A stretch of 39,942 bases of DNA from a virus, in the IMG/VR virus record IMGVR_UViG_3300038585_000195, positions 1-39,942 of that record. One strand, 5' to 3'. Made by a program: the position numbers and the translations under genes. Positions 1 through 39,942 of the stretch are shown piece by piece. The notes below the pieces were generated by a model. The model had not been told where the DNA came from and searched no databases. It was given only the letters and a program-made list of their open reading frames with translations. Positions within the stretch are counted from its first letter, which is position 1, and each line of letters starts with the position of its first letter.

Positions 1-17
1 GTTTCCCAGTCACGATC
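1..17 (+). other. amplification primer at left end (technical)
   Basis: The first 17 bases match the random-amplification primer GTTTCCCAGTCACGATC, and the reverse complement of the same sequence ends the window. This is a laboratory sequence used in sequence-independent amplification and not phage DNA. It joins the genome at base 18 inside an open frame. Confidence 0.9.
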
Positions 18-141
18 GATAAGGGCAGAGTATCACCTAGATCGTGCCCTAGTCAATCTAAGAAGGCACGGGATTAATGTTCAGCCTAATGGTTATTCAA
101 GGCTAGCAATATTTGCAGGAAAGGATAATAACAATGGATAA
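18..141 (+). CDS. C-terminal fragment of an unknown gene cut by the left end
   Basis: The frame is open from base 1 through the primer to TAA at 139-141. It gives about 40 phage-derived residues, including RAEYHLDRALVNLRRHG and ending GKDNNNG. The stop overlaps the start of the next gene (ATGGATAA), as expected for translational coupling, which supports it being real. Only the C-terminus is present and no family is recognised. Its start lies outside the window. Confidence 0.55.
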
Positions 142-301
142 AGACGCATTTCAAGACTGGTTAGAACAAATAAATACCCAAGACTTCATACAACTAGCTG
201 AAGCATGGGCTGGTAATCCTGAAGAACCATTCCATAGTTGGCTAACTAGATATTACGCCGGTAATCTAGCAGCCGAGATGGAAGCAAGAATGGAAAGGTA
301 A
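134..301 (+). CDS. small hypothetical protein (55 aa)
   Basis: The protein begins MDKDAFQDW and is acidic and helical, with many Trp, Glu and Ala residues. I prefer ATG at 134 over the in-frame ATG at 113 because AGGAAAGGA (118-126) is correctly placed ahead of it and the start overlaps the stop of the upstream gene. A stem-loop follows directly after the stop. No family is recognised. Confidence 0.65.
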   Translation: MDKDAFQDWLEQINTQDFIQLAEAWAGNPEEPFHSWLTRYYAGNLAAEMEARMER

Positions 302-309
302 AAGTTATG

Positions 310-350
310 CGCCCTAGAAGGTTGTAGTTATTCCACTAGGGCGTCTATTT
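310..350 (+). terminator. stem-loop after the first gene pair
   Basis: CGCCCTAG (310-317) and CTAGGGCG (336-343) form a perfect 8-bp stem with an 18-base loop, followed by TCTATTT. It could terminate or stabilise the mRNA. The GGGC-TCTATTT right side recurs at 8744-8797 and, in variant form, at 7055-7087. Confidence 0.5.
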
Positions 351-379
351 AAAAACTACACAATCATAAAAGGTGAATA

Positions 380-736
380 ATGAATAAATTAATCAAAGAT
401 AAACTTGATAACAGAACTTGGCCTATATTGTGGAGGGCGCCACATGGAATAAAAAGTTACATGATTGATAGTTATGGTTACGAGTGTAGTAATGGTTTTG
501 ATGGGGGCTTTGATGAATACATAAAACAACTTGACACGAATGAGCTACCCATTGAGTGCCTACTCTTGGACACTAGGACTTATAACGCATTAAAACACGC
601 TGGGATTGATTTTATAAAAGAAATCAAAGATCAAGCGTTTAGCTTGGCAGCACAACCACAATTGGGTAAAAATGGGTTAAAACAAATCCAAGAGAATATG
701 GATAAACTCGAACGGGGCGAAGATTTACTGGAGTAA
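380..736 (+). CDS. hypothetical protein (118 aa)
   Basis: ATG follows the SD AAAAGGTGAATA. The N-terminus MNKLIKDKLDNRTWPILWR is followed by a Gly/Asp/Tyr-rich stretch and a charged C-terminus (EENM-type helix ending ERGEDLLE, allowing for exact residues at the end of the frame). There is no signal peptide or membrane helix. It is followed by the longest intergenic gap of the left module (737-866), which carries a promoter-like element. I do not recognise a family. Confidence 0.7.
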   Translation: MNKLIKDKLDNRTWPILWRAPHGIKSYMIDSYGYECSNGFDGGFDEYIKQLDTNELPIECLLLDTRTYNALKHAGIDFIKEIKDQAFSLAAQPQLGKNGLKQIQENMDKLERGEDLLE

Positions 737-817
737 ATAAAATGATTTATAACTCTATTATATACTATTAATAAAGTTTAATAAAACTATTGTTATTTCT
801 TAATCTATTAGTGGTAT

Positions 818-843
818 TATAATAGTATAACCAAAAGGTTATA
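818..843 (+). promoter_or_regulatory. -10 box with adjoining inverted-repeat operator candidate
   Basis: A perfect TATAAT (818-823) is followed by TATAACC (826-832), AAAA, and GGTTATA (837-843). This is a perfect 7-bp inverted repeat lying where transcription would start. No good -35 is visible. The gap 737-866 has no ORF, so this is the likely control point for the gene starting at 867. Confidence 0.5.
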
Positions 844-866
844 ATTAACAACAAAGGTGGTGAACG

Positions 867-1232
867 ATGAAAATCAAAACATGGGCGATAGCATCCCTAA
901 CTGCTATATCAATTAGTAATAGTGTACTTGCAAATGAATTGCAATTAAGAGAAGCTTCTGAGCACTTAGCTTACTTGAGTCAAAAAAGAAATGAAGCTCG
1001 AGTTAAAATGCAAACAACTAAAAAAGCATTTAAAGCTATAGATGGTGCTTATGATCAGCAAAAATCGGTAGTAAATGGCCTCCGTAAGGCTATTAAAGCC
1101 AAAGAAAAGGCTGAACGTAAGGCAATACAAGCAGAAGAAATTGCTCGTCGCTATGATGCGTATCTAGCTGATCGTAGTCATGCTACAGGTGGTGTTACTG
1201 GATTTAAAAAGGTGGGTGACTATGCTTACTAA
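867..1232 (+). CDS. exported small coiled-coil protein
   Basis: 121 aa. Residues 1-22 form a typical Sec signal peptide (MKIK, a hydrophobic core, then VLA before Asn23). The mature part is rich in Lys, Glu, Ala and Arg and predicted as a long helix or coiled coil (about 28-105), with Lys/Glu/Ala-rich repeats near 75-95. It would act in the periplasm or envelope. The start is fixed by the extended SD AGGTGGTGA at 855-863. It could be an early envelope-modifying or superinfection-exclusion protein; that role is inference, as no family is recognised. The next gene starts inside its last codons. Confidence 0.75.
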   Translation: MKIKTWAIASLTAISISNSVLANELQLREASEHLAYLSQKRNEARVKMQTTKKAFKAIDGAYDQQKSVVNGLRKAIKAKEKAERKAIQAEEIARRYDAYLADRSHATGGVTGFKKVGDYAY

Positions 1233-1401
1233 CGATATTAGTATTCAAGTAGAATATGAAGAACTTGGCTCATTAATAAAGAAGTTTGCTGATGTTGAGA
1301 TGGATGATGAGTTCAAGGAGAATTTGGAGCGAATGTTTATAGATGCGGCTGATAGGTTGCACTTGGCGCATCAATTGAATGAGATGTTGGAGTTGGATTA
1401 A
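1222..1401 (+). CDS. small acidic hypothetical protein (59 aa)
   Basis: I chose ATG at 1222 (MLTNDISIQ) over the upstream in-frame ATG at 1180 because AAAGGTGGGTGACT lies directly before it and it overlaps the end of the exported-protein gene. The product is acidic and helical and ends NEMLELD. Its 3' end belongs to a 19-base direct repeat shared with the gene ending at 2591. Function unknown. Confidence 0.65.
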   Translation: MLTNDISIQVEYEELGSLIKKFADVEMDDEFKENLERMFIDAADRLHLAHQLNEMLELD

Positions 1402-1405
1402 AGAA
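1387..1405 (+). repeat. 19-bp direct repeat, copy 1
   Basis: TTGGAGTTGGATTAAAGAA occurs here and again at 2577-2595. Both copies encode the C-terminal LELD of one gene plus the junction to the next start, suggesting tandem duplication of a gene end. Confidence 0.85.
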
Positions 1406-1621
1406 ATGATTGAAGATACAAGAATAAAACTAGTCCCTGATTCTACTGGGCTCGAGATAGATAACGAGAGATTAAAGTGGTTATTGGATAGGTATGCCCA
1501 AACTATTAACGACTTAGTTGTTAAATTAGAAGGCCCATATAAGGCTGGGGATCTACCCCTCCATAAACCTTACTTAAGCCGAGAGAAATCGGAATCATTG
1601 GAGGGGTATTTAAATGAGTAA
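1406..1621 (+). CDS. small hypothetical protein (71 aa)
   Basis: The start at 1406 (MIEDTRIKLV) lies just after the previous stop. The longer frame from 1379 would run through the neighbouring gene and is unlikely. The product is helical in its middle (LKWLLDRYAQTINDLVVKLE) with a Pro/Leu-rich tail. Its 3' end overlaps the next start at 1614 by 8 bases. No family is recognised. Confidence 0.6.
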   Translation: MIEDTRIKLVPDSTGLEIDNERLKWLLDRYAQTINDLVVKLEGPYKAGDLPLHKPYLSREKSESLEGYLNE

Positions 1622-1826
1622 AACTTTTATACAATGGAAAGGTACGGATGTTTGCATGGATGTTTATTGCAAATGCGGGCATCATTTTCATCTAGATGGG
1701 ATGTTTTGTTACTATACAATCTGCCCAAAATGTAAAACAAAATATAAATGCGAGCCTGAGATTCAACTAACAGAGGTTGAAGTGGTTGATGGACCTGTGT
1801 TAGAAGAGGTGAAAGATGAGCAGTAA
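1614..1826 (+). CDS. zinc-ribbon protein (70 aa)
   Basis: The N-terminus FIQWKGTDVCMDVYCKCG and a following CPKCKTKYKC give two Cys clusters (CxCG near 19-22 and CPxC near 38-41) typical of a zinc ribbon, with a third Cys in the second cluster. Small phage proteins beginning with a similar WKGTDVC motif are widespread. The fold is clear but the role is not; nucleic-acid binding or protein bridging would be usual. The acidic tail (about 52-70) overlaps the next gene start. Confidence 0.75.
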   Translation: MSKTFIQWKGTDVCMDVYCKCGHHFHLDGMFCYYTICPKCKTKYKCEPEIQLTEVEVVDGPVLEEVKDEQ

Positions 1827-2178
1827 CTATTTAAATTACGAGCTTAGTAAGCAGTTGAAAGAGTTGGGGGTTGAGTTTGAAAGCCGAGGCGTTGATTCAT
1901 ACACCTGGGTATTAGAGGGTAATCAATATTCCGTTAAGCGTGGGCATTTTTTTCTAACTTATTCTTTGGGTAATGAGCATAAGATTACTACCTTTGCCGC
2001 CCCATCCACAGCCCAACTGATTGATGAGATTGGGAGGAGGGAGAAGACGTTTGAACTGTGGATTGATGAAGAATTTATTGTGGATGCAGGTTACTGGAGA
2101 GGGCAAGACCCTTGCTGCACAACGGCACTAGGAAAAGCATTGATTGAGTTGGTTAAAAACGAAAAGAGGATTAAATGA
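1816..2178 (+). CDS. hypothetical protein, paralogue of the next gene (120 aa)
   Basis: The opening NYLNYELSKQLKELGVEFES and the closing TTALGKALIELVKN resemble those of the gene starting at 2175 (SYEISKRLDELGFECDS and QNALGLAVIKTLEL), so the two are diverged tandem paralogues. In between lie dispersed Trp and Tyr residues and a central ...AQLIDEIGRRE helix. Proteins of this general layout are common in phage genomes as unassigned genes. The start has the SD AGAGGTGAAAG and overlaps the upstream gene. Confidence 0.7.
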   Translation: MSSNYLNYELSKQLKELGVEFESRGVDSYTWVLEGNQYSVKRGHFFLTYSLGNEHKITTFAAPSTAQLIDEIGRREKTFELWIDEEFIVDAGYWRGQDPCCTTALGKALIELVKNEKRIK

Positions 2179-2591
2179 CTAATAAAGTAACCAGCTACGA
2201 AATATCAAAGCGCCTAGATGAGCTTGGCTTTGAATGCGATAGTCATTGCGGATGGTGGAACTACTATGGTGAAGGATTCGCACCAGAATGGACGGAGAGT
2301 TTATATTTAGTTGACACATCGGCTGACCCTAGCAATCTACTTGCTTTCCCAGAGCATACAGCCTGGAAAGCCTATGATTGTTTTGATTTGTTAATGTGGT
2401 TGAGAGATAATATGGAAAACAAATATCAAGGAGCACATTCCTATATTCATAAAGTATTTTGGATACACCATGATAGTGTTGGAGGTTTTGCAATTGTAGA
2501 TACACCTATTGATGGTTATCCCTGGGGGCGGGCAGACGAACCCCAAAATGCACTAGGATTAGCAGTAATAAAGACATTGGAGTTGGATTAA
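2175..2591 (+). CDS. hypothetical protein, paralogue of the previous gene (138 aa)
   Basis: The start overlaps the previous stop (ATGA). The N-terminal helix SYEISKRLDELGFEC matches its upstream neighbour. A middle section YDCFDLLMWLRDNMENK and a C-terminal NALGLAVIKTLELD match the common phage pattern of a short helix, an aromatic strand region and a terminal helix. Function unknown. Its 3' end carries copy 2 of the 19-bp repeat. Confidence 0.7.
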   Translation: MTNKVTSYEISKRLDELGFECDSHCGWWNYYGEGFAPEWTESLYLVDTSADPSNLLAFPEHTAWKAYDCFDLLMWLRDNMENKYQGAHSYIHKVFWIHHDSVGGFAIVDTPIDGYPWGRADEPQNALGLAVIKTLELD

Positions 2592-2595
2592 AGAA
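2577..2595 (+). repeat. 19-bp direct repeat, copy 2
   Basis: Identical to 1387-1405 and likewise placed at a gene end (LELD stop) running into the next start. Confidence 0.85.
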
Positions 2596-2598
2596 GTG

Positions 2599-2787
2599 AT
2601 GAGTAACGAAGAAAAGATGGAGAGGATAGAGCCTATAGATATGGCAGACAGATTTATACAAATGGGAGACCTTAGGCTAGAGAGCGTGAATACAATAAAC
2701 ACCTTAATGGCAGAGATGGTTTGTAAGTTTAATGAGATACTGGACCGAAAGCAGAAGGTGGAAGAGAAGAAGGAAGTGAAGAAATGA
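2599..2787 (+). CDS. small charged hypothetical protein (62 aa)
   Basis: ATG at 2599 gives MSNEEKMERIEPIDMAD. A GTG three bases upstream is an alternative start. The C-terminus is strongly charged (LDRKQKVEEKKEVKK), probably coiled coil. It overlaps the next gene by 4 bases (ATGA), so it belongs to the same operon. No family is recognised. Confidence 0.6.
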   Translation: MSNEEKMERIEPIDMADRFIQMGDLRLESVNTINTLMAEMVCKFNEILDRKQKVEEKKEVKK

Positions 2788-3176
2788 AGGACCTAGTATT
2801 ACAATCAATAGACCACTGCCAGAGGTTTGCTCCAATAGCTAAGAGGCTGGGGATTGAGCCGGACTGGGGTTGGGTTCACTATGAAACAGAAGAAGATGGA
2901 ACACAGCTTTGGATGCTAGAGCATGAAGAAGATTACTCACCTTATGACGATTATGAATTAGGTTCCTGGCGCCAGGACAAGCTAGAGCTGGCGTTGCCTG
3001 AGTGGGTTATTGGCGCAACTTTCTTGACTTTTAAAAAGATACTACAAGAAGATTATGGACTTGGGAAGAAGGAGGCATCTCATTTAGCTAGAGAATTCAA
3101 AGGCGGTAGAGGCGAACCCAAGCGCCAAGCAACAGTAGAGTTAGTTGAGTTGTTGGATAAGGAGGGGGTGTTGTGA
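2784..3176 (+). CDS. hypothetical protein, paralogue of the gene at 3742 (130 aa)
   Basis: The N-terminus DLVLQSIDHCQRFAPIAKRL, the internal RQDKLELALPEW and the C-terminal RQATVELVELLDKEG are shared almost residue by residue with the gene at 3742, so these are duplicated genes separated by two unrelated ones. The shared parts are a helical N-terminus and a terminal helix; the middle differs. No catalytic motif is visible and the function is unknown. It starts inside the previous gene's stop and overlaps the next by 4 bases. Confidence 0.7.
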   Translation: MKDLVLQSIDHCQRFAPIAKRLGIEPDWGWVHYETEEDGTQLWMLEHEEDYSPYDDYELGSWRQDKLELALPEWVIGATFLTFKKILQEDYGLGKKEASHLAREFKGGRGEPKRQATVELVELLDKEGVL

Positions 3177-3499
3177 GTGAGAATTTGATAATTAAACAGT
3201 TAACAGAAGATCAGTATCAAATAGAATCAGAGGATCCGTATGGTGATTATAATTCTTGTTGTTTAATATTAGGTAGAGAGTCACTACTTGAACTGAAAGT
3301 AAAACTTAATGACCTTTTCCCTGATGTTAAAAAGATGAGGGAAAAGTGTGAAACATTTAATCGTGTAAGAAATGCTTACTTATGCAACAAAGGGATAACT
3401 ATTAGACAGATTTCATCAATACTAGGTATTGGGCATGGCACAGTGACATACCACTTAGAAAGGATTCCTGAATATAAAAGGAGAAAAAATGAGACTTAA
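3173..3499 (+). CDS. helix-turn-helix protein (108 aa)
   Basis: GTG start with a strong SD (GGAGGGGG) about ten bases upstream. The C-terminal third reads RQISSILGIGHGTVTYHLER (about 80-99), a clear helix-turn-helix with a GTV recognition-helix start. The N-terminal 60 residues are of unknown type and contain YGDYNSCCLILGRESLLELK. A small DNA-binding regulator within the early operon is the simplest reading. The target is unknown. Confidence 0.7.
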   Translation: MSENLIIKQLTEDQYQIESEDPYGDYNSCCLILGRESLLELKVKLNDLFPDVKKMREKCETFNRVRNAYLCNKGITIRQISSILGIGHGTVTYHLERIPEYKRRKNET

Positions 3500-3749
3500 A
3501 TTTTCATCAACGATAAAAGAAACAGACAAAGAACGAAAGGCAAGAGAGACTCTAGATAATTTAGTGAGCGACGCTGTTATGAAACACACTGAAACACATT
3601 TTACTGTTTTTGGTTATCCTGATTATAGCTGGGAGCAAATTTTTGAAAAGGCAATATCTTCTGGCTATTATAACGGGAAAACAGTAACTTATAAGACACC
3701 TAAAGGGACGATTACTTTTCATGCGGAGGTGAATGCTCCAAATGACTAA
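3489..3749 (+). CDS. hypothetical protein (86 aa)
   Basis: Starts with the SD AAAAGGAGAAAA inside the end of the HTH gene. The N-terminus is basic and helical (KETDKERKARETLDNL), followed by an aromatic region with YPDYSWEQIFEKAI. No membrane or signal segment is seen and no family is recognised. The antisense frame over the same bases is a shadow. Confidence 0.65.
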   Translation: MRLKFSSTIKETDKERKARETLDNLVSDAVMKHTETHFTVFGYPDYSWEQIFEKAISSGYYNGKTVTYKTPKGTITFHAEVNAPND

Positions 3750-4266
3750 AGACCTATGCCTAGAATCAATAGACCACTGCAAGCGATTTGAGAAGATTGC
3801 TACCAGGTTAGGGATTAAGCCGGATGGTTATTGGGTAGGCAAGAGAACTTGTAATTATAGTGCCGCAATGTTAGCAGAAATGAGTTATGAAGAAAGAATG
3901 AAACGGAACCTGGAGTTTAAAGAGACTGTAGAGTTTAAAGAAAACCATCCCTTTTTTAACATACTTAGTTATTTAAGCTCAATAAAAGGAGAAATTTGGT
4001 ATTACTCAACCTATAGGCAAGACAAGCTAGAGCTGCCGTTGCCTGAGTGGCTATATGACGTGCGATCAGAGAAAAGGTTAGACTTCTTGTCTAAATTAAA
4101 TGAGAAACAAATGCGTAATGTTTGCGACCTATTAACTTTCTCTAAATTTCAAGGCCCACTAGGTGAACAAAAAAGAATTGCCACTGTAGAGTTAGTTGAG
4201 TTGTTGGAGAAAGAAAATTTACTAGGAGGTAAAGACAATGATGGAAGGAATAAACCAATTATTTAG
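3742..4266 (+). CDS. hypothetical protein, paralogue of the gene at 2784 (174 aa)
   Basis: The opening TKDLCLESIDHCKRFEKIAT, the YRQDKLELPLPEW block and the tail IATVELVELLEKEN match the gene at 2784. An insertion of about 45 residues (about 35-80, rich in Met, Glu and Phe) makes it longer. By alignment I chose ATG 3742; ATG 3733 lies closer to GGAGGTGA and is a fair alternative. Function unknown. The gene end overlaps a small membrane-protein ORF at 4238. Confidence 0.7.
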   Translation: MTKDLCLESIDHCKRFEKIATRLGIKPDGYWVGKRTCNYSAAMLAEMSYEERMKRNLEFKETVEFKENHPFFNILSYLSSIKGEIWYYSTYRQDKLELPLPEWLYDVRSEKRLDFLSKLNEKQMRNVCDLLTFSKFQGPLGEQKRIATVELVELLEKENLLGGKDNDGRNKPII

Positions 4267-4336
4267 CACACCAAGCGTACACAGCTTGATAGTGGCAGGG
4301 ATAATATGGATCACGATATTAATAACAAGAAAATAA
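4238..4336 (+). CDS. 32-aa single-pass membrane microprotein
   Basis: A short frame with an excellent SD (AGGAGGT, 4224-4230) seven bases before ATG. It translates as MMEGINQLFSTPSVHS followed by a hydrophobic helix of about 15 residues (LIVAGIIWITILI) and a basic end TRK. It overlaps the previous gene by 29 bases and is followed by another good SD for the next gene, so it sits in the operon. It could be a small membrane effector or a lysis-type peptide; that is inference. Confidence 0.55.
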   Translation: MMEGINQLFSTPSVHSLIVAGIIWITILITRK

Positions 4337-4348
4337 TAGGAGAACAAA

Positions 4349-4633
4349 ATGAAAAAACTAATAATACTACTAGCACTAACACTACCAGTAAGTGCAAGAA
4401 CATACACATACTCAGGGACTAACCAATATGGAACGCCGATAGATGTGGAAATAACCAACACTAATGGGAACCTTAGAGGCTATTCCTACAACTATGAAAC
4501 TGGATACTCACAAGAAATAGAGTTTAATCAACCAAGCTCGGGGCTATCTGGCAGCATGTTCGATTATGGTAGTGGTAGATATACTGATGTTAATATCGAC
4601 TCTTACGGTAATACAGACCTATGGGAATACTAG
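4349..4633 (+). CDS. exported small Tyr/Gly/Asn-rich protein
   Basis: 94 aa with a clear Sec signal peptide (MKKLIILLALTLPVSA, cleavage after Ala16). The mature part is rich in Tyr, Gly, Ser and Asn, with beta-like repeats such as YSYNYETGYSQEIEFNQ and no Cys. It resembles the small secreted proteins found in bacteria as well as phages. The SD is AGGAGAACAAA. It could change the cell envelope during infection. No family name is certain. Confidence 0.7.
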   Translation: MKKLIILLALTLPVSARTYTYSGTNQYGTPIDVEITNTNGNLRGYSYNYETGYSQEIEFNQPSSGLSGSMFDYGSGRYTDVNIDSYGNTDLWEY

Positions 4634-4642
4634 GAGGAAACA

Positions 4643-4978
4643 ATGAACGAAACACAAGCAGCAATTAACGAAACAGAACTCTTCTGCTCACTAGAAGATA
4701 TGGCTACTAGACTTAAAGGACTAGCTAGAGCAGGCATCATAACTAAAGCCTTTGCTCAAGACACATGGCAGCTCCACGTTAGATCACTTAGAAGATCCTA
4801 CATCTATGCAGAAAACGAAGGCATGAAAGCTATGGACACCATAACATCAGCACTCAAACACGAAATAGATGACATGGATGAGTTTACACAAGAGCTTAAA
4901 AACTCATACACTCAACTCATAGGAGATGGAATCCCACTCATCCCAGATGAAAATCTATGGCTCGATGGTGAAGATTAA
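4643..4978 (+). CDS. hypothetical helical protein (111 aa)
   Basis: The strong SD AGGAGGAAACA precedes ATG. The protein is acidic and largely helical, with a stretch LEDMATRLKGLARAGIITKA and a C-terminus ending PDENLWLDGED. No recognised motif. It closes an operon segment, since the following AT-rich gap carries a promoter-like sequence. Confidence 0.65.
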   Translation: MNETQAAINETELFCSLEDMATRLKGLARAGIITKAFAQDTWQLHVRSLRRSYIYAENEGMKAMDTITSALKHEIDDMDEFTQELKNSYTQLIGDGIPLIPDENLWLDGED

Positions 4979-5000
4979 TTATAATTAATTATAAATATAG

Positions 5001-5028
5001 TTACAATTTAACCCATATTGTGTATAAT
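5001..5028 (+). promoter_or_regulatory. candidate promoter ahead of the ERF operon
   Basis: TATAAT at 5023-5028 lies 16 bases after TTACAA (5001-5006), a weak -35. The extended SD for the gene at 5053 follows about 11 bases later. The arrangement TATAATAGTAT then AGGTGGTGA also occurs upstream of the gene at 867. The gap 4979-5052 contains no ORF. Confidence 0.5.
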
Positions 5029-5052
5029 AGTATTATAAAGGTGGTGAACAAA

Positions 5053-5313
5053 ATGGCAAACATGAAACAAGAGGCAATTAACAATGGGGTATTTGATACA
5101 GATCCTTATTGTGATTTAGAATTCGAGGAAATCAAACAGATACAGGATAGACTTAGTAAAACTCGCGGCTATCAAGTGGGCTTCTATGAAGCGCAAATGC
5201 ATTATCATTTCGATCGTGTAGATGAAAAGATTAAAGAGATCAACTCTCATCTTAAAGGATTACCTGTAGCTGTTGAATATACAGACGATGGGGAGGGTAC
5301 TACTTATGAGTAA
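5053..5313 (+). CDS. hypothetical protein upstream of ERF (86 aa)
   Basis: ATG at 5053 (MANMKQEAINNGVF) follows the extended SD AGGTGGTGA (5039-5047); the longer frame from 5020 lies partly in the promoter. The product is acidic and helical, with YDRVDEKIKEI-like helices near the C-terminus (as HFDRVDEKIKEINSHL). It overlaps the ERF gene by 8 bases and is probably translationally coupled. It could be a recombination accessory protein by position only. Confidence 0.65.
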   Translation: MANMKQEAINNGVFDTDPYCDLEFEEIKQIQDRLSKTRGYQVGFYEAQMHYHFDRVDEKIKEINSHLKGLPVAVEYTDDGEGTTYE

Positions 5314-5953
5314 TAAAAAGATACTAACTAAACTAAATATAATACGCAACAAGATTAAAGTAGACAAAGAAGGTTCACGTTACAAGGCTTTCACTATAGC
5401 TAAACTTAACGCTGAACTTAATCCACTGCTAGAAGAGCATAAAGTTGGCGTCTCATTTAGTGTACAGGAATGCAATATTAAACCAGTGGAAAAGGCTAAC
5501 GGTAACTATGCTTTTGTAATTCATGGTACTTGTAAATATGAAATCCATGATCTTGAATCTGACGACTCAATAGAAGTTATTACTGGCTTTACTGGTATGA
5601 ACTCTGAAGGTGATCCATCAAAGTCACAAGGTAATGCTCATAGTTATAGTTATAAATATCTATGGGTTACCCTGCTTGGTCTTACTGATGAAGAATCTGA
5701 TGTTGATTCACCAATTAATCAGAACAACGCAATGCTGCAAGAACAAATCTCTAATGCTAACCCTATAAGCAAGGATGAATCTAAAGCTTTATACAAAGGC
5801 TATGAAGAAGGGTTTAGTACTTGCACTACTAAAGAACAAGTAGAAGAGCTTATAGAAGAAGCTAGGGTTGATGTAAAAGATATGCTGAACTATGAGAAAC
5901 AGAAGCTTAAAAAACTAGTGGAAACAACTAAAGAAAAATGGGGTATTGAATAA
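5306..5953 (+). CDS. erf: ERF-family single-strand annealing protein
   Basis: 215 aa. Start at 5306 (MSNKKILTKLNI) with the SD GGGGAGGG; the upstream in-frame ATG at 5273 would sit inside the previous gene. The core shows the ERF pattern: an N-terminal YKAFTIAKLNAELNPLLEEH (about 26-45), a beta region (about 48-92), then GMNSEGDPSKSQGNAHSYSY running into KYLW (about 98-121) and an acidic DEESDVDSP. ERF proteins anneal complementary single strands during phage recombination and genome circularisation. The C-terminal 70 residues are charged and helical, typical of the variable tail. A RuvC-like resolvase at 7287 may work in the same pathway. Confidence 0.85.
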   Translation: MSNKKILTKLNIIRNKIKVDKEGSRYKAFTIAKLNAELNPLLEEHKVGVSFSVQECNIKPVEKANGNYAFVIHGTCKYEIHDLESDDSIEVITGFTGMNSEGDPSKSQGNAHSYSYKYLWVTLLGLTDEESDVDSPINQNNAMLQEQISNANPISKDESKALYKGYEEGFSTCTTKEQVEELIEEARVDVKDMLNYEKQKLKKLVETTKEKWGIE

Positions 5954-5974
5954 GGAAAAAAATAATGGTAGAGA
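5951..5974 (+). repeat. translation-start repeat, copy 1
   Basis: The segment TAAGGAAAAAAATAATGG plus TAGAGA recurs at 6598-6620 with one extra A in the run. It carries the SD and first codons (MVE) of the DUF6948-like gene. Confidence 0.8.
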
Positions 5975-6339
5975 CAATAAAAATAAATGATGTAGAGTAC
6001 GTGAGAGCTGATTCAATTTCACAAGAAGCAGTCAAGAATAAGGATGGGCTGAGGTATTGTATCGTGAGAACTTATTCAGCTGGCGTGTTTGCTGGGTACT
6101 TAACAGACCGATCAGAAGATGGTCAGAGAGGTACTGTATTAGAAGCAAGAAGGCTTTGGTATTGGTCTGGTGCTTCTAGTTTAAGTGAGGCAAGTCAACA
6201 GGGTTTTGCTAATCCTGATGATTGCAAGTTCCCTCAAGAGGTTCCAGAGGTTGAATTAACTAATATTATCGAGGTAATCCCTTGTAGTGAAAAAGCTCGC
6301 CAATCAATTAAGGATGTGAAGATATGGTCACAACACTAA
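5965..6339 (+). CDS. DUF6948-like phage protein (124 aa)
   Basis: The protein contains RYCIVRTYSAGVFAGYL, RRLWYWSGASSLSEASQQG and a C-terminal IIEVIPCSEKARQSIKDVKI, the hallmarks of the DUF6948 group of small phage proteins, as I recall it. Function is unknown. The SD AAGGAAAAAAA is part of a duplicated start region (see 6600-6624). Its last 16 bases overlap a repeat ORF at 6324; the Gly-Ser-type partner downstream is, from memory, a common neighbour of this family. Confidence 0.75.
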   Translation: MVETIKINDVEYVRADSISQEAVKNKDGLRYCIVRTYSAGVFAGYLTDRSEDGQRGTVLEARRLWYWSGASSLSEASQQGFANPDDCKFPQEVPEVELTNIIEVIPCSEKARQSIKDVKIWSQH

Positions 6340-6575
6340 CTGGCTATGGCTCTGGCTCTGGCGATGGCTCTGGCGATGGCTATAGCTCTGGCTCTGGCTA
6401 TGGCTCTGGCGATGGCTCTGGCTCTGGCGATGGCTCTGGCGATGGCTCTGGCTATGGCTCTGGCTATGGCTCTGGCTATGGCTCTGGCGATGGCTCTGGC
6501 TATGGCTCTGGCTATGGCTCTGGCGATGGCTCTGGCGATGGCTCTGGCTCTGGCGATGGCTCTGGCTTTGGCTAG
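6324..6575 (+). CDS. Gly-Ser/Asp/Tyr hexamer-repeat protein (83 aa)
   Basis: After MVTTLTG the frame is almost purely alternating Gly with Ser, Asp or Tyr (units GSGD, GSGY, GYGS) to the stop at 6575. It begins inside the end of the DUF6948-like gene with AAGGATGTGAAG before ATG. Similar Gly-rich repeat proteins occur next to DUF6948-type genes in other phages as I recall. Because the DNA period is six, all three forward frames stay open, so coding is not proven by openness. A flexible, disordered or calcium-binding spacer is possible. Confidence 0.5.
   Translation: MVTTLTGYGSGSGDGSGDGYSSGSGYGSGDGSGSGDGSGDGSGYGSGYGSGYGSGDGSGYGSGYGSGDGSGDGSGSGDGSGFG
6342..6573 (+). repeat. GGCTCT/GGCGAT/GGCTAT hexamer repeat
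   Basis: About 38 hexamers of GGC followed by TCT, GAT or TAT, with TCT alternating in most units. This block is far more GC-rich and pure than its surroundings. It is expected to be length-variable through slippage or recombination. Confidence 0.95.
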
Positions 6576-6597
6576 GATGGTGGAGAATAATACAACT

Positions 6598-6620
6598 AAG
6601 GAAAAAAAATAATGGTAGAG
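6598..6620 (+). repeat. translation-start repeat, copy 2
   Basis: This near-copy of 5951-5974 contains an ATG (6612) that would read MVEIRKKT into the next gene. A further AAGGAAAAAAACAATG follows at 6623-6638. It looks like the remnant start of a duplicated DUF6948-like gene. Confidence 0.75.
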
Positions 6621-6635
6621 ATAAGGAAAAAAACA

Positions 6636-6872
6636 ATGAACGACAAATACAAAAAACTAGGCAACGGATCACTAAGTAAAAACCAATACAAAGAAGGGAA
6701 TCAACCCGACTTTAAAGGTAAATTAATCGTTGAAGAAGAACTCCAACCAGGAGAATATTCTCTTAGTGGATGGAAAAGAGAAGGTGATTATGGAGAATTT
6801 ATCTCACTATCGCTTCAACCTAAGTACGAGAAGAAAAAGAAAACTGAGAAACAAGAATCACTTGATTTCTAG
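6636..6872 (+). CDS. small hypothetical protein with a GWK...FISLSL core (78 aa)
   Basis: I chose ATG 6636 (MNDKYKKLGNGSLSKNQ) with SD AAGGAAAAAAAC; the in-frame ATG at 6612 belongs to a duplicated start site. The pattern PDFKGKLIVEEE, LSGWKREGDYGEFISLSLQP matches a very common small phage protein type with a beta-sheet fold, loosely like DUF736-type proteins. The C-terminus is highly basic then acidic (KKKKTEKQESLDF). Function unknown. Confidence 0.65.
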   Translation: MNDKYKKLGNGSLSKNQYKEGNQPDFKGKLIVEEELQPGEYSLSGWKREGDYGEFISLSLQPKYEKKKKTEKQESLDF

Positions 6873-6891
6873 TAAACAATAGGTGGTGAAC

Positions 6892-7050
6892 ATGGAAAGA
6901 CAGAAAATGCTTAAAGTTAAAAAGCAAGCAATAATTAAATACAAATATGCTTACAATAAAGTTCTAGATAAACTATCTTCTAAAGGTAGGTTTCTAAGAA
7001 ATAAAATTGAACAGAATGAAATGGAGCTTAAAGCAATGCTGTATTCATAA
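6892..7050 (+). CDS. small basic helical protein (52 aa)
   Basis: The extended SD AGGTGGTGA (6881-6889) lies two bases before ATG. The product starts MERQKMLKVKKQAI, is Lys-rich and fully helical, and ends EMELKAMLYS. A terminator-like hairpin starts five bases after the stop. It is short, but the SD and terminator make it credible. Function unknown. Confidence 0.6.
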   Translation: MERQKMLKVKKQAIIKYKYAYNKVLDKLSSKGRFLRNKIEQNEMELKAMLYS

Positions 7051-7054
7051 AAGA

Positions 7055-7087
7055 AGCCCCCGGTGGTGATGAAGGGGGCTCTTATTA
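7055..7087 (+). terminator. GC-rich stem-loop terminator candidate
   Basis: AGCCCCC (7055-7061) pairs perfectly with GGGGGCT (7074-7080) across a 12-base loop, followed by CTTATTA. The T-tract is short, so termination may be partial. It follows the stop of the 52-aa gene. Confidence 0.6.
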
Positions 7088-7131
7088 ATGTACCACGAGG
7101 GGGTTAAGAGAAGACAAAGGAAAAATTAAAC

Positions 7132-7320
7132 ATGGAAGACAAAGAAAAAACAACAAACCTCACACTCATAGGGGTTAACGTAACCGAGAATAATATAAAG
7201 CAACTGGACGAGATAACCGCAGAACTCTACGGGTATGACGCTGAAAGAATGCAATCATCTACCGTTAGATACTGTATCAACTATGCTCATAAAAGAATGT
7301 TTGAGGGTTCAAATGACTGA
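7132..7320 (+). CDS. small hypothetical protein (62 aa)
   Basis: SD AAGGAAAAA before ATG. The sequence NLTLIGVNVTENNIKQLDEI followed by STVRYCINYAHKRMFEGS has the strand-helix-helix pattern of a ribbon-helix-helix DNA-binding protein, though without a decisive match. Its 3' end overlaps by 34 bases the 3' end of the opposite-strand ruvC-like gene. It could be a regulator of the neighbouring genes. Confidence 0.6.
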   Translation: MEDKEKTTNLTLIGVNVTENNIKQLDEITAELYGYDAERMQSSTVRYCINYAHKRMFEGSND

Positions 7321-7748
7321 CCATAATGAGCCAACAATAAAGCCTCAGCCATATTATCATCCTCAACACGAGACCTTTGAGTCTTTAAAAGATTCACCCC
7401 AGGGTATAGCTTCTTTGCTAAATCTATTGAAGCTTGCTTATCTGAAGATAGCCCATAGTGCCTTTTCCAAGTTACTGGAGCTATTCCAATATAACGGCTA
7501 TGCAACCGGATCAAACCACGTAGCTCGCCAAAATCCTGATACCGCACGCTCATGCCACTCGTGTTCTTGCCAATCGGCTTCTCGACATAAACAATGTCAA
7601 CGCCGTCCAATGACCGAACAAATACGGAGCAATCAAGTTCCCCATCTTTCTTGCCATAAGGAAGAGGATGAAATTCTGGATTACCTTCGCGGAGAATACA
7701 CATAATTCCGAACCGTCCGATATCAATTCCCGCTACAGTCCAAGTCAT
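7287..7748 (-). CDS. RuvC-like Holliday junction resolvase
   Basis: 153 aa with an RNase H-type fold pattern: AGIDIG (Asp9), VYVEKP (Glu56) and VEDDNMAEALLLAHYG (Asp130/Asp131, with Asp where His is usual), plus the WKRHYGLSSDKQASIDLAKKL helix. These are the acidic residues expected to bind magnesium. The enzyme would cut branched DNA before packaging and may work with the ERF protein. It lies backwards within a plus-strand operon, overlapping its convergent neighbour. No SD precedes ATG; instead TATAAT ends six bases upstream. The plus-strand frame 7235-7705 over it is a shadow. Confidence 0.85.
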   Translation of the reverse strand: MTWTVAGIDIGRFGIMCILREGNPEFHPLPYGKKDGELDCSVFVRSLDGVDIVYVEKPIGKNTSGMSVRYQDFGELRGLIRLHSRYIGIAPVTWKRHYGLSSDKQASIDLAKKLYPGVNLLKTQRSRVEDDNMAEALLLAHYGQSFEPSNILL

Positions 7749-7754
7749 ACAAAC

Positions 7755-7760
7755 ATTATA
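7755..7760 (-). promoter_or_regulatory. -10 box for the ruvC-like gene, probably leaderless
   Basis: Read on the minus strand, a perfect TATAAT is followed by exactly six bases (GTTTGT) and then the ATG, so transcription should begin at or beside the start codon. The -35 position is weak (TTTCTT at 17 bases). The same bases lie next to the plus-strand SD AGGAGA of the gene at 7771. Confidence 0.55.
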
Positions 7761-7770
7761 GGAGAAAACA

Positions 7771-7995
7771 ATGAATCAAGAAAGACAAGAAATCTGCAAA
7801 TCACTAATAAAAAATCTAACCAAACATGATCCAGCATTAACTGCCACAGCATACAGATATTACACGGATGATGGAACTGTTTATCGTATTAGAATAGAAA
7901 GAGAAGGACATCTTACTCCTAAAAGCGACGAAGAACAAACTTCAACCGAAGGATTCGATTACAACCAAATAGCTTCGGAGTTTGAAAAAAATTAA
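7771..7995 (+). CDS. small hypothetical protein (74 aa)
   Basis: SD AGGAGAAAACA before ATG. The N-terminus is helical (NQERQEICKSLIKNLTK), then comes a strand region YRYYTDDGTVYRIRIEREG and a polar C-terminus. No motif is recognised. It resumes the plus-strand operon after the inverted ruvC-like gene. Confidence 0.65.
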   Translation: MNQERQEICKSLIKNLTKHDPALTATAYRYYTDDGTVYRIRIEREGHLTPKSDEEQTSTEGFDYNQIASEFEKN

Positions 7996-8013
7996 CACAT
8001 AAGGTGGTGACCA

Positions 8014-8742
8014 ATGAGTGAACAAGATCAAACAAAATACATAGCAGGTAAACCAATATCCCCAGAATCGAGATTCCAAAAATGGATCGGTGATGTACAC
8101 GTAAGAATCTCTGGACTTGGTAGTTATGACCTAACTAAACAAAGTGTTATCGACCATATAAAAGCCTTCATTGATCCACTGGATCTTGATATCAACCTTG
8201 TGTTCGATGATGATGTAACCTACGGTGGTATCAACTTTATCTTTAGACATAGAGGTAAACAACCCGATCCGTTTACCACTAGAGAAACTACTGCCTATAC
8301 TTCCTACCAATTAGGTCCACATAAAGTTGCAGTCCCACATACTGTCATGGATATCAGAATTGACCTAGATATCATAAACGAATATAAACCTGATGATAGT
8401 AGGCAATATGCTTTTTATAACGTAATAATGCACGAACTAATACACGCATTATTTATAAAGCATCATTTGGTAGAACACACTAAAGTACCTAGAGCCCTCA
8501 TGAGATCAAAACTCAGCTCGGATAAACTCTACTGGACCTTCAATGATGAACAACTTTTACTACAGAAATATGGTAAACAAGGGGAGGGGTTTACCTTCGA
8601 CGACACAGACATCGGGAAACATGTACACATAATCTACAAAGGAAGAAAGAAAAAACAATTTTCCATTAGTAGAAAAATTACTGACAATGAAATGTATATA
8701 ACAAACTTGCCCAATGGAAGACGCAAAATTGTTATAGAATAA
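8014..8742 (+). CDS. matrixin-like zinc metalloprotease (metzincin)
   Basis: 242 aa with the extended SD AGGTGGTGA. Residues 140-150 read HELIHALFIKH, fitting HExxHxxGxxH with Phe instead of Gly, and are followed by ALMRSKLSS then FNDEQLLLQKYG, which recall the Met-turn and the acidic-helix-tyrosine-glycine end of matrixins. So the fold is very likely metzincin, with His140, His144 and His150 as zinc ligands and Glu141 catalytic. There is no signal peptide, so it acts in the cytoplasm or on the virion. The last about 60 residues (lysine-rich) form an extra domain. The substrate is unknown; it could cleave capsid or host proteins. Confidence 0.75.
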   Translation: MSEQDQTKYIAGKPISPESRFQKWIGDVHVRISGLGSYDLTKQSVIDHIKAFIDPLDLDINLVFDDDVTYGGINFIFRHRGKQPDPFTTRETTAYTSYQLGPHKVAVPHTVMDIRIDLDIINEYKPDDSRQYAFYNVIMHELIHALFIKHHLVEHTKVPRALMRSKLSSDKLYWTFNDEQLLLQKYGKQGEGFTFDDTDIGKHVHIIYKGRKKKQFSISRKITDNEMYITNLPNGRRKIVIE

Positions 8743-8743
8743 T

Positions 8744-8797
8744 AAATAGGCCCTTAAGGTTTTCTTCTTTTTTCATTTTCTTTAAGGGCTCTATTTA
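8744..8797 (+). terminator. long stem-loop after the metalloprotease gene
   Basis: AAATAGG-CCCTTAA (8744-8757) pairs with TTAAGGG-C-(T)-CTATTT (8782-8796): 14 pairs with one bulge, and a 24-base pyrimidine-rich loop. The right side GGGC..CTATTT matches the hairpin at 310-350. It has no T-tract; it may stabilise or process mRNA rather than terminate. Confidence 0.55.
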
Positions 8798-8810
8798 TAA
8801 GGAGCAATAT

Positions 8811-8933
8811 ATGAAGATTAGCATACCAGTAGTAACACCGACCCTAACAAAATTAATAGACAAAGCACTACCCCCTACACCACAACTATTAGCCGAGAGA
8901 CAACGGAATAACAACATGAGGCTACATCAATGA
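8811..8933 (+). CDS. small hypothetical protein (40 aa)
   Basis: SD AAGGAG (8799-8804) six bases before ATG. The product MKISIPVVTPTLTKLIDKA then a Pro/Leu/Arg-rich end (ERQRNNNMRLHQ) has no clear family. Its stop overlaps the next ATG (ATGA), which supports translation. Confidence 0.6.
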   Translation: MKISIPVVTPTLTKLIDKALPPTPQLLAERQRNNNMRLHQ

Positions 8934-9121
8934 AACTACCCTTTCTTAAACTAACTCACTATAAACAAATAGCAAAAGAACAAGATGTAGATCTGTCTAA
9001 GTTTACAAAAGCAGAACTGACAGCTGCCGTAGAAGCTGGTGGTAAAACTATCAGTAAACAACTTGAACAAGTAGCAGCAAATCGTATTCGAGCAATATCA
9101 CTAGCAAAAAAACAAGGATAA
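8930..9121 (+). CDS. small hypothetical protein (63 aa)
   Basis: Coupled to the previous gene by ATGA. The sequence KEQDVDLSKFTKAELTAAVE and a Lys/Ala-rich C-terminus suggest a small helical protein with a SAP- or LEM-like appearance. No function is certain. Confidence 0.6.
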   Translation: MKLPFLKLTHYKQIAKEQDVDLSKFTKAELTAAVEAGGKTISKQLEQVAANRIRAISLAKKQG

Positions 9122-9130
9122 ATACACGCC

Positions 9131-9646
9131 GTGGAGCTGGACAATCGCATTACTTTTTGGTTTGATCAATCTAAACCACGCGTTTACGATGATTTAGATA
9201 AAGCTATTAACCGCTATGAAGAGATGTCAGGCAAGAAGTATTGGCGTTCTACCAAACAAAAGAAAGGCAAACCACGAGCGCGCGTTAAGGCTAACAAAAA
9301 AGGATCATGGCACCACGTAGATAATGATAGATCTAATGGACATTGGATGAATTTATTTTGGACTGAACATGATCAACAACATAGCAATTTACACAATCAA
9401 CTTCATCAAGCAGCTAGTGAATTAATTAAATCAGGTGTCCTGGGTTTTGACTGGAAGGATAAAAAATACTTTGTAGCATGGAAGCCATTGGCTGATTGGC
9501 TGAGGAATTGGAGGGCTAAGGGTGAGCCTAATTGGCACCACAACGAAGGGTACCGATCAAAAGATAGAGAATTTTTAGTTCAAATGCATGAGGCTCTATT
9601 CGAAAGTAAAAAGACACAATCGCCACAAACCAATGCTGGCTCATGA
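9131..9646 (+). CDS. hypothetical protein (171 aa)
   Basis: GTG start with AAGGAT about 11 bases upstream, not ideal; this is the only reasonable start. The protein is basic and aromatic-rich, with a Lys/Arg-rich stretch (about 40-65), multiple His and Trp residues (HHVDNDRSNGHWMN), and a C-terminal Trp-rich part (KPLADWLRNWRAKGEPNWHH). It could be a nucleic-acid-binding protein, possibly a nuclease-related one given its basic nature and His residues, but no motif decides this. Confidence 0.55.
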   Translation: MELDNRITFWFDQSKPRVYDDLDKAINRYEEMSGKKYWRSTKQKKGKPRARVKANKKGSWHHVDNDRSNGHWMNLFWTEHDQQHSNLHNQLHQAASELIKSGVLGFDWKDKKYFVAWKPLADWLRNWRAKGEPNWHHNEGYRSKDREFLVQMHEALFESKKTQSPQTNAGS

Positions 9647-9724
9647 CGAGGGGGATATTTGTGTCCTTCCCATTAAAACCTGAGGGATGATTATCTTATA
9701 TCACACTATTATTATGAGGACGTT

Positions 9725-10006
9725 ATGATTGAAAAAAAAATTAAACAAATAGAAGAACAATACGAAGAAATAATTCGGTCATTAACTGCAAGGCAGATTG
9801 CGGCTCTATGTTTGTTTCTGCAACACCGATTTATAACCAGAGCTTTGATCCGAGAGGTACTATCCGCCGAATTAAATAGCCGTAGTGGTGCCTGGCGTGT
9901 CCTCTCAGAGCTTAAATTAATGAGGTTAATACAACCAGAGGGTGATAATAAAGCAACTAAATATAAACTTACACAATTAGGTAAAGAGGTATTGGTTAGA
10001 TTGTAG
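9725..10006 (+). CDS. winged-helix DNA-binding protein (93 aa)
   Basis: SD GAGGACGTT before ATG. A helix-rich N-terminus (EKKIKQIEEQYEEIIRSL) precedes a winged helix with the wing at LKLMRLIQPEGDNKATKYKL and a final TQLGKEVLVRL. This fits a small transcription regulator. The 78-base gap before it (9647-9724) holds no other ORF and no convincing promoter. It may regulate the lysis genes that follow. Confidence 0.7.
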   Translation: MIEKKIKQIEEQYEEIIRSLTARQIAALCLFLQHRFITRALIREVLSAELNSRSGAWRVLSELKLMRLIQPEGDNKATKYKLTQLGKEVLVRL

Positions 10007-10016
10007 GTATTTTAGC

Positions 10017-10025
10017 TGGTAGAAT
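10017..10025 (+). promoter_or_regulatory. extended -10 box, leaderless start of the DUF1353/holin pair
   Basis: TGG-TAGAAT (TGn-TATAAT-like) ends six bases before ATG 10032 and no SD is present, so the mRNA may start at the initiation codon. Confidence 0.5.
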
Positions 10026-10031
10026 AGAAAC

Positions 10032-10400
10032 ATGAGAGCTCGCTTCGCATCCAATATAAAATCTGAACGAATCGATGATGATCACATCAAACTTCTTGAA
10101 TCATTTACTTTCATTGATTCAAATGGATTAAAATGGACAGCACCAGCTGATTATGTGTCCGATGGAGCTTCGATTCCAGTTTGGTTGCAACGTATAGTGG
10201 GGCACCCTTTCGACGGTAACTATATTGAAGCAGCAGTGATTCATGATTTCTACTGCTATAAAAAACTTAGATCACAGAAAGACACTCATAAGGCTTTTGT
10301 AGAAGCCCTTAAAGTCGATGGAGTTAGTTGGGTTAGAAGGACCTTAATGCACCAAGCGGTTAAAATATACAACCGACTTATGAACCCAAAATGGGCTTAG
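10032..10400 (+). CDS. DUF1353 family phage protein (122 aa)
   Basis: The region TAPADYVSDGASIPVWLQRIV (split across about 35-56) is the DUF1353 signature (a hydrophobic strand then SDGASIP), with AAVIHDFYC and a C-terminal helix. DUF1353 proteins are common next to phage lysis genes and in head modules; their function is not established. Here it precedes a holin-like protein by 3 bases, suggesting a lysis role. Confidence 0.8.
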   Translation: MRARFASNIKSERIDDDHIKLLESFTFIDSNGLKWTAPADYVSDGASIPVWLQRIVGHPFDGNYIEAAVIHDFYCYKKLRSQKDTHKAFVEALKVDGVSWVRRTLMHQAVKIYNRLMNPKWA

Positions 10401-10403
10401 GCT

Positions 10404-10643
10404 ATGGATGAGATGGCAGGACAAATCCGTGATATCGATCATAGACTCACTATTGCGGAGAGTAAAATTGACACGATAGATAAGCACTTAACCACTCAGG
10501 GATCTACTCTAAAAGAAATAAAAAGCGAACTGCATGATATCGGCTTGACGATAGCTTCCGGCAAGGGCTGGATCCTAGGAATCCTAGGAGTAGGAGCATT
10601 CCTCTACACAATGTTAGACTGGGTTATCCAGTTGATTAAATAA
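10404..10643 (+). CDS. holin-like coiled-coil membrane protein (79 aa)
   Basis: N-terminal heptads (about 1-50: IRDIDHRLTIAESKIDTID, STLKEIKSELHDIG) then one hydrophobic helix near 54-76 (GWILGILGVGAFLYTMLDWV). This resembles XhlA/haemolysin-type holin or spanin-like small proteins. It lies beside a DUF1353 gene and overlaps the convergent endolysin gene by 8 bases. A lysis role is likely but unproven; no start alternative is better than ATG 10404. Confidence 0.65.
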   Translation: MDEMAGQIRDIDHRLTIAESKIDTIDKHLTTQGSTLKEIKSELHDIGLTIASGKGWILGILGVGAFLYTMLDWVIQLIK

Positions 10644-11058
10644 CCCATTCTTCATCTATTAGTCCAGCTCCCGTACCTTCATGAATAAAGTTTTTCTTGG
10701 AATGCAAGTAGGTCTCACCTCGAACATATCTTGCAACAAACGCGAAGAAAGCTGATAAAGGAACATCAGGACTATAATAGTCATTAGCGCAAACAAAAGT
10801 ACCATCTGGGCTAAACCTCCATATGTGTAAGCTATTCTCTGATCCTCCGATTTCCTTATTATAAGCAAAGGATCTATAGCCACTCGTTATTATAATTGGG
10901 ACCTCTTTTTTAAAATAAGCACATGCGGCATCCCTAAGTCGCTGCATCGCTGCCATTCGATACATAGCTAAGGGCACTAATTCTTTTGGGAAATCCTCTA
11001 TAGGAGAATGAATAATCTCTTGTAGGCTAAAGTTTCTATCTTTATAATTTGGAATCAT
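10636..11058 (-). CDS. M15-type peptidase, probable endolysin (140 aa)
   Basis: Residues 55-63 (IIITSGYRS) and 73-78 (SENSLH), Asp85 and a late FIHEG His are placed as in M15 zinc peptidases (SxHxxGxAxD: here Ser76, His78, Asp85, with Gly replaced by Arg81 and Ala by Ser83). Such enzymes cut peptidoglycan cross-links at lysis. It follows the tail-fibre genes in the virion operon and faces the holin-like gene. Those substitutions leave some doubt; an adhesin-associated or inactive homologue is possible. The minus-strand frame at 10659-10883 is a shadow. Confidence 0.7.
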   Translation of the reverse strand: MIPNYKDRNFSLQEIIHSPIEDFPKELVPLAMYRMAAMQRLRDAACAYFKKEVPIIITSGYRSFAYNKEIGGSENSLHIWRFSPDGTFVCANDYYSPDVPLSAFFAFVARYVRGETYLHSKKNFIHEGTGAGLIDEEWVI

Positions 11059-11607
11059 TTATTCTTCCGGTTCAGGAATTAAGGCTTGGTAACTAGGTTG
11101 ATCCAATGGCACAATACCAGCCGTCACCAAAGATGCAAATTCAGTAGAACCAAAATGCTTCACCCCATTACTAAACTCAAAACCTTTATTACCAGTAGTT
11201 AAATCTATAACACCTCTACCATAGTGAGCTGCCCACTCGGTCCATGTTCTATCTTGAGTGACTTCATTTTCATCCACATAAGTTCCACCCTCTATACTAC
11301 TAGGTACGTTCTGGGCCATTTGAGCTGTGGTTAACTCTAGGTATGCTGGATATTCATAAGTCAAAACACCCTCAGTATGCAAACCTAAAACTTGGGTCAT
11401 ACCAAAGACAGAATAATCAACTACATTATAAACAACTATATAACCCGATTTAACAGTTTGACTTTTAGAAGTTTGAAGATCTAATTGATGAGCTAATATC
11501 TTATAAGGATCTGAGTTACTAGGCTTAGCTAAAAACTCCGAATACTTAGCAAAAGGAATCTCAATCCTAGGCGGTGAATCATTAAACATTTTTGGTATTA
11601 AACTCAT
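11059..11607 (-). CDS. hypothetical virion protein (182 aa)
   Basis: Begins MSLIPKMFNDSPPRIEIPFA, then a beta-like region with YDVFGMTQVLGLHTEG-type segments (as YSVFGMTQVLGLH) and a Glu-rich end PEPEE. It lies directly after the LamG adhesin, coupled by TAA-ATG to the peptidase gene. A tail or baseplate part is likely by position; no family is recognised. Confidence 0.6.
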   Translation of the reverse strand: MSLIPKMFNDSPPRIEIPFAKYSEFLAKPSNSDPYKILAHQLDLQTSKSQTVKSGYIVVYNVVDYSVFGMTQVLGLHTEGVLTYEYPAYLELTTAQMAQNVPSSIEGGTYVDENEVTQDRTWTEWAAHYGRGVIDLTTGNKGFEFSNGVKHFGSTEFASLVTAGIVPLDQPSYQALIPEPEE

Positions 11608-11618
11608 AGTCCTATCCT

Positions 11619-14600
11619 TTAATTAGTATACCCCTCATTTGTCATAGTAGTATCATCCGTAGTATCAAGACCCGATTTAAACATAACAAAATCAGACTCC
11701 TGAACACTCGAATCTTCTTTCTTATAATGATTAGTTTGACCAGATGGACTGAACGAATCACCAAAATCATAAGCAGTTGGAATAGTGTAAACAGGGAATG
11801 TCGCACCATTCACAACCCCATGATTATTATTAGAGCTAGAATCTAAAGCATTGCCAGAAGATAATGGGTAAGACGATCCACCTGTAATACTAAAATCTCT
11901 AACCTGACCATTAAAAGGTAGTGTATTAGCCACGCTAGTACCAAGGCGAGTACCGACAGTGCTAGCTGTAGATGGACCAACTGAACCTGTCATTGCCACC
12001 CCATCTAATGTTGCCGTAAGCGTATGTCCCGATGAGTCATAAGACCATGTGATGGTATGAAAATTAGATGTATCAGTAAGAGTTTCCGATACATTAGCAA
12101 AAGTTGAGCCATCATAAGCAGTAAGCCTAATACTGTTACTGTTTATACCAATATAAAATCTATCATCAGTCGCTACCGCTGAACCAAGGATTACCTGATT
12201 AGTACTTGTATCATCTAGCTTAATAGTAATACTCCCGTTATGATCTGAAGCTTTTGATAATTGAGAATTAATTGACGAGAAAGAAATATAATCATCGGTC
12301 CCATCAAACTCTGCATAACCTCTATAAACCTGCTGGGTCCAAGGTGCAGTGCTAACACCACCAGTAAAATCTATTTGAGTTTCTGCATTATTATGAATCG
12401 CAACTGCTGGATTTGAAATAGTAGTACGCAGGATAGAAGTTCCATCACTAGCACCAGGAACTCTTATTGCCCAGAAATCTGCAACCGTTACATTAGTTGC
12501 AGTACCATCATTTGAGTTACCCGAATTATCAGTGATAGTTGTTCCAGAACCTTCCGATATAGGACAATCAATTATCGTTGATCCATCCACTGTTATTTTT
12601 AAATCAGAAACTTGACCCGTCCATGTAGCCGCTGTATTAACTACAGTAGGGCTAATTGCATAAGAACCAAATATAAACCTAACATTACCACCCTTGATTG
12701 TTGCAGCAGATAAAGTACCACGAGAGGTGCCATCAACGTAATAAGTAATAGTTCCAGAAACTCTCTCTATCCTTAGTTTAACTATATCGCCAGTATTGAA
12801 AGTTCCACTAGGTAATAAAGAAGATGTCGCAGTACCATTAGAACTTACTGTTAGCTGAGGGGCTCCTGAAATAGCTTGAATTAAAATCTGCCTATTATTA
12901 ACACTGCTCTCCCATGCACCAAATAGAACATCATTGGTAGCAGGGATCTCACAAGTAGCCTCAATAGTAAAATCATTAGTGCCCCAATCAAAGTCTATAA
13001 TCCCATAATCAATATAGTCATTAGTACCATCCAACCTACCAACAAAATCAAATCCCTTTGTAATATTGTGATGGAATACATCCTGAGTAGTTCCCCAGAA
13101 TGTTGATTCAGTTATATTGGCAGCAGTACCATGATTGCCATTGCCTGATATATCATAAGCCACGATACCAGCACCTTCTGAAAGTGCATAACCTAGGTCT
13201 GGAGATAAGTCAGAACCGTTATAGATTGCTAATGCGTTAGCCGATTGGTCGGACCCCCAATACTGAAAACCAGCCATAGACCCGCCCCAAGCGAACCCCC
13301 CAAAAGAGCCAAGCTGGATGCCGGCATCCGTTGTAAACCCTGTCCCTTCATCATATGTTGAATCTAGTTCTAGGACACCATTAATGTAGGACTTTAATCC
13401 GCCTGCGCTGTCCCACACTATTATCAAGTGCTTCCATGTATCGTCGAAAAAATCACTGATGGTTCTACTGACGACACCCGCGCTAGTGCTGGACTGAATT
13501 TGCATCGCTGCCCCTGTGCTTGACCGTTGTATCAACCAGTAATTCCCGGCTGCTTTGCGGGCAAAAATACCCCAAGCACTACCAGTGGCAGGAGCCTTAA
13601 CCCACATGGCTATAGTCACGTTCACGGTTGCAGATAACGTTGTGTTTGATGCAATTTCGTCATCCACCCCATCAAATGTTGCACAATGACTATTAATTAA
13701 CTTTCCGTCATGAGGGACTTCACCTGTGTATTGTAAAGTGTTACCTAGCACGTCATTAGCGGTATCGCTTTCATCACGAGGAATACGGTCTGCAATTGAA
13801 GATGCAGCAATAGGATCAACTTGAATACTGTCAATAGTTGCTGTTAGCGGTGTTGCACCATTATTAGAGCGAAAAAGAATTTGCAACGACTCCCCAGCAG
13901 GCAATTCATGCGTAGTGTCTATAGACTGACTTGATGTATAAGACCCAATTAATGCGGAAGCCGATCCATCATTACCGAGGTACACATTGCACGTGCCAGC
14001 CGAATGGGTTAATTCAAATCGAACCCGGTACGTTTCTGCGTTAAGCACATAACCCGTCAAATTGATCGTTGCCTTGTTAAACGCTGTTGCTGCAGTTGCT
14101 GTCAGTGTCCCTGTGCCAGTATCATTCGACCACCCAGTCCCTAAAGATGCCCCAGCCGTACCTGACCATGCTGCGTCCGTATACCCCACCTCATTCTGCC
14201 AACTATACGGTACATCATTGCCTTCATAATGGAATGTGCTGGCTGTTATATTTGTCTTGGTCCCATCGTTACCATTTCCAGAACTGTCATAGGCTATAGT
14301 AGGATTATTGTCATCCATCTTATAATGGAAGATTAATGTCCCGTCCTGAGTAAACTTAAAGTCACTCATGCGCCCAGGCCACGGCTCAATATTATTACCA
14401 CGCAGCCCAATCCGGAGAGTATCAAAAGGTCCCGTCGGGGCAGTCATCGTTTGAGTACCAAAACTAACTCCATTTAAAAAACCTGCAATCTCATCTACGC
14501 CGTCCCACGTAAGCTTTAATGTGTGCCAAGTATCATATGTAAAACCAAAATTCTGGAGAGGAACACTTCTCCAGGACGTCACACCATCGGTAAAACCGCC

Positions 14601-14984
14601 GAAATTAAACCCCCAGTTATTCACATTTCGGTGACGAAGAGAGAAGCTAGAGTTATTGGTCGAGCCTAAAAAATCTGAATCTACTCCCGAAGCACTACTG
14701 GGGAAATAGAGCCTAAACTCCAACTCCCACGTCTCAGACATATCCATTGTAAGAGCACTTGGTACGGCAACATAATCATCCGTACCATCAAAATCATACG
14801 CACGACCAGGTTGTATATCCCTCGCTGTTCCAGTCCTAGAACTATCAGCGATAGAAGTACCACTAGGAATAGCATTTAAACGCTGCCATAAAGCACCCAA
14901 TGAAGACGGGGTAAAAGGGGCAGCAGCAGCCGACAAGACAGCCTGCATCCCTAGCTTTAAGTTCCATGGATAAAAGGATGTCAT
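11619..14984 (-). CDS. tail fibre with four LamG-like domains (1121 aa)
   Basis: Four concanavalin A/laminin G-like domains can be seen, each with a FDGTDDYV-type start and a terminal beta sheet: about 62-215, 435-590, 645-800 and 890-1035. Between the first two lies a beta-rich carbohydrate-binding-like module (about 260-395). Each LamG unit is followed by a repeat like SGNGNDGT (about 235, 614, 821, 1051). Such repeats make a modular adhesin that binds host surface sugars. The GC content rises by eye over 13200-14640 (about residues 115-595), compared with the flanks, suggesting acquisition of that part. It overlaps the upstream gene by 4 bases and is followed by 182-aa and lysin genes. Confidence 0.8.
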   Translation of the reverse strand: MTSFYPWNLKLGMQAVLSAAAAPFTPSSLGALWQRLNAIPSGTSIADSSRTGTARDIQPGRAYDFDGTDDYVAVPSALTMDMSETWELEFRLYFPSSASGVDSDFLGSTNNSSFSLRHRNVNNWGFNFGGFTDGVTSWRSVPLQNFGFTYDTWHTLKLTWDGVDEIAGFLNGVSFGTQTMTAPTGPFDTLRIGLRGNNIEPWPGRMSDFKFTQDGTLIFHYKMDDNNPTIAYDSSGNGNDGTKTNITASTFHYEGNDVPYSWQNEVGYTDAAWSGTAGASLGTGWSNDTGTGTLTATAATAFNKATINLTGYVLNAETYRVRFELTHSAGTCNVYLGNDGSASALIGSYTSSQSIDTTHELPAGESLQILFRSNNGATPLTATIDSIQVDPIAASSIADRIPRDESDTANDVLGNTLQYTGEVPHDGKLINSHCATFDGVDDEIASNTTLSATVNVTIAMWVKAPATGSAWGIFARKAAGNYWLIQRSSTGAAMQIQSSTSAGVVSRTISDFFDDTWKHLIIVWDSAGGLKSYINGVLELDSTYDEGTGFTTDAGIQLGSFGGFAWGGSMAGFQYWGSDQSANALAIYNGSDLSPDLGYALSEGAGIVAYDISGNGNHGTAANITESTFWGTTQDVFHHNITKGFDFVGRLDGTNDYIDYGIIDFDWGTNDFTIEATCEIPATNDVLFGAWESSVNNRQILIQAISGAPQLTVSSNGTATSSLLPSGTFNTGDIVKLRIERVSGTITYYVDGTSRGTLSAATIKGGNVRFIFGSYAISPTVVNTAATWTGQVSDLKITVDGSTIIDCPISEGSGTTITDNSGNSNDGTATNVTVADFWAIRVPGASDGTSILRTTISNPAVAIHNNAETQIDFTGGVSTAPWTQQVYRGYAEFDGTDDYISFSSINSQLSKASDHNGSITIKLDDTSTNQVILGSAVATDDRFYIGINSNSIRLTAYDGSTFANVSETLTDTSNFHTITWSYDSSGHTLTATLDGVAMTGSVGPSTASTVGTRLGTSVANTLPFNGQVRDFSITGGSSYPLSSGNALDSSSNNNHGVVNGATFPVYTIPTAYDFGDSFSPSGQTNHYKKEDSSVQESDFVMFKSGLDTTDDTTMTNEGYTN

Positions 14985-15337
14985 ACAGGCATAAACTCCA
15001 CAGTAGCTGACGTAGAACCATCATTAGCTATTGCAGAGATTTGCGTGTTAGCAGGGAAAAAAGAAATATATTCCCTATTCTCATAAAACTTCTTACCAGT
15101 AGAAGTCGTTACAGTAGTTGGAGCTTGGTTCCCATGTCTTATCTCTAATCTAAAAGCGGTATCACAACTAAACTGATATACACCAGCAGTAGTAAGGGTT
15201 AATGAGCCAGCTGTACCAGAAATACTTATAGTTTTCAAAAGGCTAGCATCACTAGAATCACGGGTACGATAAGTACCTACTTGAATCGCAGTTCCGCACT
15301 GATCATCTGGATATAACAATGTGCCATCAAAACTCAT
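14981..15337 (-). CDS. beta-structured virion protein, possible fibre trimer or head-decoration part (118 aa)
   Basis: MSFDGTLLYPDDQCGTAIQV followed by a beta-rich Ser/Thr/Ala region; the middle LTTAGVYQFSCDTAFRLEIR and a late ANTQISAIANDGSTSATVEF are typical of tail or head beta-sandwich proteins. It is coupled by 4 bases to the LamG fibre, so it may be its partner. Function is inferred from location only. Confidence 0.6.
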   Translation of the reverse strand: MSFDGTLLYPDDQCGTAIQVGTYRTRDSSDASLLKTISISGTAGSLTLTTAGVYQFSCDTAFRLEIRHGNQAPTTVTTSTGKKFYENREYISFFPANTQISAIANDGSTSATVEFMPV

Positions 15338-15364
15338 ACTTCTATTATAAGCTATAAATTAACA

Positions 15365-15508
15365 CTATTTTTTCTTGCGACAAGATTTACCACTAGATTT
15401 TTTAGGCATTGACTTTTTACCATATCCTGATTTCTTCATTGGTTTTTTCCTTTTATTATTCCCAAATCCTTCACTAAACATTCCACCTGTATTTAAACTT
15501 GCATCCAT
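15365..15508 (-). CDS. very basic small virion-module protein (47 aa)
   Basis: A short ORF starting at 15508. The SD (GGTGAAGAT) is modest but its position in the operon is good. The product begins MDASLNTGGMFSEGFGNN then is almost all Lys, Arg, Ser and Gly, ending CRKKK. It might bind DNA or pack into the virion, which is inference. The 27 bases between it and the previous gene (15338-15364) have nothing else. Confidence 0.55.
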   Translation of the reverse strand: MDASLNTGGMFSEGFGNNKRKKPMKKSGYGKKSMPKKSSGKSCRKKK

Positions 15509-15515
15509 ATTATCT

Positions 15516-15776
15516 TCACCAAGAACGGCACGCCCAATATCTAGCAGTTAACTTGCTAGGTGGATCGGTATCGCATTTATGCCTCGCTCTAAAACTCTTT
15601 CTTCTTTTAGGTTGACTCTTTTTAATCGTCATATTCGCATCACCAAAACGAATTAACTTTGTCTTATCACCCTCTTTGGCTAAAACTACAAACTTTTTCC
15701 GGGGATGACTAGGAGTGCGCTTAGGTTTATTATAAGCACTTAACCCATATCTCTTAAGCTTAGGGTCCTTAGACAC
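15516..15776 (-). CDS. DUF6321-like basic phage protein (86 aa)
   Basis: MSKDPKLKRYGLSAYNKPKR, AKEGDKTKLIRFGD and RRKSFRARH with a final Trp/Arg-rich ARYWACRSW match a recurring phage protein with SKDPKLKR...NKPKRTP, which I recall as DUF6321. The usual KGKMSAAYWANKVKW-like end is altered to KLTARYWACRSW. Role unknown; very basic, possibly linked to packaged DNA. It overlaps the upstream gene start by one base. Confidence 0.75.
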   Translation of the reverse strand: MSKDPKLKRYGLSAYNKPKRTPSHPRKKFVVLAKEGDKTKLIRFGDANMTIKKSQPKRRKSFRARHKCDTDPPSKLTARYWACRSW

Positions 15777-16129
15777 TACTGCCTAACTCCCTTGCGAGCT
15801 TCTTCTAGAATTGACTTTAATTTATTACCTATTGGAGCACTAACATGCCCTTCGCTCATAGCCAAATCAACCATTGTAATCATTACGGTTAAACCCGCAT
15901 AATTAGCAGTTATCTTTTCGGTAGCGAAATAAGCCTGCACTGTCTTTGAAGTTGTTAACCACAAATCAAGCTCAGATATCTTACCGGCATTTGCAAATAA
16001 CATCACAATGTCATTGCGATCAATACTTACACTCGAAACTTTACCCTCTAGTGGTAATGAAACCCATTGCTCAGTTGCAGTATCCCATTTACCAGTCTTA
16101 CCATTCTCAGTTTTCCATATAATTGACAT
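15776..16129 (-). CDS. hypothetical virion-module protein (117 aa)
   Basis: Starts MSIIWKTENGKTGKWDTATE and continues with strand and helix regions (LEGKVSSVSIDRNDIVMLF, ELDLWLTTSKTV), ending in a Lys/Glu helix LKSILEEARKGVRQ. No family is recognised. One-base overlaps on both sides indicate tight coupling. Confidence 0.6.
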   Translation of the reverse strand: MSIIWKTENGKTGKWDTATEQWVSLPLEGKVSSVSIDRNDIVMLFANAGKISELDLWLTTSKTVQAYFATEKITANYAGLTVMITMVDLAMSEGHVSAPIGNKLKSILEEARKGVRQ

Positions 16130-17037
16130 TAGAATAAACTCCCTGTTCTCTCAACATAACCACTGGTATCATTCAACCCTATGATCTTCGCACCAGTAGC
16201 ACCATTATTAGCAGAACCTGTACCACCAGTTCCTACGGTAGCAGCTCTAGTACCCCCGGACTTAGTAATTGTCGGAGCCCAGAATTGAATGAGTCCAGAA
16301 CCACCACCAGCTCCACCATCCCTGCTGCTTCCGCCACCAGTATTATCCCCTCCAGCACCGCCGTCACAGCTAATATCACCACTAGAATGAGTAATTGATG
16401 TCTTTCCAACCGCATATAAAAATCCTCCATAACCACCACCAGGAGCAGCCTTGCTATCTGTTGTAATATTCCCAGCATCACCACCATCAAAATTGATAGC
16501 AGCATTAATAGTAATTTGATTTGAAATTAAAACTAAACAAGCATTAGAAGATACGCCCGTTGTACCACCGCCACCAGTTTGTTCTCGGGCCGAACCACCA
16601 CCAGCCTGAGTTCCAACTCCATCAGCACCAGAGGTTGTATCACGAGAATAACCAGTCACTATAGACTGAATATTAGCCGGAGGGGTTGTGGCTGTAACCG
16701 ATATCCTGCCGCTAGTATCACTCACGGCAGCACCAATAGTGATAGAAGTCTTAGCGTAAATAATCGTTAGGCCATCAATTGTTAAAGTCCCAGAACCACT
16801 TGTCGTGAAGGTATCACAATAGATACGGTTAGCAAGATTAGCTGTTGCAGTAGTAATAGAAATATCCTCTGTGCAATCTGGTAAGAAAATAGGGATATCA
16901 ACATTTTGAGTAATAACTGTACTACTATTATTATCACTAATTAGATTATCAGTAGTACTTGGACGTACGCCCGGTAGACTCAAATAGCCCTTAACCGCTG
17001 GAACTGTAATTCTTGATTGTGTTGTATCTGACGCCAT
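16129..17037 (-). CDS. glycine-rich tail-tip adhesin (302 aa)
   Basis: The C-terminal half (about 140-290) is rich in Gly with Ser, Asn, Asp and Thr (TGGGGTTG, CDGGAGGDNTGGGSSRDGG, VGTGGTGSANNG), alternating with beta segments. This resembles the polyglycine-helix sandwich of some phage adhesins such as gp38 of S16. The N-terminus is beta-rich (TTSGSGTLTIDGLTII). It is expected to sit at a fibre tip and contact the receptor. The nearby 217-aa protein is the likely partner. The assignment rests on composition and location only. Confidence 0.6.
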   Translation of the reverse strand: MASDTTQSRITVPAVKGYLSLPGVRPSTTDNLISDNNSSTVITQNVDIPIFLPDCTEDISITTATANLANRIYCDTFTTSGSGTLTIDGLTIIYAKTSITIGAAVSDTSGRISVTATTPPANIQSIVTGYSRDTTSGADGVGTQAGGGSAREQTGGGGTTGVSSNACLVLISNQITINAAINFDGGDAGNITTDSKAAPGGGYGGFLYAVGKTSITHSSGDISCDGGAGGDNTGGGSSRDGGAGGGSGLIQFWAPTITKSGGTRAATVGTGGTGSANNGATGAKIIGLNDTSGYVERTGSLF

Positions 17038-17046
17038 TATAATCTC

Positions 17047-17700
17047 CTAAACTGAATACCACCCACTAGCTGAATCATAGTACAAAGTAACATTAACAAA
17101 GTCCGTTAATATCTGATCGTCACCATCTCCATCAATATTATTACCATTACCAGCAATCGTAAAAGTATTAACTTCTGTGACTGAATCACCAACTACAAAG
17201 AAAGTTAAAGCAGTACCATGAGTTGGGCTAGCCTCTAATGTAACTGTAATAGCGCCGCCACTAGCATCAATACCATACACGCCAGGAGCAACAGCATTAA
17301 AATCACCAGTCTGAATACCACGATAAGTCTGAGTTAAAGTTAAAGAACCAGCACCGCTAATCTTGGAATCAACTTCCGAAGATACCTGGTATTTATTAGC
17401 ACTAGTCTCAGAACCTCTATAAAGATCAGAACCGCTAGTATTATCATATATAGTGTTTTGGCCTGCTACTAAAGGTGCAATTGCATTAGTTTTAATACCA
17501 CCATTAAAATTCTGACTAGCAGTAAAAGTAAAAGTATTACCAGTTTGAACTACCGTTCCATCATTTAAAGCTGCTATAACAACGTTTAAGCCAGATCTAA
17601 TTAACTCTTCGTTATCGTTCTGTTCAGTAGCATCTATCAGTTCTTCATTCTGATATTCTTGCCTTGAGCCAACTTGAGTTAATGTCGTAAGATCACTCAT
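17047..17700 (-). CDS. probable tail-fibre protein (217 aa)
   Basis: N-terminal LTTLTQVGSRQEYQNEELID, then helical and beta segments, including FTFTASQNFNGGIKTNAIAP and GAGSLTLTQTYRG, with a Gly/Asn/Asp-rich IAGNGNNIDGDGDDQIL-like end (as ITFTIA-type pattern). The regular Ser/Thr/Gly beta-repeat character fits a fibre. It lies between the internal virion protein and the Gly-rich adhesin. Confidence 0.6.
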   Translation of the reverse strand: MSDLTTLTQVGSRQEYQNEELIDATEQNDNEELIRSGLNVVIAALNDGTVVQTGNTFTFTASQNFNGGIKTNAIAPLVAGQNTIYDNTSGSDLYRGSETSANKYQVSSEVDSKISGAGSLTLTQTYRGIQTGDFNAVAPGVYGIDASGGAITVTLEASPTHGTALTFFVVGDSVTEVNTFTIAGNGNNIDGDGDDQILTDFVNVTLYYDSASGWYSV

Positions 17701-17715
17701 ATACTTATTTTATCA

Positions 17716-20700
17716 CTAGTTTATAGGACGTCCTCGGAGTGCTCTACCTTGAAGCGCCCTGCCTCTAATTGGACTACCCTGCATAACCCTACCGCGGATA
17801 CCACCTTCACTCTTGCCGCCTTGATTATAAGCACCTCGTAACGCAGGTTTAACATAAGGACCAATAAATGGAATATAGCGAGTAGAATAAATATCTTCAA
17901 GACCCTTCTTACCTAAGATTAAATTACTGACATCATAACCAATATCAGCACCTGCACTTATAGCAAGAGGTGGTAAGGTTGCCACGCTAGATGTAATAGC
18001 ACCAGCCATATCCCTAGAGCTAGAAGTAGGACGGCTAGCTACATAACCAATCTGGTTTAAACCAATCGTATCCATGAAAGCTAAAAATGCTTTATCAACT
18101 ACACTCTCATCTTCCCTGCCTTTTATCTTATCCTTCGCGCTTTCTACAGAATAACTAATTAATGGAGCAATAGTTAAATACTTTAATAACCCTTCTACAT
18201 TACCTTTACGTGCATCCTTGAGAAGTTCATTGTAAATATAGTCTTGTCTTTTAACAGCAAAGTTTTGTAAATCATATAAGATCCTAGCTTTTGGATTATC
18301 CAAGTAAGCTTTAGGTTTATCAGCTAAACTAGTTGGCCTCATTTCTGCTATCTCATAAAGAGTTAAACTCTTGGTATTAAAATTACTCTCCCCATCACGC
18401 AATGATTCAACTAGATTATTCATTTCATCTTTAGTGAACACATCACCATACTTTTTAACTAGTTGATTTACACCCTTGTCTGTTTTAACAGCCTTGCGCC
18501 ATTTATCCAAAGAAGCTTGCCCTAGCCCCTCAGCACCAATCTTATCTACCCAACCTAATGGTTTTAAAACAAAGTCTATATAGCGAGCTTTCTTAGAAGG
18601 ATCTACTCCATATATCTCATCTAGATTATTCTCAAGTCCTAAGTCATTTAACTTATATTCAATACCACTTGATTTACCTCCTGATAATTGAGATAATATT
18701 GAATCCCAATATGTCTTCATTGCTCGCCTTACACCATGTCTTTGCATTGTAGGAGCAATATCTTTGATCTGAGTCATTACGGAATTAAGGTTACCCAATA
18801 TAGCAGAATAACCCCAATTAGAAAGATCTTGCATAAACTTAGGTTTATTAATACGGCCCTTCACATATAAAGAATTCAATAAATCCTTATAGCGAGAAGC
18901 ATTTGCTGGATCTAATTGCTTAGACTGGATTAAATAATCTACTTTCTTTTCAATTAAGTTAGGTATTTGATCTGACTTTAATAATTCTCCAGCAACTTCT
19001 TTAAGCTGCTCATCCTCATAACCAGCCCACTTACCCTCTTCTAATTGCTGTTTCTTAAGCTTATCAAACTCTACTTCAATATCATCATCAGTTATAACCT
19101 TACTGCGATCTTTGATCATATTGTCCTTATATAAAGATCTACGAGCTTCTTGTTCTAATTGCCCAGGCGTTCCTTCGATACCCTCATCTTGTAATCGTTT
19201 TACTCTATTTTTAACTTGCCTCATAGTCGGCTCATACATAGGATCTTTCATCTTCAGTAATCGAGCCTCTTCAATATTCCGAGTCATGTCTTTAATATAT
19301 TCATCCAATGCAGTAACCGGGTCCACATAGTACTTACTCATCTCACCAGTGATCTTGTCAATCTTACGGGCTTTAGTATGACCAGACCTTCTGATTGCCT
19401 GATTATAATTACGCATGAAACTTTCTAATAATTGAGCGTTTTCTCTTGGAGTTAAAGGACGATCTAATTCTGCCATCTTACGAGCCTGCTCTTGTGCAAA
19501 CTCAGACTTGGTTGCATCATCCAATTTACCGAAAATCTTTTTCTGGAATTGATCTGGATCTTTCACATAACGAGCCCAGTAATTCTCTTTGATATTCTCT
19601 GGCTTAATAATACCCATCATGATAGCTTCATCACCAACTTCACTATAAACTTTTAAAGCGTTATCAAACTCTTTCAACAGATCATCACCATTCTTTTGGG
19701 CCCTTAAAATTGCCCTTGCATTATCGAAGTCCTGATTACTCACCGCAAGTTTAAATATTTCCTCATCTGTATTTTTACCAATGGTTTTCTTTCCAAGGTT
19801 TTTAATACGATCACCCAACGATTGAGCACGAAAAGCTTTTGTATACTCTCTACCAAATCTACGAGCCTCGGTTCCACGAGCACCTGTCTTAATTAACTGA
19901 TTATTTTCCTTACGAGCAACCATCTTTCCAAATGGACTTAACCTCTCTAACTCCCTAAAGATAGGTTCTCTAATTTCTCTATAAACCTGCTTAGCCTCAT
20001 CAACCTTCTTACCAGTCCCCTCAACTAGTTCACTCATTTTGGTTTTTACTTTTTCTTTCAACCCAATAGGAGCCTCTTCTTTAAAAGCTAAAGCTACATC
20101 CTCTTCATAAGCTTCCTTCGCCTTCTTATAATCATCAGCCCAATCTAATGGCTTATCATCTAAGTCCACAGTCTCATCCAGAATTTCTATTTCACTCTTA
20201 GGCTCTTCTATAGCTGCCTGGAGATTCTCTTCTTCTAATTGTTTTTGGATTCTACGCTGTTCTTCAAAAGCATTCACTTCTTCTAACTGCTTAGCATTAA
20301 CATCAATAGCCTGCTTAGCTTTCATATTAGAAGTTTTATTTAAATTAGTTATCACACCTTTAACATCTTTGATAACCATTGGATCAGCGATAGATAAACC
20401 ACCACCAAAAGCTGCACCCCATAAAGCACTATCTGCTTCCATCTGACCAAATCTTTCTAAATCCACATTGCCATCATCATCTGTAGATTCAGCAAGATTA
20501 TAACCAGTATCTCCAACTATATTTGCAACACCAGCACCAGTACCATAGGCAGCTACCCTACCACTCGCCCTTACTGCATTACCTAGAACACCTTGCCCTA
20601 GTTTCATGTTAGTAAAAAACTTACTTGCAGTATTAGCCACAGCCGCCTCAACAGGAGCTGCATATAGTAGATTCCTAATAGCACCAATCTGCCCAAGACC

Positions 20701-21051
20701 TACACCACCAGCTAAACCACCAGCTAACATTGCAGCCTGAGCAGCTAAGCCACCTTCCTGTAAAGTCTTCGCTCTATCTTCTTCACTCACTAACCTTGGC
20801 AGTCTAGTGTATTTAGCACCAGTAAACTTACCAGGGATATTGTATAAAGTCTCAGTTAAACCAAGTGCTAAATCTGGAACCCCAGCAGCACCTTGCACAA
20901 AAGCAGTACCTACATTCTTTAAACGATTAAGACTATCATCGCCTTCAATAATTTCAGACTCATCATATTCTGTTAATAACTCATCTGTCCTATCTAATGG
21001 ATTGAAATTATCATCATCGGTTTGTCTTATATTATAGTAATTGGCTACCAT
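17716..21051 (-). CDS. large internal virion (ejection) protein (1111 aa)
   Basis: A large protein in the place typical of podovirus ejection proteins, after the tail proteins. Residues about 100-145 form Ala/Gly-rich helices (GGLAAQAAMLAGGLAGGVGL, a further AAPVEAAVAN segment), then long acidic and basic helical regions (about 230-700). The C-terminus ends in Arg-Gly repeats (SPIRGRALQGRALRGRPIN), basic and unusual. Ejection proteins are delivered to the cell envelope with the DNA. No enzyme motif is obvious. The two shorter genes upstream (215 and 371 aa) are probably part of the same assembly. Confidence 0.65.
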   Translation of the reverse strand: MVANYYNIRQTDDDNFNPLDRTDELLTEYDESEIIEGDDSLNRLKNVGTAFVQGAAGVPDLALGLTETLYNIPGKFTGAKYTRLPRLVSEEDRAKTLQEGGLAAQAAMLAGGLAGGVGLGQIGAIRNLLYAAPVEAAVANTASKFFTNMKLGQGVLGNAVRASGRVAAYGTGAGVANIVGDTGYNLAESTDDDGNVDLERFGQMEADSALWGAAFGGGLSIADPMVIKDVKGVITNLNKTSNMKAKQAIDVNAKQLEEVNAFEEQRRIQKQLEEENLQAAIEEPKSEIEILDETVDLDDKPLDWADDYKKAKEAYEEDVALAFKEEAPIGLKEKVKTKMSELVEGTGKKVDEAKQVYREIREPIFRELERLSPFGKMVARKENNQLIKTGARGTEARRFGREYTKAFRAQSLGDRIKNLGKKTIGKNTDEEIFKLAVSNQDFDNARAILRAQKNGDDLLKEFDNALKVYSEVGDEAIMMGIIKPENIKENYWARYVKDPDQFQKKIFGKLDDATKSEFAQEQARKMAELDRPLTPRENAQLLESFMRNYNQAIRRSGHTKARKIDKITGEMSKYYVDPVTALDEYIKDMTRNIEEARLLKMKDPMYEPTMRQVKNRVKRLQDEGIEGTPGQLEQEARRSLYKDNMIKDRSKVITDDDIEVEFDKLKKQQLEEGKWAGYEDEQLKEVAGELLKSDQIPNLIEKKVDYLIQSKQLDPANASRYKDLLNSLYVKGRINKPKFMQDLSNWGYSAILGNLNSVMTQIKDIAPTMQRHGVRRAMKTYWDSILSQLSGGKSSGIEYKLNDLGLENNLDEIYGVDPSKKARYIDFVLKPLGWVDKIGAEGLGQASLDKWRKAVKTDKGVNQLVKKYGDVFTKDEMNNLVESLRDGESNFNTKSLTLYEIAEMRPTSLADKPKAYLDNPKARILYDLQNFAVKRQDYIYNELLKDARKGNVEGLLKYLTIAPLISYSVESAKDKIKGREDESVVDKAFLAFMDTIGLNQIGYVASRPTSSSRDMAGAITSSVATLPPLAISAGADIGYDVSNLILGKKGLEDIYSTRYIPFIGPYVKPALRGAYNQGGKSEGGIRGRVMQGSPIRGRALQGRALRGRPIN

Positions 21052-21053
21052 TT

Positions 21054-21701
21054 TTAAAACTGTAATTCTTGTTCAATGTAATTACTCGGCCCTTCACCTG
21101 TGATTTGATCAAAGAAAATTGTTTTACCTGGAACCTCTTCATCTTTTCTAAAGATCGGTAAACCAATGAAGCCACCAACCTTTTTCTTTGTAGCAGGAGT
21201 TGTTCTAAACTCAGGCAATGTACCTTTCTTTTGGAGATATCTAGCTAAACGAGGTAGGTCCGACGGAGAGACAGTGCTTTCATCAATACCAGCTTGCATT
21301 AAGATACCTGGAGACGTAGGGAACATTCTATACTCCCCGGCTTTCTTATCATACTTGGCTGCCTGTGGACTAAGCATCCCACCTAAAATCTCTTTAAACT
21401 CTTCTTCCTCTTCACGTTTTCTACGAAGACTATCTTGGTAATCAATTCTATCCAATAAAGCATCAGATTGTGTTTGAGCCCTTTGATTAGCGAATTCACC
21501 TTGCAATAATAGCTTACCAGTAGCACTTAACTCACCAGTAATAGGATCAACCATATCCCCCAGTTGGCTCAATGTTGCATTATCAGAGCGACCAAATACA
21601 TCACGCAATTTCTGACCCTGTCTATAATCAGTATATGACTCAGCACCTTGCTTTAATGCTTTACCTAATCTTGCTAATAATGGCTTTCTTACTCTTGGCA
21701 T
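21054..21701 (-). CDS. probable internal virion protein (215 aa)
   Basis: Begins MPRVRKPLLARLGKALKQ, then mostly helical with acidic patches. Residues about 90-105 have repeated Glu/Lys (RKREEEEEFKEIL). A C-terminal stretch KDEEVPGKTIFFDQITGEGP shares EEVPGKT with the DDEVVPGKT of the next gene upstream. It is a neighbour of the ejection protein and may be an injected or scaffold component. No family is recognised. Confidence 0.6.
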   Translation of the reverse strand: MPRVRKPLLARLGKALKQGAESYTDYRQGQKLRDVFGRSDNATLSQLGDMVDPITGELSATGKLLLQGEFANQRAQTQSDALLDRIDYQDSLRRKREEEEEFKEILGGMLSPQAAKYDKKAGEYRMFPTSPGILMQAGIDESTVSPSDLPRLARYLQKKGTLPEFRTTPATKKKVGGFIGLPIFRKDEEVPGKTIFFDQITGEGPSNYIEQELQF

Positions 21702-21710
21702 AATCGTCTC

Positions 21711-22826
21711 CTAGTATAAATAATCCTCAGTTAGAATACGGCCCTGGTTATTAGCCCTATCTCTTTCTACATTAGATCTAAGTTCAGCTTCTTTTTGAGC
21801 TAAACTACCAGCTTGATAATCAGTAACTCCACCATACTGTGTTGGTGAAACAAATGCTCCAGATTGGAATTGGCCAATAGTACTAGGACCTCCTAATTGA
21901 GATTCACTAGCTAGAATATCTCTAATATTTTGTGATCTTAAACCAGCTCTATTCTTTTGCATTTGAAGTAAATTACTTCTTAAACCTTTAGTAGTAGCAT
22001 CAGCAAAAGCTTTTGGTGCGATCGAAGAACTTAAGAATCCAGTATCTTGTAACTCACTAAAAGTACTACGATTAATATCCTTGCTTATATCTTGGAGTTG
22101 ATCAATATCAGCAGCTAATAGATCATCCATCCCAGAATCTAATGCTTGACCGCCTAGTATATCTCTTACTCTTCTACGATAATCTAATCCCGATTGAGCA
22201 TCTTGAGTAAACTCAGGCAATAACCCACTTGATGCTTCCAGTATATCTTCAGTAAATCCAACCTGTGGATCAGTTAGAACATCACGCTCCCCTCCACTTA
22301 CAAAGTCACCTTCATCATATTTAATTCTTCCATCCTTAACACTGAAACCATAATCTGATCCCTGTTGTCTTAAGAACTTTTTAAACCCTTTAATATCACC
22401 AAGTTTTTTCTTATCATTACCCGCAACTTGTGCAGCTTTTTGAGCAGCCTTAGCAGCAGCTTCCTCTGGTGAGAAACCTTTACTTGCATAATACTCAGCT
22501 AGAGCAGATTCAGCAGATTCAGATTTACTAGGTCCACTTAACCCCCTAGTTGAACGATAAACATTCATGGGGTCATCTAACTTATCACCAGCAACATCAT
22601 AAATATCATCAACTCTATCAGAAGCAAACTCTATATCTTCTTTAGTTTTACCTGGGACTACTTCATCATCAAATAAGGTATCAACTAGACCACCGGCAGC
22701 TCCCACAATAGGTGCAACTTTACTAGCCGTATCTAATATTTTATCCGTTTTAGACACATTCCCGGTAAGTGTTCTAGGCTGCGCCTTATTCTTCTTTCTG
22801 AGCTTTAGCCTGCGTTTTTTAGCCAT
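21711..22826 (-). CDS. probable internal virion protein (371 aa)
   Basis: The start MAKKRRLKLRKKNKAQPR is very basic, then a helical region with an Ala/Gly stretch (VAPIVGAAGGLVDTLF) and acidic DDEVVPGKTKED. The C-terminal half is polar with Gln/Ala repeats (QYGGVTDYQAGSLAQKEAEL). Ejection proteins of this sort often have a basic N-terminus. Placement supports it; sequence alone does not. Confidence 0.6.
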   Translation of the reverse strand: MAKKRRLKLRKKNKAQPRTLTGNVSKTDKILDTASKVAPIVGAAGGLVDTLFDDEVVPGKTKEDIEFASDRVDDIYDVAGDKLDDPMNVYRSTRGLSGPSKSESAESALAEYYASKGFSPEEAAAKAAQKAAQVAGNDKKKLGDIKGFKKFLRQQGSDYGFSVKDGRIKYDEGDFVSGGERDVLTDPQVGFTEDILEASSGLLPEFTQDAQSGLDYRRRVRDILGGQALDSGMDDLLAADIDQLQDISKDINRSTFSELQDTGFLSSSIAPKAFADATTKGLRSNLLQMQKNRAGLRSQNIRDILASESQLGGPSTIGQFQSGAFVSPTQYGGVTDYQAGSLAQKEAELRSNVERDRANNQGRILTEDYLY

Positions 22827-22841
22827 ATTATCATTCTACCA

Positions 22842-24545
22842 TCAGTTTCTCTGACCCAATGGCTCATACCTTATGACGATCTTATGGATAGTTAGATCCT
22901 GAGTAGTAGACGTATGTTGGAATGTTAGCTTCAATAACTTACCAACCCTATTAACAATCTTGAATGGTTGAGATCTAAATGGTTGACCAGCCTTAGAAGT
23001 ATAATTACCATCATTATAATCAGTTACATCATACTGAGCTTTAGTATTAGCCTCAATAGTTACTGGCACACTACCAGATTCTCCAGACTCCCATAAATGG
23101 AAGACGGTTAAATCTGCACCAGTCGTTGAACTAGCATATAAAGTTATGTCAATAATTCGCTTTTTATTCTTAGGTAAAGCAAAGTCCAGTGTCGGTATTT
23201 GATAAATTGATTTATTGGCGTTGCCAGCGAAAGAAATCCCGCTATTGGCTTTATATATCTGATTTGGAGATAAGATATAAAACTCATTATCTGAATCTAT
23301 TTCAGCAGCGCCAGTGAAAGTAAATGGGGTGAAGTTATCTAACTTAGTCCAGGTCTCATCCGGATTAACTCCATCCTCATAATTTAATACATAAGCATTA
23401 TCTGATCTACTAGTTGCATTAGCTTTAGGGAAAAAGAAATACAACTCACCTTTAATTCTATGGTTCTTTAAAGTACCACGTCTAAATACATCTAAATCTA
23501 AATTCTGGAAGGCTGGGAAAATTCGGTCCGACAAGCCCTTAGGTTTAACCTGTAATGATTCTTCAATCTTACTAAGCCTATAAAGCGTCTTCTTGTTAGA
23601 GAAAAAGAATAAATCATTATCACCCTTAGGAGCAATAAGGAATGGAGAGATGGCACCAATACTCTCAGTAATAACATCAAAATCAAAGACAGGTGCGTTA
23701 TACCCACTAGAAGGCGGGTTATTACCAGTCAGTCTCACTAACCCATTTTCACAAAAGACTATCAATTCTTCATCACCAATAACGCCGAGTCCCACTATAT
23801 CTGAGCTTACAGGCACATCAACAAAGAAACCAATATTAGTATTAGCAGCAGTATTATCACTAAATATAGTGGCAAAACCTGTAGTAGCACCACTACGGAA
23901 AGCGTTTGCCTTAGTTACAAATAACCTTCTTCTATTACGAGAGTCTGTGACCCACCATCTATTTTTAAACAATATTGAACTATAAGGATTACCAATCTCA
24001 ATTTGAGTTGGGTTTGAGGATGTTGCATAATAAGCAGATCCTAGGTTATTAGCATCATTATTATCGTCCACATAATTAAAAGGCCAATTAGGTTCATAAA
24101 CAAGATTCTGATCCAATAGGATAGGTCTATTAGCTCCATCGGTTAAGGCTAAGTAATCACCAACTTGAACCCCAAAAGCTCTGCCGTTGCTAGTCCAGCC
24201 CCTATATCTACCCTGTGGTTGCCCAGGATTAGATATATCACCAAGCTGTGCATATTCAAAGTTACCAGTAGCCGGATCAATGATTACAATATCAGGATAA
24301 CTAACAGAAACAAATCTAAAACTACCATCTAGTAATCTATAAGGAATCAACTCTTCCATATAGAAATGATCAGGATATGAATTATCTAATGCAGTCCACC
24401 CTCCTACCTTTGACATACCAGTAGCACTGATTTCAAAGTTCTGCATATTAGGGGATTGATTGATGGGTAAATCATTCTCATCATCCCTTAGGTTTATACC
24501 ACCATTAAAAGTATCAAGCTCTAGTGTTGGAAAGTTCTGTACCAT
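22842..24545 (-). CDS. beta-propeller-like tail/nozzle protein (567 aa)
   Basis: The N-terminus TFNGGINLRDDENDLPINQS then MQNFEISATGMSKVGGWTAL is typical of podovirus tail tubular or nozzle proteins with a beta-propeller-like middle; the following regions contain repeated TDGANRPILL-like and FSNKKTLYRL-like beta blocks. The C-terminal 140 residues form a further beta domain (KKRIIDITLYASSTTGADL). It probably forms the central tail tube or hub. It overlaps the 234-aa adaptor gene by one base. Confidence 0.7.
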   Translation of the reverse strand: MVQNFPTLELDTFNGGINLRDDENDLPINQSPNMQNFEISATGMSKVGGWTALDNSYPDHFYMEELIPYRLLDGSFRFVSVSYPDIVIIDPATGNFEYAQLGDISNPGQPQGRYRGWTSNGRAFGVQVGDYLALTDGANRPILLDQNLVYEPNWPFNYVDDNNDANNLGSAYYATSSNPTQIEIGNPYSSILFKNRWWVTDSRNRRRLFVTKANAFRSGATTGFATIFSDNTAANTNIGFFVDVPVSSDIVGLGVIGDEELIVFCENGLVRLTGNNPPSSGYNAPVFDFDVITESIGAISPFLIAPKGDNDLFFFSNKKTLYRLSKIEESLQVKPKGLSDRIFPAFQNLDLDVFRRGTLKNHRIKGELYFFFPKANATSRSDNAYVLNYEDGVNPDETWTKLDNFTPFTFTGAAEIDSDNEFYILSPNQIYKANSGISFAGNANKSIYQIPTLDFALPKNKKRIIDITLYASSTTGADLTVFHLWESGESGSVPVTIEANTKAQYDVTDYNDGNYTSKAGQPFRSQPFKIVNRVGKLLKLTFQHTSTTQDLTIHKIVIRYEPLGQRN

Positions 24546-25249
24546 TAGAATCCTCTATCACCACGTCGAGACTGTTTGGTATAACGATATAAGCCTTTCT
24601 TGCGGTAATTAGATCTATTGCGTTCAGCTGCCTCTTGAAGATCCCTGTTTAAGAAGTTCTGATAAGTAACCTCGCTCTTTCTCTCATCACCATCATCTTC
24701 TAGTAACCGAGCATAAACACCTTCCACTAAAGCCTCTTGAACTTCAACAGGTAAAACCATATCAGTCTCAAGATTGTTAGTATCAACAGTTTTAATAACA
24801 CCTTGATATCTTAAAGTCATCTGATAAGCAGCATCTGGAACTGGCAGTACTTTCACTGCATTATCCTGCACATAATAATAAATTGGCTGAGAATTTGAAG
24901 TTAATCCCTGTTTCAAATCATCAGCCTTGGTTGGAGATATTAAAACAAGATCATACTTTCTGTTAGTAGAAGTATCAATGTACTTAACTTCCTTCAAAGC
25001 ATTAATATCTAAAGTTGTAGATAAACCACTAGTAGGAATAATCTCATCCCCAATAACTAAAGTTACATTTACAATATTAGAATTCCACTGCCAGTTTTCT
25101 GTCTTCTGATAAACCGTTGCAAATATATCGTTTAAAAAGTCTATATTGTTACCCTGACCACCAGTATTGCGAGTCAGAGACAATGCAGATATTTCGCTCT
25201 GACCATTGCGTTTACGGGCACGATTCAAGATCTGCAATGGAGTTACCAT
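24545..25249 (-). CDS. tail adaptor, T7 gp11/P22 gp4-like (234 aa)
   Basis: MVTPLQILNRARKRNGQSEI with DFLNDIFATVYQKTENWQWN resembles the gatekeeper or tail-adaptor proteins that join the portal to the tail in podoviruses (N-terminal helices, W at the end of the first domain, then a beta region). The C-terminus is very basic (RNRSNYRKKGLYRYTKQSRR). Placed between the capsid and the beta-propeller protein, as expected. The sequence evidence is moderate. Confidence 0.65.
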   Translation of the reverse strand: MVTPLQILNRARKRNGQSEISALSLTRNTGGQGNNIDFLNDIFATVYQKTENWQWNSNIVNVTLVIGDEIIPTSGLSTTLDINALKEVKYIDTSTNRKYDLVLISPTKADDLKQGLTSNSQPIYYYVQDNAVKVLPVPDAAYQMTLRYQGVIKTVDTNNLETDMVLPVEVQEALVEGVYARLLEDDGDERKSEVTYQNFLNRDLQEAAERNRSNYRKKGLYRYTKQSRRGDRGF

Positions 25250-25269
25250 ACTTTAATTATACTAGACGT

Positions 25270-26151
25270 TTACTTCTTAGCAGCCTTAGGCTTAGACTCT
25301 TTTTTCATCTCAGTAGTAGCCTTGTTGATCTCATCAAGAAGTTCTTGTTTCATCTTAGCTATCTCATCTTTCTCAGCCTGTAATCTCTCTCTTTCAGCCT
25401 TAGCTTCTTCAAGAGCCTTTTCGGCTTCATATTGAGCCTGCAACCTTTCTTTCTCAGCAGCTTTCTCAGTAGCCTGTTGACTGCGAGCAGTATTCATTAG
25501 ACTAGTTTTCTCAGTCACCTTAATCTCTTTATACTTCTCTTTAATCTTAGCTACTAGTTCATTATCTTCATCTTCATTGGCTTTACGCTTCTCATAGATA
25601 CCCATCATATCTTGCACTTCAGCTTCTGTTACCCATGGAGTAGCACTAGTATCATCTCTACCTAATGAATCACGGGTATATCTTTTACCCATATCAATTA
25701 ATCCATCAGCAATAATAATATCTAGCATCCATACCGGTAAGTGGAAGTTAGCCTTATCGCCATACTCTTGCACTTGGAAATCATCAAAAGTCGGTACATA
25801 CCTTATAACCTGAGCATGCCCCTTCTTCATTAAACCTAGTTGACCAGTAATATCTTTTCTATACTTAGAATAAAATCTCCATAGATTCTCATCATCCATA
25901 TATTGAGTTGTTACCCTAAACCATGGAGTATCTTTCCATGCTTTCTTCTCAGGGTCTTTCTCCCCAGCAAATACAAAATGCTTAAACTTAGGGTCTCTAT
26001 CATCAGTTGGAATATCACCAACACTAGTTAACTGTAGTGGATCACCAAATGATTTAGTGATATAAACATTCTCTTTTCTTTCAATATCGTATTCCCATCC
26101 CGATACATCATCTTCTACTATTAAATTTCCATCACGACTTATAAATGGCAT
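25270..26151 (-). CDS. coiled-coil virion protein after the major capsid protein (293 aa)
   Basis: The first about 190 residues are globular, and the last 100 form a long coiled coil (VTEKTSLMNTARSQQATEKA to EEINKATTEMKKES-like, with heavy Glu, Ala, Lys and Arg). It lies behind a terminator that separates it from the major capsid gene, so it is expressed less. It might join head to tail, act as a decoration protein or belong to the ejection set. The SD is AGGAG. Confidence 0.6.
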   Translation of the reverse strand: MPFISRDGNLIVEDDVSGWEYDIERKENVYITKSFGDPLQLTSVGDIPTDDRDPKFKHFVFAGEKDPEKKAWKDTPWFRVTTQYMDDENLWRFYSKYRKDITGQLGLMKKGHAQVIRYVPTFDDFQVQEYGDKANFHLPVWMLDIIIADGLIDMGKRYTRDSLGRDDTSATPWVTEAEVQDMMGIYEKRKANEDEDNELVAKIKEKYKEIKVTEKTSLMNTARSQQATEKAAEKERLQAQYEAEKALEEAKAERERLQAEKDEIAKMKQELLDEINKATTEMKKESKPKAAKK

Positions 26152-26200
26152 TATCTTATTCTCCTATTCTTTTAGTCTTATAACTTTTTACTATATAAAT

Positions 26201-26229
26201 AAAAAGGCGGGACCCGAAGGACCCACCTT
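26201..26229 (-). terminator. Rho-independent terminator downstream of the major capsid gene
   Basis: On the minus strand an 11-pair stem (AAGGTGGGTCC with GGTCCCGCCTT, one mismatch and one GU) closes a TTCG tetraloop between C and G, followed by T5 (AAAAA at 26201-26205 on plus). This is a textbook terminator; it would reduce transcription of downstream tail genes relative to capsid. Confidence 0.85.
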
Positions 26230-26261
26230 AATATTACGCGTTATTACTTTTCTTGTAAAGA

Positions 26262-27491
26262 CTAAGCAACAAGTCTAGCAATATTCTTTCTATGAACCAT
26301 AGCATTTGAATTTGCAGGACAAGTAGTATAACCAGTTACATACATACATTTAGTATTGTGACCAGTTTTACCAATGTTTACTTTGTCGAAGAAGTAGATG
26401 AACTTATGCTTAATATCAGCATTAGCTGCCATCATGAAGTAATCGTTATCTTTAACACCAGATGAAACTTTAACGTTTACATAAGCGCCGTTAGCGATAA
26501 GACGAGTACCCCAAGATCCGAACACTCCATTAGCCTGAGCTGATAAAGCCTTCTCATCTCTTTCTAGTCTGATGAACTTGTTGATATCACCAAGAGTTGC
26601 CTCTGATACATACATATCAACTTCACCCAATTGACCTTCGTTTCTATCGAAAGACATTAAATCAGTTAGAGCACCTGTATCTCTCATGAACTCTACATCT
26701 TTGATTATGTCTTTTTCTGAAACTGGAGTTACTGATCCATTGTCAGGTGTTCTACCACCATTAGCACTAATGAAAGTGTTTAGACCAGCAGCCTTAGAAT
26801 CAAGACCCGAAGTGATTGTGTTACCTTGTCTAGTTGCAGCACCACTACCAGCAGCTTTCACAGAGTAGAAAAGTCCACCCTCTAGTTGCTTAAGGTTTTG
26901 CACATAGAACTTCTTCTCGATATGAGCGATTTGAGCTTCGTTCATACCAACTGTATCCCACTTGTTCTCTTCGTTACCATCAGCAGATTGAAGTCTGTGA
27001 TAGATGAAAGTTGGGTAGTTGATATCAGTTTTAGATAACTGGAACTCATCTCCACCAGATGAACCGAAGTCCTCACCGTAAGTACCATACTTAGTTAATC
27101 TAAGAGTAGTACCACTAGCGACGTTAGCGTCAGAACCGAAAGCTAAAGTGCCTAGGGTTGCAACACCAGTACCAGTATTGTAAGCAGTGATTGGGAATAC
27201 TAATGAACCATCAGTAGTCTCAATGTAAGTAATGTTTGGTGTAATCTTGAAATCATTAGCATTAGTTGCTACGTTCAGTGTCATTTGACCATCAGCAGCA
27301 GTATATGCAGATGCAAGAGTAACTTCATTCTTAGAAAGAATTTCGTTATACCAGATTTCTCTTGAACCCATACTACCAACCATATATCTGTATTTGTTTA
27401 GATACGGTGTATAAGTAGCAGATAGGATATCAAGGGTTGAAGCCACGCCTTCGTCGAAGGTTTGACCTGTTGTTAATGTTAATTCAGCCAT
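26262..27491 (-). CDS. major capsid protein, SU10/DUF5309-like (409 aa)
   Basis: Placed after a scaffold-like acidic protein and a portal gene, as usual for a major head protein. The sequence has an N-terminal arm, an FQLSKTDINYPTFIYHRLQS segment, NEAQIAHIEKKFYVQNLKQL (about 195-215) and TSGLDSKAAGLNTFI (about 245-260), then a late FDRNEGQLGEVDMYVSEATLG, similar in layout to SU10-type major capsid proteins (DUF5309). The family is from memory, not a search. It is highly expressed by expectation (strong SD AAGGGAG, followed by a strong terminator). Confidence 0.75.
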   Translation of the reverse strand: MAELTLTTGQTFDEGVASTLDILSATYTPYLNKYRYMVGSMGSREIWYNEILSKNEVTLASAYTAADGQMTLNVATNANDFKITPNITYIETTDGSLVFPITAYNTGTGVATLGTLAFGSDANVASGTTLRLTKYGTYGEDFGSSGGDEFQLSKTDINYPTFIYHRLQSADGNEENKWDTVGMNEAQIAHIEKKFYVQNLKQLEGGLFYSVKAAGSGAATRQGNTITSGLDSKAAGLNTFISANGGRTPDNGSVTPVSEKDIIKDVEFMRDTGALTDLMSFDRNEGQLGEVDMYVSEATLGDINKFIRLERDEKALSAQANGVFGSWGTRLIANGAYVNVKVSSGVKDNDYFMMAANADIKHKFIYFFDKVNIGKTGHNTKCMYVTGYTTCPANSNAMVHRKNIARLVA

Positions 27492-27512
27492 TTGTTAACT
27501 CCCTTTATGTTT

Positions 27513-27535
27513 ACTTTGACCTACTACTTCAAAGT
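27513..27535. repeat. 7-bp inverted repeat in the scaffold-capsid gap
   Basis: ACTTTGA (27513-27519) pairs with TCAAAGT (27529-27535) across nine bases, 22 bases upstream of the major capsid start. It could stabilise or control capsid mRNA. No promoter is visible in the 84-base gap. Confidence 0.55.
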
Positions 27536-27575
27536 ACCAAAGGAATTAACTAATTTAATTTCCGTATTTTAGAGA

Positions 27576-28538
27576 CTAGAATTTAATTTCTTTACTACCA
27601 CCAGACTTCATTTTACCTCTGACATAAGCACTAGCTAGTGATGGGGGTAGTTTGCCGCCTGACTTCTTAGCAAGTTCTATTGCCTGTTGGTCTAACTTAT
27701 CAGCACTAACCTTAGGTCTTGTTGGTGCAACTGTTGTTGGAGTAGCAGTCGTACCGGCTTGGACACTAGGAGTTTTAGCCTGTGGCGGTACATAATCTGG
27801 TCTTCTTTTGTTAACTATCTGCTCAATCTTTCTAGAATGAACTTTAGCAATCTCTTTAATATCACCAGGATAAACAGTACCTAATTTATTAGCTACTTTA
27901 TCAAGCATGGCCTCAAAAGTATCTTTGATATAAGCATCAAGGATTGGATCATTCTCTGGGTTAACTCCCGACTTTTCAAGACTCGCATAAAGAGTAGACT
28001 CATAATTTTCAATCTCACGGTTAGTAGCTGCTTCTACTTGAGCTGTTTGTTGTTTAGTACTCTCATGTTGTTGAAGACTTTTCTGAACTATTTGTTGAAT
28101 CTGCTCAGGAGTCATATTTTGATATGTCTTCTCTGCTGTCTCTTCTTTAGTTTCAGTAGTTGAATCTTCTACATAAGGCTCAATGGCCTCTTTAACTATT
28201 GCCTTAATATCTTCTTTAGTCATAGAAGGTTGAGCTTTCACTTCATCTTCTACAGCTTCATAAATATGTTTAAGTGATAAAGGTTCTTTAGTTTCAGGTT
28301 GAACTTCTTCTTTAACTTCTTCTTTAGTCTCAGGTTGAGATTCTTTAACTATATCCTCAATGCTTTGGATATCAGGATCAACTTGAGCCTCTAGATTCTC
28401 TTCTACTTTTGGAGCCTCTTTGGTCTCAGGTTGAGCTTCAGGTTTAGCATCAGCAAATTCTGCAACTGCACCCTCCCCATCAATATCTTCTGCTATCTGG
28501 TTTATTAAACCTTCTCTTGTAAATACTTGGTCTGCCAT
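27576..28538 (-). CDS. probable scaffold protein (320 aa)
   Basis: Very acidic N-terminal half with repeats of QPETKE (near 34, 69, 80 and others), then helical Gln/Lys/Glu regions (EQIQQIVQKSLQQHEST). The C-terminus is basic (KKSGGKLPPSLASAYVRGKMK). Unstructured, repetitive and acidic, with a basic capsid-binding end, next to the major capsid gene: the typical profile of a phage scaffold. It is not a confirmed homologue. Confidence 0.7.
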   Translation of the reverse strand: MADQVFTREGLINQIAEDIDGEGAVAEFADAKPEAQPETKEAPKVEENLEAQVDPDIQSIEDIVKESQPETKEEVKEEVQPETKEPLSLKHIYEAVEDEVKAQPSMTKEDIKAIVKEAIEPYVEDSTTETKEETAEKTYQNMTPEQIQQIVQKSLQQHESTKQQTAQVEAATNREIENYESTLYASLEKSGVNPENDPILDAYIKDTFEAMLDKVANKLGTVYPGDIKEIAKVHSRKIEQIVNKRRPDYVPPQAKTPSVQAGTTATPTTVAPTRPKVSADKLDQQAIELAKKSGGKLPPSLASAYVRGKMKSGGSKEIKF

Positions 28539-28547
28539 TATTTTCTC

Positions 28548-28808
28548 CTATTCTTCGTCTTCATGAAATCCACCCAGCTCTGAATATAACTGTGTCATCT
28601 CACGTTTTAGATAGTATAAACGGGCCATCTCATTATCTGGCTTATTTATACTTACCTTCTTAAGTCTACATTGGTTCTTAATATGATTCAAGATGAAGCG
28701 CCATTCACTAGGGCATTTATTCTCAATACTCTCACGAGCTTGATCAAGCTGTAATAAGTATTTTTTTCGAGCTATCTTCTTCTCTTGGTCTGTTCTATTG
28801 TTCTGCAT
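28548..28808 (-). CDS. small helical protein between portal and scaffold (86 aa)
   Basis: Mainly helical and basic (TDQEKKIARKKYLLQLDQAR; KKVSINKPDNEMARLYYLKR). It overlaps the portal 3' end by 14 bases. Position between portal and scaffold suggests a head component or assembly factor. No family is recognised. Confidence 0.6.
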   Translation of the reverse strand: MQNNRTDQEKKIARKKYLLQLDQARESIENKCPSEWRFILNHIKNQCRLKKVSINKPDNEMARLYYLKREMTQLYSELGGFHEDEE

Positions 28809-31089
28809 TCTGTTGTTGCTGCTGCTGCATTGCCATTGATTGCATTGCTAGTTCTTCTTCTGTTCTATTAATCTCTTCTTCTGATTTTTTCACATTCTCA
28901 TATGAATGTCCAATAGCTGCCATGTATGGACGTAGAATCTTAGATAAATCTATCTCCCTTCTCTCTTTAGCATCAGGAGGTAATTTACTCAATAAATCAT
29001 AAAGCTCAAGGGCTGCTCTTCTAACCATTGCTTTATTTAAAGTTGTCTTAGAACCTAATACGATAACATCAGATTCGTTAATATCATCAGTAAGTAATAA
29101 GTAGTATAGATAATCAGATGGTGGGATTGGCTCAGCAATCTCTTCAACCATAAGCTCAAGTTTATCCATCTTATCAAGTAACTGCTCTTGCATTGCTGCT
29201 AAATCATCACGGTTCTTTTTCTGAACTTCATAAAACTCTTGGCGAGCTGTCTCAACCGATGATCTATCAAAAGTACCCTCATCAGGTTCTTGAAACTTCT
29301 GGAATGGTGCCTGTAATCTTTCTTGGATACTAGCGAGTTGTGCTCCTACTCTTTGGTATTGAGCTATATACTTATCATTCTTTTGCTTACGTTTAAGTTC
29401 ACCCTTGAAGTAATCCTCATATTTATCTTGGATACCAGTAGTAAGTAAGAGTCTTTGATATAAAGGATTATTATCAAGAACTATTTGATAAGCTTCTTCT
29501 TCACTAGTCTCATAGTCCATTAATGGATCTAATTGTCTAATCAACTTAACCCCTTCTTCTACTTGAGTTTTAAGTTGATGGATAGTTATAGCGAGTCTTC
29601 CACAAAGCATTGGCTTAATGAAACCCTCATCTATTAAACCAGCTGCATCATTGATTCTTAAACCACCAGAATCCATTTGTTCTTGTAGTTCAAACTTGGT
29701 TCTTCGAGAAGCTGGTCTACCACCTAGTTGTAGCTTAGTCATACCACTAGCTTCTTCAACCATATCGGTTGTAAACTTCAAGAAGTTTTGGACAGCAGCA
29801 ATTCTATTTTCATAACCAGGGATAGTCAGTGGAGTTATTTCCACATCCTCATACAACGCTCCGCCTTTAAATGGTTCAATTGGTGTATCCTCAAGATCAT
29901 TATCACCAGATCTAGCGTTTAATGGAGGGTCAGCATTACGATCAGTATCACGGGCCATTGCCGAAATTAATTGGTTTTGTATTTGTTGGAATACAAGGAA
30001 TGGGATTAATGGTCCTCTACCCGAAGGTTGTCCAGGTAGAGTCTCATCAAATGCGGCAAACAAATTTCTAAACTCTTTATAGGTTACATCTTTAACAGCC
30101 TTAACAACGAACACACTGTTATGACCATGCCTACTTAAAACATCAGGATCAGCATTACCTTTAATAAGAGGTTGATAAGCGATAGTTAACATCACCCCAG
30201 TCTCTACTAGATCCATTTCTTCACGAGTTTGACCCTCTACAAATAAACTAGGGATCCATACTTCATGGAAACGCATCTTGCCCCATGGAGCTTCATAATC
30301 TTCATACTGCTCAGATCTTTGAGTTGGAGTTACAAAAGGATCATTTTGAGTTTCATCATAAGAGGTCCAAGGTTTAAATTGTCTCAATAAAGTTTGATCA
30401 AGATCTTCTCTTCTAAGAGCATCAACATAATTTAAATCATATCTATAAATATTGACTGACTTATGCCACTCATCAGTAATTGGATAAATACCAAAATCTC
30501 TAAGGTGAGGTACTTTGAGATCAACGAAATTCTCAATTGCATCATAACAAAGAATACCTGGAGTTGCTCCATAAGCACAGGCCTGAGAAATACCTTTCCT
30601 AATCTTAGGTTTGATTTTGAAGTTCTCATTCTCTACATGAATATTTCTTTCCCAGCATTTATTTAAGACAGGGAGGAAACCTTGAAGTCCCAACTCAGTA
30701 GTTAGTTTACTTCTACGTCTATCAATACTAAACCAATCATCAGTATCAGGGATTACAGCCTCTTTCATATGAGTAACCCATCCCTTCCATACCTTGTAGA
30801 TTAGCGGAGTATAAAGACTTGAGAACTCATCAGTTTCATTAACGGTCTCTTCATCTATCTGGGCTCTTACAATATCAGAACCATCAGCAACATTAAATAT
30901 CTGGCTCTCCAAATCAACCTTATCAGTGGGAGCAGAATCAACAAATGTTTGCTTTAAAGCTAAATCAACCCTATGATAATCAGCATCTCTCTGTTCGTTT
31001 TCAAAGATCTCATAGATCATTTGATATGCCAAGTTGTTTACCTGGTCACGTTGGTAATCTGAAAGAGTTGATAAATCAAATATTTCCAT
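28795..31089 (-). CDS. portal protein (764 aa)
   Basis: Large protein in the right place, next to terminase, scaffold and capsid genes. The N-terminal region (RDQVNNLAYQMIYEIFENEQ), the middle blocks (SLYTPLIYKVWKGWVTHMKE; DTDDWFSIDRRRSKL) and a helical region (SGMTKLQLGGRPASRRTKFE) followed by a long Glu/Lys/Gln-rich C-terminal stem (about 560-764, with a Gln run QQQQQQNAEQ) all fit a long-crown portal such as those of P22-like phages. It forms the dodecameric DNA channel. Two decoration-like genes precede it. Confidence 0.75.
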   Translation of the reverse strand: MEIFDLSTLSDYQRDQVNNLAYQMIYEIFENEQRDADYHRVDLALKQTFVDSAPTDKVDLESQIFNVADGSDIVRAQIDEETVNETDEFSSLYTPLIYKVWKGWVTHMKEAVIPDTDDWFSIDRRRSKLTTELGLQGFLPVLNKCWERNIHVENENFKIKPKIRKGISQACAYGATPGILCYDAIENFVDLKVPHLRDFGIYPITDEWHKSVNIYRYDLNYVDALRREDLDQTLLRQFKPWTSYDETQNDPFVTPTQRSEQYEDYEAPWGKMRFHEVWIPSLFVEGQTREEMDLVETGVMLTIAYQPLIKGNADPDVLSRHGHNSVFVVKAVKDVTYKEFRNLFAAFDETLPGQPSGRGPLIPFLVFQQIQNQLISAMARDTDRNADPPLNARSGDNDLEDTPIEPFKGGALYEDVEITPLTIPGYENRIAAVQNFLKFTTDMVEEASGMTKLQLGGRPASRRTKFELQEQMDSGGLRINDAAGLIDEGFIKPMLCGRLAITIHQLKTQVEEGVKLIRQLDPLMDYETSEEEAYQIVLDNNPLYQRLLLTTGIQDKYEDYFKGELKRKQKNDKYIAQYQRVGAQLASIQERLQAPFQKFQEPDEGTFDRSSVETARQEFYEVQKKNRDDLAAMQEQLLDKMDKLELMVEEIAEPIPPSDYLYYLLLTDDINESDVIVLGSKTTLNKAMVRRAALELYDLLSKLPPDAKERREIDLSKILRPYMAAIGHSYENVKKSEEEINRTEEELAMQSMAMQQQQQQNAEQ

Positions 31090-31481
31090 TAGCTTTTTGT
31101 ATCTTTCAACATGAGTAAGGTTACTTTCTGAGTGAAAGCCGCAGCTCCCGTCCCAGCTATTACAACCTTAGCTCTAACATATCTATTGAGTGTGTTCTGA
31201 GCGTTGTTATAAGTTTGCTGAATTAATGACGATGATGTTGAATTACCTAAGACTTGAGTGAAAGAATGGAGAGTGGTAATTCTATAGGCATCAGCAAAAT
31301 CACTTTGATCAGATTGCTCAATAGAGACATCCAATGTTTGACCTGCACTTCCTGATAAAGTATCAATCAACAGTTGGAAGGTAACACTACGACTATCTTT
31401 AGTATTAAAAGATTGAGTCATAGTAGTACCATCCGTTGAATAAGTTGGCTTATCCAGTAGTGCTGTTGATGAATCAGCCAT
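31089..31481 (-). CDS. beta-rich head protein (130 aa)
   Basis: The sequence TMTQSFNTKDSRSVTFQLLID then GQTLDVSIEQSDQSDF and TQKVTLLMLKDTKS has alternating hydrophobic beta strands. The coupling to portal is by 1 base. It could be a decoration or fibre-like protein on the head. Not certain. Confidence 0.6.
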   Translation of the reverse strand: MADSSTALLDKPTYSTDGTTMTQSFNTKDSRSVTFQLLIDTLSGSAGQTLDVSIEQSDQSDFADAYRITTLHSFTQVLGNSTSSSLIQQTYNNAQNTLNRYVRAKVVIAGTGAAAFTQKVTLLMLKDTKS

Positions 31482-32057
31482 TTAATTTTTCTCCGAAACA
31501 ACTTGAAGGAATAACTCTAAACTACCAGCAGTTAATGCTTCAACTGCAACTGTAGCCACTGGCGCACGTGCTGCTGTTGTTTTTTCAGAAGCATTAGCCG
31601 TTGTACCAGTTTGGATAGTTTCGTGAATTCCAGCATCCCAAACATTACCACCAGCAGAGATTGCAGTAGCTGCTACAATACCAGCTGCATCATCAGTTGG
31701 GATTCCAATTGCGATTGTCGCTGCATCTGTTGATGAAGTAAATGTAGTTGTTACCTCATAGAAACCTCTAAGAACTCTTGAGTTATCTGGGATTTGTGGT
31801 CCTCTTAGTGTAATATCACCGATTGCACCACCATCAGTATCGAAATCTAATTCATATCTAGTGAATGCACCAAGTGCTTGAACTACACCATTTTGAACGA
31901 TATACGTTTCTTTTGTAGTATCGTTCATAGCGATAAACGCTTGATCTTGCTTAGCTAGTGAATCTAGAACGATTTCACCAGTAGCACCAATATCTGCCGG
32001 ATCGGTAAAGCTAACTAGCTTCCCATTATTCGGCGTATCTAATAAACTTACAGTCAT
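31482..32057 (-). CDS. beta-rich decoration/head-fibre-like protein (191 aa)
   Basis: The motif IPDNSRVLRGFYEVTTTFTS with DAATIAIGIPTDDAAGIVAA is a recurring phage pattern (as I recall) in decoration or capsid-fibre proteins, followed by a C-terminal VATVAVEALTAGSLELF strand. SD AGGAGA. It is the first gene of the virion transcript after the TerL terminator. No function has been shown for this pattern. Confidence 0.6.
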   Translation of the reverse strand: MTVSLLDTPNNGKLVSFTDPADIGATGEIVLDSLAKQDQAFIAMNDTTKETYIVQNGVVQALGAFTRYELDFDTDGGAIGDITLRGPQIPDNSRVLRGFYEVTTTFTSSTDAATIAIGIPTDDAAGIVAATAISAGGNVWDAGIHETIQTGTTANASEKTTAARAPVATVAVEALTAGSLELFLQVVSEKN

Positions 32058-32105
32058 CTTACTCTCCTTGTTAATTAAGCCTACAATAATATTAAAGCAT
32101 ACTTT

Positions 32106-33803
32106 TTAGACCCTAAAAGACCTTCTCATCGGCTTAGGTCTTTTCTTTTTAGCTTTACGAGCTTCCATGTCTTCATCACGTTGTTTTCTAGACTTCCATC
32201 TCCATTGAACAACCCACCTAACTGTATCCATAAAGTGATCATGGAAACCATCTTTCTCAACTTCAATAAGCTGACCCTTGTAACCCCTATTGCGCATATG
32301 CTTCATATCCTTAAGGGTATAGCCATACATAAAGGCTTTAGGTATTACTCCGTACTCTTCTTTGCCAACTTCATTAATAAAACGACCAGCCGACGGGTTA
32401 ACAATCAATTGATGAGATTGTCCGATCTTATTAGCACATAAATCATTAAGAGCATAAATCCCTTCGATAGGCTTACATGTCTTATTACGATTAGTAACTC
32501 TCTTCTTAAATTCCTTCTCTACCTCTAAACCACCAGGATCAGCATTACCATCGCGAGCACCCTTGAAGCCTGATGGATCACAGAAGATCTTATAATCATC
32601 TCTCCACCCATCAAAATGTTCATCAAGAAAATTAAGGGTTCTTATTATGAATGCTGATAATCTCTCACGATAAACCATTAATCCATCATGAATTACAAAT
32701 CTATTAAACGTATCCGGCTGACTAAATGTTACAGCTGGGAAGTTACTACCAAAGTCAAACGATATATACAAAGGCTGAGTATTATCATATCCATTTGGAT
32801 ATAATTCATGGTAGGGCTGACAATGTAGGGTTTCATCGTATTCCCAGATAGCTCTATCACCTTTAGGGAAATTAAACTCACCCTCGTATTCTTGGAGCCA
32901 AGTAAAGGTATCAACACCGGATTCACCTGGGATCGGGACTCCATCCGGGGTAGTCCCATATCTTTCTTTGTAATACCATTCAATAGTTCTCTTGTAGGGA
33001 TGAGCTTTATAGTGGCATTTAATTACTAGATGGTTGAACTCATTATCAGTTATACTTAGTCCTTGCATCAACTCTTTAAACTGAGATCCTTCTTTGATCT
33101 TCGTTAATTCCTCGAACTTAGTCCCCGGAAGTGGAGAAGAGATTATTGCGGCCCTACAATCCTTACCTTCAAGTGCAGGCTTTAATGCAGCAAGGTTTTC
33201 TTCACAGTGAGTTTGGAAAGCAAACTCGTCATAGATAGCGTTAGTGATAGTATCACCACGACACTTATCAGCGCCGGAGGGAATACTAGATAGTTCAGAA
33301 CCAGTATCGGGATTTATGGCAGATTGAGATAAAAGATGAGCTCCTTCCTTCAAGTTTGGATAGAAACCAAATCTCATATCAAGATTTTGTAGTGTGTGCC
33401 GTGCTCTTCTTCTAAAAGCTTTTTTTGCTTTAGCTTCGGAGATTGAAACAAATATATTGTCAGACTTATCTTTAAATAGGAACTGATGTGGTAAAACTCC
33501 GGAAAAGAAAGTATGAGTTTGAAGCTGTCTTCTAGTTTTTGGAATTATAATTATTTTGTTTTGAAAATATAATTGAACAATCAACCTTAGGTATTGGAAT
33601 GGCGGGAATGGTTTGACAGTGCCGTCAGATTCATCCATTGTGTAGACCTGCTCTGTCATCCACAACCAAGGATCATGCTTCCATTGCAGAAACTTAAACA
33701 TTGAGAATGGGACCTCTTCATCGTTAAGCTCTGGTACTCTTACCTTAGTTGAGAAAACTTCATCGGGAAATCTTTCTTGATGTGATTTTATAATCTTTGA
33801 CAT
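32106..33803 (-). CDS. terL: terminase large subunit (565 aa)
   Basis: Start at 33803 (MSKIIKSHQERFP) with SD AAGGACAA; an upstream ATG at 33935 would run through the divergent small-subunit gene. The ATPase half shows a Walker A-like IIIIPKTRRQLQTH (about 87-97), NAIYDEFAF with Asp193-Glu194 as Walker B and catalytic Glu, and the coupling motif AAIISSP. The nuclease half has ISFDFGSN (Asp350), CDPSGFK and DHFMDTVRW (Asp526). It packages DNA into the prohead. The C-terminus is basic. Transcribed divergently from its small-subunit partner. Confidence 0.9.
   Translation of the reverse strand: MSKIIKSHQERFPDEVFSTKVRVPELNDEEVPFSMFKFLQWKHDPWLWMTEQVYTMDESDGTVKPFPPFQYLRLIVQLYFQNKIIIIPKTRRQLQTHTFFSGVLPHQFLFKDKSDNIFVSISEAKAKKAFRRRARHTLQNLDMRFGFYPNLKEGAHLLSQSAINPDTGSELSSIPSGADKCRGDTITNAIYDEFAFQTHCEENLAALKPALEGKDCRAAIISSPLPGTKFEELTKIKEGSQFKELMQGLSITDNEFNHLVIKCHYKAHPYKRTIEWYYKERYGTTPDGVPIPGESGVDTFTWLQEYEGEFNFPKGDRAIWEYDETLHCQPYHELYPNGYDNTQPLYISFDFGSNFPAVTFSQPDTFNRFVIHDGLMVYRERLSAFIIRTLNFLDEHFDGWRDDYKIFCDPSGFKGARDGNADPGGLEVEKEFKKRVTNRNKTCKPIEGIYALNDLCANKIGQSHQLIVNPSAGRFINEVGKEEYGVIPKAFMYGYTLKDMKHMRNRGYKGQLIEVEKDGFHDHFMDTVRWVVQWRWKSRKQRDEDMEARKAKKKRPKPMRRSFRV
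32115..32144. terminator. bidirectional terminator at the end of the TerL gene
   Basis: AAAAGACCT (32115-32123) pairs perfectly with AGGTCTTTT (32136-32144) over a 12-base loop. A-tract paired with T-tract works in both directions. It is within the last codons of the TerL gene, so the structural genes to its left need their own promoter (32058-32110 is AT-rich but no clear box is seen). Confidence 0.7.
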
Positions 33804-33827
33804 AAATTGTCCTTCTTTTAGTATACT
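33797..33827 (+). promoter_or_regulatory. promoter for the terminase small subunit and downstream genes
   Basis: Perfect TTGACA (33797-33802) and TATACT (33822-33827, 19 bases) or TAGTAT (33819-33824, 16 bases). The -35 overlaps the reverse-complement start codon of TerL, so the two genes are divergent from one 31-bp gap. The palindrome AGTATACT (33820-33827) also gives a -10-like sequence for the opposite direction. Confidence 0.65.
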
Positions 33828-33834
33828 GTAACTA

Positions 33835-34374
33835 GTGAATAAAAAACAGGCTAGGAGTGATGCTAAATTTCTTTTTGAAAAAAAAGGTTTAACTAAAGCT
33901 GATATTGCCCGTAAGTTAAGTGTAACCCCTAACACTGTTAGTAAGTGGGCTAAAGAGGATAGTTGGGATCCTCAGCCTTTACCACCAGAGAAATTAACTC
34001 CAGCGACAGAGCTATCAAAGATTGGCAAGCAAGATAAGCAAACAATTCTTCAACAAGTTGATCCATTATTAGAACTTAGCTTTGATAACTTATTTAGTAA
34101 ATTAGAAGAAGAGAGTAGTACTAGGCAGTATAGTGGAATTAGGGATTATACATCTCTAGTTACTAAGCTAATGGAAATCAAAGGTAAGATCACAGGTGAG
34201 ACTACTAATACTGAATTAGATGAGGATAGTATTAGAGCGAAGACCATGACAGAGTTTAAAGAGATGTTGGATACATTGTCTGACACTGGTAAGATCACTG
34301 GCAATTTAAAGCAAGTGAGTGGCAAGAGTGATGTTATTGATTTGGAGGAGTTCCAGGTTAAAGAAATAGAATAG
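33835..34374 (+). CDS. terS: terminase small subunit (179 aa)
   Basis: GTG start without SD. Residues 1-36 are helical and include KADIARKLSVTPNTVSKWAK (about 21-40), a helix-turn-helix as in many small terminase subunits, followed by a coiled-coil-like centre and an acidic tail. It should bind the packaging site and control TerL. It lies beside terL but on the opposite strand. A transcription regulator is an alternative reading, but position favours TerS. Confidence 0.75.
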   Translation: MNKKQARSDAKFLFEKKGLTKADIARKLSVTPNTVSKWAKEDSWDPQPLPPEKLTPATELSKIGKQDKQTILQQVDPLLELSFDNLFSKLEEESSTRQYSGIRDYTSLVTKLMEIKGKITGETTNTELDEDSIRAKTMTEFKEMLDTLSDTGKITGNLKQVSGKSDVIDLEEFQVKEIE

Positions 34375-34383
34375 GTGGTGAAG

Positions 34384-34809
34384 ATGGAAAAAAAAGAACA
34401 GGATCGTAGTTTACTAGCGGAAAGCTTCAAGGATGAACAGGCTTATAATAAAATTAAGCGAAGGGGGCAAAAGCGGTTAGATAAATTCTTTAATGATCTA
34501 AGTGAAGGGATAGCTGGCTGGTTAGATGAGCTTAATGGCATTTGTTTAAAGCATGGCAATTATTTAAGCGCCGAAGAAATTGGCATGGCTCATGATAATT
34601 TCAGGCTATTAACAGAACTAAGAATTCATTTAATGGATGAGTCCAAATTAATACATGCGATTATGGCATTAAGGGATGAATTCTTTGAAAGAGACGAGAG
34701 GGTTAAGAAGAAGATTGAGCAATTCATAAAGATCACAGCATTAAATGAGCAAGATGTTGATGAACTATTGGAGATAGCGAAGAAGAGAAGAGAGGAAAGA
34801 GTTGGCTAA
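34384..34809 (+). CDS. hypothetical helical protein (141 aa)
   Basis: Start at 34384 with the extended SD AGGTGGTGA (34373-34381). Long amphipathic helices (LSEGIAGWLDELNGICLKHG; LLTELRIHLMDESKLIHAIM) dominate, with a charged C-terminus LEIAKKRREERVG. It is coupled by overlap to the winged-helix gene. No family is recognised. Confidence 0.65.
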   Translation: MEKKEQDRSLLAESFKDEQAYNKIKRRGQKRLDKFFNDLSEGIAGWLDELNGICLKHGNYLSAEEIGMAHDNFRLLTELRIHLMDESKLIHAIMALRDEFFERDERVKKKIEQFIKITALNEQDVDELLEIAKKRREERVG

Positions 34810-35182
34810 TATCCCAAGCATTATAGTTGAGTTCCCAGTATTGGATGCTTTATGCAATGAATTGAATCGTAGGTCTACTGGTTTATGGTTTTATTTAATT
34901 ATGAGAAGTAAAGATATGCCAATGAAGTGCCGTGATGTAATCAAGGACTTTGGTATTAGTAAAAGTGTTTTCTATGCATGTATTAAAGATTTGGAGAGAT
35001 ATAATTTATGTTTTGTGAAATATGGGAAAGTACATTTTTATAGGCATCAAATTGTTCTTAGACACAAGAAGGATAACTTTAAAGGGATGAGCATGGATCA
35101 ATTCAGTGGCTTTGGAGATTATGGTGAGACTAATCGCCGTGCAATAAACGTGAGAGATTATGGCAAAAAAACAACAACATAA
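34802..35182 (+). CDS. winged-helix-like protein (126 aa)
   Basis: TTG start with SD GAGGAAAG; the preceding gene overlaps by 8 bases. VLDALCNELNRRSTGLWFYL then CRDVIKDFGISKSVFYACIK (about 41-60) is a helix-turn-helix with KSVFYACIKDL as the recognition helix and a wing YNLCFVKYGKVHFYRHQ. It might help start replication or transcription. The C-terminal tail is long and polar. Unknown target. Confidence 0.65.
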   Translation: MANIPSIIVEFPVLDALCNELNRRSTGLWFYLIMRSKDMPMKCRDVIKDFGISKSVFYACIKDLERYNLCFVKYGKVHFYRHQIVLRHKKDNFKGMSMDQFSGFGDYGETNRRAINVRDYGKKTTT

Positions 35183-35543
35183 AAGTATTAAACTAGGGCA
35201 CTTCCCTCTTTGGTTAGAAGTGTATATTGGTGGTCAAATTACCGACGTGCCTGTTAAACGCCTTATAAAGAAATTTGGGATTTCAGAAGATTTAGAAATT
35301 TGGACGACAAAGGAAACTAACGCGAACGGACGAATTTTTATGTCTTTAGATAGTCAGACTATTATTATGTGGGTAAAATCTCTAGATCCCGCCATTATTG
35401 CACACGAAGCAGTACATGTTGCTTTTTTTGCAAACGAGCGTTTAGGAGGCCTCTTTACTCCTGAATCACAAGAAAGCTGCACATATTTAGTCGAACACAT
35501 AGTTAGAGAGATATTTAAAAAAAAACATGGCAAGGCGAGCTAA
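35160..35543 (+). CDS. putative zinc metallopeptidase with HExxH (127 aa)
   Basis: The sequence IIAHEAVHVAFFANER (about 79-94) contains HEAVH, and a later ESQESCTYLVEHIV supplies a possible third Glu ligand, a pattern I recall from small phage metallopeptidase-like proteins. The rest has no clear domain. Overlaps the neighbours on both sides. Activity is unproven and could be lost. Confidence 0.6.
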   Translation: MAKKQQHKSIKLGHFPLWLEVYIGGQITDVPVKRLIKKFGISEDLEIWTTKETNANGRIFMSLDSQTIIMWVKSLDPAIIAHEAVHVAFFANERLGGLFTPESQESCTYLVEHIVREIFKKKHGKAS

Positions 35544-36129
35544 TTTTAACTACAACCCAGATGAGTATGTAGAACTTGAAAATGATAGTGGAGTTCACTA
35601 CATTCCGATTAAGGAAATCTTCAAGGATTATTCTCATAAATGGCGAGGTCAAGGATTATATATTGGGGATCTATGGTTTCCAATGGACCGAATTAGTACT
35701 GATGTATTAATTAAATACATGCGGGGCTTACAGAATAAAGCTCGCCCCACTGATGCTGACCAAAAGAAGATTAGATATTTAGCATGGGTAATAAAGTGGA
35801 GGAATCAAGATCCCAGTGAGTTGCCGAAAGAAGTGAGGGCTATCCCTCAACAATGGAAACTCGATGATATCAACGAGTATTGCATGCCGCCGGGTTTATT
35901 GGAGTTGAGTTTGCTTTATAGGCTGGCTATTCATATGGGTACAAAGGGTCAGATATTAATGCTGCATAGAGAGTTGAAGGCGCGGGGTTATGTTTACAGA
36001 CCAGCAGAAATGATTGATGATGAGTATGTACCGGAGAGACTGGAGATCAAGCAGGATCATTTCACTCAGGATGAATTTAGCCGTTTGAAAAGGCGTGGTA
36101 TTGAAAAAGGTTTTGAGGGTAGGGTTTAG
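35527..36129 (+). CDS. hypothetical protein (200 aa)
   Basis: Begins MARRANFNYNPDEYVELEND; middle YMRGLQNKARPTDADQKKIR and YRLAIHMGTKGQILMLHREL are helical; C-terminus is charged. No recognised motif. The stop codon overlaps the stop of the convergent minus-strand gene at 36126. It ends the plus-strand run behind the terminase small subunit. Confidence 0.65.
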   Translation: MARRANFNYNPDEYVELENDSGVHYIPIKEIFKDYSHKWRGQGLYIGDLWFPMDRISTDVLIKYMRGLQNKARPTDADQKKIRYLAWVIKWRNQDPSELPKEVRAIPQQWKLDDINEYCMPPGLLELSLLYRLAIHMGTKGQILMLHRELKARGYVYRPAEMIDDEYVPERLEIKQDHFTQDEFSRLKRRGIEKGFEGRV

Positions 36130-36323
36130 CGGAGTATTGGCTTTTTCTCGACAAACAATTCCCTTAGAGCCTTATGTAGCTTAGAGTTTTTCTTGATATG
36201 CCCAAGTTCTAAATCACTCTTAACGGCAGCCTGTGCGTGTAAGTAATATTCTTTGTAGTTCGGATTATCCTCGTAGGCTTCTAGCCATCTTTTAAAAAGA
36301 TAGTAATCGTCATATTCACTCAT
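36126..36323 (-). CDS. small hypothetical protein downstream of the DnaB gene (65 aa)
   Basis: Acidic and helical, with many Tyr (YDDYYLFKRWLEAYEDNPNY) and a basic end. It overlaps its upstream neighbour by 8 bases and ends the helicase operon. No family is recognised. Confidence 0.6.
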   Translation of the reverse strand: MSEYDDYYLFKRWLEAYEDNPNYKEYYLHAQAAVKSDLELGHIKKNSKLHKALRELFVEKKPILR

Positions 36324-36501
36324 GTTCTTCTCTTATTTGTTGGTCAATATCATCGAGCGCATCAATTAGCTCATGGAATATCTCTCCTGGCGCCCGACCC
36401 GTATGTCTATCGATATACCATTTACCTCTATTAATCCTAGAGTAGACAGTATTTTTTAACCTTGCGAGTTCTGTAATAACTTCTTGTAGTGTTTTTATCA
36501 T
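36316..36501 (-). CDS. small hypothetical protein downstream of the DnaB gene (61 aa)
   Basis: LQEVITELARLKNTVYSRIN with a His/Arg region (WYIDRHTGRAPGEIF) and a terminal acidic helix. It starts two bases after the helicase stop, so it belongs to the same message. The middle looks like a short DNA-binding helix pair but this is not certain. Confidence 0.6.
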   Translation of the reverse strand: MIKTLQEVITELARLKNTVYSRINRGKWYIDRHTGRAPGEIFHELIDALDDIDQQIREEHE

Positions 36502-36503
36502 AA

Positions 36504-37838
36504 TTAAAATCCAACATCATCCTCAGTCCTTCTTATGGGCTTAGGCTTTGGTTTAGTCAAATAATTATTACTAGCCTCATAAACCATTTGCCGTTTTTCA
36601 TTAAAGAGAAGATTAAGTTCGAACTTTTTAATCTTAGGAGCTTGCCTAAATTTTTCAATAGTCAAAGTTGATTCTGGGCTTTGTAAGTCTTCCTTGTAGA
36701 GAAAAAGGATTAGGTCAGAATCAGTCTCAATATTACTAGTCCCTTTGAGCCAAAACTTTTGTGGTTTACCTCCTGATTTCACCCCCTCTCTATTAAATTG
36801 AGATAAAAGTATTACTGGTGTTCTATTAGTACGAGCAATATTTTTAAGGGTACTGGTGATTTCATCTAATCCTTCTTTTGGGGTTTGGTTTTTCCTATGG
36901 GTAAGTAAGTGTAGGTGATCAACGAACACAACGTCCACCCCAGTAGTTGTTTGTAGTTTTTGGTAAACAAGTTTTATAGAATCAATAGTAGAACTACCGT
37001 AGTCTATCCAAATGGGTAATTTTTTAAACCTTTCCCCAAGCTCTTCATATTCTTTTCTTAGGGTAGGATCTTTAAGCTCCCCATCTAGATCATCATAATT
37101 AATCTTATGTTGAGGATCTGCAAGCATTGGTAGTAGTTTCGGTACTAATTCTTCGGGTCCCATTTCAAGGGAGAAGTATAAGCATTTAAGTCCTTGTTGG
37201 GCGAGGTTATGTAGCATTTGAAGTGCAAAGGTAGTTTTCCCTGTCCCTGAATTAGCGGCGAGTGTAACAAGTGATATCTTACGAATCCCTTTAGTAGCTT
37301 CATCGAAACTAGGTAATCCTATGGGATATCCAGCAAGTCCTGTTGAACTTCGGGCATCAAGTTCAGTTTCATACATATTAACGGCCTGTGAAGCGTCAAC
37401 TAATGTTGAGGGCCTTGGGGTAACAGTAGAGAATTCTCCAATATATTTGCCAGCAATAGCCTCAAGATCAGATTCATCTTCTTCTATGGACTGGTATAAC
37501 TCAAGCCCCATATTGGCTAATTTTCTTTTAGCGGCCAATTCCTTAATTTCCTTAGCTGCTGGAGCGACGGAGTTAGGGAGGCAAGCTTTGTCGGTAATGG
37601 AGCTTAAATACGAAATAGCTGCAGTTGCATTAGCTTTTCTAAGTTGTTTATTGATATTAACAAACTCGATTTCAAGCCCTTGTTTGGCGATATCAACCAT
37701 TGCCTGAAATATCTGCTGATGCTGGAGTGTGTAAAAATCTTCAGCCTTTAGACCAATATCACTAACTAGAAAATATGCATCAGGGTAGTGCATAAGGGCC
37801 CCTAAGAAAGGGACCTCGGTTCCAATCGGATCTTTCAT
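36504..37838 (-). CDS. dnaB: replicative DNA helicase, DnaB type (444 aa)
   Basis: N-terminal DnaB-like helical domain (about 1-100, with FLGALMHYPDAY and DFYTLQHQQIFQAM), linker, then a RecA-like domain: Walker A ANSGTGKTTFALQ (about 196-208), YFSLEMG (about 222-228), Walker B region VVFVDHLHLL (about 304-313, His where others have Gln), LSQFNREG (about 347-354) and TSNIETDSDLILFLYK near the C-terminus. This is a hexameric helicase that unwinds DNA at replication forks. No primase domain is attached. It overlaps the RHH gene by one base and is probably controlled by it. Confidence 0.9.
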   Translation of the reverse strand: MKDPIGTEVPFLGALMHYPDAYFLVSDIGLKAEDFYTLQHQQIFQAMVDIAKQGLEIEFVNINKQLRKANATAAISYLSSITDKACLPNSVAPAAKEIKELAAKRKLANMGLELYQSIEEDESDLEAIAGKYIGEFSTVTPRPSTLVDASQAVNMYETELDARSSTGLAGYPIGLPSFDEATKGIRKISLVTLAANSGTGKTTFALQMLHNLAQQGLKCLYFSLEMGPEELVPKLLPMLADPQHKINYDDLDGELKDPTLRKEYEELGERFKKLPIWIDYGSSTIDSIKLVYQKLQTTTGVDVVFVDHLHLLTHRKNQTPKEGLDEITSTLKNIARTNRTPVILLSQFNREGVKSGGKPQKFWLKGTSNIETDSDLILFLYKEDLQSPESTLTIEKFRQAPKIKKFELNLLFNEKRQMVYEASNNYLTKPKPKPIRRTEDDVGF

Positions 37839-38014
37839 TAATTATCTTCCTGTTCAAACTGCTGAGTCATAAATGCATCTTGCACTAATCTTTCAAGCAT
37901 TTCACTATTACTCTTAGCCTTATGAATAAGGGTTAAATGTTTTAATTTTTCGAAGACCTCTATAGAGACAGAAAAATTCTTTGGTACCTTTTGTTTTAAA
38001 TATTTTTCATCCAT
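37838..38014 (-). CDS. ribbon-helix-helix regulator of the helicase operon (58 aa)
   Basis: With the start at 38014 (MDEKYLKQKVPKNF), the pattern NFSVSIEVFEKLKHLTLIHK followed by SNSEMLERLVQDAF is an RHH (Arc/MetJ-like) DNA-binding fold. There are two upstream in-frame ATGs (38020, 38032) but only 38014 lies at the right distance behind the promoter, which has no SD. A palindrome lies inside that promoter, so autoregulation is likely. Confidence 0.7.
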   Translation of the reverse strand: MDEKYLKQKVPKNFSVSIEVFEKLKHLTLIHKAKSNSEMLERLVQDAFMTQQFEQEDN

Positions 38015-38020
38015 ACGCAT

Positions 38021-38049
38021 ATAATCACACACATACGTAGCTACGTCAA
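38021..38049 (-). promoter_or_regulatory. promoter of the RHH-dnaB operon, leaderless
   Basis: On the minus strand: TTGACG (38044-38049), 17 bases, GATTAT (38021-38026) preceded by TGT as an extended -10, then six bases to ATG 38014. This is the best -35/-10 pair in the window and leaves almost no leader. Confidence 0.7.
38035..38046. promoter_or_regulatory. 12-bp palindromic operator (ACGTAGCTACGT)
   Basis: Perfect palindrome ACGTAG-CTACGT overlapping the -35 and spacer of the RHH promoter. A third half-site CGTAG (38056-38060) lies 10 bases away. RHH proteins bind such symmetric or tandem sites, so this is the likely autoregulatory site. Confidence 0.65.
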
Positions 38050-38068
38050 CACCTGCGTAGTTAAATAA

Positions 38069-38281
38069 TTATAAAATAGTCCAGCCTTTTTTATGTATAT
38101 TGGAGTAGGTAATGAGTTGTAGTTTTCTAAGGGTTTGCAGTGCATTTGCGATGGTATAGTGTGAGTAGAAGGCTCTATTTTTAATATCGGTGAGTGTGAG
38201 TGGTTTTTTATTTCTAGCCAATATTTTATAGACTTTAGTTTGTGCGGGGTTAAGGTTTGCGAGTATTTGTTCTTTATTCAT
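38069..38281 (-). CDS. winged-helix protein, paralogue of the protein at 38636 (70 aa)
   Basis: I chose ATG 38281 (MNKEQILANLNPAQTKVYK) instead of the in-frame ATG at 38350 because the match with the paralogue starts there and the longer start lies in the neighbouring gene. The sequence IKNRAFYSHYTIANALQTLR then KLQLITYSNI is a winged-helix with recognition helix YTIANALQTL. No SD is visible. Likely a transcription regulator together with its paralogue and the alpha-CTD-like protein. Confidence 0.7.
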   Translation of the reverse strand: MNKEQILANLNPAQTKVYKILARNKKPLTLTDIKNRAFYSHYTIANALQTLRKLQLITYSNIHKKGWTIL

Positions 38282-38297
38282 AGTAGTTAAATAATTA

Positions 38298-38639
38298 TTA
38301 CGATAAATAACTAAGTGCTTCCAGGATATCATCTGCGGAGATTGGCCCAATGTGTTTTATTTTCATCAATTGTTTTTTATTCCGTGGTATTTGTTGTATT
38401 GTGTAGATTTTAGCTCTCATGAGGGCATTTATGGTGGGGGTGGAAAGTGGTAGATTCATGATTGAATTTACTCGTTCAGTTCTTAGTGATGCACTAAACA
38501 GGTATTGCATGTGTTGGATATAGGATTCTTCGTCGATATCGAAGAGTTTGAGGGTAATTTTCCTATGTTGTTCAAGCAGGCTTTTCTCATAGTTTTGACT
38601 TGGCTGGAAGTCTTTTAGTGCAACGATTTTATTATTCAT
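38298..38639 (-). CDS. RNA polymerase alpha-CTD-like protein (113 aa)
   Basis: The last 50 residues (63-113) read LPLSTPTINALMRAKIYTIQ, a linker, LMKIKHIGPISADDILEAL. They align with the alpha-subunit C-terminal domain of bacterial RNA polymerase ([20 protein letters not shown] ... LLKTPNLGKKSLTEIKDVL). Residues that bind DNA in E. coli are only partly kept: R265 becomes Pro68, N268 is Asn71, C269 becomes Ala72, G296 is Gly98, K298 becomes Ile100, S299 is Ser101, E302 becomes Asp104. The N-terminal 60 residues are novel and charged. It may bind host polymerase or activators; a generic helix-hairpin-helix is the alternative. SD GAGGAA; flanked by two winged-helix genes. Confidence 0.7.
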   Translation of the reverse strand: MNNKIVALKDFQPSQNYEKSLLEQHRKITLKLFDIDEESYIQHMQYLFSASLRTERVNSIMNLPLSTPTINALMRAKIYTIQQIPRNKKQLMKIKHIGPISADDILEALSYLS

Positions 38640-39019
38640 AGCAATTTCCTCATATATTGAAAGTTAGATTGTGTACAGCCATGGAGTCCATGTTGTCTTA
38701 TAATCTCATCATATTGAGCTTCAGCCTTATCCCAAGCGGAGAGGATATGGTGATCATAGTGATCTTTAAGGAGTTTGGTTATTATCAGCCAGCATTTTTT
38801 AATTGAAGAGTAGGCTATGAGTCCAAGTTTTCTAAGGACTTGAAGCGCATCAGCGGTAGTGGAGAGTGCATAAAAGGTTTGTTTTTTAATACTAGCGAGT
38901 GTAGGAGGTTCTTGATCAGCCTTGCGTTTATTGAGATTTTCCAATAAAAGTTTATAAATTACCCTTTGTGCCGGGTTTAATTGATGTAATATTCGTGGGT
39001 TTGTGTTATACTTTTTCAT
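38636..39019 (-). CDS. winged-helix protein with extra C-terminal domain (127 aa)
   Basis: LHQLNPAQRVIYKLLLENL and IKKQTFYALSTTADALQVLR then KLGLIAYSSI match the 70-aa protein at 38069, so the two are paralogues. The added C-terminal half (about 75-127) is helical with His/Tyr/Asp residues and no clear motif. Its stop overlaps the alpha-CTD-like gene start (ATGA). No SD is present; a GATTAT box stands five bases before ATG. Likely the first gene of a regulatory operon. Confidence 0.7.
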   Translation of the reverse strand: MKKYNTNPRILHQLNPAQRVIYKLLLENLNKRKADQEPPTLASIKKQTFYALSTTADALQVLRKLGLIAYSSIKKCWLIITKLLKDHYDHHILSAWDKAEAQYDEIIRQHGLHGCTQSNFQYMRKLL

Positions 39020-39038
39020 AGTATATAATCATCATTAA

Positions 39039-39058
39039 TTAGGTTAACAGAAACCTAA
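39039..39058. repeat. 7-bp inverted repeat ahead of the plus-strand terminator
   Basis: TTAGGTT (39039-39045) and AACCTAA (39052-39058) around AACAGA. Placed five bases before the terminator stem at 39063. Confidence 0.6.
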
Positions 39059-39062
39059 CAAG

Positions 39063-39097
39063 AAGTCCAGAGTAATAACTGGACTTTTTGTTTTTTT
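39063..39097 (+). terminator. Rho-independent terminator (plus strand)
   Basis: AAGTCCAG (39063-39070), loop AGTAATAA, CTGGACTT (39079-39086), then TTT-G-TTTTTTT to 39097. It is a near-perfect terminator reading rightward, although no plus-strand gene lies upstream of it within 2.9 kb. Confidence 0.8.
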
Positions 39098-39195
39098 GGC
39101 AAATAAATTACCCGCAGAAGGTAGGTAATAAACCCATAACCCTCTCGCTCACCGGGATACAGAGAATTACTATTAAGCTTACTGTCTATACATGG

Positions 39196-39225
39196 TTGAC
39201 AATCAATCCCCATATAACTTATTCT
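39196..39225 (+). promoter_or_regulatory. promoter candidate entering the non-coding region
   Basis: Perfect TTGACA (39196-39201) followed 18 bases later by TATTCT (39220-39225). Transcription would go rightward through the hairpin region. The -10 is only 4/6. Confidence 0.45.
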
Positions 39226-39282
39226 AATAATTATCAAGTAGAAGTGTATCTTCTAGTAATTAAATCAATAATTATTTTTTTT
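39226..39282. repeat. nested AT-rich inverted repeat followed by a T-run
   Basis: AATAATTAT (39226-39234) pairs with ATAATTATT (39268-39276). Inside it TAGAAG (39239-39244) pairs with CTTCTA (39250-39255) around TGTAT. T8 runs to 39282. It could be a cruciform, origin element or terminator. Confidence 0.6.
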
Positions 39283-39361
39283 AATAATAGGTAGGTTCAT
39301 TACAAAGGTCGTGAAAGTCACTTCGTTCCTAACCCTCCCAATGTAATTCACAGGAGTTTAG

Positions 39362-39436
39362 ATGAAAAGCTTCATTCCATTACGCTTTTCTGGGGGTGAT
39401 AAACCAATACACCAGCTCCTACCTCTCGCATTATAA
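39362..39436 (+). CDS. 24-codon ORF, possible leader peptide
   Basis: AGGAG (39352-39356) stands five bases before ATG. The frame reads MKSFIPLRFSGGDKPIHQLL then PLAL and a TAA at 39434-39436. It overlaps hairpin GAAAAGC/GCTTTTC (39364-39390). It could be a control peptide in the structured leader or a chance frame. Confidence 0.35.
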   Translation: MKSFIPLRFSGGDKPIHQLLPLAL

Positions 39437-39639
39437 TAATCAATAGATAATTGATAGGTAGTACGCTACCGCGAATTTTAAACCAATGCATACAGCGATA
39501 ACCGATCGCATGTACCTTAATAAGTACTGAAACTGTTAATAACTTTCTTATAGAAAAAGAGAAAGGGATGAAACGTGAGCATCTCATAGGGAGATGCGAA
39601 AGCGGAAAGCACCTTTAGGTGCGGGCGGTAAACCTACCC
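39364..39639 (+). ncRNA. candidate structured RNA (hairpin array)
   Basis: Perfect stems in series: GAAAAGC/GCTTTTC (39364-39390), ATCAAT/ATTGAT (39439-39455), GGTAG/CTACC (39457-39470), TACAGCGAT/ATCGC-A-TGTA (about 39491-39513), GCATCTC/GAGATGC (about 39579-39597) and GCACC/GGTGC (about 39609-39622). The density is far above the coding surroundings. I do not recognise a known riboswitch, ribozyme or intron. Strand is inferred from the promoter candidate at 39196. Confidence 0.4.
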
Positions 39640-39925
39640 TTAACCCCGCAATAATCCCGGGAAGGCAAAGGCTGATCTCTCATCTCGAATTACTTCCCCG
39701 GTATTATCATCTATTAGAGAATAGGTTTTATTATCCTCATTTGCATGCCAACTTCTCTTTAACCTTGGTAATTTATACCTTGATTCGCTTGAATGAGTGG
39801 GATGAAATGGAGTCTTAAACTCATCAGTAAAATGTAAACCATCCTCCAACATAGAAGTCTTACCCTTACCATTACCATACTTCTTAAAATAACCGCGCAT
39901 ATCATACGGGGAATCAAAACCACCC
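39640..39925 (-). CDS. C-terminal fragment of a phage YDMRGY-type protein, cut by the right end
   Basis: The frame is open through the primer to the window end; an internal Met lies at 39900. It contains GGFDSPYDMRGYFKKYGNG, GLHFTDEFKTPFHPTHSSES and a Trp-containing middle, resembling a phage protein with YDMRGY and FKxPxHPTxSxES motifs that I recall in head or tail regions. At least about 95 residues are present. Its 5' end is outside the window. The frames at 39594-39818 on plus are shadows. Confidence 0.65.
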
Positions 39926-39942
39926 GATCGTGACTGGGAAAC
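39926..39942 (-). other. amplification primer at right end (technical)
   Basis: Reverse complement of the 17 bases at the start of the window; it interrupts the gene at 39640. Confidence 0.9.

Follow-up and report, generated by a model that had tools for sequence, protein, structure and literature searches.

The window analysed here is the whole virus record IMGVR_UViG_3300038585_000195, 39,942 bases in length, and its longest gene-free stretch probably encodes a folded non-coding RNA. We propose a structured phage RNA on the + strand, running from about 39232 to 39640, with a promoter-like start and a closing helix. We give this reading a probability of about 0.5, and in it we infer that the region is transcribed, from which strand and between which ends, and that it acts as RNA and not as DNA. 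The RNA would be about 350-410 nt long, measured from the promoter-like site to 39640. The structured-RNA reading is backed by an excess of hairpins, by folding that is better than that of shuffled sequence and by the lack of a credible gene in the region. An initial annotation of this DNA had named a non-coding RNA, an origin or a packaging site as candidates; hairpins, fold scores and strand composition best support the first of these, while the case for an origin is weak.

Results

The same 17-base sequence, GTTTCCCAGTCACGATC, stands at both ends of the contig (1-17 and 39926-39942) in inverted orientation. We take it to be the tag primer of a random-primed amplification, left untrimmed at both ends as a library artefact; the sequence appears in print in virome papers. 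Thus, the record is no complete genome but a fragment with a library artefact at either end. Judged from its sequence, the encoded phage is tailed and lies far from known phages. The DnaB-like helicase shares less than 30% identity with known phage helicases and at most 30% with its best IMG/VR relatives, and two large structural-block proteins, that of 28795-31089, which is head-tail-adaptor-like, and that of 32106-33935, gave no tblastn match in 50,697 phage records.

The gap at 39020-39639 is the longest in the window at 620 nt, and the next longest measure 379, 374 and 362 nt. It lies between a - strand ORF at 38636-39019 on the left and a - strand ORF with its stop at 39640 on the right. 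The description of 39100-39640 as the sole long gene-free stretch therefore holds, with slightly wider limits. Features of the gap and its surroundings are collected in Table 1.

Table 1. Features in and around the gene-free stretch.
Feature	Position	Strand	Basis
DnaB-like replicative helicase	36504-37838	-	Sequence match
First gene of left operon, probable winged-helix protein	38636-39019	-	Paralogue of 38069-38350
Gene-free stretch, containing all elements	39020-39639		Longest inter-ORF gap; right border is a real gene
TATAAT, possible -10 of a short RNA	39024-39029	+	Read from sequence; poor -35
Adjacent hairpin pair, of which the second has a 14-bp terminator-like stem (39057-39092) with T's after it	39038-39098	+	Fold; list of terminator-like sites
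Perfect hairpin, 6 bp, upstream of the proposed RNA	39107-39129		Hairpin count
Promoter-like TTGACA-18-TATTCT (10/12), putative	39196-39225	+	Chance frequency
Proposed structured RNA, predicted ends	39232-39640	+	Hairpin excess, fold z, strand composition
Perfect hairpin, 6 bp	39239-39255		Hairpin count
Closing helix, 5' arm, 8 bp, GGTAGGTT	39290-39297	+	Inverted-match search; present in predicted fold
24-codon ORF, AGGAG 5 nt upstream	39362-39436	+	AGGAG-N5-ATG pattern at chance frequency
Perfect hairpin, 7 bp, loop 13	39364-39390		Hairpin count
Perfect AT-rich hairpin, 6 bp	39439-39455		List of 6-bp hairpins
Perfect hairpin, 5 bp, loop UACG on +	39457-39470		Hairpin count
Perfect hairpin, 5 bp	39495-39509		Hairpin count
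Perfect hairpin, 6 bp	39543-39565		Hairpin count
Perfect hairpin, 7 bp	39579-39597		Hairpin count
Perfect hairpin, 5 bp	39609-39622		Hairpin count
Closing helix, 3' arm, 8 bp, AACCTACC	39631-39638	+	Inverted-match search
Convergent virion-like gene, truncated by contig end	39640-39942	-	Last 17 bases are primer

The ORF that stops at 39640 is a real gene, since distant homologues of its virion-like product, sharing a YDMRG..HPTxSxES motif, occur at 13 IMG/VR loci; in most of these loci another gene directly follows it. On the left, the proteins of 38636-39019 and 38069-38350 are paralogues, 49-53% identical over their shared part (49% over 73 aa). The latter has a weak match to MarR_2, under the curated cut-off, and by sequence both are probably winged-helix proteins. 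These two putative regulators flank a - strand gene (38298-38639) whose small product carries an alpha-CTD domain of RNA polymerase (PF03118, E 4e-8, over the curated cut-off). Carried by a phage, such an alpha-CTD mimic could redirect transcription in the host.

Coding in the gap was excluded solely by inspection of ORFs. Those at 39372-39587 (-) and 39088-39294 (+) were rejected because no Shine-Dalgarno sequence was seen at proper spacing, and the ORF at 39594-39818 (+) shares this defect and also overlaps the better-supported virion-like gene. The 24-codon ORF listed in Table 1 could specify a small peptide and is probably a chance occurrence. Separately, ATAAATTACC has only three copies in the window, at 38954 (+), 39103 (+) and 39767 (-), all within 830 bp around the gap, and is possibly a binding site. 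We also considered whether TATAAATTACC, found at 38953 and inverted at 39767, forms the terminal repeats of a mobile element, and dismissed this, as the match is short and both arms lie inside genes.

A hairpin was counted when its stem was perfectly Watson-Crick paired over 5 bp or more, each arm contained two or more G/C, and the loop measured 3-13. Under this definition, which was chosen after the finding had been seen so that the exact probability of the excess should not be over-read, 39100-39640 holds eight hairpins against 2.14 expected, a count of eight or more being reached in 0/300 dinucleotide shuffles and 0/143 genome windows. The last 300 nt (39340-39640) hold six (shuffle mean, 1.18), with six or more in none of 300 shuffles and none of 258 genome windows, which bears out the earlier report of at least six perfect stem-loops in under 300 bases. 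By inspection the hairpin arms all differ from one another, and they are therefore not repeats of one protein site. An operator array was accordingly rejected, the palindromes having no common sequence.

Comparison of folding energy with shuffled sequence had been proposed as a check, and the + strand passes it at z of about -2.7 to -3.9: -2.88 for 39100-39660, -2.65 for 39285-39645 and -3.88 for the 3' domain at 39536-39642. Around 39232-39640 the + strand gives z of -2.5 to -3.7. More secondary structure than in shuffled sequence is a mark of structured phage non-coding RNA in the broad sense. However, values of z at or below -3.5 also occur in 11 of 726 genome windows of 110 nt (about 1.5%), so folding energy alone is not outstanding. 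The strongest + fold among the sampled 430-nt windows, at 6101-6530 (z -4.6), is explained by a coding repeat and is not an RNA gene; this repeat, GGCTCTGGCGATGGC, is rich in Gly/Ser/Asp and lies on the + strand at about 6324-6575. Around the 31481/31482 gene junction the - strand also folds strongly, with z of -3.8 at 31301-31730 (430 nt) and -5.9 at 31351-31460 (110 nt).

The predicted closing helix stops 2 nt short of the convergent stop codon. It is only suggestive, since the 1-kb stretch around the gap has three inverted matches that measure exactly 8 nt, besides several that are longer.

Longer folds favour the + strand over the - strand, and perfect stems are symmetric, so that energy hardly decides between the two. 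Base composition gives some help. The A-over-U excess in unpaired bases is 0.25 on the + strand, as in the sense strands of the phage's genes (0.25, sd 0.12), and -0.04 on the - strand, where antisense strands of genes give 0.04 (sd 0.13). Because shuffles retain the A excess, it bears on which strand is transcribed and not on structure.

The perfect TTGACA reported in the initial annotation is present at 39196 and belongs to the promoter-like site of Table 1. It is unremarkable, as TTGACA occurs 12 times in the window and promoter-like sites number three against 3.4 by chance. The nested AT-rich repeat likewise exists, as a palindrome with 21-nt arms at 39253-39290, but its arms are only 76% complementary in a segment (39231-39300) that is 80% AT, and it does not convince.

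Outside the span first annotated, to its left, and separate from the main hairpin array lies the two-hairpin element at 39038-39098. Its surroundings (39030-39100) fold with z of -5.9, and its 14-bp stem is longer than that of any other terminator-like site in the list for the window. The element may end a short RNA begun at the TATAAT at 39024-39029, in which case it is possibly a separate small RNA. Alternatively, it may block transcription that runs on, in antisense, out of the + genes at 33.8-36.1 kb. From 36129 up to the element there is no + gene of the working set. A terminator-like stem here would insulate the + unit downstream.

Searches for relatives of the region gave nothing useful in IMG/VR scans (by helicase, virion-like and other proteins, by profiles and by an RNA motif pattern) or in GTDB genome scans, one of them by RNA motif pattern. 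BLAST returned short, weak matches only among phages and no match among plasmids. Similarly, a single-sequence covariance model found no relative in 94 sources plus seven virus records, and the loci of virion-like protein homologues contained no RNA match. Since exact patterns and a single-sequence model have little power, not much can be read from this absence of relatives. Searched at the gathering score and at E 10, Rfam gave sub-threshold matches only, the best four at E 10 stemming from the terminator-like stem at 39057-39098. The earlier remark that the region fits no known family is upheld in that it matches no Rfam family.

Discussion

We favour a non-coding RNA because of the hairpin excess, the fold scores, arms that differ from one another, unlike those of operators or iterons, and a strand composition like that of transcribed sequence. 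The + strand from about 39232 to 39640 would be transcribed from the TTGACA/TATTCT site, and the transcript would form a multi-branched domain in which the 8-bp helix encloses at least six hairpins; it would end beside the convergent virion-like gene's stop codon. In the infected cell the RNA may be stable and serve as a scaffold or a regulator, a role also supposed for large non-coding RNAs of other phages. Against this proposal, no + terminator is found at the 3' end of the proposed RNA, the flanking genes are on the - strand, and + transcription is not otherwise indicated.

The orientation of both flanking genes would suit a structured untranslated region on the - strand, which we regard as rather unlikely. 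It would lie between the regulator/DnaB operon and the virion-like gene, within a longer mRNA, and serve as a long leader, a processing region or a 3'-end protector. On that strand the hairpins come straight after the stop codon at 39640, and the only promoter-like site of the left operon sits right at the start codon. The - strand also folds better than shuffled sequence (z -2.2 for 39285-39645), and it gives the better fold of the 136 nt at 39510-39645 (z -3.8); the hairpin at 39514-39529 has an additional G-U pair on this strand only. However, the z score of the whole stretch is weaker on - than on +, the gap holds no - terminator, and the unpaired bases of the - strand are U-rich, as in antisense strands.

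The inverted repeats could instead act as DNA, double-stranded or extruded, in a replication origin or a packaging (cos/pac) site, which we consider improbable. An origin at the gap is weakly supported by the nearby DnaB gene and the AT-rich stretch, and the DnaB operon also encodes the probable winged-helix proteins; as single-stranded DNA the region folds better than shuffled sequence (z -2.9). An iteron-type origin would call for a direct-repeat array, and the stretch around the gap contains neither such an array nor a repeated arm sequence, only scattered two-copy short repeats. The GC-skew check suggested in the initial annotation also spoke against an origin, with cumulative extremes near 7 kb and 33 kb and none at the gap, although gene orientation confounds this measure. 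Furthermore, the contig ends are primer and not true genome ends. Slightly less probable again is that no single element exists and that an ordinary intergenic gap or a decayed gene carries a cluster of palindromes by chance. This would fit a fold energy that other parts of the genome also reach, promoter-like sites no commoner than by chance, and the complete lack of conservation evidence. What argues against chance is that none of the 300 shuffles and no genome window reaches this hairpin density, and that 620 gene-free bases are unusual in so compact a genome.

The structured RNA that we prefer is thus an orphan, a single-sequence candidate of a known kind. Among known phage RNAs, c4-type antisense RNAs of P1, P7, N15 and P4 are short and regulatory (PMC7567579). 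The 39038-39098 element is likewise of small-RNA scale, whereas the main element is much longer, and the region has no Rfam match. In phage ICP1 the most abundant transcript is a non-coding RNA of about 800 nt in an ORF-less gap, gp139/gp140 (PMC7567579). It resembles our candidate in lying in an ORF-less phage gap away from tRNAs and in having no known role (PMC7567579). It differs in its length and in having been shown by RNA-seq, whereas ours is a candidate predicted from sequence.

The ROOL and GOLLD RNAs form RNA nanocages whose function is not known (PMC12286853). Like the RNA that we propose, they are long, have many hairpins, lie in phage genomes and are without known function (PMC12286853). 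In contrast, neither the Rfam covariance model of ROOL nor that of GOLLD, which covers its conserved 3' region, matches the region at the gathering score or at E 10. The proposed RNA is also shorter than GOLLD, many of whose members exceed 800 nt. Both families are often found near phage tRNA genes, a usual and not strictly defining trait, and ARAGORN found no tRNA in the window. It is a tentative possibility that the region stands for a new class of large phage RNA with many hairpins, which has no sequence relationship to ROOL, GOLLD or any Rfam family and is transcribed convergently to a virion-like gene in a deeply divergent phage. Large structured phage RNAs such as ROOL, GOLLD and the ICP1 transcript are without known function. 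If the proposal is true, an unrelated example in so divergent a phage would widen the set and suggest that large structured phage RNAs arise repeatedly.
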